In this document: piece by piece, positions 1 to 61,673 of the stretch
Layout: each line of letters opens with the position of its first letter
How positions within the stretch are numbered: the stretch's first letter is position 1
Assembly: GCA_031271905.1 (NCBI GenBank)
Contig: JAISUT010000053.1
Span: 1-61,673, forward strand
Reading direction: 5' to 3'
DNA: 61,673 nucleotides
Source of the DNA: Acidobacteriota bacterium
GTDB taxonomy: Bacteria; Acidobacteriota; UBA6911
The notes under the pieces: model-generated
The model's database searches: none
Told to the model about the DNA's origin: nothing
What the model saw: only the letters and a program-made list of their open reading frames with translations
Program-made: the position numbers and the translations under genes

Positions 1-1
1 G

Positions 2-112
2 AAGGACTACGCGGGGCCGTACCGGTCGAGCGGCAAGCGCCTGTTCCGCATCGCCGCCGTCTACGACGCCTCCAGGCGCGAGATGGCGGAGCCCGACATC
101 CGCGAGGAGTGA
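2..112 (+). CDS. C-terminal end of a PD-(D/E)XK nuclease / AAA-ATPase-like protein (partial)
   Basis: Only the last 36 codons are in the window, ending at a TGA at 110-112. The tail reads YAGPYRSSGKRLFRIAAVYD and then a few charged residues. This resembles the C-terminal strand-rich end of the AAA-ATPase-like / PD-(D/E)XK nuclease family, in which a line such as 'lf.iGv.fd...r.i..w' closes the nuclease fold. The catalytic part is outside the window, so the assignment rests on the tail alone. The opposite edge of the window carries a clearer member of the same broad family, which makes this reading more plausible. Confidence 0.45.
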   Translation, partial: KDYAGPYRSSGKRLFRIAAVYDASRREMAEPDIREE

Positions 113-300
113 CCCGCGGGCGTTGCGATGCGGCGAAGCCGCGAGCTGCCGGCACCCGCCATCGTCCACGGTCGCACGGGCGCAGGGCGGCGCCACCCTC
201 GGGCTGCGTCGAATCCGCCATCTCCGGGAGGGGGGGCATCCTGCGCATGATTTCGCTTGCCAGGGGAATCCTCCTGGATAAAATGCCCCTTGTCATGACG

Positions 301-1104
301 ATGAGAATGCATGTGCTGGACTTAGGCAGGATGTATCTGGACGAGGCGCAACTGGTGGCGGGCATCCATGCGGCAACCTTCCGCAACCAGAACCCGGCGG
401 CGGCGTGGGTGGACATCCCGGTGGCGGCGTTTTTGGTGGACTACGGCGGGGGATGGCTCCTGTACGACACCGGTTGCAACATCCGCGAGGCCGTGATCCC
501 CGAGGGCGGGGACGCCGTGTCGCCGTTTGCGGGGACTGGGGACGACCTGGTCGAGGCGCGCCTCGCCGGCCTCGGCCTCAAGCCGGGGGACGTCAGCCAT
601 GTGGTGCTGTCGCACCTTCATGTCGACCACGCCGGCTACCTGCACCTTTTCAGGGGCGCCGAGGCCGTCGTCGCCGAGCGCGAGTTCGTCGAGACGGTCG
701 GGCTGTACCGCCAGCGGCGGTTCCCGGACGGTCCGTACAAATACGGCGACTTCGACAACTTCCTCGGGGCGAACCTGCGCTGGCGCCTCCTGCCCGAGGT
801 CTATCGGGAATACGCCATCGTACCCGGCGTCACCGCCATCAACTTCGGCCCCGGGCACGCCTATGGGATGACGGGGCTGCTGGTCGGCCTTCCCGAAGCG
901 GGGAACTTCCTGCTCTGCTCCGACGCGCTGTACCGCGCGGAGAATTTCGGACCGCCCGTCCGGCTCCCCGGGCTCGTCTACGACTCCATCGGATATGTGA
1001 GGACGGCGGAGTTCATCCGGCGCTTCGCAGCCGAGAAACAGGCGACGGTCGTCTACGGCCATGACAAACGGCAGTTCGCCGCGCTCAAGCCGGTCTATTC
1101 ATAA
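301..1104 (+). CDS. MBL-fold metallo-hydrolase, N-acyl homoserine lactonase-like
   Basis: A 267-residue metallo-beta-lactamase-fold protein. The dinuclear zinc motif HLHVDH is at residues 105-110. Later ligands fit the fold: a His in GHAYGMTGLLV, an Asp in CSDALY and a final His in YGHDK. Length and motif order fit the AiiA-like lactonase branch, which opens lactone rings, but related enzymes hydrolyse other esters, so the substrate is not known. No signal peptide is visible, so it should be cytoplasmic. Several in-frame ATGs (247, 283, 295, 301, 307) compete. I chose 301 because the family-like sequence begins there; 247 has a G-rich stretch upstream and is the main alternative. The gene stands alone and converges on the Sel1-repeat gene. 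Confidence 0.75.
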   Translation: MRMHVLDLGRMYLDEAQLVAGIHAATFRNQNPAAAWVDIPVAAFLVDYGGGWLLYDTGCNIREAVIPEGGDAVSPFAGTGDDLVEARLAGLGLKPGDVSHVVLSHLHVDHAGYLHLFRGAEAVVAEREFVETVGLYRQRRFPDGPYKYGDFDNFLGANLRWRLLPEVYREYAIVPGVTAINFGPGHAYGMTGLLVGLPEAGNFLLCSDALYRAENFGPPVRLPGLVYDSIGYVRTAEFIRRFAAEKQATVVYGHDKRQFAALKPVYS

Positions 1105-1127
1105 CGATCATGACGCCCGGCCGCCGC

Positions 1128-2171
1128 TCAGGGGATGTTCATGAGCTCCCGGCTGCGCTGCTGGGCGAACAGCGTGATGTCGGTGCCCAGCTTCTTCTCC
1201 AGGGCGTCGATGGCGCCGTTGACCTCCTCGTCCTCCGAGTCGTTGCTCTTGGCGATGTAGTACCACGCCAGCGACTCGATCTCGTCCTTCAACACCCCGT
1301 CGCCATTGGCGTACATGAAGGCGATGATCGTCTGGGCGCGGGGATGCCCCTGCTTCGCCGCCCGCAACATCCATCTCGCAGACCGCCCCATGTCCTTCGG
1401 CACGTCCTCGCCGGTCGAGTAGATGAGGGCGAGTGCGAACTGCGCCGAGGTGTAGTCCTGCTCCGCCGCCTGCTGAATCCATTGGATGGCCAGCCCCGGG
1501 TCTTTCGGCGCGCCGTCGCCCAGGCCGTACATCATCCCCAGTTGGAATTGCGCCTCGGCGTGCCCCTGACCCGCCGCCTGGTGTATCCACTTGAGCGCCT
1601 CGACGGGGTTTTTCAACACCCCCTCCCCGTCGGCGTACATCCTGCCCAGGTGCAACTGCGCCTCTACGTGCCCCCGCTCCGCCGCCGCACGGCACCATTT
1701 CGCCGCCAGCGTCGGGTCGGGCGCGACCCCTTCCCCGTCGGAATACACCATGCCGAGGGCGAACTGTGCGTCCAAGTACCCCTGGTCGGCGGCGTTCTGG
1801 AGCCATTTGACCGCCTCCACGGGATCGCGGTGGACGCCTTCGCCGGTGCCGTAGGCTAGGCCGAGGGCGAATTGCGCCGGGACATGCCCCTGCTTCGCCG
1901 ACTTCTGCCTCCATTGGAACGCCCGCACCATGTCCTTCGGGACGCCCCTGCCGGAAGCGTACATCTCCCCGAGGGCGAACTGCGCCCCGGCATGCCCCTG
2001 CTCCGCCGCCCGCTGGTACCACTGCACCGCCAAGGCCACGTCTTCCGCCACGCCCCTGCCCTTGTCATAGACGGTGCCGAGGTTGAACTGGGCCGGGGCA
2101 TACCCCTGCTCCGCAGCGGCTTGGAGCAACTGGAGGGACGCCATCGAGTTACTGGTCGTGTTGAAGTTCAA
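1128..2171 (-). CDS. Sel1-like repeat (TPR-like) protein
   Basis: A 347-residue protein made almost entirely of eight to nine Sel1-like repeats of about 36 residues. Each has the pattern A..G...AQ..LG..Y..G.GV..D...A..W...AA.QG, for example from residue 20 on. Such repeats form alpha-helical solenoids that act as protein-protein scaffolds. There is no signal peptide, transmembrane segment or catalytic domain, so it is probably a cytoplasmic adaptor with an unknown partner. An internal ATG at 2144 is a possible alternative start. It converges on the upstream lactonase-like gene with a gap of about 20 bases, and nothing in the surroundings indicates its pathway. Confidence 0.85.
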   Translation of the reverse strand: MNFNTTSNSMASLQLLQAAAEQGYAPAQFNLGTVYDKGRGVAEDVALAVQWYQRAAEQGHAGAQFALGEMYASGRGVPKDMVRAFQWRQKSAKQGHVPAQFALGLAYGTGEGVHRDPVEAVKWLQNAADQGYLDAQFALGMVYSDGEGVAPDPTLAAKWCRAAAERGHVEAQLHLGRMYADGEGVLKNPVEALKWIHQAAGQGHAEAQFQLGMMYGLGDGAPKDPGLAIQWIQQAAEQDYTSAQFALALIYSTGEDVPKDMGRSARWMLRAAKQGHPRAQTIIAFMYANGDGVLKDEIESLAWYYIAKSNDSEDEEVNGAIDALEKKLGTDITLFAQQRSRELMNIP

Positions 2172-2548
2172 GCCTCGCCTCCTTCGGGCAAGCGGTCGGG
2201 CGGCCGGCTTTCCCGACCGCTCGGATGCTTCTCATGACGGGGGCATTTTACATCAAATCCGGCGTATTTAGCCATGCACTGTTCGCCCGGTCGTTTTTTT
2301 TGAAAAAAAGTGAAAAAAACCGTCGAAAAAGTTGGCCATTCCGGGGGGTCGATCGTTTGGTATAGAGAACGCGGGAGCGCGGGGAGGAAAATCCCCGCGG
2401 CGTTCGGACGGTCTCACCCCCCGGCCCTCGAAAACGAAATCGTCAACCAACCGAAACCGTCGGGAGCGGCACCCCTGCCGCGCCGCCAAAGGATCCTTGC
2501 GGCCGGCGCCTGGGGCGTTTCGGGAACCGAGAGAAAGGCCAAAGGGAA
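2172..2548. other. Intergenic region with homopolymer runs
   Basis: This stretch separates the divergent Sel1-repeat and DUF-like genes. Around 2293-2330 there are short T and A runs (eight T, then seven A, then another seven A) in otherwise GC-rich DNA. They give a local AT-rich window that could hold the promoters. I see no convincing -35/-10 pair, no RNA gene and no credible reading frame. Confidence 0.4.
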
Positions 2549-3070
2549 ATGGGAAGGAAAACGAACGGGCGGAAAGGAAGTCGCGGCGCGGAGGCGGACG
2601 CGGGGGAGTTGGCGCGCATCCGCAAGCTGGAGGCGCAACTGGAGCTTATGAGCGACGGGCGGGCGTTGTTCTGGACGGCGCCGGGGTGCCCGCCGGAAGT
2701 GCGGCGCGCCGGGCTGGAGGACGTCCTGGCGTTCGAGGATGTCGGCGCCGGGGTGCCGCTTTTCGAAGGGCTGCGGATGCAGGGGCTGGACCTGCCCAAC
2801 CCGGACACGTTGAGCGAGAAGCAGAGCGCCGACAAGGCGGAGGAGGTGCTGAACGCGCTCCTGGACCTGCAAATCATCCTGGTCGGCTTCGAGCAGATGT
2901 CCGGCAGGCAACTGTACGCGACGCTCTGGAGGCAGACGCTTTGGGAGGGGTGCTACATCAAGAAACGGCTGCCGGGCTCGGTGACCATCCTCGACGTCTC
3001 GCATTCGATCCCCCAGACGGAGATGTTGCAGTGCCTGGACGACGTCATGAAGCTGTGCTCGATCCATTGA
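2549..3070 (+). CDS. Conserved hypothetical protein, about 170 aa
   Basis: A 173-residue soluble protein. After a basic, low-complexity start (to about residue 25) it has the pattern 'PPEV....LEDVLAFE......LFEGL...G..LP.PD.LS', then a second block with 'L..LWRQTLWEG'. I recognise this as a widespread small family of unknown function, in which the second half normally reads like 'LSDRELYERLW...LRE'. Here the equivalent is MSGRQLYATLWRQTLWEG. No catalytic motif, signal peptide or membrane segment is visible. The start at 2549 has a purine-rich stretch (AAAGGG) just upstream. Function unknown. Confidence 0.6.
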   Translation: MGRKTNGRKGSRGAEADAGELARIRKLEAQLELMSDGRALFWTAPGCPPEVRRAGLEDVLAFEDVGAGVPLFEGLRMQGLDLPNPDTLSEKQSADKAEEVLNALLDLQIILVGFEQMSGRQLYATLWRQTLWEGCYIKKRLPGSVTILDVSHSIPQTEMLQCLDDVMKLCSIH

Positions 3071-3189
3071 AGGGAACCTGAAGCCGAACCGCGAACCGGC
3101 CGGGAACGGCCACCGCGACGCCCGCCTCGTCCCCGCGAGCGGCGGCGCGGGCAACATCTGCGCCCTCGCAAGACATCGGAGTTCAAAGA

Positions 3190-5994
3190 ATGAGAGTATT
3201 TTGCCTTGTCCTCGCCTGCGTGGCGATGGTCGCAGTCCCTTTCCTCTTGTCAGGCCGTCCGGCGCAGTCCGGGATCCCCGAGGTCGCCTTCACCGGCGAG
3301 GACGCCCTGCTCACGGTCACCTCGTGGCGCGTCATCGGCCCGTTCAAGCTCCCCGACGACAGGCAGGTCTATACGATCGCCAATGAGAAAGAGGCGTTCG
3401 ACCGCGACTGGCTCGCCCAGGTCGGCGGCGCCGAGGCGCCTTCGCGCATCGGGCGGGCGACGACGAAGGTCGAGATCGACTTCGATTCGGACACCGCCCT
3501 CGTGCCGGACGGGGGCGGGGGGCCGAAGCCCCCCGCCTTCCTCGACCAGGTGGTCGATTTCCCCATACCGCAGGTCTCCAGCCACATGCTTTTCGGGTTG
3601 GGGAGCGATTTCTTCAAGGTGATGTACGCCGCCGCCGACATCGTGTCGGGCGAGGACGCCGAGGCGCACGTCATCGTCAGCGGCAACAGCCCCACCAAGG
3701 TCTGGCTCAACGACGCCGTCGTCGCCGCGTCCCCGGAAGGCTCGGTCGGCAACGCGCAACAGTTGCAGCACCTGGCGAAGGTGCGGCTCAAGGCGGGCAA
3801 GAACCGCCTGGTCGTCAAGCTGTTCTGCTTCCCGCTGCTGAACGAGTTCTCCGTCCGGCTGGCCACTGCGGAAGGCGCCGAGGCACACATCCGGGAGCGG
3901 GGCGGCGTCCGCGACCTGCTGGACCGGCTCGCCGTCGCGCCGGACGAGCCGTTGCGCCTCACGGACAACCTCGGCTACCTCGCCGCGCCCGGCGCCGACG
4001 TGCGTTACGAGATCGTCGCCGCCGACGGCATGTTGGCGGCGCACGGCGTCGTCCCGGCGACAGGCAAGGCCGAGGTGCCGACCCGGGGGCTGGCGCAAGG
4101 GCTGTACCGGCTCTGGCTCTACATCGGGGAGGAGTCGTACTCCCACCCCTTCTACATCGGGCGCCCCGAGGGCGTCTACCCCTCGTACCGTCAGCGTTGC
4201 GTCGAAGCCGCCGGCGACGCGGGGGCGCAGTACGAGCCCTGCCTGGCGCTGGCGGGGCTCGCGGAGATACACAAGGACGTCGAGGGCAAGGGCTTCCGGC
4301 AGGATTGGATGAAAAAGGCGCTGGTCTACGCGGAGATGGTCGAGAACGGCCTTTACGACAACCCGAACGGCTTCAGGATGCGCTCCTACCGCTCCCCCAT
4401 AGACGGGCAGAGGCAGTTCTACCTGTTCTACCGGCCGGAGACCGCGCCGCAGGCGGGTCCCATGCCCGTGATCGTGGAGGTGCCGCACAACGCCTACGGC
4501 ACCATCGTCTCGCAAGATCCGGACGCCTTGCGGACGGGGGAGTCCAAGGACGACCCCTACTACAAGGCGAAGACGCAAAGCCTGGTGAACCGCGACGCCA
4601 ACTACCTGCTGCGGCTGGCGCGCTTCTGCGACGAGTACGGCTACGCCTGCCTGTTCCCTTTCGCCCGGTTCCGGCAGTTCGAGGATCCGCTCGCGGTCGC
4701 CGACATGCGCGAGGCGCTCGCGGCCGCCAAGCGGGACTACGCCATAGACGCGGAGCGGGTCTATCTGCGGGGCTTTTGCCGGGGCGGCGGGAACTCGCTC
4801 CGGCTGGCGGAGGACTTCCCCGACGAGTTCGCCGCCGTCAGCGCCATCAACCTGAACGTCAACCAAGAACCCTTCCCGGTGTCCAACCATGACTGGGAGG
4901 CCGCCAACGACATCCGCAACGCCGTCGGCAACCTGCTGCACACGCCGGTGCAACTGGTCCACGGCAGCCATTTCCCGCACAGCCCCGTGCGCCAGTCGCG
5001 GGAGTTCCACTCCCTCTGCCGGAAAAACGGCGTCCGCGCCGAGCTGGAGCTGCTGGCGGGCGACACCCAGTGGGACGACCGGGACGAATACCGCATCTCG
5101 TTCGAGTTCTTCGAGGGGAAGAGGCGGGAGGCGATGCCGTCCGAGATCAGCTATGCGACGGGCCAGTTGAAATATCCGGGGGCGTGGTGGGTGCGCATCA
5201 ACCGGCTCTCGAGGCCGGGGGAGGTCGGACGGGTCCACGCCGTCGCCGAATCGCGCGGACACATCAGGATCGAGGCGGAAAACGTCGCCGAAGTCGCCAT
5301 CCTGCGCGACCGGCTGCCGAAGGCCAACACCGGGGCGAGCCCCCGGGTGACGGCCAACGGTGCCACCGCGAAGTGCGTCGGCGGGGACGGACGCCTGGTC
5401 TGCGAACTCGGGGACGCCGGGGCGCCGTCGGCGCTGGTGAAGAACGGGATGGTCGAGGGGCCGCTGGCGCACGCCTTCGCCGCGCCCTTCGTCTTGGCGC
5501 TGGGGAGCGGCGGCGACGCCGCGTTCCGGGAACAGGCCGCCGCCGTCGCGGACGACATCCAGACCTACTGGGAGGGCAAGCATTTCGTAAGCCTGCGCAG
5601 GAAGGCCGACCACGAGCTGACGGAGGAGGAGATGCGGGGGATGAACATCATCCTCGTGGGTGAGGCGGGGGAGGGGACGCCGCTCCGCGGCGCCTGCGAC
5701 GACCTGCCCCTGACGGTCTCCGAGGATTCCATCAAGATCGGCGACTACGTGTTCCCCGGCGAGGGCGCGGCGGCGGCGGCCTACCCGAACCCGCACAACC
5801 CGGAGAGGTATCTGGCGGTCGTGGCGGCGACCGGCGCCGGGGAGCTTTCCCTCCCTGCCGCCGACCTGGCGCGCTACGGCGCGGACGTGACGGTATGGAG
5901 GAAAAACCCCGAGGGGAAGGCCGCCTTGGTCGGGGAGTGGTTCTGGGACAACGCCTGGCTGCACTTGACGGCCGCGTCCCGGGCGCTCCCGTGA
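3190..5994 (+). CDS. Large secreted alpha/beta-hydrolase-like protein with a Cys at the nucleophile position
   Basis: A 934-residue exported protein. A signal peptide covers about residues 1-28. An N-terminal beta-rich region (about 35-230) begins with 'W.VIGPF.L' and contains a GNSPTKVWLND stretch, as in galactose-binding or PA14-like modules. The middle (about 400-650) looks like an alpha/beta hydrolase of the prolyl-oligopeptidase / PHB-depolymerase type. The nucleophile elbow reads GFCRGG (528-533), with Cys530 where Ser is usual. The acid and base loops are also unusual: HGSHFPHSP instead of HG..D, and GDTQWDD where a His is expected. The remaining 280 residues are a variable C-terminal region. 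It may be a Cys-dependent hydrolase or an inactive relative. It precedes the glycine-zipper peptide operon by 126 bases on the same strand. Confidence 0.6.
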   Translation: MRVFCLVLACVAMVAVPFLLSGRPAQSGIPEVAFTGEDALLTVTSWRVIGPFKLPDDRQVYTIANEKEAFDRDWLAQVGGAEAPSRIGRATTKVEIDFDSDTALVPDGGGGPKPPAFLDQVVDFPIPQVSSHMLFGLGSDFFKVMYAAADIVSGEDAEAHVIVSGNSPTKVWLNDAVVAASPEGSVGNAQQLQHLAKVRLKAGKNRLVVKLFCFPLLNEFSVRLATAEGAEAHIRERGGVRDLLDRLAVAPDEPLRLTDNLGYLAAPGADVRYEIVAADGMLAAHGVVPATGKAEVPTRGLAQGLYRLWLYIGEESYSHPFYIGRPEGVYPSYRQRCVEAAGDAGAQYEPCLALAGLAEIHKDVEGKGFRQDWMKKALVYAEMVENGLYDNPNGFRMRSYRSPIDGQRQFYLFYRPETAPQAGPMPVIVEVPHNAYGTIVSQDPDALRTGESKDDPYYKAKTQSLVNRDANYLLRLARFCDEYGYACLFPFARFRQFEDPLAVADMREALAAAKRDYAIDAERVYLRGFCRGGGNSLRLAEDFPDEFAAVSAINLNVNQEPFPVSNHDWEAANDIRNAVGNLLHTPVQLVHGSHFPHSPVRQSREFHSLCRKNGVRAELELLAGDTQWDDRDEYRISFEFFEGKRREAMPSEISYATGQLKYPGAWWVRINRLSRPGEVGRVHAVAESRGHIRIEAENVAEVAILRDRLPKANTGASPRVTANGATAKCVGGDGRLVCELGDAGAPSALVKNGMVEGPLAHAFAAPFVLALGSGGDAAFREQAAAVADDIQTYWEGKHFVSLRRKADHELTEEEMRGMNIILVGEAGEGTPLRGACDDLPLTVSEDSIKIGDYVFPGEGAAAAAYPNPHNPERYLAVVAATGAGELSLPAADLARYGADVTVWRKNPEGKAALVGEWFWDNAWLHLTAASRALP

Positions 5995-6120
5995 ACGGGC
6001 GCCTCGCCATCGGCGAACGAGCGTGTACACGAGGACGCGCCCGACCGCAGGGGCTGCAACGGTGCAATCCCCCGCGGCGGGCGCAAACAAAACAACCAGC
6101 AAGCAAAAAAGGAGAACACT

Positions 6121-6441
6121 ATGAAGAAGTGGTCGAAAATCATCGCCGTCCTGACGTTGGCGCTCCTAGTCCAGGGCCTCGCCATCGGAACCGCCTCCGC
6201 CCAAGAACCCCAAGCCGGCCTCATCTACAATGGCTTGACCAACTCGGAGACCTCCCTATCCGAGGCCGCGAACATCGGCAGGGCGATCGGCGGCGGCTTG
6301 GGCACCATCGCAGGGGGCGTGTACGGCTTCTTCGTCGGCATCCCCACCGGCCCCGGCGGGGCGGTGATCACGGGGTGGGCGGGCTCCCTCGCCGGCTCCA
6401 CCGCAGGAGCCGTGCTCGGACAAGCCCTCGGGGCGTTCTAG
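6121..6441 (+). CDS. Small secreted glycine-zipper peptide 1 (bacteriocin-like candidate)
   Basis: A 106-residue peptide with a Sec signal peptide: a KKW.K basic start, a hydrophobic core and a TASAQ cleavage site near residue 29. The mature part of about 77 residues is very rich in Gly and Ala and has spaced small-residue motifs (GxxxG type, for example GGGLGTIAGGVYGFFVG), typical of peptides that insert into or oligomerise in membranes. An AAGGAGA ribosome binding site precedes the ATG by about six bases. It is the first gene of a run of nine same-strand genes. Class II or circular bacteriocin-like peptides are one possibility and outer-membrane glycine-zipper proteins another. No double-glycine leader for a C39 peptidase is seen. 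Confidence 0.6.
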   Translation: MKKWSKIIAVLTLALLVQGLAIGTASAQEPQAGLIYNGLTNSETSLSEAANIGRAIGGGLGTIAGGVYGFFVGIPTGPGGAVITGWAGSLAGSTAGAVLGQALGAF

Positions 6442-6513
6442 CCCGCATGGGGGGCGCCCCCGCAGGCGACTTTGACTTCTAACGGCTCTTAACCAGACAA
6501 AAGGAGATGAATG

Positions 6514-6831
6514 ATGAGGGACAGAACTTTCAAGCGCACCTTGACCGTCGCGGCGTTGGCCGCAGGCATGTCTATGGGCGTCGGCTTCGCTGGCGCCTTG
6601 CAAGCAGACCGGCCGCTGGTCGGCGCCATATTCGGATGGCTTTCGTCCTCGCCCTCAAGCGAGGCTACGGCGGCCGTCGTCAGCGGCGCCGCGACTGGCG
6701 CCGCGACCGGCGCCGTCGTGGGGGCTGCCGCAGGCACGGCCGCAGGCATGGTCGTCCCGGGCGGCGGCGCAACCGCATCCATGGGCGCGTTCTTCGGCTC
6801 CGTGATCGGGGCGGCATGCGGGGCGGCATAG
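6514..6831 (+). CDS. Small secreted glycine-zipper peptide 2 (bacteriocin-like candidate)
   Basis: A 105-residue peptide that shares its design with the preceding one, though its sequence differs. A basic start (RDRTFKR) is followed by a hydrophobic segment and a likely cleavage after FAGA near residue 27. The C-terminal half is an Ala/Gly/Thr/Val glycine zipper (AATGAATGAVVGAAAGTAAG-like, about residues 55-80) and it ends in GAACGAA. An AAGGAG at 6501-6506 favours the ATG at 6514 over the adjacent one at 6511. Two tandem small hydrophobic peptides ahead of membrane and export genes suggest a two-peptide product, but this is inference. The single Cys near the C-terminus is notable. Confidence 0.6.
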   Translation: MRDRTFKRTLTVAALAAGMSMGVGFAGALQADRPLVGAIFGWLSSSPSSEATAAVVSGAATGAATGAVVGAAAGTAAGMVVPGGGATASMGAFFGSVIGAACGAA

Positions 6832-6994
6832 CCGCCCACAGGCTGGGACGCGGCTTGCGCCTCGTCCCGGCCCGACCGATGCAACCCACCCTGCGCCTTG
6901 GGGCGTTTCGCCCCGGGGCCTTTTCCGAGGCGGGGGCGGTCGCCTCGCCCTCTCGCGGCGAAGCGCCGCACCCGCCGTCGAAGGTGTGCGCAGC

Positions 6995-7621
6995 ATGATG
7001 CCCCGGTTCCCGAGAAAGCCTGCGGCGCAGGCGTCCGTCCCGTCCTCACGCCCTCCGGCATGGCGGAGCTACCGGGCGGGGATGGCGCTGAACGCCGCCC
7101 TGCTGGCGCTGGCGCTGCTGGCAGGCTTCCGCTGCGGCGAGCCGGGCTCCATCGCGCCGTCGCTGCCGCAGATGCGGGCCCGGTTGTCGGAGGTCAAGGG
7201 GCGTGCAGCCCGAAACACGGTCCAGGTCGTCGGCAACAACGTGTCGGTCGGCGGGGTGTTGTCGCTCGCCGCCACCATGCCCCTCTACGGGCCTGCCGTC
7301 GCGACCTGGAAGCTGGGATTCCCCCTGGGCGCGCTCGCCCGTTCCATGATCGACGGCGTCAACCGGCCGTCCGCCATCGCCCTCGCGTTGCTGTTGCCGC
7401 ACGGCGTGCCCGAGTACGCCGGCTTCACGCTCATGCTGAACAGCGTGACCATGTGGCACTTCGCGCTCGCCGGCGCCTTGCGCGGCCGGCGTCCGCAATG
7501 GACTTCGCTCCTGCGTTACGGCGCGGCGAGCCTCGCCGCCGGATGTTTCGTCCTCGGCGCCGCCGCCGTCGTCGAATGTTACATAACCCCCGCGATCGTG
7601 GGGCTACTGATGGGTCTATGA
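6995..7621 (+). CDS. SpoIIM / DUF95-family integral membrane protein
   Basis: A 208-residue polytopic membrane protein. The family signature is visible: a VVGNNVSVGG-like segment, the PHGVPEYAGF motif (canonical 'PHGi.El.a') and a C-terminal AAVVECYITPAIV segment. DUF95/SpoIIM proteins occur in Bacillus sporulation, but homologues are also standard members of circular-bacteriocin loci (for example the DUF95 protein of the AS-48 group), where they are needed for production or immunity. That role fits here because two small glycine-rich peptides precede it. GAAGGTG at 6980-6986 supports the ATG at 6995; a GTG at 6986 is possible. Its stop overlaps the next start (ATGA at 7618-7621), showing translational coupling. 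Confidence 0.75.
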   Translation: MMPRFPRKPAAQASVPSSRPPAWRSYRAGMALNAALLALALLAGFRCGEPGSIAPSLPQMRARLSEVKGRAARNTVQVVGNNVSVGGVLSLAATMPLYGPAVATWKLGFPLGALARSMIDGVNRPSAIALALLLPHGVPEYAGFTLMLNSVTMWHFALAGALRGRRPQWTSLLRYGAASLAAGCFVLGAAAVVECYITPAIVGLLMGL

Positions 7622-8292
7622 CTATGAGAACGAAAGTCGGCTTCAAAGAATTCGTCTTCTCCCCGTCGTTGTTTTTCCGCGAGAAGGCGCAACTGGACGA
7701 ATACGGGCTCTGGGCGGTCTTGGCGATCATCCTGACATTCCTGGCTGATTTTGCGACCAAGGCCGTGCTGTTTTACAAAATCGGCGTCGCCAACGTCCGC
7801 TCCCCGGACGAATGGGCGGAGTTCGGAGGCGGCTATTTCGGCGAGGTGATCGGCCACCAGATAGGGCTGGGGCTGAAATACGCCTTCCTGCTCGGCGCGT
7901 TCTACCTGATCGGCCGCTTCATGGGGGGCGAACGGTCGCCCGCGAGGCTGGTGAACCTCTCCGGATACTGCTTCCTGCCTTGGCTCGCCGGATGCTCCGT
8001 CCTGACGCTCGTCTACGCCTTCGGGCTGGAGATCGGGTTCGTGGACTTCGGCGGCGACCTCCGGGGGCAACTCACGTCCCTGCTCATCGACAGCCCCGCA
8101 TATGTCGGGCAAAAGGTGGTCGGGTTCAACGCCTGGTTGTGGACTGCCGTGCTGGGCGCGGCGATGCTCGGCGCCTACTGGAAAACCAGGTTCTCCAAGT
8201 CGGCAGCCATCATGGCCGCCGCCGTCCTCGCCGTGACGGGGCTGGACAGGTTGGGCGGCATGGCGCTGCAATACGTCGGATGGATGCGATAG
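7618..8292 (+). CDS. Yip1-like multi-pass membrane protein
   Basis: A 224-residue protein with about five hydrophobic segments. It starts with FKEFVFSPSLFFREK, like the Yip1-domain opening 'P..ff.....', has an LSGYCFLPWLAGC segment in the middle and ends with a long C-terminal hydrophobic hairpin. Bacterial Yip1-like proteins are uncharacterised membrane proteins, sometimes found beside ABC exporters. The start ATG overlaps the stop of the DUF95 gene by four bases, so the two are co-translated and probably work together. No catalytic residues are evident. Confidence 0.6.
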   Translation: MTMRTKVGFKEFVFSPSLFFREKAQLDEYGLWAVLAIILTFLADFATKAVLFYKIGVANVRSPDEWAEFGGGYFGEVIGHQIGLGLKYAFLLGAFYLIGRFMGGERSPARLVNLSGYCFLPWLAGCSVLTLVYAFGLEIGFVDFGGDLRGQLTSLLIDSPAYVGQKVVGFNAWLWTAVLGAAMLGAYWKTRFSKSAAIMAAAVLAVTGLDRLGGMALQYVGWMR

Positions 8293-8377
8293 CGGCGAAG
8301 CCGCCATACGAGGGGTCGCGCGCCCCGCAAAGCGGCACAGGGGCGCGCAGCGATGGACGAACCGTCAGGAGGGGCAA

Positions 8378-10120
8378 ATGGAGATCGCATCGGGAGGTGG
8401 GAGGCGCGAGGCGTCGAGGCTGCGCCGTTGGCTGGCGGCGATATCGCTCGCGGTGGCGTGCCTGGCGCATCCAGGCTTTGCGGCGGCGCAGGGCGGCGGC
8501 GCGCAACGGCAGGCGGAGGCGTTCGCCGCGCGCTGGTGGGAGCTGGTCGCGACCGGCGCGGCGGCGGGTGGCGGCGCGGCGGACACCGCCGTCGATCCCC
8601 GCCGGCGGGTGGAGTTCGACCGGCTGGCGTCGGATTGGCGCGAGGCGCTGGCTGGCGTCGGCGCAGACGGGGCGAAGGTGCGGGCCCGGGGATGGATGGA
8701 CCGGCACCGGAGCCTCCACGTCGTTTTGGAGGCGGTCGCGGACTCCGGCGGGCGCGTGGCGGGCCCTGCGGGATTCACCCTGGAGCCTGACGGCGGGAGG
8801 CCGGTTGTCCGGGACGTGAGGGGACGCCCTTGGCTGCCCGCGCCGCCGCTCGCCGCCTGCATCCTGGTGCTGCTGTCCTACCTGTTCCTGCCCCCTTTGC
8901 TTTTCAGGGGGGTGTCCAGGCGCGCCTGGTTCGCGCGCCCGCCCAGCGCGGAGTCGTGGTCGAGGAGGCAGGCGGGCGTCCTCGCCTGCTCCCTCGGCGG
9001 GATCCCGAGCTTCGCCGCCTTCTTCGCCGGCTCCCATGCGGCGGGCGGCGCGTCCCTGTGGTTCGCATGGATGGCGTTCGCCTGCGGCGGGGCGATGGAC
9101 TCGTTCGAGGCCGGGTTCTCCATCTCCTTCCTCTGCCTGTATGCGGCGGGCGCCTTCGTGTTCTACCGGGGGTGCTTCAAGATGGCGCAGGGGTGCGCCG
9201 ACGGCTTCCGCAAAGGCTCCGGGCCCCCCCGTCCGCGCCGGGGCAAGGTCTTCGGCAACCCGATGGCGGTGCGGTTGCTCGTCTTGGCGGGGCTGTCGGC
9301 GGCCTTTCTGCCCGGGGTCATCCACCTGGTGCTGGCGGGCTCGGGCTCGGGCGCGCTTCTCGCCTGCCTGTGCCTGGCGGCCGCCCTCGTCATAGGGTGC
9401 CAGGCGGCAGAGGCCGCCATGTTCCGCAAGCTGGCGCACAAAGTCCTCGGCGACGACGACCCCGTCGTGCGGGGGGCGTTGGGCGTGTTCGGCAAGGTCG
9501 GCGGCGGCGCCCCGGCGAGGAAGGTCTACGTGCTGCCGGAGGACGTCTGGCCCGCGCCGAACGCCTTCGTCACCGGGTTCGGGCGCAAGCGCTGCGTGAT
9601 CGGCGTCACGGAGGCGTTGCTAGGGACGACCACCCCGGAGGAGACCGCCGCGGTGCTGCTCCACGAGTACGCCCACTTCTGGGAGCGGCATGTCGCGCTC
9701 CTGCTGGCGTCCAACGCCCTGCTGGTCGCGGGGGCGTTCGTCTTCTTCTTCGAAGGCGTCGGGTGGATGCGCGCGGCAGGCGTGCCCTATCCGTCGTCTT
9801 TGACGCACCCGATCCATTATTTCGCCTCGTTCGGAGGGTTCCTGCTGGCGTCGGCGTTCGTGATGCCGCGCATGTCCCGGCTCTGCGAGCGGCGGGCAGA
9901 CGCCTTGGTGCGCAAGCTGGGCGAGGGGGAGGCGTTGGCGTCGGCGTTGCTGAAGATGGGCGACGCCGCCAAGATGCCGCTCCGATGGCCGCGATGGCTG
10001 CGTTGGGCGATGACGCACCCGTCTTTCGAAGAACGGGTGGCGTTCTTGAAAGCCCGGCCGTCACCGCATCCGGCGACGCCTGCGGCGGTCTCCGTCAAAG
10101 GGGGGAGGGGCTGGCGATGA
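8378..10120 (+). CDS. Membrane-bound M48/M56-type zinc metalloprotease
   Basis: A 580-residue protein with a signal-anchor near residues 13-33, a soluble segment, a multi-pass membrane region (about 150-340) and a protease domain. The zinc motif HEYAH is at residues 429-433, followed by WERHVALLLASNALL. A downstream CERRADALVRKLGEG segment supplies the expected Glu (and Asp) of M48 gluzincins. The last 150 residues resemble M48 HtpX/Ste24-like C-termini, including the MTHPSFEERVAFL ending. A likely role is cleavage of the small peptides of this operon in or at the membrane, which is inference from context. A GGAGGGG sequence precedes the ATG. The stop overlaps the next start (ATGA at 10117-10120). 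Confidence 0.8.
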   Translation: MEIASGGGRREASRLRRWLAAISLAVACLAHPGFAAAQGGGAQRQAEAFAARWWELVATGAAAGGGAADTAVDPRRRVEFDRLASDWREALAGVGADGAKVRARGWMDRHRSLHVVLEAVADSGGRVAGPAGFTLEPDGGRPVVRDVRGRPWLPAPPLAACILVLLSYLFLPPLLFRGVSRRAWFARPPSAESWSRRQAGVLACSLGGIPSFAAFFAGSHAAGGASLWFAWMAFACGGAMDSFEAGFSISFLCLYAAGAFVFYRGCFKMAQGCADGFRKGSGPPRPRRGKVFGNPMAVRLLVLAGLSAAFLPGVIHLVLAGSGSGALLACLCLAAALVIGCQAAEAAMFRKLAHKVLGDDDPVVRGALGVFGKVGGGAPARKVYVLPEDVWPAPNAFVTGFGRKRCVIGVTEALLGTTTPEETAAVLLHEYAHFWERHVALLLASNALLVAGAFVFFFEGVGWMRAAGVPYPSSLTHPIHYFASFGGFLLASAFVMPRMSRLCERRADALVRKLGEGEALASALLKMGDAAKMPLRWPRWLRWAMTHPSFEERVAFLKARPSPHPATPAAVSVKGGRGWR

Positions 10121-11385
10121 GACATCGAATCCCCTTCGGGGCGGGCGGCGCACCGTCTGCGAAACGTGTAGCCGTCGCGGCGGCGATCCTGTTCGTCGCC
10201 GTCGGCAACGGCGTCTGGTGGCTCGCGTCGCCTCCCCGCACATCGCCCCCTTGGGCTGGGATCGCGTCCAGGCTGGGGTTCCCTGCGGCGGAGGCGGGCG
10301 CGGAGGGCTATGCGTTCTTCACCGTCGAGCGCGCCACGCCCGACATCTACGCCACCGGCGTCGTCAAGTCCGACCGGTCCGCCAAGATCAGCCCTCCCGT
10401 CTCCGGCGTCGTGCGCCGCGTCGTCCCCGAGCGCTTCGCGGCGGTCAAGACCGGCGACACCCTCGTCGAGCTGGACGACCGGCAGGGCGTCGAAAACCTC
10501 CGGCAGGAGCGGGTCAACCTGGAGGCGGCGCGCGTCCAGCTCGTCCAGGCGCAAGACCAACTGGGGCATCTGCAATCGGTGCGCGAAAGGTACGAGCAGC
10601 TTTCCGCCTGGGGCGCGGTCGCCGCCATGACGCTGGAGGAGGCGACGGCGAACGTCGCCCGCCAAGAGCACGAAGTCCGGCTGGCGGGGCAGCGGGTGGC
10701 TGCCTGCGAAGCGAACATCCTCTACCTGAAGGAGCAGGCGGGACGGACCAGGATCAAATCCCCCATAGACGGGATAGTGACCGACGTCTTCGTCACGAAG
10801 GGGCAGTTCGTGGCGCCCGGCGGCGGGAGCGACCAGGCCGCCACGCTCCTCGTCGTCAGCGACACGAGCGAGCTTTTCGCCCAACTGCTGGTGGACGAGA
10901 TAGACGTCTCCCGCATCAGGGTCGGGCAGGAGATCGAACTGAAGTTCGACGCCCTTCCGGACAAGCGCGCCGTCGGGCGGGTGCGCCAGATCGCCCCCGC
11001 GCCGGACAACTCGCAGGGGAAGCCGGGGGTGAGCTTCGAGACGTCTGTCGCCCTCGAGACGCCGGTGCCGGAGGTGCGCGTCGGCATGACGGTCTTCGCC
11101 GTGATGCGCGACGCACGCGCCACTCCGCGCCGGATCCCCGCCGGGGCGGTGCAGTCGCGCGGAGGCGAGGCCTGGGTGTGGCAGGAGGACGGCGGGCGGG
11201 CGCGGAAGAAGGCGGTGCGGGTGCGCGACTGCTCCGGCGGCGAATGCCTCCTAGTCGGCGGGCTCGAAGCCGGGGCGGTCGTCCTCGCCGGCCCCGACGC
11301 CAGGTTGCGCGACATGGTGGAAGGCACGCCGTTGGCGGCGCCGCGGCAGGGGGAGGCGGGGCATGTTGAAGATCATCCTCGATGA
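10117..11385 (+). CDS. HlyD/MacA-like periplasmic adaptor (membrane fusion protein)
   Basis: A 422-residue membrane fusion protein. One N-terminal transmembrane helix (about 17-36) is followed by a biotinyl-lipoyl half (VSGVVRRVVPERFAAVKTGD, about 105), a coiled-coil hairpin (about 125-205), the second lipoyl half (IKSPIDGIVTDVFVTKGQFV) and beta-barrel and membrane-proximal domains. These adaptors bridge an inner-membrane ABC transporter to an outer-membrane channel. The gene is translationally coupled to the protease (ATGA) and overlaps the permease start by 23 bases, so it belongs to the same export unit. No outer-membrane TolC-like gene is in the window. Confidence 0.85.
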   Translation: MRHRIPFGAGGAPSAKRVAVAAAILFVAVGNGVWWLASPPRTSPPWAGIASRLGFPAAEAGAEGYAFFTVERATPDIYATGVVKSDRSAKISPPVSGVVRRVVPERFAAVKTGDTLVELDDRQGVENLRQERVNLEAARVQLVQAQDQLGHLQSVRERYEQLSAWGAVAAMTLEEATANVARQEHEVRLAGQRVAACEANILYLKEQAGRTRIKSPIDGIVTDVFVTKGQFVAPGGGSDQAATLLVVSDTSELFAQLLVDEIDVSRIRVGQEIELKFDALPDKRAVGRVRQIAPAPDNSQGKPGVSFETSVALETPVPEVRVGMTVFAVMRDARATPRRIPAGAVQSRGGEAWVWQEDGGRARKKAVRVRDCSGGECLLVGGLEAGAVVLAGPDARLRDMVEGTPLAAPRQGEAGHVEDHPR

Positions 11386-12559
11386 GAGCTGCAAAGGGCT
11401 CGGCGTGCATCCGCTCCGAACCGTCCTGACGGCGCTCGGAATCGCCGTGGGCGTCGCCGCGATGGTGGCGATGACCGTGGTGCTGCAAGGGGCGTCCTCG
11501 GTGGTGCTGGACGCCCTGAGCGGGCTGGGCGCCGGGACGTTCTACATACTCCCCTCCGCCGACGCCGGACAGAAGGCGCGCGCCCCGCGCTTCACCGACA
11601 CCGATTTCAAGGCGATGCGCGAGGTGTTGAAGGACGAGGTGGAAGTGCTGTCGTTGATGGTGGAGACAAGCGACGTCGTCCTGCACCAAGGCGTCCGCGC
11701 CGCCGCCACGGTCATCGGCACCTCGCCAGACCTGCAAAAGGTGCAGCAGTACGAGCTGGGCGCAGGCCGTTTCATCGACGCACGAGACGTCCTCTGGCGG
11801 CGCAACACCTGCGTGGTCGGGGCGAAGCTCGCCGAGGAGCTGCGGTTCCCGCCCGACGGGACGTTCCCGCGCGTCCGCCTGCGCGACCGGGACTTCCAGG
11901 TCGTGGGCATGCTCAAGCCGCGGGGGCAGCGTTTCGGCGTGGACATGGACAGGGTCTTGCTGATCCCCCTGGAGACGATGCGCACGATCTACTTTTTCGG
12001 GGAGCAGCTTTCCGCGATCGGCAAGGTGCGCGACCCGGGGGCGCTGGCGCGCATCTCGGGACTCGTCGAGGAGAACCTGCGCGCCCTGCACATGCTGCCG
12101 CCGGACGCCCCGAACGACTTCCGGGTGCTGACCCAGACGGAGATCGTGGAGCGGCTGGAAAAGCTGACCTTGATGGTGGGGCTGGTGGGGGGCGCCATCA
12201 CCGGCATCTCGCTGCTGGTGGGGGGCATCGGCATCATGAACATCTGCCTGTTCTCGGCGATAGAGCGTACTCCGGAGATCGGCGTCCGGCGGGCGCTGGG
12301 CGCGCGGCGACGGCACATCCTGGCGCAGTTCCTGGCGGAGTCGCTGCTGATATCGCTGGGCGGGGGGGCGTTCGGCGTCGCGGCGGGGGCGTTGACGGGT
12401 TGGGCGCTGGCGTTGCAGGCGGACATCCCGTTCGACCTCTCCGCGTCGGCGGCAGGCGTCGGGTTCCTGTCGGCGGTGCTCACCGGCGTGGTATTCGGCG
12501 TCTACCCCGCCCGACGCGCATCGGCGACCAGCCCGATGACGGCGTTGCAACACCCGTGA
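11363..12559 (+). CDS. MacB/FtsX-type ABC transporter permease without an ATPase domain
   Basis: A 398-residue protein with the MacB permease layout: an N-terminal helix (PLRTVLTALGIAVGVAAMVAM), a large periplasmic domain (about 45-265) and three C-terminal helices. The 'GGIGIMNI....ERT.EIGVRRALGARR..I..QFL.E' block is the hallmark of the MacB/FtsX C-terminus. MacB proper carries an N-terminal nucleotide-binding domain, which is absent here. No separate ATP-binding cassette gene lies in this operon, so an ATPase must come from elsewhere or the permease works otherwise. It overlaps the adaptor gene by 23 bases. MacAB-like systems export peptides, which fits the glycine-zipper peptides upstream. 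Confidence 0.85.
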   Translation: MLKIILDESCKGLGVHPLRTVLTALGIAVGVAAMVAMTVVLQGASSVVLDALSGLGAGTFYILPSADAGQKARAPRFTDTDFKAMREVLKDEVEVLSLMVETSDVVLHQGVRAAATVIGTSPDLQKVQQYELGAGRFIDARDVLWRRNTCVVGAKLAEELRFPPDGTFPRVRLRDRDFQVVGMLKPRGQRFGVDMDRVLLIPLETMRTIYFFGEQLSAIGKVRDPGALARISGLVEENLRALHMLPPDAPNDFRVLTQTEIVERLEKLTLMVGLVGGAITGISLLVGGIGIMNICLFSAIERTPEIGVRRALGARRRHILAQFLAESLLISLGGGAFGVAAGALTGWALALQADIPFDLSASAAGVGFLSAVLTGVVFGVYPARRASATSPMTALQHP

Positions 12560-12574
12560 CCTTCTTGCAACCGG

Positions 12575-13930
12575 ATGGATGCCATGGCGAGGATTGATGC
12601 GTTGCACTCGTGGGCGGGGAGGCTGTCCGCGCCGTTGCTCTGCCTCGCCGTATTTTGCCGATGCGCGGTGCGGGGGGACGCGGCGGGTCTGAACCTTCCG
12701 CTGGCGGCGCTCATGGCGGGTTGCCTCGCGCTGGCGACGGTTTCCGGCAGGGGGGTGGCGCGCCGCGACGGCGCCGCCGCCGAGTCCGGCGCCATGGGCG
12801 TCGCGCTCGCGATCCTGGCGGGCGTGGAGGTAGTCTCCCACCTGCGGTCGCCGTACCAGCCGAACAGCTTCTTCGCGTTGCGGGAGGCGGCGTCGCTGCT
12901 CCTCCTGTTTTGTTTCGCGCGATCGCTCCTCGGCGACGCGGCGGCGCGGCGGCGCCTCTACCTCTGGATGACGGGGTTCGGCGCCGTCTGGGCTGGGGCG
13001 GACGCGCTCCGCTGCCTGCGGTCGCTGGCGGAGTTGCGCGCCCTCGGCGTCGGCGACCTGACCGCGTTCAAACAATACTTCTCCTACGGCTCGTGGACGA
13101 CGCAGGCGTTGCTGCTGCTCCCCTATCCGCTCGGGTTGCTGGCGGGTGAGGCTGGATCGGCGAGTCCCCCGCCCCGCGACGTCGGGGCGCGGCGGCGCAT
13201 CGCCCCCGAGGTCGTCGCCATGGCGCCGCCCGCCTTGGTGGCGGTCGCCCTCATGGTGGGGACGGTCTACTCCTTTTCGCGCGGCGCCTACGCGGCACTG
13301 GCGTTTTTCCTGCTCCTCGCCGGGGCGGGCCATGCCGCTTGCCGGCGGGCGCCAGCGCGCGGGCCAGCGCTCGCCTGCGCGGCGGCATGCCTCCTCGCGC
13401 TTGCCGCCACGCCCGTCATGCGGTCGGTGCTGGGCACGGCGTCCCTGCTTTCCACCGCGTCGCAGGTGCGGAGCTTCACCGCCCGTCAACGGCTGTTGGC
13501 GGGGGCGTTGCAAACGGCGGCGCGCGTCCCCGCATTCGGCGTAGGCGGCGGCAACTATCCGCTCGTCGCCATGGCGGGCGAGGGCGTGGCGGGCGCAGGC
13601 GGGGACTACGTCCCGACGCCGCTCAACCGCTTCGCGGCCACGGCGGTTGAAAAAGGGGTCGCGGGGCTTGCCGCGCACGTCGGCGCCTTGGCGCTGTTTT
13701 TCTCCGTGTCTCTGCGAAAGCTCGCCCGGGGGCGCGGGGGATGCGGGGGTGCGCCCTGCGGCGCGGCGGCTTTGATCCCCCTGGTCGCCGCCGTCGCCGC
13801 CGCCGTCGTCCATCAAATGTCGTATTATCCGGCGCACGGCGACGAAGGGGCGGCAGCGCTGGAGTGGGTGGCGTATGCCGTCGCGGCCAGCCTGCCCGTG
13901 GGCGATGGCGGGGACGGAGGGCGGCGATGA
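12575..13930 (+). CDS. O-antigen ligase / polymerase-like (Wzy_C, PglL-like) membrane protein
   Basis: A 451-residue polytopic membrane protein with about ten to twelve hydrophobic segments. The features match the O-antigen ligase / Wzy / PglL superfamily: a YSFSRGAYAAL segment (canonical 'SRga.la'), a periplasmic loop with FGVGGGNYP (canonical 'G.G.gnf') and then 'TPLNRFAATAVEKGVAG' (canonical 'HN.yL....E.G..G'). The usual His before Asn is replaced by Leu. Family members transfer lipid-linked glycans to lipid A, polysaccharide or, in PglL, to Ser of proteins. It starts 15 bases after the permease stop (an alternative ATG is at 12584) and its end overlaps the TPR gene (ATGA at 13927), so it is part of the operon. 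Confidence 0.65.
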   Translation: MDAMARIDALHSWAGRLSAPLLCLAVFCRCAVRGDAAGLNLPLAALMAGCLALATVSGRGVARRDGAAAESGAMGVALAILAGVEVVSHLRSPYQPNSFFALREAASLLLLFCFARSLLGDAAARRRLYLWMTGFGAVWAGADALRCLRSLAELRALGVGDLTAFKQYFSYGSWTTQALLLLPYPLGLLAGEAGSASPPPRDVGARRRIAPEVVAMAPPALVAVALMVGTVYSFSRGAYAALAFFLLLAGAGHAACRRAPARGPALACAAACLLALAATPVMRSVLGTASLLSTASQVRSFTARQRLLAGALQTAARVPAFGVGGGNYPLVAMAGEGVAGAGGDYVPTPLNRFAATAVEKGVAGLAAHVGALALFFSVSLRKLARGRGGCGGAPCGAAALIPLVAAVAAAVVHQMSYYPAHGDEGAAALEWVAYAVAASLPVGDGGDGGRR

Positions 13931-15048
13931 CGAAGGCCGCGCCATGGACGGTGTTTTTCTGCCTCGCCCTCTGGGCGGCGACGGAGGTCCGCCAACGCCG
14001 GGTCGCCGACGCCGACGCCATGTACCAAGCGGCGCTCCTGGCGCACAGGCGCGGCGAACTCGCCTTGGCGGACGAGGCGATGGGCGACGCCCTGCGCCTC
14101 GCCCCGGACAACGCCTGCTACCTGGCGTACAGGGGGTTGCTACGCCATCGCATGGCGGGCGCGACGGACGCGGCCGGAATGGTCGGGACGGGGGCGGGCG
14201 CGGCGACGCGAGGTGGCGCCTCCGCCGACCGCGAGAAGCTCAGGGCCGCGGCGGACTCCTACGAGGCCGCGCTCCGGCTCAGCCCGGAGGACGGGCTGTT
14301 CCACCACAACCTCGGGTGGCTGTATTTCCTCCTGGGAGACCGGGAACGCGCCCTCGCGCACCTGGAGGGGGCGGCGGCTTCGAGGTTGCGCGACCCGGTC
14401 TACCACGTCTCCCTGGGCATCGTGCGGGAACGGTGCGGCGAACCGGACGCCGCCGCCCGCGACTATGCGGAGGCCGTCGCGTTGTCGCCGGGCGTCTTGG
14501 GCTCCGACTTCTTCCACCAGTTGCGGGGGCGCGACGCCCGGATGGCGGAAGCGGCGGTCGCCGCGGCGGTCGCGGGGTTGGAGGCGGAGTTGAAGGCGAC
14601 GGCGGATCCGGTCGCCAAGGCGCGGCTGGGCGGGATATGCCTCGATTCCGACCCGGGGCGGGCGTTCACCCTGTTGCGGGAGGCGGTGGAGGCGCTGCCC
14701 AACCTCCCCCGCGCCTGGGGCAACCTAGGGCTCCTGCACGGCCGCAAAGGGGATTTCGCCGGCATGGAGGCGTGCTTCCGGCGCGCGCACTTCCTGGACG
14801 GGGACGACCCGCAGACCCTCCTCGGCATGGCGGAGGCATACGAGGCGAAGGGGGAGGGGCGCGAGGCGGCGCGTTGCCGCCTCCGTGCGGAGGCGCACGG
14901 CTCCAGGTCGCACTCCGCCCACGCGGGCAGGTTGACGACCCTGTATCGCGGCGTCCGTCGCATGGAGGACGACGACATGATCCCGCAAGGCATCTGGTCA
15001 TACTGCGCCCCGGCGAAGATGAAGCCGAAATTTGAAGCCGGCGACTAA
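13927..15048 (+). CDS. Tetratricopeptide-repeat protein, membrane-anchored
   Basis: A 373-residue protein. A short hydrophobic N-terminus (about 5-20) suggests a signal anchor. It is followed by TPR units, such as ADAMYQAALLAHRRGELALA, then a block around 110-170 with YEAALRLSPEDGLFHHNLGW, and two more near 245-320. TPR proteins often accompany O-antigen-ligase-like enzymes and act as their scaffolds or substrate adaptors. Translational coupling to the ligase-like gene (ATGA overlap) supports such a partnership. It is the last gene of the operon; the next gene begins about 100 bases later with its own ribosome binding site. Confidence 0.75.
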   Translation: MTKAAPWTVFFCLALWAATEVRQRRVADADAMYQAALLAHRRGELALADEAMGDALRLAPDNACYLAYRGLLRHRMAGATDAAGMVGTGAGAATRGGASADREKLRAAADSYEAALRLSPEDGLFHHNLGWLYFLLGDRERALAHLEGAAASRLRDPVYHVSLGIVRERCGEPDAAARDYAEAVALSPGVLGSDFFHQLRGRDARMAEAAVAAAVAGLEAELKATADPVAKARLGGICLDSDPGRAFTLLREAVEALPNLPRAWGNLGLLHGRKGDFAGMEACFRRAHFLDGDDPQTLLGMAEAYEAKGEGREAARCRLRAEAHGSRSHSAHAGRLTTLYRGVRRMEDDDMIPQGIWSYCAPAKMKPKFEAGD

Positions 15049-15151
15049 AGACCTGACAGCCGGACGGCGATTTGGGCTATGATAACGGAAACGAGGCGGC
15101 GACCGGCGGGCGCGGGTCGCCGGATTTGCAACGAACTGCCGGGAGGATGGG

Positions 15152-16825
15152 ATGATGGGCGGACAGGCGAAGGGCGAGGGCGGATCACGGGCGGGAATGA
15201 ACCGGCGCGGTTTTTTGAAAGGCGCGGCGGCGACCGGCGGCGTCGGATTGGCGGGCGGTTTGGGGATCATGGGCGCCGGCGCGCCCCCCGCCTCGGCGCA
15301 AGCGGCGGCGACCGGCGCCTGCCGCCCTTCCTGGGAGACGCCGCCCCCGCCGATCCCCGAAGGCGAGATCAAAGACACGGTGCGCACCGACGTCGTCGTC
15401 ATCGGCGCCGGCGCGGCGGGCATGGCGACCGCGCTCTCCGCCGCCGAAGGCGGGGCGAAGGTGGTCGTCATCGAGAAGATGCGCCAGTTCTCCGCGCGCG
15501 GCTTCGACGTCGCCGCCGTGGACAGCCGCCTGCAAAAGCAGATGGGGATAAAGATCGACGTGCCGCAGGCCATCCGCGACCTGATCAAGAGCGGCGACAA
15601 GCAGATCAAGGAGGAGCTGTACTGGATCTGGACCAGGCACAGCGGCAAGGTGATGGACTGGCTCCTGGACCAGGTCGAGCCCGAAGGACTGTACGCCAAG
15701 CTCTCCGACGCGCAGTACAAGGGGCCGACCTATTTCGAATACCCGGTCACGCACCACATCCTGGGCGGCCCGCACACCAAGGACGCCGCATTCTTCGACG
15801 CCATGGCCATCATGGAGCGGAACGCCAAGGCGAAGGGGGTCGATTTCCGCTACCGCGCCAAGGCCGAGCGCCTTGTCCGGGAGGGGAAGGGGCCGGTCGC
15901 CGGCGTGATCGCCGGCACCCCCGGGAACTACACCCGCTACCTCGCCTCGAAGGGGGTGGTGCTGGCGACGGGCGACTACGGCTCGGACAAGGAGATGCTC
16001 CGGCACTACTGCCCGATCGCCACCCTGGTGGACATCAACGTCTACACCCCCCTCGGCGCCAACGTCGGCGAGGGGCACAAGATGGGGCTCTGGGCGGGCG
16101 CAGCCATGCAGAAGGGGACGCACGCCCCGATGATCCACAGTCTGGGCGGCGCGTGGCCCTACTTCTTCCTGCATGTCAACAAACGCGGCCTGCGCTACCA
16201 GAACGAAGACTTGGGTTGCCAGGCGGCCTGCCTCGGCAAGATGATGCAGCCGGGGGGCGTCGGCTGGACGGTCTACGACTCCAACTTCATGAAGTACGTC
16301 CCGCAGACGCTGCGCATCGGCGGCGGCTTTTTCTGGGACAACCCCGACCGCAACGTAGGCGAGGAATGGACGCCGGAGGCGGGCTTGGAAACGTTGGAGA
16401 AAAACATACGGGAAGGGCTGGCCTTCCGCGAGGACACCCTCGAAGGGCTGGCGGCGAAGATGAAGGTTCCGGCCGACGCCTTGAAAAAGACCGTCGCGCG
16501 GCACAACGAGCTGGTCAAAAAGGGGGTGGACGAGGACTACGGCAAGCGCAAGGAGCTGCTGTTCCCCATCGACACGCCGCCGTTTTACGCCGGGTTGATG
16601 AAAAGCGCGCTTTTGGCGACCACCAGCGGCCTGCGCATCGACACCGGTTGTGCGGTGCTGGACGCGGACGACGAGCCGTTGGGCGGCCTGTACGCCGTCG
16701 GCAACGTGCAGGGCGACATGTTCGCGGTCGATTACCCGACCGTCTTCCCTGGCCTGAGCCACGGCCGCTGCCTCACCTTCGGACGCCTCGTCGGGCTCCG
16801 GCTGGCGGGAAAAGAATTGGCGTGA
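15152..16825 (+). CDS. TAT-exported FAD-dependent reductase (fumarate-reductase/flavocytochrome c flavoprotein family)
   Basis: A 557-residue flavoprotein with a twin-arginine signal (NRRGFLKGAA, about residues 17-26, then a hydrophobic core and ASAQA). The FAD-binding motif VVVIGAGAAGMATALSAAEGG lies near residue 80. The C-terminus has the 'FPGLSHGRCLTFGRLVG' block that places a His and an Arg near the substrate in this family. It is related to Shewanella fumarate and urocanate reductases and to Wolinella/Geobacter methacrylate reductase, which use unsaturated organic acids as respiratory electron acceptors in the periplasm. The heme domain is not fused but encoded just downstream. The actual acceptor cannot be read from the sequence. 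GGGAGG at 15141-15146 supports the start. Confidence 0.8.
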   Translation: MMGGQAKGEGGSRAGMNRRGFLKGAAATGGVGLAGGLGIMGAGAPPASAQAAATGACRPSWETPPPPIPEGEIKDTVRTDVVVIGAGAAGMATALSAAEGGAKVVVIEKMRQFSARGFDVAAVDSRLQKQMGIKIDVPQAIRDLIKSGDKQIKEELYWIWTRHSGKVMDWLLDQVEPEGLYAKLSDAQYKGPTYFEYPVTHHILGGPHTKDAAFFDAMAIMERNAKAKGVDFRYRAKAERLVREGKGPVAGVIAGTPGNYTRYLASKGVVLATGDYGSDKEMLRHYCPIATLVDINVYTPLGANVGEGHKMGLWAGAAMQKGTHAPMIHSLGGAWPYFFLHVNKRGLRYQNEDLGCQAACLGKMMQPGGVGWTVYDSNFMKYVPQTLRIGGGFFWDNPDRNVGEEWTPEAGLETLEKNIREGLAFREDTLEGLAAKMKVPADALKKTVARHNELVKKGVDEDYGKRKELLFPIDTPPFYAGLMKSALLATTSGLRIDTGCAVLDADDEPLGGLYAVGNVQGDMFAVDYPTVFPGLSHGRCLTFGRLVGLRLAGKELA

Positions 16826-16980
16826 TTTAAGGGTTGACGGCGGGAGATTTCCGTTTGAGAATTTACCGGTCGCCGTCGTGCAGACCTGACAACCGGGATT
16901 TGATGCGCGGCGGCTGGCGCGGTATCGGCAAGATTTTCGGAGTGGCCCCGGAGGAGAGGCCTCGAAAGGACGTTAGAAAG

Positions 16981-17343
16981 ATGCTGAAGAAAATGATCTG
17001 TTTCACCGCCATCGTCGCCTTACTCGGAATCGGGGCGGCCATCAGCCAGGAGAATCTGGAGACGAAGGCGCCCACCGCCGACCGTCACAAGGATCGCGGC
17101 GTCGCCTGCGGCGTCTGCCACGAGGGCGAGGAAGCGCCCACGACGGCCGCCAAGGCCGAGGCGTGCCTCATGTGCCATGAGTCCCTCAGCGCCGTGGGCG
17201 AGCGCACCAAGGATTTCAACGTGAATCCTCACAAGAACCACCTCACCGAGTCGAGCGACCTGGCATGCACGCAGTGCCACCAGGGGCACAAGGACGACAC
17301 CGTGGTCTGCTTCGGCTGCCACGCCGGCATGAAGTTCAAATAA
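16981..17343 (+). CDS. Small periplasmic tetraheme cytochrome c
   Basis: A 120-residue exported protein. A signal peptide (residues 1-22) is followed by four CxxCH heme-binding motifs: C43-H47, C62-H66, C96-H100 and C110-H114. Extra His residues (H35, H87, H90 region) can serve as distal axial ligands. Size and spacing match the small tetraheme cytochromes and the heme domain of flavocytochrome c3. It follows the TAT flavoprotein at 156 bases on the same strand and is its most likely electron donor, as in the two-subunit methacrylate reductases. Upstream in-frame codons are not needed, because the ATG at 16981 gives a complete signal peptide. Confidence 0.9.
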   Translation: MLKKMICFTAIVALLGIGAAISQENLETKAPTADRHKDRGVACGVCHEGEEAPTTAAKAEACLMCHESLSAVGERTKDFNVNPHKNHLTESSDLACTQCHQGHKDDTVVCFGCHAGMKFK

Positions 17344-17357
17344 CGTCGGCCGCCGGC

Positions 17358-18176
17358 GTGATAGTTGACACGCATTGCCATGCTTACTGGGAAGGCCTTG
17401 GCGACCGCGAGGCCGAGGTGCGGGCGAACATGCTCGCCGCCGGAGTCGCGAGGTCTGTGCAGATCGGCGCAGACCTCGACAGCAGCCGCATGGCGCTCGC
17501 CTTGGCCGACCGCTGGGGTGACGGCACTTGGTGCACGGTCGGCGTCCACCCCACGGATTGCCAAGACCTCGCCGCCGAAACCGCCGGAGCCGTCGTCCGG
17601 GAGTTGGAGTCGCTCGCATCGAGTCGCCGCGACAAGGTGGTCGGCATCGGCGAGACCGGCTTGGACTACTACCATCTGACCAAGGGGGCGGAAGGCGCGC
17701 AGAAAGAAACCCAGCGCGTCTTTTTCGCCGCCCAGGCGGCGCTGGCGCAAAAGCTTGGCATGCCGCTGGTCGTCCACACGCGCGACGCGGCGGAGGACAC
17801 CGCCGCCCTGATCAAGGGGAGCGGCGTGCGACGCGCCGTCATCCACTGCTTCAGCCAAGACATCCGTTTCGCCCGGGAGTTGCAAGACTGGTCGGACGGC
17901 GTCTATTTCTCCTTCTCCGGCGTGCTGACTTACAAGAGCGCGGCGGCAGTCCAAGAGGTCGCCCGCGCCCTGCCGCTCGACCGCATCCTGGTCGAGACCG
18001 ACGCCCCGTTCCTCGTCCCCCAAGCGGTGCGCGGCACCGCCTCCGTCAACGAGCCCGCCTTCACCCGCCACGTCATCGACTTCCTCAAGGCGTTGCGCCC
18101 GGAGCCGCCCGAGACGGTCGAGTCCGCAGTCTGGGAGAATTCCCACAGGTTCTTCGGACTCCCGCTCCCCCGATGA
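17358..18176 (+). CDS. tatD: TatD-family metal-dependent hydrolase (DNase)
   Basis: A 272-residue TIM-barrel hydrolase. Metal-binding residues are all visible: the first DTHCH near residue 4, GIGETGLDYY (Glu near 98), VVHTRDA, IHCFSQ and the final VETDAPFL Asp. TatD enzymes are cytoplasmic 3'-5' exonucleases or quality-control hydrolases and are found in nearly all bacteria. I chose the GTG at 17358 because it lies directly before the conserved 'IVDTHCH' start. It begins only 14 bases after the cytochrome stop, so it may be co-transcribed with it by chance. Confidence 0.92.
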   Translation: MIVDTHCHAYWEGLGDREAEVRANMLAAGVARSVQIGADLDSSRMALALADRWGDGTWCTVGVHPTDCQDLAAETAGAVVRELESLASSRRDKVVGIGETGLDYYHLTKGAEGAQKETQRVFFAAQAALAQKLGMPLVVHTRDAAEDTAALIKGSGVRRAVIHCFSQDIRFARELQDWSDGVYFSFSGVLTYKSAAAVQEVARALPLDRILVETDAPFLVPQAVRGTASVNEPAFTRHVIDFLKALRPEPPETVESAVWENSHRFFGLPLPR

Positions 18177-18501
18177 TCCGGGTCAAGGCGCGGTCTATGG
18201 AATCACCGGCGGCGCAAAAAACCGATTACAAAATTTAAAATTACAAAATTTAAAGATGCGTGGGAAACGCCTTTTGTGTGCGGGGGTGCGCGTCGGGTCG
18301 CGATGAGGTCGGCAAGCCTTAAAAATTGCGAACTTATCCTTACCGCCTACGCCTACGTCTCCCCCAAAAGCGCACCGGTGCGCAGCCGATAATAAAATCG
18401 CCCTCAAAAGTTATGGAAACCGCCGCTCTTGTCGATGAAAAATCCGTGGTCAAAGACGCCACGGCTTTTTCAGTTATTTGAAAACCGGGAGGGTGAAAAC
18501 C
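18177..18501. other. Intergenic region between convergent genes
   Basis: This 325-base stretch lies between the ends of tatD and the CAP-domain gene. It holds a 15-base tandem duplication of an AT-rich unit (ATTACAAAATTTAAA, about 18225-18254) and a terminator-like hairpin at 18437-18471. No reading frame in it looks real. Confidence 0.5.
18437..18471. terminator. Bidirectional rho-independent-type terminator
   Basis: The stem CCGTGG/CCACGG encloses a nine-base loop. An A-run lies on the left arm (GAAAAA) and a T-run on the right (CTTTTTC), so it can end transcription from both tatD and the convergent CAP-domain gene. Confidence 0.65.
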
Positions 18502-19401
18502 CTATCGCGACACCCCTGTCAAAGTCAGGACTAGGAACGCGGGACGGTCGCTACCGTCTTTGATCTTTCGGACTGCGGCGCCGTATATCTCCGCCACCCC
18601 TTGGCGAAGCGCGGCGGGGATGCTCAGCTTCTCCGGGGTGCTCAACACCTGGACGCTGACCTCGATCTTGCCGACGTTGTCTTTGCCGCTTTTTCGCAAC
18701 TCGCCGGCGGATCGCGCCAACAGATTGCGCAAATCTTCATGGCTGTACGAGTTGCTGAGGTTTTGGAGCGAAGTGGTCGCCATGTTGTCAAGCACCGGGT
18801 CCAGTTTCGGCACCATGATGACGGAGCCGTTCTCTCGCAACTTCTCGACCTTGGTGGTCAGGAACTGCTTGATCTGCGAGGGGTCGTAATTCTCGCGGGG
18901 GGTGGCGAATATCTCGGCGATGAACAGGTATTTGCCGCAAACGGGGTCTCTCACCACGCCGATGCCTATGCGCGTGACGTCCGCCGCCAAGATGTTGGCC
19001 TTGTGTCCGGGGCTCTGCATCAGGGCGGAGTGGGCATAGGAGACCGTCCGCGCCTGGGCGACGTTTTCCCTCACCGTCTCGTAATTGTAGCCTATGCGGT
19101 TCATACGGACGTTGATGTTGCCCGACGGCAGGTCGTGGCTGATAAAGCCCTGCCTGGCCATGTCCACGGCGTGGCTTTGCGCCAGCTTCATCAGGACGGC
19201 GTCCATCTCGAGGATGGGCAACCCCTGCGCCGTTCGAGTCCGGTTGGTGAGCGCGACCAATTCCTGCTCCAGCGTGACGCCGGAAGCGGAAGCGTTCAGC
19301 GCCAGGCCCGCAGCACCCGTCCAAGAATAACCGTGCGAAGGCATGACGCCTGCGACGACCAAAACCACCAACACGGAAAGGCACACTTTATTCCAACTCA
19401 T
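18502..19401 (-). CDS. Secreted CAP-domain (SCP/PR-1-like) protein
   Basis: A 299-residue exported protein: signal peptide about 1-25, CAP domain about 45-170, then a C-terminal region of unknown type. CAP signatures are present: LVALTNRTRTAQGLPIL, then SHAVDMARQGFISH (His and the 'FSH' motif), ENVAQ, and MQSPGHKANIL ('W..SpgHr.niL'). These are the conserved His and Glu residues of the family. Bacterial CAP proteins are secreted and mostly uncharacterised; some act as proteases or lipid binders. GAGGGGG upstream favours the ATG at 19401 over earlier in-frame codons. It converges on tatD with a shared terminator. Confidence 0.85.
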   Translation of the reverse strand: MSWNKVCLSVLVVLVVAGVMPSHGYSWTGAAGLALNASASGVTLEQELVALTNRTRTAQGLPILEMDAVLMKLAQSHAVDMARQGFISHDLPSGNINVRMNRIGYNYETVRENVAQARTVSYAHSALMQSPGHKANILAADVTRIGIGVVRDPVCGKYLFIAEIFATPRENYDPSQIKQFLTTKVEKLRENGSVIMVPKLDPVLDNMATTSLQNLSNSYSHEDLRNLLARSAGELRKSGKDNVGKIEVSVQVLSTPEKLSIPAALRQGVAEIYGAAVRKIKDGSDRPAFLVLTLTGVSR

Positions 19402-19895
19402 TTCTGAGCCCCCTCGTTCAAAACAACTTCGGATGTTTTGCATATCGGCGGAACCGGTTAAAGGATTAGCGCGTTTTTGAAAAAGCGCGTTTTTTGTAAA
19501 GGAAACGTTTTGTCTGCCGATGACGGTTTTGATGTTGACGGGGACGGGGCAAGGGAGCGCGGGAGGTGAAAAAATACGGATGTGTTGGTAATTTGGGATT
19601 GCTGTATTGATAAAGTTGTGCCATGATCCGATATGTCGTAGGTGCTTTAGGCCTATTAACATGGACTCTGCAAAACCGGAGGTTCACCGGGGTTTTCAAG
19701 ACGTTTTAGACCGAATGCGCGTCGAGTGTCGCCTATGAAAGCCTGTATTGTGCCGTCAACATTGGGTAGCGTCGTTACCAATGGATGTGTTGTCGGAAAC
19801 GATGGCCACGGGATTTGCCGAAATGCCGTTCGCCCGCGCGACGTGGTTGCAAGCGTTGCAAATCGCAAGCGTTGCAAGGAGACGGGGTAGAACCT
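19402..19895. other. Intergenic region, relatively AT-rich
   Basis: About 490 bases between the divergent CAP-domain and PEP-CTERM genes. A near-palindrome of the form GCGCGTTTTTGAAAAAGCGCG lies around 19470-19490. A 13-base direct repeat is annotated separately. Promoters for both genes should be here, but I see no clear consensus boxes. No RNA gene recognised. Confidence 0.4.
19849..19877. repeat. 13-base direct repeat before the PEP-CTERM gene
   Basis: GCAAGCGTTGCAA occurs at 19849-19861 and again at 19865-19877, a 16-base period. The half GCAA..TTGC is itself palindromic. It lies just upstream of the ribosome binding site of the PEP-CTERM gene and could be a regulator-binding pair. Confidence 0.5.
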
Positions 19896-20870
19896 ATGCA
19901 AACTAATAAAATCAAGGTCAAGAAAAAGAAACGGTCGATCGTCCGCAAATATGGCGAATGGTTGGGTTTGTTGCTCGTCGCGGTCGCCAGCGTCCTCAGC
20001 GCCCATACGTTCAACAAATTGTTGAACACCGAGGGGGGCTTGCTCACCTCCAGGACGCCGGTGGTGAAAATCACCCCGCCGGAGCTCGATGCGCAGTTCC
20101 TGATGGCTCAATATGAGAGGAAGGTCTTCCCATATTCGGTCATCCCCGGCGGCGTGCGCAGCCGCGAGGAGCTGTCTGCCAACGTCCGCACCGACAAAGT
20201 CGTCACGGCGCATTACGCAGACTTCGACGTCAGCAAGGCAAGGCTGGTGCAGGCGCCGAGCACCCGGTTCATGTACGTATCCTATCGGTTGAAAAACAAG
20301 ATCTATTGGACGTCCAAGAAGATCCGCATCCCACAGGGGGAGACGTTGATCACCGACGGGACTTGCGAGGCGCGCACACGTTGCGGCAACCGGGTTTCGG
20401 CGACGCCGCAGACCCCGGTCTCAGAGAACGAGCCGGACGTGGAGAGCTTCGACATCCCGCAAATGGCGTCCATGGACTTGCCGCAACTGGATCCGCTCGT
20501 CGTGCCGGGCTTGCCCCCGGTGGTGCCGATGGGCGCCCCGTCCGATTTGACGGAGTCGCCGACGACGCCAGGCGCCGTGCCGCCGCCGACGATCGCCTCG
20601 AACATCCCGCCCCTCATGCCGTGGGTGCCCAGGTATCCTTATCCGCCGAGCATCAATATCCCGCCGGTCGTCATCCAGGACGATCCGAAGGATCCGGATG
20701 ATCCCAACAACCCGCACAATCCGCAGGACGAGCCGCCGATTGGCGCGGAGGTGCCCGAGCCGGGCACGATGGTATTGGTGTTCACCGGCCTGGCGGCGGC
20801 GGCCGCCATCGGCATCCGGCGAAGGAAGCAGGCGGCCGGGAGCGTTGACGCCGACGCCGACGAATCCTAA
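19896..20870 (+). CDS. PEP-CTERM sorting-domain protein, proline-rich
   Basis: A 324-residue protein. It has a very basic start (KIKVKKKKR) and one hydrophobic segment (about 23-40), which could be a signal peptide or anchor, then an ectodomain and a Pro-rich, low-complexity stretch (about 190-285) with many PP and DP pairs. The end is a classical PEP-CTERM tripartite signal: VPEPGTM at 286-292, a hydrophobic helix of about 18 residues and the basic cluster RRRKQ. PEP-CTERM proteins are cleaved by exosortase and associated with exopolysaccharide production. No exosortase gene is in the window. The start is set at 19896 because AAGGAG and a G-run precede it. Confidence 0.85.
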   Translation: MQTNKIKVKKKKRSIVRKYGEWLGLLLVAVASVLSAHTFNKLLNTEGGLLTSRTPVVKITPPELDAQFLMAQYERKVFPYSVIPGGVRSREELSANVRTDKVVTAHYADFDVSKARLVQAPSTRFMYVSYRLKNKIYWTSKKIRIPQGETLITDGTCEARTRCGNRVSATPQTPVSENEPDVESFDIPQMASMDLPQLDPLVVPGLPPVVPMGAPSDLTESPTTPGAVPPPTIASNIPPLMPWVPRYPYPPSINIPPVVIQDDPKDPDDPNNPHNPQDEPPIGAEVPEPGTMVLVFTGLAAAAAIGIRRRKQAAGSVDADADES

Positions 20871-20909
20871 CGTTTGGTTTTTCGGCAGTCGCAGGGTTAC
20901 AGTTTTTTC

Positions 20910-22769
20910 ATGCATGTGTCCGGGTGTCACGCAGGCAAGGCACTGTTTGTAGACCTGTCGCGGGGAGGCGTCAGTGAAAGGCGCCTCCCCACGCGCGTCT
21001 ATAGGGAGTTCGTCGGCGGCAATGGCATCGGCGTCCGCTTCTTGTACGAAAACATGAAGGCGGGCATCGACGCCCTGGGGCCGGACAACATCTTGGGCTT
21101 CGTCGTCGGCGGGCTGACCGGGACGTTGACCCCTGGCAGCGGCCGGCACATGGTCGTCACCAAATCCCCCCTGACCGGCGCCTGGGCGGAATCCAATTCC
21201 GGCGGCGCGCTGGGACCGGAACTGAAAACCGCCGGATACGACGCTGTCTTCTTCTCCGGCGTCGCCCCCCGCCCCGTCTACCTGTTCGTCCACGACAACA
21301 CGGCGGAGCTCCGCGACGCGACGGAGCTGTGGGGGAAAGACACCTCCGAGACCGAAGACTTCCTGAAACAGGGCTTTCGCGACGACCAGGTCAAGATAGC
21401 CTGCATCGGCCCGGCAGGCGAAGCGCGCTCGCTGCTCTCCGGCATCGTCAGCGAGCGGGGACGCATCGCCGCACGCAACGGCGTAGGCGCGGTCATGGGG
21501 TCGAAGCGCCTGAAGGCGCTCGTCGTCAAAGGCGGAGCGCGACCCGTCGTCCCCGCCGACCCGGAGCGGTTCGACCAGGCGTTGCGGCGATTCCTCGCCA
21601 TCATCGACAACAACGAATTCGCCAAGGCGCTTTCGGCGGCGGGGACTGGCAACAACATCAGCACCTTGACAGCCATCGGCGACGCGCCGTTGAAGAACTG
21701 GCGCCTACAGGGGCTGGACGCGCTGCCGACCGTCGCGAACCTCGACAGCGGCAACATGGACAAGTACAAGGTCGGCGACTACGGCTGCTTCGCCTGCCCC
21801 GTCGCCTGCGGGGCCATCATCCGCCAAGGCAGGGGACGCTACGCCATCCGGGACGAGATGCACCGTCCCGAGTACCAGTCGATCACCGCGCTGGGCGGGC
21901 TTCTGATGAACGACAACCTCGAAGCGGTCATCAAGGCCAACGACATCTGCAACCGCTACGGCATAGACACCGTAGGGGTGGGCGGCGGCATCGCCATGGC
22001 GATGGAGTGCTACGAGAAGGGGTTGATCGGCAAGTCCGACACCGACGGGCTGGAGCTGGAGTGGGGCGACGCCGACGTGATCGTCGCCCTGACCGAGAAG
22101 ATCGCCAAGCGGGAGGGGTTCGGCGCGGTGCTCGCCGACGGAGCGCAAAAGGCGGCGGAGCGCATCGGCAAGGGTGCGGAGGAGTTCGCCATGGCGATTC
22201 GCGGCAAGAGCCTCGCCAACCACGACCCCCGCATGTCCCCCGCGCTGGGGACGACGAACATCGCGGACGCAAACCCCGCCCACCACATGGACAGCCAGAT
22301 CACCGGGATGTTGACCGAGGGCGCCGCCATCGGCGCCGACCCGGCGTTGAAGGCGCCGCGCGACAACCCGTTCGCCGGCTACGTCATCGGCAACGCCTAT
22401 CACCAACTGCTGAACGCCGCCGGCATGTGCTCGCTCTACACCGTCGCCACGACCCCGCCGCCGGTGGCGGAGTTGATAGCGGGCGCCACGGGATGGGATT
22501 TCTCCTGGGAGGAGGCGATGCGGGTCGGTCGCCGCATCCTGACCCTGCGCCAGGCGTTCAACGCGCGCGAGGGGCTGACGCCGGACAAGTTCGAGTTGCC
22601 CAAGCGCATCCGGGCGACCGCCAAGACTGACTTCGCCACCTTGCGCGCGGGCTATTTCAATGAGATGGGCTGGGATGTCGATTCGGGCAAGCCGTCGCCC
22701 GAAGTGCTGGACGAGCTGGGCGTCGCCGACCTGACGCGCGACCTGGCGTGCGCCCCGCCCCGCGACTGA
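20910..22769 (+). CDS. Aldehyde:ferredoxin oxidoreductase, tungsten-pterin enzyme
   Basis: A 619-residue AOR-family enzyme with typical length and architecture. The N-terminal pterin-binding domain contains GGNGIGVRFLYE and PGSGRHMVVTKSPLTGAW. The [4Fe-4S] cysteines are C293, C296 and C300 (CFACPVAC) with the distant fourth at C507 (AAGMCSLY). Family members oxidise aldehydes to acids with ferredoxin, or run in reverse, in strict anaerobes. There is no adjacent ferredoxin-like subunit or MoaD-type sulfur carrier. The ATG at 20910 begins the family-like sequence; an upstream in-frame ATG at 20874 is less likely. The indolepyruvate oxidoreductase genes elsewhere in the window fit the same ferredoxin-based metabolism. 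Confidence 0.9.
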   Translation: MHVSGCHAGKALFVDLSRGGVSERRLPTRVYREFVGGNGIGVRFLYENMKAGIDALGPDNILGFVVGGLTGTLTPGSGRHMVVTKSPLTGAWAESNSGGALGPELKTAGYDAVFFSGVAPRPVYLFVHDNTAELRDATELWGKDTSETEDFLKQGFRDDQVKIACIGPAGEARSLLSGIVSERGRIAARNGVGAVMGSKRLKALVVKGGARPVVPADPERFDQALRRFLAIIDNNEFAKALSAAGTGNNISTLTAIGDAPLKNWRLQGLDALPTVANLDSGNMDKYKVGDYGCFACPVACGAIIRQGRGRYAIRDEMHRPEYQSITALGGLLMNDNLEAVIKANDICNRYGIDTVGVGGGIAMAMECYEKGLIGKSDTDGLELEWGDADVIVALTEKIAKREGFGAVLADGAQKAAERIGKGAEEFAMAIRGKSLANHDPRMSPALGTTNIADANPAHHMDSQITGMLTEGAAIGADPALKAPRDNPFAGYVIGNAYHQLLNAAGMCSLYTVATTPPPVAELIAGATGWDFSWEEAMRVGRRILTLRQAFNAREGLTPDKFELPKRIRATAKTDFATLRAGYFNEMGWDVDSGKPSPEVLDELGVADLTRDLACAPPRD

Positions 22770-22911
22770 CCGGCAAGGCATGTTTTTTGACCTTTGCGAC
22801 CTCCGGGCGGCGTCTAAACCTCAGTACGTTCCTTGCGCGGGGATGGCGAATGGCATGGGGCGACGGGGCGACGCGCCACGGCTACAGCGTCCGACGCGAC
22901 AAGAGGGAGAC

Positions 22912-23901
22912 ATGGGAAACCATAAGATTTCGAGCCTTTTCCTGGTATGCGCCGCCGGCGCGGCCATCTTCTTCGGATTGTCCGGAGCCCGAGGCTTTTC
23001 GGCGCCGGCGACCGGGACACCCGAGGTGATGCGGTCGTTCCCCGCCGATTGCCAATTCGTCTTCGGCGTGGACGTCCAAAGGATCGTGGCCAGCCCCTCC
23101 TACCGGCAACTCAAACAATTGGTCGTCGGCAAACAGGCGCCATCCTTCGAAACGAAGCGGCGCTCCGTAGTCGAGGCGGTCGGATTGGATTACGAACGGG
23201 ACATCGACCACGTTTACGGCGCGGGGTGCGGCGCCCCGGATGAGGACGCCGGAGACGGCGGCGCCTTGGCGGTCGTCTCCGGCAGGCTCGACAGGAAGGC
23301 GATCACCGACGCCATCCTCCGCCGCCCCCGACTGACCGAGAAGGAACGGGGGGGGCATCGGATCTTCACCGTCACCATAGGCGAGGGGGACGCAGCCTTA
23401 AAAAAGAGCGTCGTTTTCCTGAGCGACCGGGAACTGGCGGTGGGCGACTTGGCGGCGCTGGAAAACCTGCTGGACGTCCGCGAACGGAAAAAGCCGGGGC
23501 TGCTCACCGACCCGAAGATGGCTGCGCTGCTACCGACTGTCGATTACGGTGCCATGGCCTGGTTTGCGGGCGACGCCGCGATGGCGATTCGAAACTCCCC
23601 GTTGAAGTCCCCGTTGGAACAACCGGGGCTGAACGCGGCGAACTCCATCGAGAGCGTCACCGGCACCCTGGATTTTGCGGAGGCGTTTCGGCTCAACGTC
23701 TCGGCGACAGCCGTGGATGCGGTTGCGGCGGAGCAACTGACGGGGGCGGCGCAGGTGCTCCTGGACATCGTGCGGGCGGGCGCCGCCGAAACCCCGCAGA
23801 TGAAAACGCTCCTGGCAGGTTTCGACATGTCACGGCAAGGCGAACGCATCACCCTTAGCCTCGACTGCCCCCTCGATGTCATCGAGCAGTTGGTGAAGTG
23901 A
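22912..23901 (+). CDS. Secreted hypothetical protein
   Basis: A 329-residue protein with a signal peptide (about 1-27) followed by 'MRSFPADCQFVFGVDVQRIVASPSYRQLKQ'-type sequence near 35-65. This is like a family of exported proteins that start with 'lPadt..vvgvdv..l..Sp.yr'. I do not know a function for that family. The rest alternates beta and alpha segments and has no visible catalytic motif or membrane helix. GAGGGAGA lies directly before the ATG at 22912. Confidence 0.6.
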   Translation: MGNHKISSLFLVCAAGAAIFFGLSGARGFSAPATGTPEVMRSFPADCQFVFGVDVQRIVASPSYRQLKQLVVGKQAPSFETKRRSVVEAVGLDYERDIDHVYGAGCGAPDEDAGDGGALAVVSGRLDRKAITDAILRRPRLTEKERGGHRIFTVTIGEGDAALKKSVVFLSDRELAVGDLAALENLLDVRERKKPGLLTDPKMAALLPTVDYGAMAWFAGDAAMAIRNSPLKSPLEQPGLNAANSIESVTGTLDFAEAFRLNVSATAVDAVAAEQLTGAAQVLLDIVRAGAAETPQMKTLLAGFDMSRQGERITLSLDCPLDVIEQLVK

Positions 23902-24029
23902 CGGGGGCGCGGATGGATGCCGAGCCTGTCTGAAACAGGCCAACCCGATCGATTTTGTTCGGCAGGCGCAAAGCGGCCGGGAGTAGGGGGGGCGTCGTTT
24001 GATTCAAAAACATCGAAGGAGGCACACCC

Positions 24030-25169
24030 ATGCTGGCAACGCAGATGAAACAAAAAGAAAGCGTTTTCTATTTCGTGTCGTATCCTGCCGAAGATCTGCT
24101 GAAAAAAGTCCGTTTCAGTAGCCGGTTCTACGGCGACGGCGAAACCATCGAACCAGAGAAGCCCGACCCCACGGACGAAGTCGGAGCTTTTTTCACCCGT
24201 GTCGAGAAATCCGACGCCGCCTTCCAGCGCGAATTGTCCCGCAAAAAACTCAAGGACATCGAGAACTTCTACGAGACCGCCGACAGCCAGCCGCCCATTC
24301 CCGCCACGGTTCTGCTTTTCACCCGGGAACAATTGAAATTCGAGCCGGTCGGCAGCTTTGACAACGTCGGCAACCTCGACGAGCCTTCCGAAAAATATCT
24401 CATCATCGACGGGCAGCACCGGCTTGCGGCGCTTCATTTCTACCGATCGCACCGCCCCGAGGAAGCCCGCGTCATGCATGTTCCGTGCATGATCTTCGAT
24501 GGACGGAGCGAGGATTTCGCGCCCGAGATGTTTGTCACCATCAACGCCAACGCGACACGTATCAACAAAAGCCATCTCGTCGACCTGTATGAGCGCGTCT
24601 CCTATGAAAAACCCGACAAGAAGCTCTCCGCGAAGATCGCCGAACTATGTTACCTGGAAGCGGACAGCCCGTTGCGTTATAAAATCAACCGGTTGGGGGG
24701 CAGGAGCCGTCAAGCGAAATGGATCCTCCAGGCGGAGCTCTTCAATGAAATCCACCGCTGGTTCAAATCCGAGCCCGCGTGGCTCGAACAATACGGCCAC
24801 CGCGACCGCGCCGCCATGCATTTCTATGAAATAACCAGGGACTTTCTACGCGCCGCGCAACAGGTCTTCGGCGAAGCGTGGGACAACCCTAATTACAAAG
24901 TGACCCGCCCCGTCACGCTCAAAGCCCTGCTTCGCGTCTGCGCCGATCTCATACGGTCGGGAGAAGGGCAACCCGAAGGGCGCGTCGCGCGCTGGAAGGA
25001 GCGGCTGCAACCTTGGGAAGACCTGGTGAGCGAATTCCGAAATGACGGCTTCTTTGAGCGGTTCCCCGCCAAGGGGCAGGTCGAGCGCGTCAGCCGCATA
25101 CACAAGAAGCTCGCGCAGGCCATCGGAATCAAAACCGACAAACGTCCGGAAACGGCCGGAGGCGCTTGA
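24030..25169 (+). CDS. DGQHR-domain protein (DndB-like), orphan
   Basis: A 379-residue protein with the signature DGQHRLAAL at 127-135, followed by 'FVTINANATRINKSHLVDLYE' typical of the DGQHR/DndB group. DndB regulates DNA phosphorothioation, and other DGQHR proteins occur in defence islands and mobile elements. No dndACDE, ssp or other modification gene is nearby, so this copy is an orphan. Base composition is clearly lower in GC and codon use looser than in the neighbours, suggesting transfer. It has an ideal AAGGAGG ribosome binding site. It is followed at 23 bases by a convergent peptidase gene. Confidence 0.8.
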   Translation: MLATQMKQKESVFYFVSYPAEDLLKKVRFSSRFYGDGETIEPEKPDPTDEVGAFFTRVEKSDAAFQRELSRKKLKDIENFYETADSQPPIPATVLLFTREQLKFEPVGSFDNVGNLDEPSEKYLIIDGQHRLAALHFYRSHRPEEARVMHVPCMIFDGRSEDFAPEMFVTINANATRINKSHLVDLYERVSYEKPDKKLSAKIAELCYLEADSPLRYKINRLGGRSRQAKWILQAELFNEIHRWFKSEPAWLEQYGHRDRAAMHFYEITRDFLRAAQQVFGEAWDNPNYKVTRPVTLKALLRVCADLIRSGEGQPEGRVARWKERLQPWEDLVSEFRNDGFFERFPAKGQVERVSRIHKKLAQAIGIKTDKRPETAGGA

Positions 25170-25192
25170 AACACGGAACCTCCCAAAGGGGG

Positions 25193-26509
25193 TCAGTCCT
25201 CCGCCAGGAATCCCTTGTCGTCGGGGGTCGTGAGGCATAGGGGGCTGCTTTCGACGAGCGGGTTCAAATCCGCTAGGAGGGCCGGGGTGAAGCCGGGGTG
25301 CAGGACGGTGCCCACGCCCGCGTCGGCGAAGGGGAAGCCGTCGGGATACCAGGCGCCGGTCAGATGCAGGTGCGGGCGGATGCGCACCCCAGCCCGCCTC
25401 CCCACCCTGCCCAGCGGCTCGCCCGCCCTCACCGGCGCGGGGCGGGAGGGGCGCGCATCCGCGCCCCGCGCCGTCTGGATGTGGCTCAGGAGCGTGTGGA
25501 AGACCGTCCCGTCCCGTCGTTTCGACGAAGGGTGCCGCACGACGACCGTCTCCCCCATGAAATCGTCCAGCGTCGCGACCACCTCCCCATCGGCGACGGC
25601 GCGGGCGGGCACGCCCTCGGAGACCGGCGACACGCCGCCCCTTCGGAAACCTTCGACGAAATCCAGCCCTTCGTGCGCGGTGCGGCGTCGCCCCCTCGGC
25701 CCCCACCACTCGGTCTCCTCGCCGAACCCCATGCCGGGCCGGAAGCGCCAGCGCCCGAAGCCGGCTTCCGCCGTCAGCCGCGCCAGCCACGCCCCGAACG
25801 CGGCGGCGAACTCCGTCGGGACCGCCGCCCGCCCCCGGCGCAGCCCCTGGTATTCGTCGAACGCCAGCCAGCGGTCGCCGACACTCTCCGAGAACACTTC
25901 GACGCGGGAGAACGCCGCCAACGGATGTGGCGTGGACGGGCGTTCGCCCGCATAGAGCGGCGCGCGGACTTGGATGCAATGCCCGAACCTCTCCGCAGGG
26001 TGTGCAGGGGCGGGCGGCGGCGTCAAGGGAAGCCGCGCCGGGTTCAGCGCGACATGGCCGCCGTCGGCGAGGACGCCCGCCCATTCCTCCTTGTCCGGGG
26101 CGGCGTAGGCGTAGGCGCCGGGGACGCGCACGAGGTCGCCGCAACGTTCCCGCAGGCGGCGGGCGGCGGCGCGCGCGTATTCGTCCAGCGGCCGCTCCCT
26201 TCCCCCGTCCCTGACGGCGACCGCCTCGTAGCGGCAATCCCCTTGGAGCCTGTAGACGATGACGGGACCGGCCGCCGCCGCGGGGGGCGCGCCTTCAAAC
26301 CGCCAGCCGCCCCACGGCGTCGCGCCTTGCGGAATGGACACGGCGAACCGGCCGCAGGGGAGCGTCCCGAGCAGCGTCGCGGCTTCCGGCGGCAACGCTT
26401 GGTAGAAACAGTCGGGAGGGGCGGGACGCTGGCTGCTCCTGATCCTGACCTTCAGCGCGGCCATGTCCGCCACCGCCATCCGCAACACGCACAATCCGTC
26501 GAAATCCAT
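25193..26509 (-). CDS. M23-type (lysostaphin-like) metallopeptidase
   Basis: A 438-residue protein whose C-terminal third is an M23 peptidase domain. HEGLD (H279, D283) supplies the first zinc ligands and HLHL (H380, H382) the last; a LLSHIQ segment lies between. These enzymes cut peptidoglycan peptide bridges. The sequence around the domain (VADGEVVATLDDF, VRAGEPLGRVG) fits the family. The N-terminal 270 residues are unrecognised. Unusually, I see no signal peptide from the start chosen at 26509 (GGAGATG just upstream), so the protein may stay in the cytoplasm or be released by lysis, as phage or toxin-type hydrolases are. An earlier in-frame start is possible but adds no signal peptide. Confidence 0.7.
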   Translation of the reverse strand: MDFDGLCVLRMAVADMAALKVRIRSSQRPAPPDCFYQALPPEAATLLGTLPCGRFAVSIPQGATPWGGWRFEGAPPAAAAGPVIVYRLQGDCRYEAVAVRDGGRERPLDEYARAAARRLRERCGDLVRVPGAYAYAAPDKEEWAGVLADGGHVALNPARLPLTPPPAPAHPAERFGHCIQVRAPLYAGERPSTPHPLAAFSRVEVFSESVGDRWLAFDEYQGLRRGRAAVPTEFAAAFGAWLARLTAEAGFGRWRFRPGMGFGEETEWWGPRGRRRTAHEGLDFVEGFRRGGVSPVSEGVPARAVADGEVVATLDDFMGETVVVRHPSSKRRDGTVFHTLLSHIQTARGADARPSRPAPVRAGEPLGRVGRRAGVRIRPHLHLTGAWYPDGFPFADAGVGTVLHPGFTPALLADLNPLVESSPLCLTTPDDKGFLAED

Positions 26510-26966
26510 CGCACATCTCCAAAAATCGGCGCGGCCCCACTCGTAGAATACTCGCGTAAGGCATCCCCGACGCAAGCACTAGTCGAGCCTTCGCGCATCA
26601 ATCTCCCGATGTATTCGTCGGAAATTCGTATGGCGCCGTTCTCGACGACTGTCTCAAATCCGCAGACGAGCATTTTCACAGCCATCCTGAGAACAACTTC
26701 CGTTGAGAATCGCATTGAGCGAGATGCCGCCCATCCCCGGCGCCGCGATCCATTCGTCCCGCCATCCTATCCGCGCTTCCGCCCATCGGGGGATACAGAT
26801 GCGTCTTCGTCGAAAACCTCGTCGTAGGCGTCCATCCTCAATCCTCCTGCAAAACTTCAGCTATGGTGTCCGACGTCACCAGCAACGGCGTCCACACGCC
26901 GTGTTTTGCAGAAAAAACGCTGGCGGGCAAAGTCGCCGCTTGACCCGCATGGCGCGGGTCGCGTTG
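26510..26966 (-). other. Degenerate accessory sequence
   Basis: On the minus strand, a short frame starting near 26685 reads MLVCGFETVVENGAIRISDE early on, resembling the N-terminus of small antitoxins ('.f.atVenG.IrIPd.y'). It then loses similarity and runs into the peptidase gene. Upstream, an AGGAGG precedes an ATG at 26835 that opens only 22 codons. Both look like remnants of small genes broken by mutation. No complete gene is supported. Confidence 0.35.
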
Positions 26967-27296
26967 TCAACCCGCCGGATGCTCCCTGACGAACTGGCGC
27001 AAGGCCGCGTTGACACGTGTCTGCCAGCCCTTCCCGGTGGACTTGAACGCGGCGAGGATGTCGGCGTCTATCCGGATGGCTGTGAAAACTTTGGTCGTGT
27101 CCGCTTTCGGCCTCCCGCGCGGGCGTCTGACCAGCGCCGCATAGGTTTCGCTCGGCATGGCTTCGGCGGCGGGCCTTGCCCCTTTGAACCATTCGCCGTC
27201 AAGTTCGCGGCACTCTGGGTCGGCGGCGACTCCCGCCCGGATCGCCCGGTCTTCCTCTGCGGTGGGGACGACAGTCCCGGCTTTAAGTTTCGGCAT
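26967..27296 (-). CDS. brnA: BrnA-type antitoxin
   Basis: A 109-residue protein. The C-terminal ribbon-helix-helix-like motif VFTAIRIDADILAAFKSTG is followed by GWQTRVNAALRQFVREH, which is the BrnA hallmark ('v..Rld.dvl..fra.G.gyQtrin..Lr.yv'). BrnA neutralises the BrnT RNase and represses the operon. Its ATG overlaps the end of the (frameshifted) brnT frame by 14 bases, the usual toxin-first order. A GAGAGGTGA ribosome binding site precedes it. Confidence 0.85.
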   Translation of the reverse strand: MPKLKAGTVVPTAEEDRAIRAGVAADPECRELDGEWFKGARPAAEAMPSETYAALVRRPRGRPKADTTKVFTAIRIDADILAAFKSTGKGWQTRVNAALRQFVREHPAG

Positions 27297-27548
27297 AGCG
27301 TCTCACCTCTCTTTTTTCCGCATGGCGCAAACTTATGACACGCACGTTGTCGCCGCGCAGACAGTAAATAGGACATGCAATCGGTCGCCAACATAGCCGA
27401 CCGCCTCGAACCGCCGCTCTGCATACCATTCCCGCGTGTCCTCGCGCACAACGGCGGTCTCCCATTCGAAGAATTCGACATCTGTCAACGGCAAGCCGTG
27501 TTTGGCAAGATTGCTTTCGTTCTTGCCGGGGTCGAACTCAAAATCCAT
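27283..27548 (-). pseudogene. brnT: BrnT-type toxin, disrupted by a one-base frameshift
   Basis: The first frame reads MDFEFDPGKNESNLAKHGL and continues to GDRLHVLFTV before a premature stop at about 27333. The canonical BrnT C-terminus (LRGDNVRVISLRHAEKREV, then RRYAET and a stop at 27283-27285) continues in another frame. The break falls around CTATTTAC; restoring one T (CTATTTTAC) would rejoin the two halves as HVLFYCLRGD. It is therefore a recent mutation in a T-run, or an assembly error. BrnT is an RNase-fold toxin related to RelE. Its loss would leave BrnA as a solitary antitoxin. Confidence 0.8.
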
Positions 27549-27556
27549 GGAATTAC

Positions 27557-27583
27557 TGTATAAACATTAAATATGTCTGTCAA
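27557..27583 (-). promoter_or_regulatory. Candidate sigma-70 promoter of brnTA
   Basis: On the minus strand, TTGACA (27578-27583) is followed 15 bases later by TATACA (27557-27562), about eight bases before the brnT ATG. The transcript would be almost leaderless. Spacing is shorter than the ideal 17 bases; a TACAGT two bases on gives 17. Confidence 0.5.
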
Positions 27584-27889
27584 GTCCATCCGAGGGATGG
27601 TTTTGCGTGTATAGGAAATGGTCGATACAGGTCGCGGCACCGAACATGGTGACGGCTAACGCCTCATATATCCGTCACTTCGCGCCGCAGGCACATCCAG
27701 TTGCCGGACGGCATGGGCAATCATGGCCATATGGCAGGCGTTTTATCGGCGTTTCCCGACTATCGATTTTGGGCGCGCCTACCGATGTATATAAAGTCGC
27801 ATGAGAGTACATTGTCATCGTGGGCACAGGGAACGACGCACCCACGCATGACGGGAAAGGCAATTGTTTCTTACTAAGGAGTGATGCGT
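27584..27889. other. Intergenic region before the PilZ gene
   Basis: About 300 bases of moderate GC content. A 65-codon open frame at 27607-27804 has no recognisable features and no good ribosome binding site, so I do not call it. Otherwise I see only the AAGGAG (27876-27881) that serves the PilZ gene. Confidence 0.4.
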
Positions 27890-28246
27890 ATGAGTTGGGA
27901 TACCCAGACCTACGAAATCGACCCGATACTGGACATTGAAAGAAGGAAAGACACGCGGATAAAAGACGCCTTGCCAATTTTCGTGACTGGTCGCGATCGG
28001 TTCGGACGCCGATTCTCTTTCCGCACGGCGACGTGGGACATCGGCGCCAGGGGGTTGCGCGCCATCGCCCCCCAGGTGATGCGCGTCGGCGAGGAGCTGA
28101 CCCTGCGCATCCGGTTCGCCAAGACGAGCGGCACCACCACCTCGGCGCCGGAAGCCACCGCCCAATGCGTCGTGTTGCGTTCGGAGGCGCGTTCGGACGG
28201 CGCCTGCGTGTTCGCGGCGTCTTTTCTGAAGAAGCGGATGCTGTAA
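27890..28246 (+). CDS. PilZ-domain-like protein
   Basis: A 118-residue protein with the PilZ pattern: an RRKDTRI segment near residue 15 ('RR..R'), then TATWDIGARGLRA near 48 ('..DiS..G'). PilZ domains bind cyclic di-GMP through these Arg and (D/N)xSxxG residues. Here the second motif is DIGARG, with Gly where Ser is usual. It lacks other domains, so it is a stand-alone adaptor. AAGGAG at 27876-27881 favours the ATG at 27890. A second PilZ protein is encoded 3 kb away. Confidence 0.7.
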   Translation: MSWDTQTYEIDPILDIERRKDTRIKDALPIFVTGRDRFGRRFSFRTATWDIGARGLRAIAPQVMRVGEELTLRIRFAKTSGTTTSAPEATAQCVVLRSEARSDGACVFAASFLKKRML

Positions 28247-28260
28247 GGTCGGCGGCGACG

Positions 28261-28290
28261 GTCGCAGGCGTGGCGCGTCGCGCCTGCGAC
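28261..28290. terminator. Strong hairpin between convergent genes
   Basis: A perfect ten-base stem GTCGCAGGCG / CGCCTGCGAC (28261-28270 and 28281-28290) with a ten-base loop lies between the PilZ and LuxR genes. No T-run follows, so it may be a Rho-assisted terminator or mRNA end. Confidence 0.5.
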
Positions 28291-28339
28291 ACACGTTTCG
28301 CGGATGCCGCCGGAGGGCGTCGGGCGTCGGGTCGCCGGG

Positions 28340-29068
28340 TCAGCGGGGGATGGCCGCCAAACCCCGCCTGTAGGCGTAGATCAAGAGGTCGAAGCGGTCG
28401 CCCACCCCCAGCTTGGCGTAGATCGACGTCAGGTGGTGATGCACGGTGATGTCGCTGATGAAGAGCGCGGCTGCGATCTGCTTGTTCTTGTAACCTTTGC
28501 CGAGCAGTTGGATCACCTCGCGCTCCCGGTCGGTCAGCGACTTGATCTTCTGCTCTTCCGGGTCGCGGCGGGCGTTCTTGCCGCGCGGGGACAACTCACG
28601 CAGCAGGCTGGCGGTCGTGGAGCGATCCAGCCAAGTCTCCCCCTCATGCACCCGCCCGACCGCCTTGACCAGCAGTTCGGGGGAGCTGTCTTGGACGAGG
28701 ACGCCCGAAACCCCCAACCGCATCGCCTGACAGTGCAACTCCGTGTCGGGGCTCCGGGCGATCAACAGGATTTTCATCTCCTCTGACAATGCCAGCAATT
28801 GAGACAGCCGATCCAGGCGCCCGCCGTCCTCCGGGCCGATGCCCATCAAGAGCACGTCGGGCCGGGCCTGTTCGACCAGCGCCACCGCCTCCTCCCAAGA
28901 CGAGCACCTGCCGACCACATCGTAGCCGTCCTCGCGTTCGAGCAGGAGGCATATCCCTTCGCGGAACAGCTCCTGCCCTTCGACGACCGCGATCCTGATG
29001 CGGGGCGCCGTCTTCACCAAAGCGTGCGTAGGCATCGTTTGTATTTGTATTAAGGTGTTCGTCATCAT
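28340..29068 (-). CDS. LuxR/FixJ-family response regulator with a degenerate receiver domain
   Basis: A 242-residue protein with a receiver-like N-terminal domain (about 22-140) and a classical LuxR helix-turn-helix (LTDREREVIQLLGKGYKNKQ, then IAAALFISDITVHHHLTSIY). The receiver has lost its active site: the acidic pair is E30-G31, the phosphoacceptor Asp is Gly76 (LLMGIGPEDGG where LMDI.MP is normal), the Thr/Ser position reads LLIAR, and the conserved Lys is Gln in GVLVQDSSPE. It probably does not respond to phosphorylation but to ligand, protein partner or concentration. No histidine kinase is adjacent. The start is uncertain; 29068 and 29065 are adjacent ATGs. Confidence 0.85.
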   Translation of the reverse strand: MMTNTLIQIQTMPTHALVKTAPRIRIAVVEGQELFREGICLLLEREDGYDVVGRCSSWEEAVALVEQARPDVLLMGIGPEDGGRLDRLSQLLALSEEMKILLIARSPDTELHCQAMRLGVSGVLVQDSSPELLVKAVGRVHEGETWLDRSTTASLLRELSPRGKNARRDPEEQKIKSLTDREREVIQLLGKGYKNKQIAAALFISDITVHHHLTSIYAKLGVGDRFDLLIYAYRRGLAAIPR

Positions 29069-29194
29069 GGCACAGACCATATCGGCGCGGCCAGGCCGGC
29101 GGTGTAATCTTTTTGCAAGCCTGAGTTGCAAGCCGCGCCGCAGCCGCCGCGCCCGTACGACGCGGCGGCTGCCCACGGACACCCTGCGGGGATC

Positions 29195-30673
29195 CTACAG
29201 GTAGTCCTCCAGCCGCACGTCCATGAACTCGGCGCGCTTGAAGTCGTCCTTCAAATGGTAGGGGACGGTGCAGTCGTAGATCACCTTGCAGGCGATGCCC
29301 GGCCCGAGCGAGGACGGGTTGAACGACGGCGACGAGGACGGATCCAGGACATGGCAGAAGACGCCGGGGAGGAACACGGTGCTGCGATCCCCCTGGTAGC
29401 GCGTCGTCATCGCCCAGAGCACGTCGTCGGTGTCGTAGATGTCCACGTCCTCGTCCACCAGCACGATGTGCTTCAGCTCGGGGAATGCGGCGAACGCCGC
29501 CAGCGCCGCCTGCCGGTGCCGCCCCTCGTCGGTCGGCTTGTTCTTGCGGATTTGCAGGATCGCCAGGTACTTCCCGCCGCCCGAGGGATGCTCGTAGACG
29601 TTCGCGAGCCGCCCCGGGAGGCTGGCGTCGAGCAGGCGCATGATGCTTGCCTCGGTGGGGATGCCCAACAGGTTGACATGCTCCAGCCCCGGTCCCACCA
29701 GCGTCTGGAAGATCGCGTTCTTCCGGTGGGTGATGGCGCTGACCTTCAACACCGGCAGCGAAGGTTGCGACTTGCCCATGTAGCCGGGGAACTCCGGCAT
29801 CATCCAGCCCTTGCCGGTGTTCACGTCCTCGGCGATGCGGCGGTCGGGCAATATCTCCCCCTCGATGACGATCTCCGCGCGCGCCAGCGCCTTGGCATTG
29901 ACCGAGACGCATTTCACCATCTCCACCGCGCGCCCGCGCACCGCGCCCGCTATGCCCAGCTCGTTGAAGCCGAGGGGCGTGGTCGGCTCCTCGAAGCAGG
30001 AGGTGAGGTGGATGGCGGGGTCCAGGCCGATGTTGATGGAGACGGGCAGGGGCTTGCCCATCTTCTCGGCCTTCTGCCGGAAGTAGTCGATGTGCCGCCC
30101 CGTGATGAAATAGACGCTGATCTCGTCCGGCCCCTGGACGCACATCCGGTGGATGGTGACGTCCTCCTCGCCCGTCTCCGGGTCGGCGGCGTACAACATC
30201 GCGACGCAGAAGGTCGGGCCGGCGTCCAGCGGCGTCACCGTAGGCACCGGCAGTATCTTCATTATGTCGAGCGGCGCCGTGTGGACGACCTCCTGTGACG
30301 GCGCGCCGCCCTGCGGCACCATCACCGGCGGGATAGGCCGCTTGACCGCCTCCAAAAGGTCGCGCGGCAAGCGCTCCTTGGTGCTGCCCATCAGGAGCGC
30401 GGTGCGCTCCCGCGTCGCCAACATGCCGGTCACGACCGGGATGTCGTAACCCTTCACATTCTCGAACAGGGCGGCAGGGCCTGGTTGCGTGGGCGGGATG
30501 ACGGGCGTGCCCGCGCCGAGCTTCTTGTAGACCCCCGCCAGCTCGCAGTAGGCGTCCACAGGTTTTTTGATGACCGCCAACTGCCCGGGCGTGTTCGCGA
30601 GGAAGTCGATGGCGGAATGCAGGTCGTCGATGTCCCGCGCCGAGCCGGACGGGGTGGGATGGTTTTGAGGCAT
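29195..30673 (-). CDS. UbiD-family prenylated-FMN-dependent decarboxylase
   Basis: A 492-residue UbiD-type protein. The segment around MPEFPGYMGKSQPSLPVLKV and AITHRKNAIFQT is typical of the gallate/protocatechuate decarboxylase (LpdC-like) branch, as is the preceding GAVRGRAVEMVKCVSVNA. UbiD enzymes use prenylated FMN to reversibly decarboxylate aromatic or alpha,beta-unsaturated acids; the cofactor needs a UbiX, which is not in the window. The substrate is unknown, but an aromatic acid is likely. AAAGGA precedes the ATG at 30673. The transporter and CoA-ligase genes at 36-39 kb may serve the same catabolism, though they are not linked. Confidence 0.88.
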   Translation of the reverse strand: MPQNHPTPSGSARDIDDLHSAIDFLANTPGQLAVIKKPVDAYCELAGVYKKLGAGTPVIPPTQPGPAALFENVKGYDIPVVTGMLATRERTALLMGSTKERLPRDLLEAVKRPIPPVMVPQGGAPSQEVVHTAPLDIMKILPVPTVTPLDAGPTFCVAMLYAADPETGEEDVTIHRMCVQGPDEISVYFITGRHIDYFRQKAEKMGKPLPVSINIGLDPAIHLTSCFEEPTTPLGFNELGIAGAVRGRAVEMVKCVSVNAKALARAEIVIEGEILPDRRIAEDVNTGKGWMMPEFPGYMGKSQPSLPVLKVSAITHRKNAIFQTLVGPGLEHVNLLGIPTEASIMRLLDASLPGRLANVYEHPSGGGKYLAILQIRKNKPTDEGRHRQAALAAFAAFPELKHIVLVDEDVDIYDTDDVLWAMTTRYQGDRSTVFLPGVFCHVLDPSSSPSFNPSSLGPGIACKVIYDCTVPYHLKDDFKRAEFMDVRLEDYL

Positions 30674-31010
30674 GAATCAGTCCTTTCGCAAAGCAATTTT
30701 CCAACAACACCTATATCGGGGGTGAATCCATACCGGCGAATGACAAGGATACGGCAATCTCCCGGATTTCGCACCCCTATTTAGAGTCCGCCCGCAAACC
30801 GCCCGCAAACCGACGCCCCATGGACGGGCGCCATTTGCCAGATGCGGCGGGACTGGGGCGCCGACGCACGTCCGTCTCTGTGTTTTGGCTTTTGCGGTGC
30901 GCGGCCTTGCGCGGTTTCGCGGCGACGTGGAAGGCTTGGGCGGCGGCGGTTCGGACGCACCCCGACTCTCGGGGCGTGCGGCCGTGCGACCCTCGCGGAT
31001 GCGGGCGGGG
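30674..31010. other. Intergenic region upstream of the UbiD gene
   Basis: About 340 bases between two minus-strand genes. Open frames on the plus strand here have no ribosome binding site or family resemblance. It should hold the promoter of the UbiD gene, but I can point to no specific boxes. Confidence 0.35.
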
Positions 31011-31370
31011 CTACCTTTTGTTGTACCCTGCGGAGATGGCGCTGATCAGCCGGATGAGGTCCAGCGACGGGTTTTCAAACTCCACTCCGAACTGCCCCAC
31101 GCGCCCGTGTTCGGACATGGCGCTGACGCCCCGCAACACAGTCCCCTTGAGCTCCAAGGGCTTTTTCAGGCAGTCCGCGTTCAAGGTCAGGAAGATGGTG
31201 GTCTTGGGCGCGGGAAGGAACGCCGAGGAGAGGAACGCACCCTCTTGCGAGAGGTCGAGCATGAGCGCCTCGTACTCCATGCCGTTGGCCCTGAATTGGC
31301 ATTTCATATGCGTGCCGATGCGCGCCAACCTTCGACGATCCTGCAATACGCGACTCCGTACCGTGCCCAT
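31011..31370 (-). CDS. PilZ-domain protein
   Basis: A 119-residue protein. QDRRRLARIG near residue 10 gives the RxxxR half of the PilZ site, and LDLSQEGAFL near 42 gives the D.S..G half, so both cyclic di-GMP binding motifs are intact. The 'HGRVGQFGVEFENP' block near the C-terminus is also typical. An AGGAGG at 31376-31381 sits five bases before the ATG at 31370, which decides the start over an upstream ATG at 31394. It lies directly downstream of the pbpC gene end (70 bases) on the same strand. Confidence 0.88.
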   Translation of the reverse strand: MGTVRSRVLQDRRRLARIGTHMKCQFRANGMEYEALMLDLSQEGAFLSSAFLPAPKTTIFLTLNADCLKKPLELKGTVLRGVSAMSEHGRVGQFGVEFENPSLDLIRLISAISAGYNKR

Positions 31371-31440
31371 GTGAACCTCCTGCGGACTATTCATCGGCAG
31401 CTCCGCCGGAAAACCTTAGTGCCTAGTAGATACGTATCGC

Positions 31441-33678
31441 TTATTTTGTCGAGGGTGCGCCCCTGACCTCGAAGGTCACCTCGTCCAGTGCGCGACCCGC
31501 GCGGTTCGCCAGCGTCAACACATGCCGCCCCACGACCGGCGTCCAGAGGAGCAGTTCCGCGGCGTCGCCCAACTCCTCTCCGTCCAGGCGCCAACGGAAC
31601 CCTGCGGCGCCCCCCTGCGCCTCGAAGAACAGCTTCTGGTCGTCGGGCGGGATGTCCGGGTCAAGGGCGACGACGGCGTCCGGGGCGGGATAGGCGATGC
31701 GCGGCGGCGGCTGCACCGCCCCCGCCACCAATGCCCCCTCCGTGCCGCTGAGGAACCATTCGCGCCGTTCCGGGTCGCCGGGCTCGGCGGGGGGGACGGC
31801 GGCTTGCACCACGCCTGCGGGCGGATTCGCCCTCGCGTCGCCGCCCTGTCCGCCCCCCCCCCCGCCCCTTTGGTTCAGCCAGTTCATGACCTCAACCCAG
31901 GCGGGCGCGGCGCCGCTGATGCCGCTGACGTTCCACATCGGCTCGCCGGAGAAGTTGCCGACCCATACTCCGACCGTGTGGCGGTCGGAGTAGCCTATGC
32001 ACCAGTTGTCGCGCATATCCTTGCTGGTGCCGGTCTTGACCGCCGTCCAGAACCGCGTCGCCAGCGGGCTCTCCAGGTCGAAGGTTTGGCTCCGGCTCTC
32101 GCGGTCGCTCAGGATGTCGGAGATGACGAACGCCGCCTCCGGTGAGAGCACGCGCCGCCGCGCCGCCGGCTCTTCCTCGAAGGTCAGCCGCGCCGCCCGC
32201 CATGCGCCGCCGTTGGCCAACGCCCTGTAGGCGTTGGTCAGATCCCACAGCTTCACGTCAGCGGCGCCTAACGCCAGCGAGAGGCCGTAATAGTCGGCGT
32301 CCTCCAGCGAGCCGAAGCCCGCCGCGCCCAGGACGGCGACGCCGTTTTCGACGCCGAGCAGGCCCAGCGCGCGCACGGCGGGGATGTTCAACGACGACGC
32401 CAGCGCCGTGCGCACGGAAACAGGCCCATGGAACCGCCCGTCGTAGTTCGAAGGCTGGTAGACGCCGCCACCCACGGGGATGTCGAGGGGGCTGTCGTCC
32501 AGAAGGGTCGCCGCCGTGAGTATCCTCCTGTCCAGGGCGGCGCCGTAGAAGAACGGCTTCAACGTAGACCCCGCCTGGCGCGGCGCCTCCACGCCGTCCA
32601 CGTAGCGCGCCGTCGAACCCTCGCCCGTGTTGCCGACGTAGGCGAGCACGTCGCCGGTCGCATTGTCCAGAACCAACAAGGCGCCGTCGTGCATGTTCCG
32701 GTCGCCCATGCTTTGGACGTGCCGCCGCAAGGTCTCGGCGGCGAACTGTTGCAGGTCTCGGTCGAGGGTCGAAACCAGCCGGGCCGGCGCTTTGCCGTCC
32801 TTGTCGCGGGCGCGCCGGAGGAGGCGTTGCATCACATGGTAGGCGAGCGCGACCGGGCGTCGGATGCGGTAAGGGCGGTTGAGCGTCTCGGCGGCGAGCG
32901 TTGCGACGGCGCCGCCGTCCACGGGCAGGCGCATCGCTTCGGCGAGCGCGGCGGCGCGGCGCGCAACACGCCCCGAGTCCGCGTTGGGGGCGCGCACGAG
33001 CGCGGCGAGGACGAGCGCCTCGGTCTGCGTCAACCCGTGCGGCCTCTTGTCGAACAGCCCGCCCGAGGCGGCGGCGACCCCTTGCAGCTCGCCTCGGTAG
33101 GAGACCAGGTTCAGCCAGCATTCCAGGATTTGATCCTTCGTCCAGCGGCGTTCGAGGGCGAGCGCGGCGCGCACCTGCCGCCACTTCTGCCCCATCGTGC
33201 GCCGCCCGTCCGCCGGGTGGAGCCCCGGGTCGAGCCGCGCCGCCAGTTGCATCGAGATGGTGCTGGCGCCGCGCCCGCCCGGTCGCATCACCCCCAGCGA
33301 CGCCCGCGCGAGCGCCAGCCAGTCCGCGCCGTGGTGCCGGTGGAAGCGCCGATCCTCGGCGGCGAGGATGGCGGCCGTCAGCGCCGGGGAGACCTCGCCG
33401 AGCGGCGTCCATTCGAGGCGCCGCCCCCGGTTCTCGGTGCGCTGCTCGTGCAAGACCTCGCCGTGGCGGTCCACGAGCGTCGTCTCAGTGACGCTGTGGC
33501 TGGCGCGGACTTCATCGAAGGACGGCCCCGCGTACACTCCAGAATGTAATATCCTATATCCTGCGGCGAGCGGGGCGAGGCACGCGATGGCGAGGCATGC
33601 CAAGCCCCAAGCCGCGACCTTCCTGTAGTTGCGAATGCGAACCCTGTTTTTTGCGTCCGTCCCGTTTTCCCGCGCCAT
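31441..33678 (-). CDS. pbpC: Penicillin-binding protein 1C (bifunctional peptidoglycan synthase)
   Basis: A 745-residue protein with a membrane anchor (about 21-43). The glycosyltransferase-51 domain has ILAAEDRRFHRHHGADWLAL near 110 and GASTISMQLAARLDPG. The transpeptidase domain has the SxxK motif GSTLKP (Ser371, Lys374), SSLN and KTGTS (Lys548). A C-terminal PBP1C-type domain ends the protein. PBP1C polymerises and can cross-link peptidoglycan in the periplasm of Gram-negatives. An alpha-2-macroglobulin gene, a frequent partner of pbpC, is not present in the window. Confidence 0.93.
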   Translation of the reverse strand: MARENGTDAKNRVRIRNYRKVAAWGLACLAIACLAPLAAGYRILHSGVYAGPSFDEVRASHSVTETTLVDRHGEVLHEQRTENRGRRLEWTPLGEVSPALTAAILAAEDRRFHRHHGADWLALARASLGVMRPGGRGASTISMQLAARLDPGLHPADGRRTMGQKWRQVRAALALERRWTKDQILECWLNLVSYRGELQGVAAASGGLFDKRPHGLTQTEALVLAALVRAPNADSGRVARRAAALAEAMRLPVDGGAVATLAAETLNRPYRIRRPVALAYHVMQRLLRRARDKDGKAPARLVSTLDRDLQQFAAETLRRHVQSMGDRNMHDGALLVLDNATGDVLAYVGNTGEGSTARYVDGVEAPRQAGSTLKPFFYGAALDRRILTAATLLDDSPLDIPVGGGVYQPSNYDGRFHGPVSVRTALASSLNIPAVRALGLLGVENGVAVLGAAGFGSLEDADYYGLSLALGAADVKLWDLTNAYRALANGGAWRAARLTFEEEPAARRRVLSPEAAFVISDILSDRESRSQTFDLESPLATRFWTAVKTGTSKDMRDNWCIGYSDRHTVGVWVGNFSGEPMWNVSGISGAAPAWVEVMNWLNQRGGGGGGQGGDARANPPAGVVQAAVPPAEPGDPERREWFLSGTEGALVAGAVQPPPRIAYPAPDAVVALDPDIPPDDQKLFFEAQGGAAGFRWRLDGEELGDAAELLLWTPVVGRHVLTLANRAGRALDEVTFEVRGAPSTK

Positions 33679-33768
33679 ATCCCACCGCCTGTAGGCTGTC
33701 CACGATTCTATCAGCCGGTTGCGCGAATGGCGAGCGCCGGAATTCCCGCCCGCGCCGGCGGCGCGGCA

Positions 33769-35151
33769 TCACGCGATCTTGGCGAGCAGCTTTTGCGCCT
33801 GCTGGTTCACCGGGTCGCGCTCCAGCACCTCGTGCAGGTAGGGCTCCGCCTTGCGGGGGAGGTTCGCCGCCATGTAGAGCTTGGCGAGCTCCAGGCGCGC
33901 CTGCGCGGAGTCGTCGTCCAATTCGATGGCGCGCAGGAAGTGCTTCTCGGCGTCGCGCCGCGTCTTGCCCACCCCCGCCTCCGCGATGCCCAGGTAAAGG
34001 TTGTATTGCGCGTTGCCGGGGTTCAGCCAGACGCACCCCTTCAACTGCTCCACCGCCTTCTCGAACTCGCGCTTGGCGATGAACGCCCTCCCGTTCTGGA
34101 AGAAGGTGTCCGCCATCTTCTCGTCCTCGGAGATGTTGCCGCCCGGGCTTTGCGCGTTCGCGAGCTGGTCGTCGTAAGCCTCGCGCATGATGGGGTCTTT
34201 CAGGGTGAAGTACGCCTCGTTGACCGCGGCGAACGCCTTCTGCGCCTTTTGCGGGATGTCCGACGCGAACTCCTTCGACTGGAAGCGGTCGGGGTGGAGC
34301 AGCCGCGCCAGCTTGTGGTAGGCGTCCTGCAGCTCCTCCTGGCCGACGTTGCGGGGCACCGAGAGCAACTCGTAATGCGTGGCGGTGCTTATGCGGTACA
34401 GCATGTCGTCGAGCAGCCGGAGCATCGCGTCGGCGTCGGAGGCGTCCATGAGGATGTCGCCCGGGGCCTGGAAGCGGATCAGCCCGATGGCGTCCAACGT
34501 CAGTATGGCCTCCTCGGGGTTCCCGGTGCGCGCCGCCACGCGAGTCATCAAGTCCACCGTGTTCAGCGGCTTTTGCAGGCTCACGAGCACCGACGACTCG
34601 GTGTCGTTGAACGGGATTTCCGCCGCCCCCCCCGACAGGAAGCTGCCGGAGGTCGTGTAACGCCCCTCCAAGAAGCCGTTCGGGGCGATGTACAACCGCC
34701 TCGAGACCGCGCGCCGCGCGGAGAATATGATGGCGTCCGGCAGCGGGAGCCCCATCTTGACCTTGCGGGCGATGAGTTTCTCGCCGGGGTAGAAGTTCAC
34801 CGCGTAGTCGTCCCACCTCCAGAGCGATGCCATGATGGAGAGCGCCTGCTCGGCGACCCCCTTGGCGACGTCCTGCGCCTTCACGCCCGGCAGCGCCAGC
34901 AACGCCTCCTCGCTGGTCCGCCCCTTCTTCATCTCGAAGACCACCTCCCGGAGCTTCAGCGGGGGCAGGAGCCGCTGCTCGACCATGATCTTCGCGAGGT
35001 TGTCCCCTGGCGCGTTGCCCTCCGCGAACGAGAGCGTCCCCTCGGTCAGCACCAGTTGCTTCTTCTCCTGGCGCCTCTCGATGCGCAGTATCCCGCTGCG
35101 CGGGTTCTGGTGGAGGTTCAACAATATGGCGGTCAGTTTTCCGTTGCTCAT
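33769..35151 (-). CDS. DUF4388 - DnaJ - TPR protein
   Basis: A 460-residue cytoplasmic protein. The N-terminal 90 residues resemble DUF4388 (SNGKLTAILLNLHQNPRSGI, RIERRQEKKQLVLTEGTLSF), a module of deltaproteobacterial signalling proteins. A J domain follows near 260-330 with an intact HPD motif (LARLLHPDRF), so it should stimulate an Hsp70/DnaK. The last 100 residues are TPR repeats (FEKAVEQLKGCVWLNPGNAQ, AEKHFLRAIELDDDSAQARL). It probably recruits DnaK to a specific client or complex. The ATG at 35151 starts the recognisable domain; an upstream in-frame extension is not needed. Confidence 0.85.
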   Translation of the reverse strand: MSNGKLTAILLNLHQNPRSGILRIERRQEKKQLVLTEGTLSFAEGNAPGDNLAKIMVEQRLLPPLKLREVVFEMKKGRTSEEALLALPGVKAQDVAKGVAEQALSIMASLWRWDDYAVNFYPGEKLIARKVKMGLPLPDAIIFSARRAVSRRLYIAPNGFLEGRYTTSGSFLSGGAAEIPFNDTESSVLVSLQKPLNTVDLMTRVAARTGNPEEAILTLDAIGLIRFQAPGDILMDASDADAMLRLLDDMLYRISTATHYELLSVPRNVGQEELQDAYHKLARLLHPDRFQSKEFASDIPQKAQKAFAAVNEAYFTLKDPIMREAYDDQLANAQSPGGNISEDEKMADTFFQNGRAFIAKREFEKAVEQLKGCVWLNPGNAQYNLYLGIAEAGVGKTRRDAEKHFLRAIELDDDSAQARLELAKLYMAANLPRKAEPYLHEVLERDPVNQQAQKLLAKIA

Positions 35152-35233
35152 AACTTTACGCCCACCGTATCGGCGCGAACGGCCGCTTGTTTTAGCTAAT
35201 CCATGGATTCGCCGGAAGAGGGCGCCCGGGCGT

Positions 35234-35974
35234 TCAGTCGTTTTTGAGGACGAACCAGTAGAGGAGCACCGCCGCCGCGTCATACACGGCGTGGGCGGTG
35301 ATCGGGGCGACCAGGTTGCCGCGCATGAGATACAGGGCGCCGAAGACGAAGCCGAAGATCGTCGCCGCGACCACCCCCTGCACCCCTTGCACGTAGTGCC
35401 CCGCGCCGAAGGCGAGGCTCCAGACGACCAAGCCGACCGCCGAGCCCCCCAGGCGGCGGTGGAAGCGGCGCAATATGAAGGCGCGCTGCAACTCCTCCTT
35501 GACGCCCCCCGCGATTATCGCCGCGATGAGGAACAGCGCCAGATGCACGGGGGTGCGGATCGCATCCGTCAGAGGGTTCTTTTCAAGGACGTATTGCGGG
35601 AAGAAGATCTGGAACACGACCGTGACGACGCCGCCGATGATGAAGAACAGCGGCACCGTCACCAGCCCCAGAATGACGTTGGTCTTCCAATGGCTGCGGC
35701 GCAACCCCATGCCCGCCAAGGTCTCCTGGTGCGTGCTCATCAGGAGCCAGAGGATGAGGAAGGTGATGGCGGCGTCCAGCAGCAGGAGCGACACGAGGAG
35801 GGGCGCGCCCGCCCCGGGCAACTTCAGGCTGTCTTTGCCAAAGATCGACGCGATGGCGAAAGACGCCAGGAAGTTGGAGACGACGCCCGACATCATCAGC
35901 ACTTCGAACACCGCCCGCAGGCGTGCAGGCCATGGGGAGGAGGGCGGGAAAAAAGACGCGGCGTTGTCGTTCAT
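35234..35974 (-). CDS. CPBP-family intramembrane glutamic endopeptidase
   Basis: A 246-residue protein with about six to seven transmembrane helices. The Abi/CAAX catalytic motifs are present: EE in GGVKEELQRAFILRR, a His in FGAGHYVQG, and HAVYDAAA near the end. Members cleave prenyl proteins or serve in bacteriocin self-immunity and maturation. It is 27 kb from the glycine-zipper peptide operon, so a link is speculative. I prefer the ATG at 35974 (MNDNAA) over 35992. It lies next to the DUF4388/DnaJ gene on the same strand and is divergent from the transporter. Confidence 0.88.
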   Translation of the reverse strand: MNDNAASFFPPSSPWPARLRAVFEVLMMSGVVSNFLASFAIASIFGKDSLKLPGAGAPLLVSLLLLDAAITFLILWLLMSTHQETLAGMGLRRSHWKTNVILGLVTVPLFFIIGGVVTVVFQIFFPQYVLEKNPLTDAIRTPVHLALFLIAAIIAGGVKEELQRAFILRRFHRRLGGSAVGLVVWSLAFGAGHYVQGVQGVVAATIFGFVFGALYLMRGNLVAPITAHAVYDAAAVLLYWFVLKND

Positions 35975-36161
35975 GCGGTGTGAAGCTACCAAACAATGAA
36001 AAGCCAGTCAAAGTATTTGTGCGCGGCTGTCAAGCGGAGGGGGGCGTGCGGAGGGCGCGTGAAAAAATCAGTGCAATCGGGACGGGATAACGGGTAAACT
36101 GCGTCCGTTTTGCGCGGATGAAAAAGCGGATGGAAAACAAACGAGGCAAAGGAGTGTCTTT

Positions 36162-37451
36162 GTGAACGAGAACAACGAATTGACGGCGGCTCAGATCAAG
36201 GGGAAGCGCAATCTCTACCTTTTCGCGTCGGCGGTGGGGTTGCTGGTGCTGGGGCTGATCTACGCCTGGTCGATCTTTTCCGGACCGCTGGCGGCTTTCA
36301 CAGGCTACGCGAAGGGCGACCTGCAGGTCACCTTCACGTTTTCCATGGTCTTCTTCTGCCTCGGCTGCCTGGCGGGCGCCTTCATCAACAAGAAGCTCTC
36401 CGTGCGCGGCACCCTGCTGGTCGCCGCCGCGCTGCTGGCCGTGGGCTTCGCCGGGACGGTGCTGCTGGGGCAGGCGAGCATCTATTACATCTACGTCTGC
36501 TACGGCGTCCTGTGCGCCACGGCATGCGGCATCGGCTATAACACGATCATCGCCACGGTCGGGGTCTGGTTCCCCGACAGGACCGGCTTCGCCTCCGGCG
36601 TGATGATGATGGGCTTCGGGCTGGGCAGCCTGATCCTGGGGTCGATAGTGGCAAAGATGATCGATCCGCAGGACCCCCAGGCCATCGGCATCCAAAAGAC
36701 CTTCTACATCCTCGCCGCCGTGGGCTTCGTCGTCACCGCCGCCATCGCCGCGCTGATTCGCACCGCGCCGCCCAACATCGTCAAAGAGATGGCGCCGCAG
36801 CGGCTCGCCGCAGGCAACGTCGATAAACCGGCCATCGCGGACGACTACGTTTACAAAGCCCCCATCTTCTGGGTCTATGTCGTCTTCGGCATGTGCGCCA
36901 TCGCCGCCGGGGTGACGCTCATCGGCTCCGCCAAGCCGGGGTTGGAGAAGGTCGGCGGCGCCGTCGGAGTCATCACCCCCACGCTTTTCGTGGGGCTTTT
37001 TTCCACGCTGAACGGCGTCAGCCGCGTCATCGTCGGGACGATCTACGACAAGACGAGCCTCAAGGTCGCCTTCTTCGCCATCGTGGTCGCGGGGCTGTTG
37101 GCGTCGAGCGGCCTTGCCGGCGCCTACTCGACGTCCATGCCGCTGCTCTACATCGTCGCCGGGCTCCTCATGGGCTTCTCCTACGGCGGCATCCCGGTGG
37201 TCGCGGCGGCGTTCGCCCGCGAGGGGTTCGGCGCGCGGCTCTATCCGACGAACCTCGCCACGGTGAACCTGACGATCGCCCTCGGCGCGTTCTTGAGCCA
37301 GGCGGTCATCAGCATGACGAACCCGAAGAACCCGGCGAACCCGGAGAGCGGCACGGCGGCGGATCTCTCGGTCTGGCTGGGGATCATCGCCGTCAGCGCC
37401 GTCGCTTTCCTTGCCATCGCCGCCTTTTCGATGATGTACAAGAAGAAATAG
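36162..37451 (+). CDS. OFA-family MFS transporter (oxalate/formate antiporter-like)
   Basis: A 429-residue major facilitator protein with about twelve transmembrane segments. LIYAWSIFSGPLAAFTGYAK in helix 1-2, GIGYNTIIATVGVWFPDRTG and ASGVMMMGFGLGSLILGS are characteristic of the oxalate:formate antiporter family. The family carries small organic acids, and here an aromatic or keto acid is equally possible because the next genes handle such acids. The start is a GTG at 36162, seven bases after AAAGGAG. It leads an apparent operon with paaK, iorA, iorB and the ACT gene. Confidence 0.88.
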   Translation: MNENNELTAAQIKGKRNLYLFASAVGLLVLGLIYAWSIFSGPLAAFTGYAKGDLQVTFTFSMVFFCLGCLAGAFINKKLSVRGTLLVAAALLAVGFAGTVLLGQASIYYIYVCYGVLCATACGIGYNTIIATVGVWFPDRTGFASGVMMMGFGLGSLILGSIVAKMIDPQDPQAIGIQKTFYILAAVGFVVTAAIAALIRTAPPNIVKEMAPQRLAAGNVDKPAIADDYVYKAPIFWVYVVFGMCAIAAGVTLIGSAKPGLEKVGGAVGVITPTLFVGLFSTLNGVSRVIVGTIYDKTSLKVAFFAIVVAGLLASSGLAGAYSTSMPLLYIVAGLLMGFSYGGIPVVAAAFAREGFGARLYPTNLATVNLTIALGAFLSQAVISMTNPKNPANPESGTAADLSVWLGIIAVSAVAFLAIAAFSMMYKKK

Positions 37452-37490
37452 CCTTTATCCCCTAAATTTTCCATGTGGTGCGGGACCCGT

Positions 37491-38798
37491 ATGATCTTAT
37501 CCAAGGAAGAAACCTACTCTCCGTCAGAGATCGAAAACCTCCAGTCGGAACGTCTGCGCAAGGCCATCCAATACGTCTATGCGAACGTCCCCGCCTACCG
37601 CGCGAAGATGGAGGCGGCGCGCGTCGCCCCCGCCGACATCCGCTCCGTCGCCGACCTTGGGAAGCTGCCGTTCACGACCAAGCAGGACCTGCGCGATAAC
37701 TACCCCTACGGCCTTTTCGCCGTAGGCGTGGGCAAGCTGGCGCGCATCCACGCCTCCAGCGGCACGACGGGCAAGCCCACCGTGGTCGGCTACACCCCCT
37801 ATGACATGGAGGTCTGGACCGAGTGCGTGGCGCGCATCGCCTGCATGGGCGGGGCGACGGCGGACGACATCGCGCAGATCTGCTTCGGCTACGGCATGTT
37901 CACCGGCGCCTTGGGCCTGCACTACGGGCTGGAGAAGATCGGCGCCGCCATCGTGCCCTCCTCGACCGGCAACACGCAGAAGCAGCTCCTGTACATGAAG
38001 GATTTCGGCGCGACGCTCTTGGTCGCCACCCCGTCCTACGCCCTGCGCATCGCCGAGGTCGCCGCGGAGATCGGCGTCAAACCCGAACGCGACCTGACCA
38101 TCCGCACCGCGCTCGTGGGGAGCGAGCTTCTGACCGAGGCGATGCGGCAGGAGATGTACAAGGCATGGGGCGCGGGGCTGAACGTGACGCAGAACTACGG
38201 CATGAGCGAGCTCATGGGGCCGGGCGTCTCGGGCGAGTGCGAGAAGCTCTGCGGGATGCACATCAACACCGACCACTTCATCCCCGAAGTCATCGACCCT
38301 GCCACCGGCGAGGTCCTGCCCGCCGGGGAGCGCGGGGAGCTGGTCATCACCTGCATCACCAAGGAGGCGCTGCCGCTCATCCGCTACCGCACCCGCGACC
38401 TGACGCGGCTCCTCGTCGGCGACTGCGCCTGCGGCCGCCGGACGGCGCGCATGGAGAACCTGTCCGGGCGCACCGACGACATGATCAAGATACGCGGCGT
38501 GAACGTCTTCCCGAGCCAGATCGAGGAGGTGCTGCTGGGCGTGGACGAATGCGGGCCGCACTACGAGCTGGTGCTCACCCGCCGCAACCACACTGACGCC
38601 TTGGAGGTCAAGGTGGAGCTGCTGCCCGCCGCGCTGTCGGACTCCTACGGCGACTTGGAGAAGCTGTCGCGCGGCATCCGCACGCGGCTCAAGTCGGCGC
38701 TGGGCATCGAAGCCAAGGTGACGCTCGCCTCCCCGAACAGCCTCCAGCGGTTCGAGGGGAAGGCCAAGCGCGTGACAGACCTGCGGAACGTGGAGTAG
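37491..38798 (+). CDS. paaK: Phenylacetate-CoA ligase-family enzyme
   Basis: A 435-residue AMP-forming ligase. The ATP-binding P-loop SSGTTGKPTVVGY begins at residue 89, and a C-terminal GRTDDMIKIRGVNVFPSQIE motif is typical of PaaK. It activates phenylacetate or related aryl acids to CoA thioesters via an adenylate. Beside iorAB it makes sense for arylacetyl products of aromatic amino acid breakdown. I chose ATG 37491 because the family begins with 'MILSKEE'; an in-frame ATG at 37473 is an alternative. The gene starts 39 bases after the transporter. Confidence 0.9.
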   Translation: MILSKEETYSPSEIENLQSERLRKAIQYVYANVPAYRAKMEAARVAPADIRSVADLGKLPFTTKQDLRDNYPYGLFAVGVGKLARIHASSGTTGKPTVVGYTPYDMEVWTECVARIACMGGATADDIAQICFGYGMFTGALGLHYGLEKIGAAIVPSSTGNTQKQLLYMKDFGATLLVATPSYALRIAEVAAEIGVKPERDLTIRTALVGSELLTEAMRQEMYKAWGAGLNVTQNYGMSELMGPGVSGECEKLCGMHINTDHFIPEVIDPATGEVLPAGERGELVITCITKEALPLIRYRTRDLTRLLVGDCACGRRTARMENLSGRTDDMIKIRGVNVFPSQIEEVLLGVDECGPHYELVLTRRNHTDALEVKVELLPAALSDSYGDLEKLSRGIRTRLKSALGIEAKVTLASPNSLQRFEGKAKRVTDLRNVE

Positions 38799-38807
38799 AC
38801 ACGCATT

Positions 38808-40538
38808 ATGAGTGACAAAGCGCTTATGCTGGGCAACGAGGCCATCGCGCGCGGCGCCTGGGAGGCGGGGGTGAAAGTGTCGGCGGCCTATCCCGGCACC
38901 CCCAGCACCGAGATCAGCGAAAGCATCGTGAAGTACAAAGAGGTCTACGCCGAGTGGGCGCCGAACGAGAAGGTGGCCGTCGAGGTCGCCCTCGGCGCGT
39001 CCATCGCGGGGGTGCGCTCGCTCGCCTCGATGAAGCACGTCGGGCTGAACGTCGCCGCCGACCCGCTCTTCACCGCGTCTTACACCGGCGTGGGCGGGGG
39101 GATGGTGCTGGTCGCCGCCGACGACCCCGGCATGTACTCCTCGCAGAACGAGCAGGACAGCCGCATGGTGGCGCGCGCCGCGCTGGTCCCCGTGCTGGAG
39201 CCGTCCGACTCGGCCGAGGCGAAGGAGTTCACGAAGCTCGCCTACGAGCTGAGCGAGCGTTTCGACACCCCGGTCATGGTGCGCACCACGACGCGCCTCT
39301 CGCACTCGCAGGGCCTGGTCGAGCTCGGCGAGCGCGTGGAGCCCGCCGACAAGCCCTACGAGCGCGACATCGCCAAATATGTGATGATGCCGGTCAACGC
39401 CATCCGCCGCCATCCCATAGTCGAGGAGCGGATGAAGGCGCTGTCGGAGGAAGACCTCCCCGTCAACCGCGCCGAGTACGGCGACCTCTCCATCGGCTTT
39501 GTCGCCAGCGGCATCCCCTACCTCTACGTGAAAGAAGCCCTGCCGGAAGCCTCCGTGCTGAAACTCGGCATGGTGAACCCCCTGCCGCGCAAGCTCATCG
39601 AGGAGTTCGCCGCGAAGGTCGGGAAGCTTTACATCTTCGAGGAGCTGGAGCCGGTCATCGAGGAGCAGGTCAGGTCGTGGGGCATCCCGGCGGTCGGCAA
39701 GGAGCTGTTCACCCGCCAGGGGGAGTACAGCGCCGCCCTCCTGCGCGACAGGATATTGCACCAGCCGGCGACGGCGCGGCCCGCGGACGACGCCCCGGCG
39801 CGCCCCCCCATCCTCTGCCCCGGCTGCCCGCACCGGAGTGTCTTCACCGCCTTGAGCCAGTTAAAGCTCCACGCGGCGGGCGACATCGGCTGCTACACCC
39901 TGGGGGCGGTCGCTCCCCTGTCGGTGGTGGACACCACGGTCTGCATGGGCTCCAGCATCTCGACCTTGCACGGCATGGAGAAGGGGCGCGGCGCGGCATA
40001 TGTCAAAGACTGGGTCGCGGTCATCGGCGACTCCACCTTCATGCACACCGGCGTCAACTCCCTGATGAACATGGCATACAACCGGGCGACCGGGACGGTG
40101 GTCGTCCTGGACAACTCCACCACGGGGATGACGGGGCACCAGGACCACCCCGCCACGGGGAAGACCCTGCGCGGGGAGGCGGTCCCCGCCATCGACATCG
40201 CCGGGCTCTGCCGCGCGCTGGGCGTCCGGCGCGTACACGAGGTCGGCGCCTTCGACCTGGAGGCGCTCAAGGAGCTGCTGCGGCAGGAGACCGCCGCGGA
40301 CGAGCTTTCGGTCGTCATCGCCCGCGCGCCCTGCGTGCTGCTCAAGGGGCAGACGTTCCCGAACCGCTGCCGGGAGGTTCCCGACAAGTGCAAGAAGTGC
40401 GGCGCGTGCCTCAAGCCGGGCTGCCCGTCGCTGACGCGCCTGCCGGAGAAGAACATCCATATCGACGCGATGTGCACCGGGTGCGGGCTGTGCCAGCGGC
40501 TCTGCAAGTTCGGCGCGATCGAGACGGTGGCGCGGTAG
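38808..40538 (+). CDS. iorA: Indolepyruvate:ferredoxin oxidoreductase, alpha subunit
   Basis: A 576-residue subunit. The N-terminal pyrimidine-binding domain begins MLGNEAIARGAWEAGVKVSA. The TPP-binding domain carries GDIGCYTLG, then SSISTLHGMEKG and the GDSTFMHTGVNSL block. The C-terminus has two ferredoxin-type clusters: CKKCGACLKPGC and CTGCGLCQRLC. It oxidatively decarboxylates arylpyruvates (from Trp, Phe and Tyr) to aryl-acetyl-CoA, passing electrons to ferredoxin. It lies nine bases after paaK and 88 bases before iorB. Confidence 0.95.
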   Translation: MSDKALMLGNEAIARGAWEAGVKVSAAYPGTPSTEISESIVKYKEVYAEWAPNEKVAVEVALGASIAGVRSLASMKHVGLNVAADPLFTASYTGVGGGMVLVAADDPGMYSSQNEQDSRMVARAALVPVLEPSDSAEAKEFTKLAYELSERFDTPVMVRTTTRLSHSQGLVELGERVEPADKPYERDIAKYVMMPVNAIRRHPIVEERMKALSEEDLPVNRAEYGDLSIGFVASGIPYLYVKEALPEASVLKLGMVNPLPRKLIEEFAAKVGKLYIFEELEPVIEEQVRSWGIPAVGKELFTRQGEYSAALLRDRILHQPATARPADDAPARPPILCPGCPHRSVFTALSQLKLHAAGDIGCYTLGAVAPLSVVDTTVCMGSSISTLHGMEKGRGAAYVKDWVAVIGDSTFMHTGVNSLMNMAYNRATGTVVVLDNSTTGMTGHQDHPATGKTLRGEAVPAIDIAGLCRALGVRRVHEVGAFDLEALKELLRQETAADELSVVIARAPCVLLKGQTFPNRCREVPDKCKKCGACLKPGCPSLTRLPEKNIHIDAMCTGCGLCQRLCKFGAIETVAR

Positions 40539-40626
40539 CGCGGAGGCGGGCACGGCAGGGCGCAGGCGGCGACGCCGTTTTCGTTTTTAAGATGCGGGAA
40601 GACGTGGAAACGAGAGAGTGGACGAG

Positions 40627-41196
40627 ATGGCTACAAAGAACATCATGATCGTCGGCGTGGGCGGGCAGGGGACGCTGCTCACGAGCCGCATCCTGGGCGG
40701 CCTTGCGGTGCGCGGCGGCTACGACGTCAAACTGTCCGAGGTGCATGGCATGGCGCAGCGCGGCGGCTCCGTGGTGACCTTCGTCCGCTACGGCGAGAAG
40801 GTCGCGGAGCCTGTCGTCGAGGAGGGGCAGGCGGACGTGCTGGTCGCCTTCGAGCGCTTGGAGGCGCTTCGCTACGCGCATTTCCTCAAAGAGGACGGCG
40901 TCGTGGTCGTGAACGACCACCGCATCGACCCCATAACCGTCGTGACCGGCGCGGCGGGCTATCCCGACGGCATCCTCGCGCGCCTCGGGGCGCGGCACAA
41001 GGTCGTCAGCCTGGACGCCACCGCCGTCGCCGCCGCCATGGGCGCGCCCAAGGCGTTCAACGTGGTGGTGCTGGGGCTGGCTGCGCAGTTCTTGGATTTT
41101 TCCCGCGAGGACTGGCTGGCGGTCATCGAGGCGGTCGTGCCGCCCAAGACGGTCGCGGTCAACAAGCAGGCGTTCGAGGCGGGCTACAAAAAATAA
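40627..41196 (+). CDS. iorB: Indolepyruvate:ferredoxin oxidoreductase, beta subunit
   Basis: A 189-residue gamma-domain-type subunit. GVGGQGTLLTSRILGGLA at the start and SEVHGMAQRGGSVVTFVRYG are the signatures of this family. It completes the IorAB enzyme. The start at 40627 is preceded by a GAGAGAG-like purine run; an in-frame GTG lies nine bases earlier. Its end is followed by a hairpin (41202-41255) and then the ACT gene. Confidence 0.94.
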   Translation: MATKNIMIVGVGGQGTLLTSRILGGLAVRGGYDVKLSEVHGMAQRGGSVVTFVRYGEKVAEPVVEEGQADVLVAFERLEALRYAHFLKEDGVVVVNDHRIDPITVVTGAAGYPDGILARLGARHKVVSLDATAVAAAMGAPKAFNVVVLGLAAQFLDFSREDWLAVIEAVVPPKTVAVNKQAFEAGYKK

Positions 41197-41201
41197 AGGA
41201 G

Positions 41202-41255
41202 CCTTTAAAAAGCCCGCAGACAAGGTGCTGGCACCGTCATCCGGGTTTTTAGAGG
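41202..41255 (+). promoter_or_regulatory. Hairpin leader between iorB and the ACT gene (shared with guaB)
   Basis: An imperfect stem pairs CCTTTAAAAAGCCCG (41202-41216) with CCGGGTTTTTAGAGG (41241-41255). An inner GGTGC/GCACC stem lies at 41223-41234. It looks like an attenuator or terminator with a T-run. The right arm and the AGGGGG ribosome binding site after it recur at nearly the same distance before the guaB start (52268-52300). Confidence 0.55.
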
Positions 41256-41274
41256 TTCCCATAAGGGGGCAGAC

Positions 41275-41712
41275 ATGTTCGTCAAACAGCTTTCCGTTTT
41301 CATCGAGAACCGCAAGGGGCGCTTGGAGCAGGTCACGAAGGAGTTGACCAGGAACGACATCAACATCATCGCCCTGAGCCTCGCCGACACCAACGAGTAC
41401 GGACTCCTGCGCATGATCGTCTCCGACCCGGTGGCGGCGAAGGACGTCCTGTGCGCGGGCGGCTTTTCGGCGATGCTCACGGACGTGCTCGCCGTGCGGA
41501 TGCAGAACAAGCCGGGGCAGCTCTACCACATGCTGAACGTCTTCACCGGCGCCGATCTGAACGTGGAGTACATGTACGTGCTGGATTCGAGCGCGGAATA
41601 CGGCTCGATGGTGGTGAAGGTCGCCGACGCGGCGAAGGCGCTGGAGGTCATCAAGTCGGGCGGTCTGGAGCTTTTCGACGAAAAGGCGGTCTACTCCATC
41701 GTCCATAAATAG
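41275..41712 (+). CDS. Double ACT-domain amino-acid-binding protein
   Basis: A 145-residue protein consisting of two ACT domains. The first starts KQLSVFIENRKGRLEQVTKE and the second RMQNKPGQLYHMLNVFTGAD. ACT domains bind amino acids and regulate enzymes or transcription. This type is commonly encoded with indolepyruvate oxidoreductase and PaaK, probably sensing an aromatic or branched amino acid. AGGGGG lies just before the ATG, after the hairpin leader. Confidence 0.85.
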   Translation: MFVKQLSVFIENRKGRLEQVTKELTRNDINIIALSLADTNEYGLLRMIVSDPVAAKDVLCAGGFSAMLTDVLAVRMQNKPGQLYHMLNVFTGADLNVEYMYVLDSSAEYGSMVVKVADAAKALEVIKSGGLELFDEKAVYSIVHK

Positions 41713-41719
41713 GGACACA

Positions 41720-41907
41720 AATAGGGGCTTGCGCCGCGCCAGGTGGTTGGTCACCCCGACGTCGAACAGGTAGAACTTCTCCGTGGCGATCATGCGGCGG
41801 GTCTTCGATTTTCTCCACGGTGGAATCCTGAAGCCCAGATAGGTGTCTTCGAGGCCGATTTTCCCGGCGGCAGATGTCCGCATGGACGTCCATACCGCCC
41901 AATTCAC
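41720..41907 (-). pseudogene. Remnant of a DUF4143/AAA_14 ATPase gene
   Basis: On the minus strand a fragment reads GLEDTYLGFRIPPWRKSKTR, then RMIATEKFYLFDVGVTNHLA. This is a highly typical C-terminal segment of AAA_14/DUF4143 ATPases ('leDTLlgf.lppw..skkr..v.tpKfYlFDvGv.n.l'). The remaining 300 or more residues are missing on both sides, so it is a decayed gene of about 60 codons. It marks a past insertion between the ACT gene and the RiPP-like locus. Confidence 0.7.
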
Positions 41908-41941
41908 CTGACTCTTGCCGCCCTCTCTGCAGACGCCGTGC

Positions 41942-43096
41942 TCACTCAGGGCGACGCAGCGTCACAAGTCCCCATAGCCCGCTCCGGAACCACTGCCACC
42001 GCGTCTTCCGCGCGATGCCGGGGAAGAGCGGCTCCAGCTTTCTGAAGCGGCGCGTCTTCCATCTGTAGGAATGGAGCTTGCGACCGAAGAAGCCCGCCGG
42101 ACGCTCCTCCCGCCTGCCATTGAAAAATCCGAAGTTCCCCTCGTCGAACACCATGTCGAGCACCTGCCGCGCCGCTTCCGCCGTCTGCGGATCCCGCCCG
42201 TCGAAGGACGGGAACTCGTCTCGCGGCAATCCGAGACAGGCGACGGCGATATGTCCGAACACCGCCCACGGGCGCCCCAGCCCCAGCGCCGCGACGTCTT
42301 CGCGCAACTTGTCGCGATCCAGTTCGGCGCGGTAGACATGCAGGAGGCGCGCCCAGTCGCATATCTGCCTGACCCCCACGCCTTCCGGCAGGAAATGGAC
42401 GAACAGGTGCAGGAGCAGGAACACGGCGTCGAACCTCGCCGGAGGCAGGACGACTTCGCACCCGTCCAGCGCCAGCCGCCGTCCTGGAACGGCGGGCGCC
42501 TCCAGTTGCTCCGCCACCATCGCGGCGAAATGCCGCCGGCTCCGCCTGTCGTGCAGTTGGGCGACGATCCGGTGGTTCTCGACGACCACTCCCCGGTAGC
42601 GCAGGAGGGCGTGCTTGGGACTCGTTTTGGGACGCGCGTCCTGCGCGCTGTTTCCGGAGTCCGCGGCCAAGACGATTTCGTTGGCACCGCGGAAGCCGCG
42701 CCGCCCGACATACAGGTCGATGTCTCCGCACTGGCGGCGGAGCGGGTTGGCATAGCAGCGGGCGACCCCCTGCCCCTTCAGCAGCACCGGGCGCAGCCCG
42801 ATGGCGCGGTAGAGCCGGCACAGTTCCGCCAACGCCTCGTCCATATACAGGTTGGCGTGTTCGATCCGCACGACCTGCGCATACCACTGCCGCAGCAACG
42901 GCGTCTGGGGCCGCAACGGCGCGGGCAACGCGGCGATCCCGTCGTAGACCAGCCCCAGCACCGACTGCCTGTCCGCCAAACGACGGAGTTCCCGCCAGTC
43001 GGTCGGCGTCGCCGCGAATGCGTCCGTGCCGGGCGCGCCGCCCCACAGCCCCGCCCGGAGCAACGCCAGAAACCGCGCCTGCACGTCGGTCGTCAT
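41942..43096 (-). CDS. Nucleotidyltransferase-family protein (NTP_transf_5 / PadeN-like)
   Basis: A 384-residue protein. LLKGQGVARCYANPLRRQCG near residue 102 is followed by DIDLYVGRRGF, the 'lLKG.......yp.p..R...DiDllv' motif of the uncharacterised nucleotidyltransferase family PF14907. Members occur in several peptide-modification loci, including lasso peptide clusters of the paeninodin type next to kinase and PqqD-like genes, as here. The reaction is unknown, probably nucleotidyl transfer. It begins 20 bases after the PqqD gene end. Confidence 0.8.
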   Translation of the reverse strand: MTTDVQARFLALLRAGLWGGAPGTDAFAATPTDWRELRRLADRQSVLGLVYDGIAALPAPLRPQTPLLRQWYAQVVRIEHANLYMDEALAELCRLYRAIGLRPVLLKGQGVARCYANPLRRQCGDIDLYVGRRGFRGANEIVLAADSGNSAQDARPKTSPKHALLRYRGVVVENHRIVAQLHDRRSRRHFAAMVAEQLEAPAVPGRRLALDGCEVVLPPARFDAVFLLLHLFVHFLPEGVGVRQICDWARLLHVYRAELDRDKLREDVAALGLGRPWAVFGHIAVACLGLPRDEFPSFDGRDPQTAEAARQVLDMVFDEGNFGFFNGRREERPAGFFGRKLHSYRWKTRRFRKLEPLFPGIARKTRWQWFRSGLWGLVTLRRPE

Positions 43097-43115
43097 CCTG
43101 CGCCCTTTCCCGAGG

Positions 43116-43385
43116 TCATGGCACGAGGATTCCGGCGTCGCGCCACTGCGTCAGCAGCTCTGCGGCGGCGTCTTCCGCGGTGACGGAGTCGATCTCGTAG
43201 TGCGCGACGAGCATCTGCGCCAGCGTCGCCGCAGTGAAGTCGCCGTCGCCGACTTCGCGCCAAAGCCACGCCGACGAGCTGTTCATGGCGATGATCCGGC
43301 TGAAGTCCACATTCTCCACGCCGCCCGGCACGAGGATGTCCTCGCCGCCCACGCACCGCAACTCGAATCCCGGTTTTTTACGCAT
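43116..43385 (-). CDS. PqqD-like RiPP-recognition protein
   Basis: An 89-residue PqqD-fold protein. RIIAMNSSSAWLWREVGDGD (canonical '...N.tg..iw.ll.g....') and the closing LLTQWRDAGIL mark the fold. PqqD-like proteins bind the leader of a precursor peptide and present it to a modifying enzyme. A small peptide gene (44989-45162) in the same operon is the obvious client. It is not fused to a radical SAM or cyclase domain, which is unusual for a minimal locus. Confidence 0.82.
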   Translation of the reverse strand: MRKKPGFELRCVGGEDILVPGGVENVDFSRIIAMNSSSAWLWREVGDGDFTAATLAQMLVAHYEIDSVTAEDAAAELLTQWRDAGILVP

Positions 43386-43472
43386 ATGTCCTCAGTCCGT
43401 CAAATGACGGGAGCGTCCCGCCCCTCCCGCGAAAGGCTCCCGAAAGCAGTTCGAGCCGTCCGTCGCCGCGGG

Positions 43473-43907
43473 CTACGCGAACAGCCGCAGCAGGAAACGG
43501 CGGAGCGGCTTTGCCTCCGGCCACAGCCGCGCATACAACCTGTACCACCTGCTGTCGAGCGAGAACCGCCGCCCTGCGCGGTCGATGGCGACGACGATCC
43601 CCATCACATGCGCAAGGGGGCACGACTCCGTCGCGCCGATGTTGCCGTCGCCCATCAGGACGGCCTCGCCGCCGCCCCTGCCGTCTTCCCGGACGGCGAC
43701 GACGCGGTGCAACACGTACATCCCGCCGATCTCCGCCAGCGCCAGGTCGCCGCGCCGCAGCGTCGCGCAAGCGGCCAGCGTCACCTTGTCGCGGCGGCTC
43801 CGGAGCAACGGGCGCATGCTGTCGCCGCGCACGCAGAACGTCACCGTGCGCCCTTCGGCGAGCAGTCGCCGCACTTCGGGGAACATGACCTCGTTCGGAA
43901 CTTCCAT
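43473..43907 (-). CDS. S24/S26 signal-peptidase-like protein without an obvious catalytic Lys
   Basis: A 144-residue protein. The 'VRGDSMRPLLRSRRDKVTLA' motif contains the Ser of S24/S26 peptidases, and 'RRGDLALAEIGGMYVLHRVV' is the second conserved block. In active enzymes a Lys near the second block is the general base; here I see none after DKV until the C-terminal tail, so activity is doubtful. Such proteins are regular members of PqqD/HPr-kinase loci. The ATG at 43907 lies one base after the kinase stop, favouring coupled translation; an earlier ATG at 43931 would overlap it. Confidence 0.72.
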   Translation of the reverse strand: MEVPNEVMFPEVRRLLAEGRTVTFCVRGDSMRPLLRSRRDKVTLAACATLRRGDLALAEIGGMYVLHRVVAVREDGRGGGEAVLMGDGNIGATESCPLAHVMGIVVAIDRAGRRFSLDSRWYRLYARLWPEAKPLRRFLLRLFA

Positions 43908-43908
43908 A

Positions 43909-44841
43909 TCATTGGCGTCCGTGGCGCCCATGGTGCGCGGACGCGCCGTCGGCGGTCGCCGCCGCGTGGCACAGCGCGGCGGCGGCGCGGTCGGGCAGAC
44001 AGTCGAGGGTGAACGACGGCACCGTCGCGGCGATTTTCCCCAAGGTGTCGCAGACGCCGCCGTGGACGCGCTTGTCCCACATCATCGTCGAGCATGACGC
44101 CAGCAGGTGCGCGAAGGCTTGCGCGGGGCGGTTGGCGGCGACGGCGTTGCAGGGCGCCTGGCGCAGCCGCACGCAAGCCCCCACGGGGGCGTCCTCGTTG
44201 ACGTAGCAGGGGGTCTTGCCGCTCCAGGGCGAACCGTAGGCGCGGACACTTCCGTCGGGGAGCAGCCGGACGACCGGGTTGTCGTCGTTCAGCAGGCGGC
44301 TTCCCGCGACCTCGGCGAGCCAGAGGCGGCTGTGCGTCGATTTCCCCGTGCCGCTCTTGCCGAGGAAGAGCCACGCCCGCCCTTCCGCCACCACCGCCGA
44401 GGCGTGGACGAGCAGCGCGCCACGCGACGCGGCGGCGAAGGCGTAGCAGAGCATCAGGCAGTTGTCCAAACCGAAGGCGCGCCGGCGCGGGTCGGAGGGA
44501 AGGACGCACCGGGCGTCCGCGAAGGCGGCATCGACTTCCAGCCAGGTGCCGGCACCGCTGCCGCCGTCAGGCGTGGCGATCTGGAAGCTGTATCCCCCCC
44601 TGTCCGACGTCCACACGGCGATATGCGCCGCGTCGTCGTCGAACCGGCCGATCAGGGTGGCGTCGCTTCGCCGGGGTGCGCTGTCGGCGACGACCAGTCG
44701 GAACAGGTCGCCGCCTTCTGGATCCCCGTCGCCCCCGTCGGCACAGGCGAACGGAGCGTAGTTCGCCGGCGGCGCGATCCCCGCGCCGCCTTCCACCCGG
44801 AACCGGAGTCCCGCGACATTGCAAGAAAAGCCGTTTGGCAT
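43909..44841 (-). CDS. HPr kinase-like protein (RiPP kinase candidate)
   Basis: A 310-residue protein with a Walker A motif GKSGTGKST at 161-169 and SRLLNDDNPVVR about 25 residues later, as in HPr kinase-like proteins of peptide clusters (for example the lasso peptide kinase PadeK, which phosphorylates a Ser of its precursor). The preceding ALLVHASAVVAEGRAWLFLG is also typical. It is encoded after a 57-residue peptide gene that contains Ser and Thr, so peptide phosphorylation is plausible but unproved. I chose the ATG at 44841; 44889 is upstream and in frame. Confidence 0.78.
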   Translation of the reverse strand: MPNGFSCNVAGLRFRVEGGAGIAPPANYAPFACADGGDGDPEGGDLFRLVVADSAPRRSDATLIGRFDDDAAHIAVWTSDRGGYSFQIATPDGGSGAGTWLEVDAAFADARCVLPSDPRRRAFGLDNCLMLCYAFAAASRGALLVHASAVVAEGRAWLFLGKSGTGKSTHSRLWLAEVAGSRLLNDDNPVVRLLPDGSVRAYGSPWSGKTPCYVNEDAPVGACVRLRQAPCNAVAANRPAQAFAHLLASCSTMMWDKRVHGGVCDTLGKIAATVPSFTLDCLPDRAAAALCHAAATADGASAHHGRHGRQ

Positions 44842-44988
44842 CGAATTCGCGCCCACATTCCATGAAAGCGGCAACAAGCCGCCACACAACCGCGAAGCGG
44901 TTGTGGCGGCGGGTGCGGCAAACGGCGGGTTGGCGCGCCATCATCCCCTAACCCGCGCTTTATTGACGGGCTCTGGTAACCGTAGCCC

Positions 44989-45162
44989 CTACTGGTAGCC
45001 GCCGCCGTTGCCGATGTTGCTGGCGCGGTAGAGGGCGCAGATGCCTTCCTCGTGATCCATCTCGATGACCTCTATGGCGGGCTTGACATACTCCCGCCGT
45101 TCCGTGGTGTGCTCCGTGGTGCCTTCCATGATTTCCTTGTCCATGATCCTGTTCCTTTCCAT
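44989..45162 (-). CDS. Candidate RiPP precursor peptide, 57 aa
   Basis: A short gene that begins ATGGAAAGG and ends with TAG at 44989-44991. In-frame ATGs at 45162, 45144 and 45129 allow 57, 51 or 46 residues; GAGGA precedes the first and AGGA the second. The middle EYVKPAIEVIEM resembles leaders of small peptides found with PqqD and HPr-kinase-like genes in Bacteroidota ('Y.kP.iev.em'). The C-terminal part ICALYRASNIGNGGGYQ is Gly-rich, has Cys, Ser and Tyr, and would be the core. It lies 50 bases after the fimbrillin-like gene and 147 bases before the kinase start, all on one strand. Confidence 0.7.
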   Translation of the reverse strand: MERNRIMDKEIMEGTTEHTTERREYVKPAIEVIEMDHEEGICALYRASNIGNGGGYQ

Positions 45163-45212
45163 GATTGGTTGTCCTCGGCTGAATGTCGGCGCCGCAGGCG
45201 TTTGTTATTCTC

Positions 45213-47612
45213 CTACGGTCCTACGGTGAAGTATCCCCAAGTGCTTTGTAAGGTGGTATCGATCCGCCGCAAGTATGGTTTGTCGTTGTCATCGACGAGT
45301 GTTACGTCGTATGTGAGGTCTGTCGTCCAATCTTGCAGTGAACCTAATCGGATTTCATGAGTCGGAGAGATATGCGCGTCGTTCGGCGCGTACATTGCGC
45401 AATAAGTTTGACCACTAGTATACGCAGGCAACGTCTTCGATCCAATCCTTGCATACAAGTTCCCGGCAGTTCCCTCTGCCACGATGCAAATGAAACCGTA
45501 TGGATACGACTGATTACTCTTGGAGGCAACATAGTTGGCGGGGTTGGAAGCGGTGGCATATACCTTGCTGTGATTGGGGCTGCCATTCGATAGCATCATA
45601 ACGTAGATGCTTTGAAAACGCGCAGTGACGGATGCGAGCGTTGTGCTGGAATCCATCAGATAAAGGACGTAATTGTCGGCAGGGAGATAGGCATAGTTGT
45701 CAACAAGACCATTCCCGGTGTAGGTGTACACGCCTGTCCCTGTGCCGGTTTCCACCAAGTTGCCGAGGGTAGCTTGAGCATACGAGCCATCATACGAGCC
45801 ATACTGACCCTCGACGACCAAGGATAAGGTCTTGCCGGGCTCGGCATGGGCTTCGACCCGCACGTCGCCGGGTTTGAAAGAATGAACCGTCAGCGTCGGC
45901 GTTACCTTGACGTGGATGGTGCCGGTCGCCCAATCGGACCAGGCGTAGTCCTCCTCCCCGCTTTCCTTGAACCTGCTCTGAACCTGCAGCTTGACCGTGT
46001 ACGTTCCCGCCGGGAGTTGGCCGAGGTTCAGCCTGTCGCCGCAACTGGTCGGGTCGGTGGTGACGGTGGTGACGACTCCATCCACCAGTCGCGGAAGCTT
46101 CCAAACGCATTGCCGCCCGGATACGTAGCCTTCGTCCCAGACTTCGATGCTTTCGAGTTCCGACACCTCCAGCGTCCCGCCGCTCGGCACGATCCACTCG
46201 TTCCCGTTATACATCGCGAATTGCGCCGTCGGCTGCTCGGTGGCGCCGCCGAGGGCGTAGTTGACGCTGCCGACCACCGCCCCGGCCTTCGCGTCGCCAA
46301 TCTTGATGTTGAAGAAATACCGCTTGCCCGGCTCGAACTTCTCTATCTTGAGGTCGAAGCCGGGTCCCACCGAGAGTAGGCGAGATGCGGTGCCCGCGGC
46401 ATTTGCGTCATTCTCGGCGATGTTCACGTTGAGGTAGATGTGACCGTTTCGATAGCCGTCCCCGTTGGCGACGAAGGGGCGGTAGAAGTCCACCTTCTCG
46501 TAGGGGGGGATGGTCAGGCAGTCGGAGCCGTCGTCTTCCTGGCAGGCGCCGGTGTCGATGGTGGTTGTCTCATAGCTGGATGTGATGTCGAGCCCCAGCG
46601 CGGGCAGGCTTCCCACCCGGGCCTTCACCAGCTCGCCAAAGCTTTTGTCATAGGGCGCACTGCCGTAGGATGACAGATCCAGCGACGTTATCACCAGCGG
46701 ATCCGGCGTCGCGTTCTTGACCGTCCAGCGAACCAGGGATGTGAGGTGTTTGAAGTTGAGGTTGAAGCTCTTGGCGGAGGCGCCGCCCGCGTAGGCGGAC
46801 ATGTACATCGGCTCCACCATGTTCTCCTCGTCTTTGAAGTCGACGACGGCGGATGTGCCTGCGCCCGTCGCCAGGGGTTCGGAGTGATAGATGACATCGG
46901 GCATGATCGCGTCTGTGAAGACGGCGAGCCCCGGCTCGTCGCCTTCGCCTATCAGGTAGTTAAAGCAATCGTAGTTTTTATAGCCGCCATAGTCGCCTTC
47001 GTTGGGGTCGTAGCGGCTGATGGGGTCGTCGCAGTACTTCCCCTTGGCGACCGGTGCGCCGCCTGCCGTGAGGATGATCATGTCGGAGGGATAGGACGCG
47101 TAGACTTGGTATGTGTCCTCGGGGTCGAAGTCCGGGTGGCGGCTGCCTGTCGCCACCTCCGCGAATTTCGCGGTGAGGTCGCTGTTGATTAACTCGACAA
47201 CCTTGAAGCGGACGAGATAGCGCGGCTCGGCTTCGTCTTGGAAGTTCTTCGAGAAGGCGACGTTTATCATGTCGTCCATCTGCCAGCGGAACTTCTCGCC
47301 GGCGGAATAGTCGGTGTTCCCGTAGTCCACGGTCGCAAACGGGTTCACGATGTCCCCCTTGCCCGCCGAGCCGGAGTAGAGCTGTTTGCCGATGCTTGCG
47401 ACAGCGCCGCCGACGGACGCCGCAGATGCCGTCCCCCCGTCGTCGATGGTGGCGGTGAGCACCAGCGGGGTCTGCGCGGACCTCGCGACGGAGGTGTCCG
47501 TGCCGACGTTGGCACCGGCGTTCGTGCCCTTGCCGCCGCCGCAGGCGAGCATCGTCGCCCAAGCCATCAAAGCCACGGCGCCTAGCGCCACCCGCAACAT
47601 GTTTCTCTTCAT
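45213..47612 (-). CDS. Fimbrillin-like surface lipoprotein
   Basis: A 799-residue protein with a lipoprotein signal peptide ending in TMLAC (lipidated Cys24). The N-terminal half has fimbrillin-type features: DDMINVAFS and the YQVYASYPSD stretch near 180, and FNLNFKHLTSLVRWTVKN near 300, like the FimA/Mfa1 family of Bacteroidota adhesins. The C-terminal half holds Ig-like repeats. Base composition falls toward the 3' end, which is AT-richer than the surrounding genes, suggesting acquisition. It heads the operon with the precursor, kinase, S24-like, PqqD and nucleotidyltransferase genes. GATGAGGATA lies before the ATG. It may be a surface adhesin displayed together with the modified peptide. 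Confidence 0.65.
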   Translation of the reverse strand: MKRNMLRVALGAVALMAWATMLACGGGKGTNAGANVGTDTSVARSAQTPLVLTATIDDGGTASAASVGGAVASIGKQLYSGSAGKGDIVNPFATVDYGNTDYSAGEKFRWQMDDMINVAFSKNFQDEAEPRYLVRFKVVELINSDLTAKFAEVATGSRHPDFDPEDTYQVYASYPSDMIILTAGGAPVAKGKYCDDPISRYDPNEGDYGGYKNYDCFNYLIGEGDEPGLAVFTDAIMPDVIYHSEPLATGAGTSAVVDFKDEENMVEPMYMSAYAGGASAKSFNLNFKHLTSLVRWTVKNATPDPLVITSLDLSSYGSAPYDKSFGELVKARVGSLPALGLDITSSYETTTIDTGACQEDDGSDCLTIPPYEKVDFYRPFVANGDGYRNGHIYLNVNIAENDANAAGTASRLLSVGPGFDLKIEKFEPGKRYFFNIKIGDAKAGAVVGSVNYALGGATEQPTAQFAMYNGNEWIVPSGGTLEVSELESIEVWDEGYVSGRQCVWKLPRLVDGVVTTVTTDPTSCGDRLNLGQLPAGTYTVKLQVQSRFKESGEEDYAWSDWATGTIHVKVTPTLTVHSFKPGDVRVEAHAEPGKTLSLVVEGQYGSYDGSYAQATLGNLVETGTGTGVYTYTGNGLVDNYAYLPADNYVLYLMDSSTTLASVTARFQSIYVMMLSNGSPNHSKVYATASNPANYVASKSNQSYPYGFICIVAEGTAGNLYARIGSKTLPAYTSGQTYCAMYAPNDAHISPTHEIRLGSLQDWTTDLTYDVTLVDDNDKPYLRRIDTTLQSTWGYFTVGP

Positions 47613-47810
47613 AGTCGTATCCTCATCAGTGTCCCGTCCAATACCTTCAGACCACGCTCTTCCGCAGGGTTTCGCGCACCCCCCCGACCTTTTATCCGTT
47701 TGTCTTGCTGATTGGAATTTAACAAGCAATTTTTTATCCAAATAAAAAACACCGGCAACGATTTTTTTCTTGACAAGTACAAATTATTTGCTTGCAACAT
47801 TTTAGAAAAT

Positions 47811-47930
47811 TTTGCTTTGCTTTGCTTTGCTTTGCTTTGCTTTGCTTTGCTTTGCTTTGCTTTGCTTTGCTTTGCTTTGCTTTGCTTTGCTTTGCTTTGC
47901 TTTGCGGCGTGGCGTGGCGTGGCGTGGCGC
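47811..47930. repeat. Pentamer microsatellite: 19 x TTTGC followed by GGCGT repeats
   Basis: Nineteen perfect tandem copies of TTTGC run from 47811 to 47905, then four GGCGT units and one GGCGC (47906-47930). On the minus strand the unit is GCAAA. It lies about 200 bases upstream of the fimbrillin-like start. Pentamer arrays can slip during replication, so copy number may alter promoter spacing. Confidence 0.95.
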
Positions 47931-47960
47931 GAAAAGTGTAAAGAATACTTTACACTTTTC
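47931..47960. promoter_or_regulatory. Perfect inverted repeat 1 (AAGTGTAAAG type)
   Basis: The 13-base arms GAAAAGTGTAAAG and CTTTACACTTTTC flank a four-base loop AATA. It directly follows the microsatellite. Its arms match those of the repeat at 48022-48059, which suggests a common binding protein or RNA structure. Confidence 0.7.
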
Positions 47961-48021
47961 TTAAAGATGCAGGATTTTTCATCTGAAATAGTTGAATCTA
48001 CTTGGATTATAGTAATTCCAC

Positions 48022-48059
48022 GAAAGTGTAAAGTTTTCTTTACACTTTTTACACTTTTC
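48022..48059. promoter_or_regulatory. Inverted repeat 2 (AAGTGTAAAG type) with an extra half-site
   Basis: The arms AAAGTGTAAAG and CTTTACACTTT flank TTTT (48023-48048), and a third half-site TTTTACACTTTTC follows at 48047-48059. Its centre is 90 bases from that of inverted repeat 1. Confidence 0.7.
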
Positions 48060-48227
48060 CCATATAGAGCCGCGTTCCATATCTTAGAGGCTCGCCATGT
48101 ATTACGGCTTGTTGCGCCCCTTGCGACTTCGGGCACTTGCGACGCGCGCGGCGATAGGATACGATTCCGGGTTTGAAAAGCAGTGCTGGCGGAAGACGGA
48201 CGGAAGCCAGACGAAGGGAAAGGGCGG

Positions 48228-49235
48228 ATGGGCGTTCCGGTTTCACAGATGGCGGCGGTGGCATCCTACGTCCTGCGGCAGAAGTTCGCCGGCCGGAAGC
48301 GCTTCCCGCTGCTCTTGATGCTGGAGCCGCTGTTCCGTTGCAACCTCGCCTGCCCCGGTTGCGGCAAGATACAATACCCGCCCGAAGTCCTGCGCCGCCA
48401 ACTGGCCCCGGAGGAATGTTTCCGCGCCGTGGAGGAATGCGGCGTGCCGATGGTCAGCATCCCGGGCGGCGAGCCGCTCCTGCACCCGCAGATCACGGAG
48501 ATCGTCCAAGGGCTGGTCGCGCGCGGCAAGTACGTCTACATCTGCACCAACGCCTTGTTGCTCAAGGAGCGGCTCGGCGACTTCAAGCCGGACAAACACC
48601 TCACCATCAACGTCCACTTGGACGGGCAGAAGGCGTTCCATGACCGCTCGGTGGGGCGCGAGGGGGTCTACGAAACGGCGGTGGCGGGCATCCGCGAGGC
48701 CATCCGCCGGGGCTTCCGCGTCACCACCAACACGACGCTTTTCAACAACGCCGACCCGGCGAGCGTGCGCGCCTTCTTCGACGACATGATGGCGCTCGGC
48801 GTGGAGGGGATGACCCTGTCACCGGGCTACAGCTACGAAAAGGCCGCCGACCAAGGGCATTTCCTCGCCAAGGCGGAAACGAAGAAGCTGTTCGCCGAGA
48901 TTTTGAAGGATCGCAAGAGGACATGGCGTTTCAACCAGAGCCCGCTCTTTTTGAAATTCCTGGCCGGCGAGCGCGACTACCCTTGCACCCCTTGGGGGAT
49001 GCCCGGCTACAGCCTGTTCGGTTGGCAGTCGCCCTGCTACCTCCTGCAGGAAGGATATTGCAAAACTTTCGCCGAGTTGCTGGAGACGACCGACTGGTCG
49101 AAATACGGCCCCGCCTCGGGCAACCCGAAATGCGCGAACTGCATGGTCCACAGCGGCTACGAGGCCAGCGCCGTGGGCGACACCTTCGGCTCGTTCGGCG
49201 GTTTGCTGCGCACCGTCCGCGCCATGCTCGGTTGA
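48228..49235 (+). CDS. hpnH: HpnH-like radical SAM protein (hopanoid side-chain synthesis)
   Basis: A 335-residue radical SAM enzyme with CNLACPGC (C38, C42, C45). The sequence following, GKIQYPPEVLRRQLAPEECF then RAVEECGVPMVSIPGGEPLL, is strongly characteristic of HpnH, as is TNTTLFNNADPASVRAFFDD. HpnH joins adenosine to diploptene to make adenosylhopane, the first step of extended hopanoids. The other hopanoid genes (squalene-hopene cyclase, hpnG) are not in the window. The start at 48228 gives the usual family N-terminus (MGVPVSQ). Confidence 0.92.
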   Translation: MGVPVSQMAAVASYVLRQKFAGRKRFPLLLMLEPLFRCNLACPGCGKIQYPPEVLRRQLAPEECFRAVEECGVPMVSIPGGEPLLHPQITEIVQGLVARGKYVYICTNALLLKERLGDFKPDKHLTINVHLDGQKAFHDRSVGREGVYETAVAGIREAIRRGFRVTTNTTLFNNADPASVRAFFDDMMALGVEGMTLSPGYSYEKAADQGHFLAKAETKKLFAEILKDRKRTWRFNQSPLFLKFLAGERDYPCTPWGMPGYSLFGWQSPCYLLQEGYCKTFAELLETTDWSKYGPASGNPKCANCMVHSGYEASAVGDTFGSFGGLLRTVRAMLG

Positions 49236-49481
49236 GCCGACGCCGATAGGACGACTGCGACTGACATCACCACCAAGCGATTGTTCAAAACCATGTCGTT
49301 CCCCGTCGATGAACCGTTCAGCAAAGAGAACCGTCAAACGGCGTCATTATGGCGGAAGCGTCCGAGGAAGGCAACACCCTCTGAAAACCGGTGAAGAAAG
49401 CCGCGCCGATATCCTCGAATTGACTCCCGCGCCGCCATCTGATAGCTTTTGTTGCTTATACTCGTCTGGAGAACGTCTTCA

Positions 49482-52160
<2,679 letters not shown>

Positions 52161-52185
52161 CAGGGCCGGGCCCCGCTAAACAGCA

Positions 52186-53774
<1,589 letters not shown>

Positions 53775-53777
<3 letters not shown>

Positions 53778-53801
53778 GGCGCGGCTGCCGGGCGCGCCCT
53801 A
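53775..53801. terminator. Hairpin between guaB and the convergent GDSL gene
   Basis: A nine-base stem TAGGGCGCG / CGCGCCCTA (53775-53783 and 53793-53801) starts at the guaB stop codon. There is no T-run, so it may be an mRNA end or Rho-assisted terminator for both convergent genes. Confidence 0.5.
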
Positions 53802-53804
53802 GCG

Positions 53805-54632
53805 CTATTCCTTGGCGCTGGGGACGCCCGTCGGCGGCGGAGCATGGTCTTCCTTCGCCGGCGGGCCGATCAGCTCATGGAACAGCGGCTTCAGCGCGTC
53901 CGCCCAGATCTGGTAGCCCGGAAGCGCCAGATGGAGCTTGTCCATCGTCAAACCGTCGAAAAGGACGCCGTCCGCGTCCGCCAGCTTGTCGTTGATGTCC
54001 AGGTACCTGACCTTCTTCCCGTCCGCCATCGCCGCGATGTTTTTGTTGATGCGGTTGATGACGGGGATAACCGCCGTGGGCTCGCCCATGTTGTCGTTGC
54101 GGGGGAAGATCGCGGTCAGGACGATGGTCGCCTCCGGCGCCTTCCCGCGCATGACGCGGAGGATCGCGGCGACGCCCCGGGTGACGTCCTCGACCTTGGC
54201 GTCCTCGCCGCCGGGCATGGTGAACGCCCCGACGTTGTTAGTGCCCGCCAGCAGCACGATGACTTTGGGGTGTACGCCGTCCAGCTCGCCGTTTTCCAGC
54301 CGCCAGAGGATGTTCTGGGTGGAGTCGGCGCCCCAGCCGAAGTCGGCGGCGTTCCAGCCGAAGAAGTTCTGCCGCCAATTCTCCAGGAACTGCGGATAAT
54401 CGGTCGCCCCCCAGCGGCGCGTGATGGAATCGCCCTCGAAATAGACGTCGATCTTTCCCGCCCTCGCCTTCGCCAGCAACTCCTCGTGCGCCAGCTTCGA
54501 CACCGGGTCGATGCGCTCCGCAGGCTGGTCGGCGGGTTGCGTCGCGACCCCTTGCGCGAAAGCGCCTGCCGCCGGAAGAGTCCCCGCGACGACGACGACG
54601 GTCAGGAAAAGCAGGTTCAGTTTCATCTTCAT
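53805..54632 (-). CDS. Secreted GDSL/SGNH-family hydrolase
   Basis: A 275-residue exported protein with a signal peptide (about 1-25, ending GAFAQ). The SGNH blocks are visible: FEGDSITRRWG (Ser nucleophile), a Gly in the DFGWGADS region, AGTNN and DKLHLALPGY (Asp-x-x-His). These hydrolases act on acetyl or acyl esters of carbohydrates or lipids; the group resembles the platelet-activating-factor acetylhydrolase-like branch. The C-terminal tail is short and Pro-rich. The start at 54632 has a weak purine-rich upstream sequence. Confidence 0.88.
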   Translation of the reverse strand: MKMKLNLLFLTVVVVAGTLPAAGAFAQGVATQPADQPAERIDPVSKLAHEELLAKARAGKIDVYFEGDSITRRWGATDYPQFLENWRQNFFGWNAADFGWGADSTQNILWRLENGELDGVHPKVIVLLAGTNNVGAFTMPGGEDAKVEDVTRGVAAILRVMRGKAPEATIVLTAIFPRNDNMGEPTAVIPVINRINKNIAAMADGKKVRYLDINDKLADADGVLFDGLTMDKLHLALPGYQIWADALKPLFHELIGPPAKEDHAPPPTGVPSAKE

Positions 54633-54991
54633 CGCAATTCTTTCCGACGCCCGCCCTCGCGCCAAACACCAGGCGCGGTCGGTTGGGCGTCAATCGTGGG
54701 CCGGCGGCACGACCCGCATCGATCGCCGCTTGGTCGCATCCGGCGGCTTTTGCCAGGATCGAGGCGTCGGATGCCGCCGCGCCCCATCGTTCCAAACGCC
54801 TTCGTCCCGACCACACCATCCGACATCTTAAAGCGACTTCGACCATGCCGCGCCCCGAGGGCATGGCCTCGGACGCCGTCGAGAGTCCCGGTCATTTTAG
54901 AATCCTTCGAACGGCGTTGCAACATCCCCGTCTCCCCGCCCTCCGACCGGGCGGCGCGGCGCGCGCGTCCGGAGGGATGGCGCTTACGCCC
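54633..54991. other. Intergenic region before the GDSL gene
   Basis: About 360 bases between two minus-strand genes. High GC, no clear promoter and no hairpin that stands out. Open frames here have no resemblance to known families. It should contain the promoter of the GDSL gene. Confidence 0.35.
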
Positions 54992-56257
54992 TCACGCCTC
55001 CTCGCGGGGGCGGTTCTCGTAAAGGGCCCGACGGGAGCGGAACCTTTCGAGCAGGTCGAGGAACGGCGGGGAGACGCCCCCAGGCGGCTCTGCGGCGAAC
55101 GCCGTCTGCGGCAACGGCGCGAAGATGTGCGGGTGGATGCGCGCCCCCAGCCTTGAGACCTCCTCCATCACCTTCAGGCTCTCGCGCCTGTCCTCGTCCG
55201 TCTCCCCCGGCAGCCCGAACATGAAGTCCACGATGATCTTGTAACCTCGCCGCCGCCCGAGGCGCACGGCCCCGAGGACGTCCGCCACGGTGTGCGCGCG
55301 CCCGCAGCGCTCCAGCATCCGCTCGCTTCCGGACTGCGCGCCGATGACGATCTCGTCGTTGTCGGCGAACTCCCGGAGCAGCGCCAGCGTCTCGGGCGTG
55401 ACGTGCTCCGGCCTGGCCTCGGAGGGGAAGTGGGCGAAGATGATGCGCCCGTCCCCGACAGCCCCCCGCAAAGCCTCCAGCAGTTCGCGGATGGCGCCGA
55501 GGTTCAACTCCCGCCCGTCGGGCGAGCCGTAGGAGAAGGCGTTGGGGGAGAGCAGGCGCACCACCTTGCGGTTGATGGAGCGGAGCATCCCGGCGTGGCG
55601 CACGATCTCGCCCACGCTCCGGTGGCGCAACTTGACGCCGAAGATCTGCGAGGTCTGGCAGAAGCGGCAGGCGAAGGCGCAACCGCGCGTGACCTCTATC
55701 GGGCCGAACATCCCCCGCGAGGGCGAGAACGAGAAGGTGCGGTCCAGGTCGGTCGCCGCGTCCGGCTCCTGCACCGCCGCACATCGCCCGCCCGAGGACA
55801 GCTCCCGCAAGACGCGGGGGAAGGACGCCTCCGCCTCGCCGCGGAACACGGCGTCGGCGCCCGCCGCCAGGACCTCCCCGGGGCGCGCGGTCGCATGGGG
55901 GCCGCCCGCCAGGACGACCAGGCGCCCGTCGCCGCCGCGCAACCGCTTCAGCCGTTGGAGCTGGCGCATCAGGCGCGCCGCGTCCCCGAACTGGCAGGTC
56001 ATCAGCGAAAGGGCGACGACGACGCGGGCGTCGCCCGCGAGCGCGTCGTCAGCCTTGCGGCACACGTCCTGCGCCGTGAGGGCGAGGTCGATCGGGATGC
56101 CGCCCGTCCCAAGGGCGCCGGACGCGCCCGCGTCCAACGCCCCCGCCAGCGCGTTGAAGCTGTAGGTGTTCAAGCGGTGGTAATGGAAGATCAGGGCCAG
56201 CCTCCCGCCCGCCGCCACCTCTCCGCCCGCCGCATGGATGCCATCGCCCTCTCCCAC
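54992..56257 (-). CDS. B12-binding-domain radical SAM protein (MJ_1487-like family)
   Basis: A 421-residue protein. An N-terminal B12-binding-like Rossmann domain (about 15-160, with YSFNALAGAL and LAGGPHATARPGEVLAAGAD) precedes a radical SAM domain with CAFACRFCQ. IDFMFGLPGET-like and SERMLERCGRAHTV segments follow, as in the family annotated from archaea and anaerobic bacteria as B12-binding/radical SAM, MJ_1487 type. No substrate is known; B12 radical SAM enzymes often methylate unactivated carbons. The start is a GTG at 56257 preceded by GGAGGAA. Confidence 0.8.
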   Translation of the reverse strand: MGEGDGIHAAGGEVAAGGRLALIFHYHRLNTYSFNALAGALDAGASGALGTGGIPIDLALTAQDVCRKADDALAGDARVVVALSLMTCQFGDAARLMRQLQRLKRLRGGDGRLVVLAGGPHATARPGEVLAAGADAVFRGEAEASFPRVLRELSSGGRCAAVQEPDAATDLDRTFSFSPSRGMFGPIEVTRGCAFACRFCQTSQIFGVKLRHRSVGEIVRHAGMLRSINRKVVRLLSPNAFSYGSPDGRELNLGAIRELLEALRGAVGDGRIIFAHFPSEARPEHVTPETLALLREFADNDEIVIGAQSGSERMLERCGRAHTVADVLGAVRLGRRRGYKIIVDFMFGLPGETDEDRRESLKVMEEVSRLGARIHPHIFAPLPQTAFAAEPPGGVSPPFLDLLERFRSRRALYENRPREEA

Positions 56258-56421
56258 CGGTTCCTCCCATGTCCACCTGCGAAGGTGTCATGCGCGCATT
56301 CTACTGCGGCGACCCGCGATAGACCATCACGGAATCGCAGGCGGGATCCGCAAGCCGGCAATCCCCGCGCCGTGGAGGACGCCGCAGCGGGGGCGGGCGG
56401 AGGAGTGACGCCGCCCCCGGT

Positions 56422-57231
56422 TCAGGCGATGGCGACGACCGACATCATGCGGCCCGAGGCGGCGCCCTCCGCCCGCCAGGAGAAGAACTCCCGCGTGTCG
56501 CAGCAGGAGCAGAGCCCGCTGTCGTGGCGGTTCCCGGGCGGCACGCCGAGGCGATCCAGTTGCGCGTCCAAGACCTTCACCAAGTCCACGAGGTGTTTCC
56601 CGGGGCGGCCGGGATGCGCACGCACCGCGCCCGCGCCGGGATGCGCGCGCAAGAACAGGTCGGCGACATCGCCCCCGACCTCGAAGCAGCAGGCGCGGAT
56701 GCCGGGGCCGACGGCGACGAGGAGGTCATCGGGCGAGCCGCCGAAGTTTCGGAGCATCTCCCCGACGGCGCGCTCCAAGACGCCCTCCAGCGTGCCGCGC
56801 CAGCCGGAATGCACCGCCCCGACCGCCTTGGTCGCGGGGTCGGCGATCAACACCGGCAGGCAGTCGGCGGTCTTGACCCCGAGCGCGACGTTCGGCTCGC
56901 GGGTCACCAGCGCGTCCCCCTCGGTGGCGACCCACGGCGTGGACGCCCGCCCGAGGACGCGGACTGTGGTGGAATGGACTTGGTTCAGTGTCGCCAGCAC
57001 GGCGGCGTCCAAGCCCAAGGCGTGGAGGAAGCGGCGGCGGTTCTCCTCCACGCGCCCCGGCTCGTCCCATGCGACCGCGTTGAGGTTCAGGGAGTCGTTC
57101 CCGTTCGCCGCCGCCACGCCGCCGCGACGGGTCGAGAAACCGTGGCGCAGCCACGGGAGGCTTTCAAAAGCGGCGCAACTGTAATATGGTATCCCACGGT
57201 TTTCACGCAGGGCGAAGCCGTCTTTTCGCAT
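56422..57231 (-). CDS. pgeF: Peptidoglycan editing factor / laccase-domain protein
   Basis: A 269-residue protein of the YfiH/PgeF family. The conserved copper/zinc ligands are in QVHS (His), ADCLP (Cys) and AVHSGWRGT (His). In Escherichia coli PgeF removes misincorporated serine from peptidoglycan precursors; other members act as purine nucleosidases or polyphenol oxidases. It is divergent from acpS with a 59-base gap. Confidence 0.92.
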   Translation of the reverse strand: MRKDGFALRENRGIPYYSCAAFESLPWLRHGFSTRRGGVAAANGNDSLNLNAVAWDEPGRVEENRRRFLHALGLDAAVLATLNQVHSTTVRVLGRASTPWVATEGDALVTREPNVALGVKTADCLPVLIADPATKAVGAVHSGWRGTLEGVLERAVGEMLRNFGGSPDDLLVAVGPGIRACCFEVGGDVADLFLRAHPGAGAVRAHPGRPGKHLVDLVKVLDAQLDRLGVPPGNRHDSGLCSCCDTREFFSWRAEGAASGRMMSVVAIA

Positions 57232-57290
57232 GGACGGAATATTGCGGCGCGCCGCCGCCGCCTGTCAACCCGCTTTCGGAGGGCTCGGGA

Positions 57291-57668
57291 TTGATTATCG
57301 GCACGGGCATCGACATCGTCGAAGTCGCGCGTTTGCGCAAGATCATCGCAGGCAAGTCCGGCACGCGCTTCATCGAGCGCGTGTTCACCGAGGAGGAGCG
57401 GCGATTCTGCCTGGCGCGCAAAGACCCCGCCCCCCATCTCGCGGCGCGGTTCGCCGCCAAGGAGGCGGTGTTCAAGGCTCTGGGGACCGGCTGGGCGCGG
57501 GGCGCGTCCTGGCTCGAGGCGCAAGTCCGCCGGAAGGGGGACGAAGCCCCCACGCTCCTGCTCAGCGGGGCGACGCTCGCGCTCGGCGCGGCCAAGGGGG
57601 TGGGGCGCATACACCTCAGCCTGACGCACGCGGGGGAGTGGGCGGCGGCGACGGTCATCCTCGAGTGA
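57291..57668 (+). CDS. acpS: Holo-[acyl-carrier-protein] synthase
   Basis: A 125-residue phosphopantetheinyl transferase. GTGIDIVEVARLRK at the N-terminus contains the Mg-binding Asp, and ARFAAKEAVFKALGTG contains the second motif with Glu and Lys. It transfers 4'-phosphopantetheine from CoA to acyl carrier protein for fatty acid synthesis. The start is a TTG at 57291, seven bases after GGAGGG, because the family begins exactly there; a longer in-frame extension would be unusual. Confidence 0.94.
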   Translation: MIIGTGIDIVEVARLRKIIAGKSGTRFIERVFTEEERRFCLARKDPAPHLAARFAAKEAVFKALGTGWARGASWLEAQVRRKGDEAPTLLLSGATLALGAAKGVGRIHLSLTHAGEWAAATVILE

Positions 57669-57683
57669 CGGGCGGACGGGCGC

Positions 57684-58028
57684 CTATTCCGCGAACACGT
57701 CGATGATGCGCTCGGCGTCCCCCCCCTCGATTTTCCTGACTTCCCTGACGATGTCGCGCGACCTGGGCGTGTCGGGCTCCATGTCCATCATCTCCATCAA
57801 CAGCGGGCGCAGCAACCCCATGTCCGCAGCCTGTTGCGTGTGGAACTTCTTCAAGTTCATGTGCGAATAGGCGGCGGAGACCTTAGACGAGGCGGTGCGC
57901 GTCGGAGAGGACTTTTCCGCAGACGACTGTTCCGAGGCCGATCTCCCATTGGCCTTGAACTGCGTCTGCGCCGCCACTTGTCGCGGGTCCAACGCGATGG
58001 TCATCGAATTAGTCGAAGTTGTCATCAT
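57684..58028 (-). CDS. Hypothetical protein, 114 aa
   Basis: A small protein with a Ser/Thr/Gln-rich first half and a more structured second half with MGLLRPLLMEMMDMEP and a C-terminal RKIEGGDAERIIDVFAE. I do not recognise it. It has no signal peptide or membrane helix. GAGGATG precedes the start. FlgM-like anti-sigma factors have a comparable size and disordered start, but the C-terminal helix does not match. It is on the same strand as mtaB but upstream conditions are not clear. Confidence 0.5.
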   Translation of the reverse strand: MMTTSTNSMTIALDPRQVAAQTQFKANGRSASEQSSAEKSSPTRTASSKVSAAYSHMNLKKFHTQQAADMGLLRPLLMEMMDMEPDTPRSRDIVREVRKIEGGDAERIIDVFAE

Positions 58029-58138
58029 ACGCTACTCATCCTCTTAGTGACGCTCATCGGCAGGAATGATTTTTTCATTAGGGGAAATGACGCGCGCCAC
58101 ATTTTGCCGGGGAAGCCCCTTTCGGCGCGCCACGGAGC

Positions 58139-59500
58139 TTACGGCAAGGTGGCGGCGGGGGTGTCCGCGCCGGTCTCACCGCCCCCCTCCCCGATGCGGA
58201 CTTCGACGAGCCGGTTGGGGGCGAGGGCCCGCCCTGGGACGCGCGCGTGGATGTAGTTGTGCGTCAAGACCAGCGTCCCGCCATCCGCGCAGCCCCCCTC
58301 CTCCTTCGCGAGGGTGATGGCGGGCAGCGTCCGCCCTGCGAAGCGCCGCCGGAACGCCAGCTTCTTGGCGCGACCGATCCCGAGGACTCGCGCCATCCGC
58401 TCCTTCGCCACCTGCGGCGGGACGCGGCCAGGCAGGGAGAACGCCTCCGTCCCCTCGCGCGGCGAGAAGGGGAACACGTGCAGGTAGGAGAGCGGCAAGG
58501 CTTCGAGGAAGCGCACCGTCTCCTCGAAGTCCAAGTCGGTCTCGCCGGGGAAGCCGACGATCACGTCCGTGCCCAACCCCGCGTCCGGCAGCCCCGCGTG
58601 GATGGACTCCAGCAACTTCCCGTACCGCGCCGTGTCGTAGGGGCGGCGCATGGCGCGCAACACGCGGTCGCTCCCGCTCTGCAACGGGATGTGGAAATGG
58701 TGCGCCAAGGCGGGGCTTTCGGCGGCGAGGCGCACGACCTCGCCATCGAAGAATATCGGCTCGATGCTGCTCAGGCGCACGCGCCCCAGCCCGGGCAAGG
58801 CGACGATGCGCCGCAACAGCTCCGGCAGCCGCATCCCGCCGACGCCCCGGCGACCGTAGGCGCCGAGGTTGATGCCCGTCAGGACGATCTCGTGGAAGCC
58901 TTGTGCGATCAGCGCCCGCATCTCGGCGAGCACGTCCTCGGGACGGGCGCTGCGGGCGGAGCCGCGCACCGAGGGGACGATGCAGTAGGCGCAACGGTTG
59001 TCGCAACCGTCCTGCAACTTGACCAGCGGACGGGTCTTGCCGCCGGTGTGCGCCATCGGCGGCACGGGGATTTCGCGTCGTGGCGCGGCTTGCGCCCCGC
59101 CCGCGCCGGAGATTTGCGTCAACGGCAGGCGGAAGACGCGCCCCGCCGGGGCCTCCGACTGCGCCCCGGCATCCAGGAGCTGGGCGATGCGCGCCTTCTC
59201 GGCGTTGCCCGCCACCAGGCACACCCCTTCGAGCGCCGCCAGGGACGCCGCGTCGCGTTGGGCGTAGCACCCGGTGACGACGATGCGCGCCGAGGGGTTT
59301 TCGCGATGCGCCTTGCGCACGGCCTGGCGCACCTGCTGATCGGAGCGGTGCGTGACCGTGCAGGTGTTGACGACGATGACGTCGGCACCGGCGGGGGAGT
59401 CGCACTCCGCCATGCCGCTCCCGAGGAGGCTGGCGCGGATGGCGGCGCTGTCCGCCTGGTTGCTACGGCAACCGAAGGTCAGTATGTGGAAACCAGCCAT
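58139..59500 (-). CDS. mtaB: tRNA (t6A37) methylthiotransferase MtaB
   Basis: A 453-residue radical SAM methylthiotransferase. An N-terminal UPF0004 domain has FGCRSNQADS, VNTCTVTHRSD and VTGCYAQR (three Cys for the second cluster). The radical SAM motif is CDNRCAYC, within QDGCDNRCAYCIVPSVRG, and GFPGETDLDFEETVRF follows. MtaB adds a methylthio group to t6A at position 37 of ANN-decoding tRNAs. It starts three bases after the purE stop, so purD, purE and mtaB form a minus-strand operon. Confidence 0.93.
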   Translation of the reverse strand: MAGFHILTFGCRSNQADSAAIRASLLGSGMAECDSPAGADVIVVNTCTVTHRSDQQVRQAVRKAHRENPSARIVVTGCYAQRDAASLAALEGVCLVAGNAEKARIAQLLDAGAQSEAPAGRVFRLPLTQISGAGGAQAAPRREIPVPPMAHTGGKTRPLVKLQDGCDNRCAYCIVPSVRGSARSARPEDVLAEMRALIAQGFHEIVLTGINLGAYGRRGVGGMRLPELLRRIVALPGLGRVRLSSIEPIFFDGEVVRLAAESPALAHHFHIPLQSGSDRVLRAMRRPYDTARYGKLLESIHAGLPDAGLGTDVIVGFPGETDLDFEETVRFLEALPLSYLHVFPFSPREGTEAFSLPGRVPPQVAKERMARVLGIGRAKKLAFRRRFAGRTLPAITLAKEEGGCADGGTLVLTHNYIHARVPGRALAPNRLVEVRIGEGGGETGADTPAATLP

Positions 59501-59503
59501 CTG

Positions 59504-60016
59504 TCATTCGACGCGCCCGAGCGACTTTTGCAGGGCGGCGTCCTTCTCCTCGACGCGCTCCGCGAGCCGCCGCTTGTACAGGCGCAACTTCTCCGCGAGC
59601 GCCGCATCGCCCGTGGCGATGATCTGCGCCGCCAGCACGGCGGCGTTGTCCGCGCCCGCCTTGCCGACGCCCATTGTCGCCACCGGGACGCCGGCGGGCA
59701 TCATGGCGGTCGAAAGGAGCGCGTCCACGCCTTTCAGCGGAGAGGAGTCTATCGGCACGCCGATGACCGGCAGGATGGTCTCGGCGGCGATCACCCCCGC
59801 CAGGTGCGCCGCCGCCCCCGCGCAGGCGACGACCACCTGCACGCCGCGCCCTTCCAGCGCCTCCGCGTACCGGTGCGTCCGGGCGGGTGAGCGGTGCGCG
59901 CTGGAGACGACGACCTCATGTTCGATGCCGAAGTCAGTCAGGGTCTTGAGCATGTCTTGGACGACCGGGTAGTCCGAGTCGCTGCCGAGGACGATTGCCA
60001 CTTTGGGTTGTGTCAC
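59504..60016 (-). CDS. purE: N5-carboxyaminoimidazole ribonucleotide mutase (class I PurE)
   Basis: A 170-residue PurE. IVLGSDSDYPVVQDML, VSSAHRSPARTHRYAE and the GVPIDSSPLKGVDALLST block are all conserved. It catalyses the N5-CAIR to CAIR step of purine synthesis. It lies nine bases after purD, on the same strand. Confidence 0.97.
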   Translation of the reverse strand: MTQPKVAIVLGSDSDYPVVQDMLKTLTDFGIEHEVVVSSAHRSPARTHRYAEALEGRGVQVVVACAGAAAHLAGVIAAETILPVIGVPIDSSPLKGVDALLSTAMMPAGVPVATMGVGKAGADNAAVLAAQIIATGDAALAEKLRLYKRRLAERVEEKDAALQKSLGRVE

Positions 60017-60025
60017 GCAGACCTC

Positions 60026-61300
60026 CTATCGCAAGCCCTTCGCGCCGATGTCGCGGCGGTAGTGCATCCCGTCGAAATGGATTTTGCCGACCGCCTCGTA
60101 GGCGCGCCTGATCGCCGACGCCAGGTCGCCGTCCTCCGCCGTCACGCCTAGGACGCGCCCGCCGTCGGTGAGGACGTCACCGCCCTCGCGCCGCGTCCCG
60201 GCGTGGAAGACCGCGACGCGCGGGTCTCGCTCGGCGTCGGCGATGCCGGCGATCTCCTTCCCTTTCTCATAGGCGCCGGGGTAGCCGCCCGACGCCAGGA
60301 CGACGCAGACCGCCGCGCCAGGCCGCCACACCGCCTTGTAGTCCGCGAGCCTACCCGCGCAGAGCGCCGCGCCCAGCTCCGCGAAGTCGCCTTGGAGGCG
60401 CGGCAGGATCACCTGGCACTCCGGGTCGCCCATGCGCACGTTGAACTCCAGCACCTTCGGCCCGTCGGCGGTCAGCATCAGCCCCGCGTAGAGGATCCCT
60501 TGGAAGGGCGAACCTTCCTCGCGCATCCCGTCGATCACCGGTTGAATGACGCGCCCCAGCACCTCCCGCTCCAGCTCCGCGCCGAGGATGCCGTCCGACG
60601 AATAAGTGCCCATGCCGCCGGTGTTCGGACCTTGGTCGCCGTCGTATGCCGCCTTGTGGTCTTGCGCGGCGGCGGCGGGCAGCACAGTCACACCGTCGGT
60701 GAAGACGATATAGGACGCCTCAGTCCCCACGAGGCAGTCCTCGATGACGACCCGGTCGCCGGCGGTGCCGAACTCCCGCTCGACCATGATGCGCCGCACC
60801 GCGTCACACGCCTCCTCGGCGCTTTTTGCGACCACGACCCCCTTGCCCGCCGCCAGCCCGTCGGCTTTGACGACCAACGGATAGAGCGCCTCCGGGGATT
60901 GGAGCCAGCCGAGGGCGGCGTCGGCGTCCGCGTAGGCCTTGTACGCCGCCGTGGGGATGCCGTGGCGCGCCATGAAGTCCTTGCAGAAGACCTTGCTGGA
61001 CTCGAGCCGCGCGGCCGCCTTGGTCGGGCCCAGCGCGGGGACGCCTGCGTCTTTCAGGTGATCGACCAGCCCTGCCGCCAGCGGTGCCTCCGGTCCGACG
61101 ATGACGTATGCCACCCCTTCTTTTTTCGCCAGCGCCTCGACAACCGCGAAATCGTCCTGCCTGCCCGCGACGCAGCGCGCCACCCCGGCGATGCCGCCGT
61201 TGCCGGGCAGGCAGAGGACTTCCTCCACCTGCGGACTTTGCCGCAACTTCCACGCCATCGCGTGCTCCCGTCCGCCCGAACCGACTACCAATACTTTCAT
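60026..61300 (-). CDS. purD: Phosphoribosylamine-glycine ligase
   Basis: A 424-residue ATP-grasp enzyme. VLVVGSGGREHAMAWKL at the start, GPEAPLAAGLVDHL, LVVKADGLAAGKGV and the Mg-binding EFNVRMGDPECQ are diagnostic. It joins glycine to phosphoribosylamine in purine synthesis. It is the first gene of the purD-purE-mtaB operon. Confidence 0.97.
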   Translation of the reverse strand: MKVLVVGSGGREHAMAWKLRQSPQVEEVLCLPGNGGIAGVARCVAGRQDDFAVVEALAKKEGVAYVIVGPEAPLAAGLVDHLKDAGVPALGPTKAAARLESSKVFCKDFMARHGIPTAAYKAYADADAALGWLQSPEALYPLVVKADGLAAGKGVVVAKSAEEACDAVRRIMVEREFGTAGDRVVIEDCLVGTEASYIVFTDGVTVLPAAAAQDHKAAYDGDQGPNTGGMGTYSSDGILGAELEREVLGRVIQPVIDGMREEGSPFQGILYAGLMLTADGPKVLEFNVRMGDPECQVILPRLQGDFAELGAALCAGRLADYKAVWRPGAAVCVVLASGGYPGAYEKGKEIAGIADAERDPRVAVFHAGTRREGGDVLTDGGRVLGVTAEDGDLASAIRRAYEAVGKIHFDGMHYRRDIGAKGLR

Positions 61301-61442
61301 GCCCGAATCCCCTCGACTGTGAGTTGCGAATTACCTAGCGCCCGCCCATAATTTTCAATCGCCGGACAACCGCGACGCAGTTGCATATCGAAGCCCAGGG
61401 AGGCGACCAAGCCTGCATTTTTATGGACAGGCGTTGATCGTT

Positions 61443-61673
61443 TTACTCGATGATGCATGCGTGCTTGCGGGTGTCCTTGTCATACGACACGCCGACCAAG
61501 AGCAGGCCGCCCGAAGCGCCCGCACCACTCGCGCCGCCGCCCAGGTGGTCCTTCAGCGCGGCGGGGTACTCCTTGCGGCGTATCTGCGCTATCGCGCCCG
61601 CCGCGTCCTTGTCGCGCTTGAGCTCGACGACCATCGCGGGCTTGTCCGCGTGGAAGGGGCGCGGCAGGAACAC
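61443..61673 (-). CDS. C-terminal part of a PD-(D/E)XK nuclease-like (AAA-ATPase-like family) protein (partial)
   Basis: The last 76 codons of a gene entering from the right edge. The catalytic E.K motif lies in MVVELKRDKDAAGAIAQIRR ('vvElK...s...Ai.QI..k.Y'), followed by YPAALKDHL and LLVGVSYDKDTRKHACIIE, which match the end of the PD-(D/E)XK/AAA-ATPase-like family. Members of this expanded family are common in anaerobes and mostly uncharacterised. The N-terminal ATPase-like part is outside the window. The left window edge has the tail of a similar protein. Confidence 0.75.
   Translation of the reverse strand: MFLPRPFHADKPAMVVELKRDKDAAGAIAQIRRKEYPAALKDHLGGGASGAGASGGLLLVGVSYDKDTRKHACIIE

Follow-up and report, generated by a model that had tools for sequence, protein, structure and literature searches.

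The locus at positions 6121 to 15048 of the window (the whole 61,673-nucleotide stretch of Acidobacteriota DNA that we analysed) is best read as a secreted, membrane-active, bacteriocin-like peptide system on a DUF95/Yip1 chassis, a reading to which we assign a probability of about 0.58. We regard it as a probable, so far undescribed, Gram-negative relative of the circular-bacteriocin peptide-antibiotic systems, because its peptide genes adjoin SpoIIM/DUF95 and Yip1 genes and because peptide-DUF95-Yip1 sets recur in distant Acidobacteriota. This recurrence supports the core idea of a preliminary description, which had proposed a Gram-negative peptide system around DUF95.

All nine same-strand genes that this description had reported were found again, and rechecking confirmed every overlap exactly: 4 bases at 7618, 10117 and 13927, and 23 bases at 11363. 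The features are as follows:

6121..6441, +, pep1, 106 aa; Sec-type leader, then a glycine-zipper hairpin; DUF95-linked homologues in other Acidobacteriota
6511..6831, +, pep2, 106 aa; pep1 paralogue with leader and glycine-zipper hairpin
6832..6985, +, intergenic stretch after the peptide genes with strong GC-rich hairpins (folding energy)
6995..7621, +, short SpoIIM/DUF95-family membrane protein, 208 aa (Pfam); alternative GTG start at 6986 possible
7618..8292, +, Yip1-domain membrane protein, 224 aa (Pfam Yip1)
8378..10120, +, membrane zinc metalloprotease M48, 580 aa (Pfam Peptidase_M48)
10117..11385, +, HlyD/RND-type membrane fusion protein (MFP), 422 aa (HlyD_D23/RND_mfp)
11363..12559, +, MacB_PCD+FtsX permease without ATPase domain, 398 aa (Pfam)
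12575..13930, +, Wzy_C (O-antigen-ligase-like) membrane protein, 451 aa (Pfam Wzy_C)
13927..15048, +, TPR protein with a hydrophobic segment at the N-terminus, 373 aa (Pfam TPRs)

Pfam agreed with the earlier DUF95/SpoIIM, Yip1, HlyD/MacA-like, MacB-like, O-antigen-ligase-like and TPR assignments; the protease given as M48/M56 is M48, not M56. The SpoIIM/DUF95 domain (PF01944) scored 29.6 bits against a cut-off of 26.9, and scored higher in the related loci described below. The other Pfam scores were 48.1 bits for Yip1, 72.6 for Peptidase_M48, 104.9 and 75.1 for MacB_PCD and FtsX in the permease, and 38.5 for Wzy_C. The protease has an intact zinc site (HEYAH...ERRAD), a leader and an extracytoplasmic N-terminal part of ~120 aa. 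The TPR protein is probably the partner of the Wzy_C protein, and the two probably form a separate module.

The leader of pep1 consists of an n-region (MKKWSK), a hydrophobic core and A-S-A ahead of QE, and is followed by the glycine-zipper hairpin with a PTGPGG turn at its centre. Each peptide gene is preceded by a strong ribosome-binding site (aaaggag), and the GC3 of both is typical of the contig. pep2 and pep1 are paralogues (score 110 vs a shuffle mean of 48, 0/500; Z 8.2), the similarity among pep1, pep2 and the peptides of genomes G152 and G400 is far above that of shuffles, and the GxxxG register is invariant across aligned relatives. Neither pep1, pep2 nor the related peptides matched any bacteriocin model (Pfam including PF09221; NCBIfam, uberolysin/carnocyclin models) in a search in which the AS-48 precursor, the positive control, scored 52.5 bits. 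The structure of pep1 was predicted poorly (pLDDT 58.7), and because of this low confidence we dropped a fold search from the model.

How widely does this arrangement occur? In one family of another class, three genomes have a pep1/pep2 homologue whose gene immediately precedes a short DUF95 gene, which is followed by a Yip1-like gene. Among 396 Acidobacteriota genomes, full-length matches to peptide family A4 were confined to G000 (twice), G144 and G152, with G400 in addition; each such peptide lies directly upstream of DUF95, and the Yip1-like gene comes after DUF95. Presence is sporadic, at 1/10 genomes in the window's genus and 3/21 in the other genus. DUF95, Yip1 and the peptides are absent from 9/9 other same-genus genomes, which rules out whole-operon synteny within the genus; MacB-type permeases and M48 proteases occur throughout these genomes, as distant matches only. 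A scan of genome contigs with the window's DUF95 alone returned no relatives, and the same scan with alignment A2 named them; plasmid and viral collections yielded none. Thus, the co-occurrence that the preliminary description had proposed to look for, syntenic loci with variable short peptides, was found for peptide, DUF95 and Yip1 and, among the loci examined, not for the remaining genes. Neither of the outcomes it had named as refuting, conserved synteny of the seven large genes without a peptide gene or proof that the peptides are unrelated outer-membrane proteins, was observed.

These data bear on two other explanations. First, pep1 and pep2 might be periplasmic or outer-membrane proteins of the ordinary glycine-zipper kind (YMGG/17-kDa-like), placed by chance in an envelope-maintenance operon. 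Glycine-zipper Pfam models do weakly match pep2 (E 0.25) and the G152 (0.024) and G400 (0.0012) peptides, all below threshold, but the peptides have no lipobox, no additional envelope domain and no Pfam match over cut-off. Moreover, full-length relatives among the 396 genomes stand exclusively beside short DUF95 genes, and glycine-zipper proteins elsewhere match the family only weakly and in part; we consider this explanation very improbable. Early peptide matches in G038 and G053 were larger glycine-zipper proteins and were rejected. Second, unrelated membrane genes might have been assembled by chance in one transcription unit, since a syntenic counterpart exists for the first four genes only and Wzy_C and TPR probably form their own module. 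For those first four genes the co-occurrence data contradict such an origin: peptide, DUF95 and Yip1 genes follow one another in the same order in a distant family. Several genes are also coupled by translational overlaps, and chance assembly is therefore extremely improbable.

The window operon is not packed into a single block: between the peptide genes and DUF95 lie 163 bases that contain a strong hairpin (-93.1 kcal/mol, z -4.13, 0/200 shuffles), and the hairpins at 6832..6985 are a possible attenuator or partial terminator behind the peptide genes. Hairpins also lie 3' of the peptide gene in most loci examined, and Shine-Dalgarno sites precede 10/10 peptide starts examined. The nine genes had been described as a unit; this is unsupported, because, among the loci examined, it is only in the window that the last five (M48, MFP, permease, Wzy_C and TPR) occur together with peptides.

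Circular-bacteriocin clusters are defined by a precursor, SpoIIM and an ATPase, with the ATP-binding gene in the cluster (PMC8534725). Yip1 is present in many of them, M48 is present in two, and a three-gene ABC transporter recurs as an accessory. DUF95-based peptide systems have been reported almost only from Gram-positives (Firmicutes, few Actinobacteria, Thermotogae, Chloroflexi). The window shares with clusters such as those of AS-48 (on pPD1, NZ_KT290268.1) and cerecyclin a leader-bearing small hydrophobic precursor, an adjoining SpoIIM/DUF95 gene, an accessory MFP with a MacB-type permease, and Yip1, which is frequent but not obligatory in them. It differs in its diderm host, in the extra Wzy_C/TPR genes and in its peptides, which are not homologous to the PF09221 precursors and have glycine-zipper cores and Sec-type leaders, in contrast to double-glycine leaders. 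The AS-48 cluster encodes SpoIIM, an RND adaptor, a separate ATPase and a MacB permease, and this permease aligned with that of the window at E 4e-18. Because the DUF95 profile aligned only weakly with AS-48 SpoIIM (probability 3.5%, hhalign), we limit their apparent kinship to the PF01944 superfamily and claim no orthology. A 169-aa hydrophobic protein of AS-48 without a Yip1 match was rejected as a Yip1 counterpart. The gene set had been called undescribed; this is only partly right, as DUF95, Yip1, M48, RND-type adaptor and MacB-type permease have each been reported from Firmicutes circular-bacteriocin clusters.

Unlike those clusters, the window has no ATP-binding gene: a motif scan of the entire contig for Walker A plus signature ORFs gave no ABC ATPase, and none was found in the portion read of the G152, G144 and G400 loci. 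ATPases are encoded elsewhere in the window genome, and an MFP-ATPase pair at G000:C25:37106-39302 is a candidate for acting in trans. In MacAB exporters the MacB ATPase domain is fused or adjacent, whereas the window has MFP and a MacB_PCD+FtsX permease alone; with no ATPase, the claimed complete MacAB-like exporter is unsupported. Likewise, nothing beyond a Wzy_C domain speaks for the suggested glycosylation of the peptides, and no immunity gene was identified at the locus.

The pair of peptides recalls Caulobacter Cdz (CdzC/CdzD), in which two adjacent small glycine-zipper proteins are encoded with a type I secretion ABC transporter (cdzA/cdzB) and carry RTX-like leaders (PMC5380434). By analogy, the window pair, also Gram-negative and with invariant GxxxG repeats, might aggregate on the producer surface and kill on contact. 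Such a system is decidedly unlikely here: the window combines Sec-type leaders with DUF95, Yip1 and an MFP, no type I secretion ATPase was found on the contig, and G152, G400 and G144 carry one peptide each, versus two in the window. Cdz itself lacks DUF95 and Yip1 and has a dedicated immunity gene, cdzI.

We instead favour the DUF95/Yip1 peptide system, for which we infer secretion, processing, killing, immunity and a partner ATPase as follows. pep1 and pep2 would be produced in larger amounts than the proteins encoded downstream, owing to the hairpins behind the peptide genes, and their Sec-type leaders would target them; judged by these leaders, entry into the periplasm via Sec is plausible. 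Signal peptidase, perhaps with the M48 protease, would cut the peptides, and DUF95 and Yip1 in the inner membrane may serve maturation or hand-over and self-protection. MFP and permease, powered by an ATPase encoded elsewhere, could carry the peptides out of the inner membrane, or clear them from it, and so provide export, immunity or both. Mature glycine-zipper hairpins would then insert into or assemble on competitor membranes. Since M48 sits in the operon, it offers a handle on which enzyme processes DUF95-linked precursors, and on the roles of DUF95 and Yip1.

Leaderless bacteriocin clusters likewise pair a small membrane-active peptide with a neighbouring membrane protein of the Yip1 family (PMC11580447); unlike the window, they have no DUF95-class protein, no leader and Gram-positive hosts. 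In archaea, cassettes that join DUF95 (arCOG01996) and Yip1 (arCOG02054) to small, diverged, fast-evolving membrane proteins, and in some cases to SalXY-type ABC transporters, have been interpreted as membrane remodelling (PMC5898192). Applied to the window, DUF95, Yip1 and the glycine-zipper proteins would build a structural complex for bending or patching the envelope or for making vesicles, with M48 as a quality-control protease and no antagonism. Yip1 and SpoIIM shape membranes in other settings, and glycine zippers suit oligomeric membrane assemblies. Nevertheless, we hold this to be unlikely: sporadic species-level distribution, unrelated peptide families in one slot and ATPase-containing loci fit arms-race cargo better, and the archaeal cassettes could be peptide systems themselves.

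Those unrelated families come from five further genomes, in which leader-bearing peptides lie upstream of short DUF95 (G108/G087, Z 18.4; G157/G376, Z 20-24). An ABC ATPase follows in the G108, G087 and G378 loci, and the minimal circular-bacteriocin set of precursor, DUF95 and ATP-binding protein is therefore complete there. The case rests on homology among same-slot peptides, because a generic scan for leader-like small ORFs, rejected as evidence, was unspecific (also positive for 35/324 random points and for 8/30 SpoIIM loci of the housekeeping type). We tentatively raise the possibility, which may well not hold, of a phylum-wide undescribed class of DUF95/Yip1-dependent, Sec-routed ribosomal peptides with several unrelated precursor families, which a diderm cell matures (possibly by cyclisation) and releases; the window pair would be a two-component glycine-zipper member with its ATPase in trans. 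If a diderm phylum that is mostly uncultured does carry the DUF95 kit, with several precursor families that are new, it would offer a new source of membrane-active peptides. Against the favoured reading, no peptide gene accompanies the three lone short DUF95 genes of family f83, nor two other such genes. The short DUF95-like matches of family f48 (L083, L085, L090 and L100) overlap other large frames.

The nine plus-strand genes at 6121-15048 and their overlaps lie exactly where the preliminary description had placed them. Two of these encode peptides of 106 aa each (pep1 and pep2) that belong to no Pfam family; the remaining domain families are SpoIIM/DUF95, Yip1, Peptidase_M48, a MacB_PCD+FtsX permease, Wzy_C, and TPR, and the adaptor is a membrane fusion protein (MFP) of the RND/HlyD type. 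The protease, earlier called M48/M56, belongs to M48 and not to M56, and its zinc site (HEYAH...ERRAD) is complete. Pep1 and pep2 are paralogous (local score 110 versus a shuffle mean of 48; 0/500 shuffles), each having a signal-peptidase-type leader followed by a glycine-zipper hairpin core with a P/G turn. The 154-base spacer between pep2 and DUF95 folds much more strongly than its own shuffles (z -4.13). At 12575-15048, the Wzy_C gene overlaps the TPR gene by 4 bases; these genes may be a split form of O-antigen-ligase/TPR fusion proteins and are possibly unrelated to the peptides.

We searched 396 Acidobacteriota genomes with PF01944. The housekeeping SpoIIM proteins, for the most part long frames of >300 aa, stood apart from a small number of short and diverged proteins. 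Three genomes of one family, f52 (G152 and G144, and G400, which was identified later), carry a peptide gene followed by genes for a small 70-80-aa membrane protein, DUF95, and a Yip1-like protein, in that order. The DUF95 proteins of G152 and G144 pass the Pfam cut-off, as does the Yip1 of G152 (30.5 versus 28.6). The peptides of G152 (0/500 shuffles; Z 7.0) and G400 (Z 5.2) are homologous to pep1, and the GxxxGxxxGxxxGxxxG register is invariant across pep1 and its homologs. A peptide-family profile matched at full length, among the 396 genomes, only in the window's genome (twice), G152, and G144, hence every known full-length member adjoins a short DUF95 gene; the remaining matches were weak, partial, and within longer frames (E 9e-5 or worse). 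The conserved core is peptide, DUF95, and Yip1: this part of the proposed nine-gene operon recurs, and, across the loci examined, the other five genes occur in the window alone. At loci L105, L089, and L091, the conserved 70-80-aa membrane protein between peptide and DUF95 has a weak DUF485-like match; it has no counterpart in the window and is a candidate immunity protein. The sequence 5' of the peptide gene (L089, ~11040-11150; L091, ~9000 and ~10900) is nearly identical between genomes, and in L091 a copy precedes another leader-like ORF (8530-9020), as if it were a mobile or shared regulatory leader of several small secreted proteins.

Other peptides occupy the same slot. G108 and G087, from different families, encode homologous leader-bearing peptides with two cysteines (89 and 76 aa; Z 18.4). 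Genes for DUF95, an ABC ATPase, and a permease of the ABC-2 type come next, and G087 additionally has a Yip1-like protein. G378 has a third kind of peptide, then Yip1, DUF95, ATPase, and permease. In G157 and G376, the slot is filled by a pair of hydrophobic peptides (67-71 aa) with homologs in the other genome's pair (Z 20 and 24); DUF95 and a protein with weak Yip1 similarity lie downstream. A generic small-ORF scan was unspecific when used alone, so between-locus homology carries the weight. A good Shine-Dalgarno sequence precedes all 10 of the peptide starts examined, and five of the checked loci have a stable hairpin 3' of the peptide gene. In G376 (L087 on contig C73; 16391-17235), several more leader-bearing hydrophobic ORFs of 60-90 aa lie on the same strand some 6 kb 5' of the DUF95 gene and may form an array of related precursors. 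No such peptide was seen at the short-DUF95 loci L084, L086, L088, L094, and L096; at L094 (on contig C199 of G242; 9562-11162), a gene of the YdeI/OmdA family (PF13376, named bacteriocin-protection) comes after the short DUF95-like gene.

The window covers its contig completely, and a motif scan of the whole contig found no ABC ATPase. The window permease is similar, at half length, to the ADOP family (TIGR03434), acidobacterial permeases frequently without an adjacent ATPase. Elsewhere in the window's genome (locus L166 on contig C25; 3107-5303 of the locus), an MFP gene overlaps one for a MacB-type ATPase, and no permease gene lies close by. Taken together, an ATPase acting in trans on the window's MFP-permease pair is possible.

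A precursor together with SpoIIM/DUF95 and an ATP-binding protein defines circular-bacteriocin clusters (PMC8534725; PMC8659200). DUF95 has been termed class-defining, and Yip1 is recorded in circular as well as leaderless clusters (PMC11580447). Yip1 is common in the circular ones, especially where a three-gene accessory ABC transporter is present. An M48 peptidase lies close to the precursor in two circular clusters, and the cerecyclin cluster comprises precursor, DUF95, ATPase, immunity gene, YIP1, and transporter cycEFG. On the AS-48 plasmid pPD1, the genes after SpoIIM encode an RND-type adaptor, an ATPase, and a MacB_PCD+FtsX permease, the last aligning with the window permease over its length (E 4e-18). 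The window thus shares most of this gene kit but falls short of membership on two counts, lacking a PF09221-type precursor and an ATPase gene in the cluster, the latter being present at the G108, G087, and G378 loci. DUF95-based predictions beyond Firmicutes cover a few Actinobacteria, Thermotogae, and Chloroflexi. Our literature search, which mostly excluded subscription papers and so does not prove absence, found no link between Acidobacteriota and circular-bacteriocin-type, DUF95-linked, or glycine-zipper peptides. The locus is real, and it is a variant of known DUF95-type systems rather than a new category.

Gene content, paralogy, linkage, sporadic spread, and hairpins are the observations behind our reading of a secreted, bacteriocin-like peptide system. 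Its strongest rival is that the DUF95-Yip1 cassette is a membrane-remodelling system, as already proposed for archaeal DUF95-Yip1 cassettes (PMC5898192). In a bacteriocin-like system, both peptides would be exported via Sec and their leaders cut off by signal peptidase and/or M48; DUF95 and Yip1 might act in maturation or protection, the MFP-permease pair would remove or export the peptides, and the glycine-zipper hairpins would insert into competitors' membranes. Paired glycine-zipper proteins are able to kill in a Gram-negative bacterium in the Cdz system (PMC5380434), although its exporter differs from the window's.

The peptides, DUF95, and the Yip1 gene are each missing from all nine same-genus genomes, indicating that the locus is accessory at the species level; it was probably gained by horizontal transfer. 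The second of two scans of GTDB genomes found related loci in MAGs of Holophagales (VXZQ01000001 and VYDI01000028), which belong to Acidobacteriota, and in one of Thermoanaerobaculia (JAJDZH010000468). These genomes are classified in the same phylum as the window, which makes the host an acidobacterium. Within the f52 genus, the module is present in 3 of 21 species.
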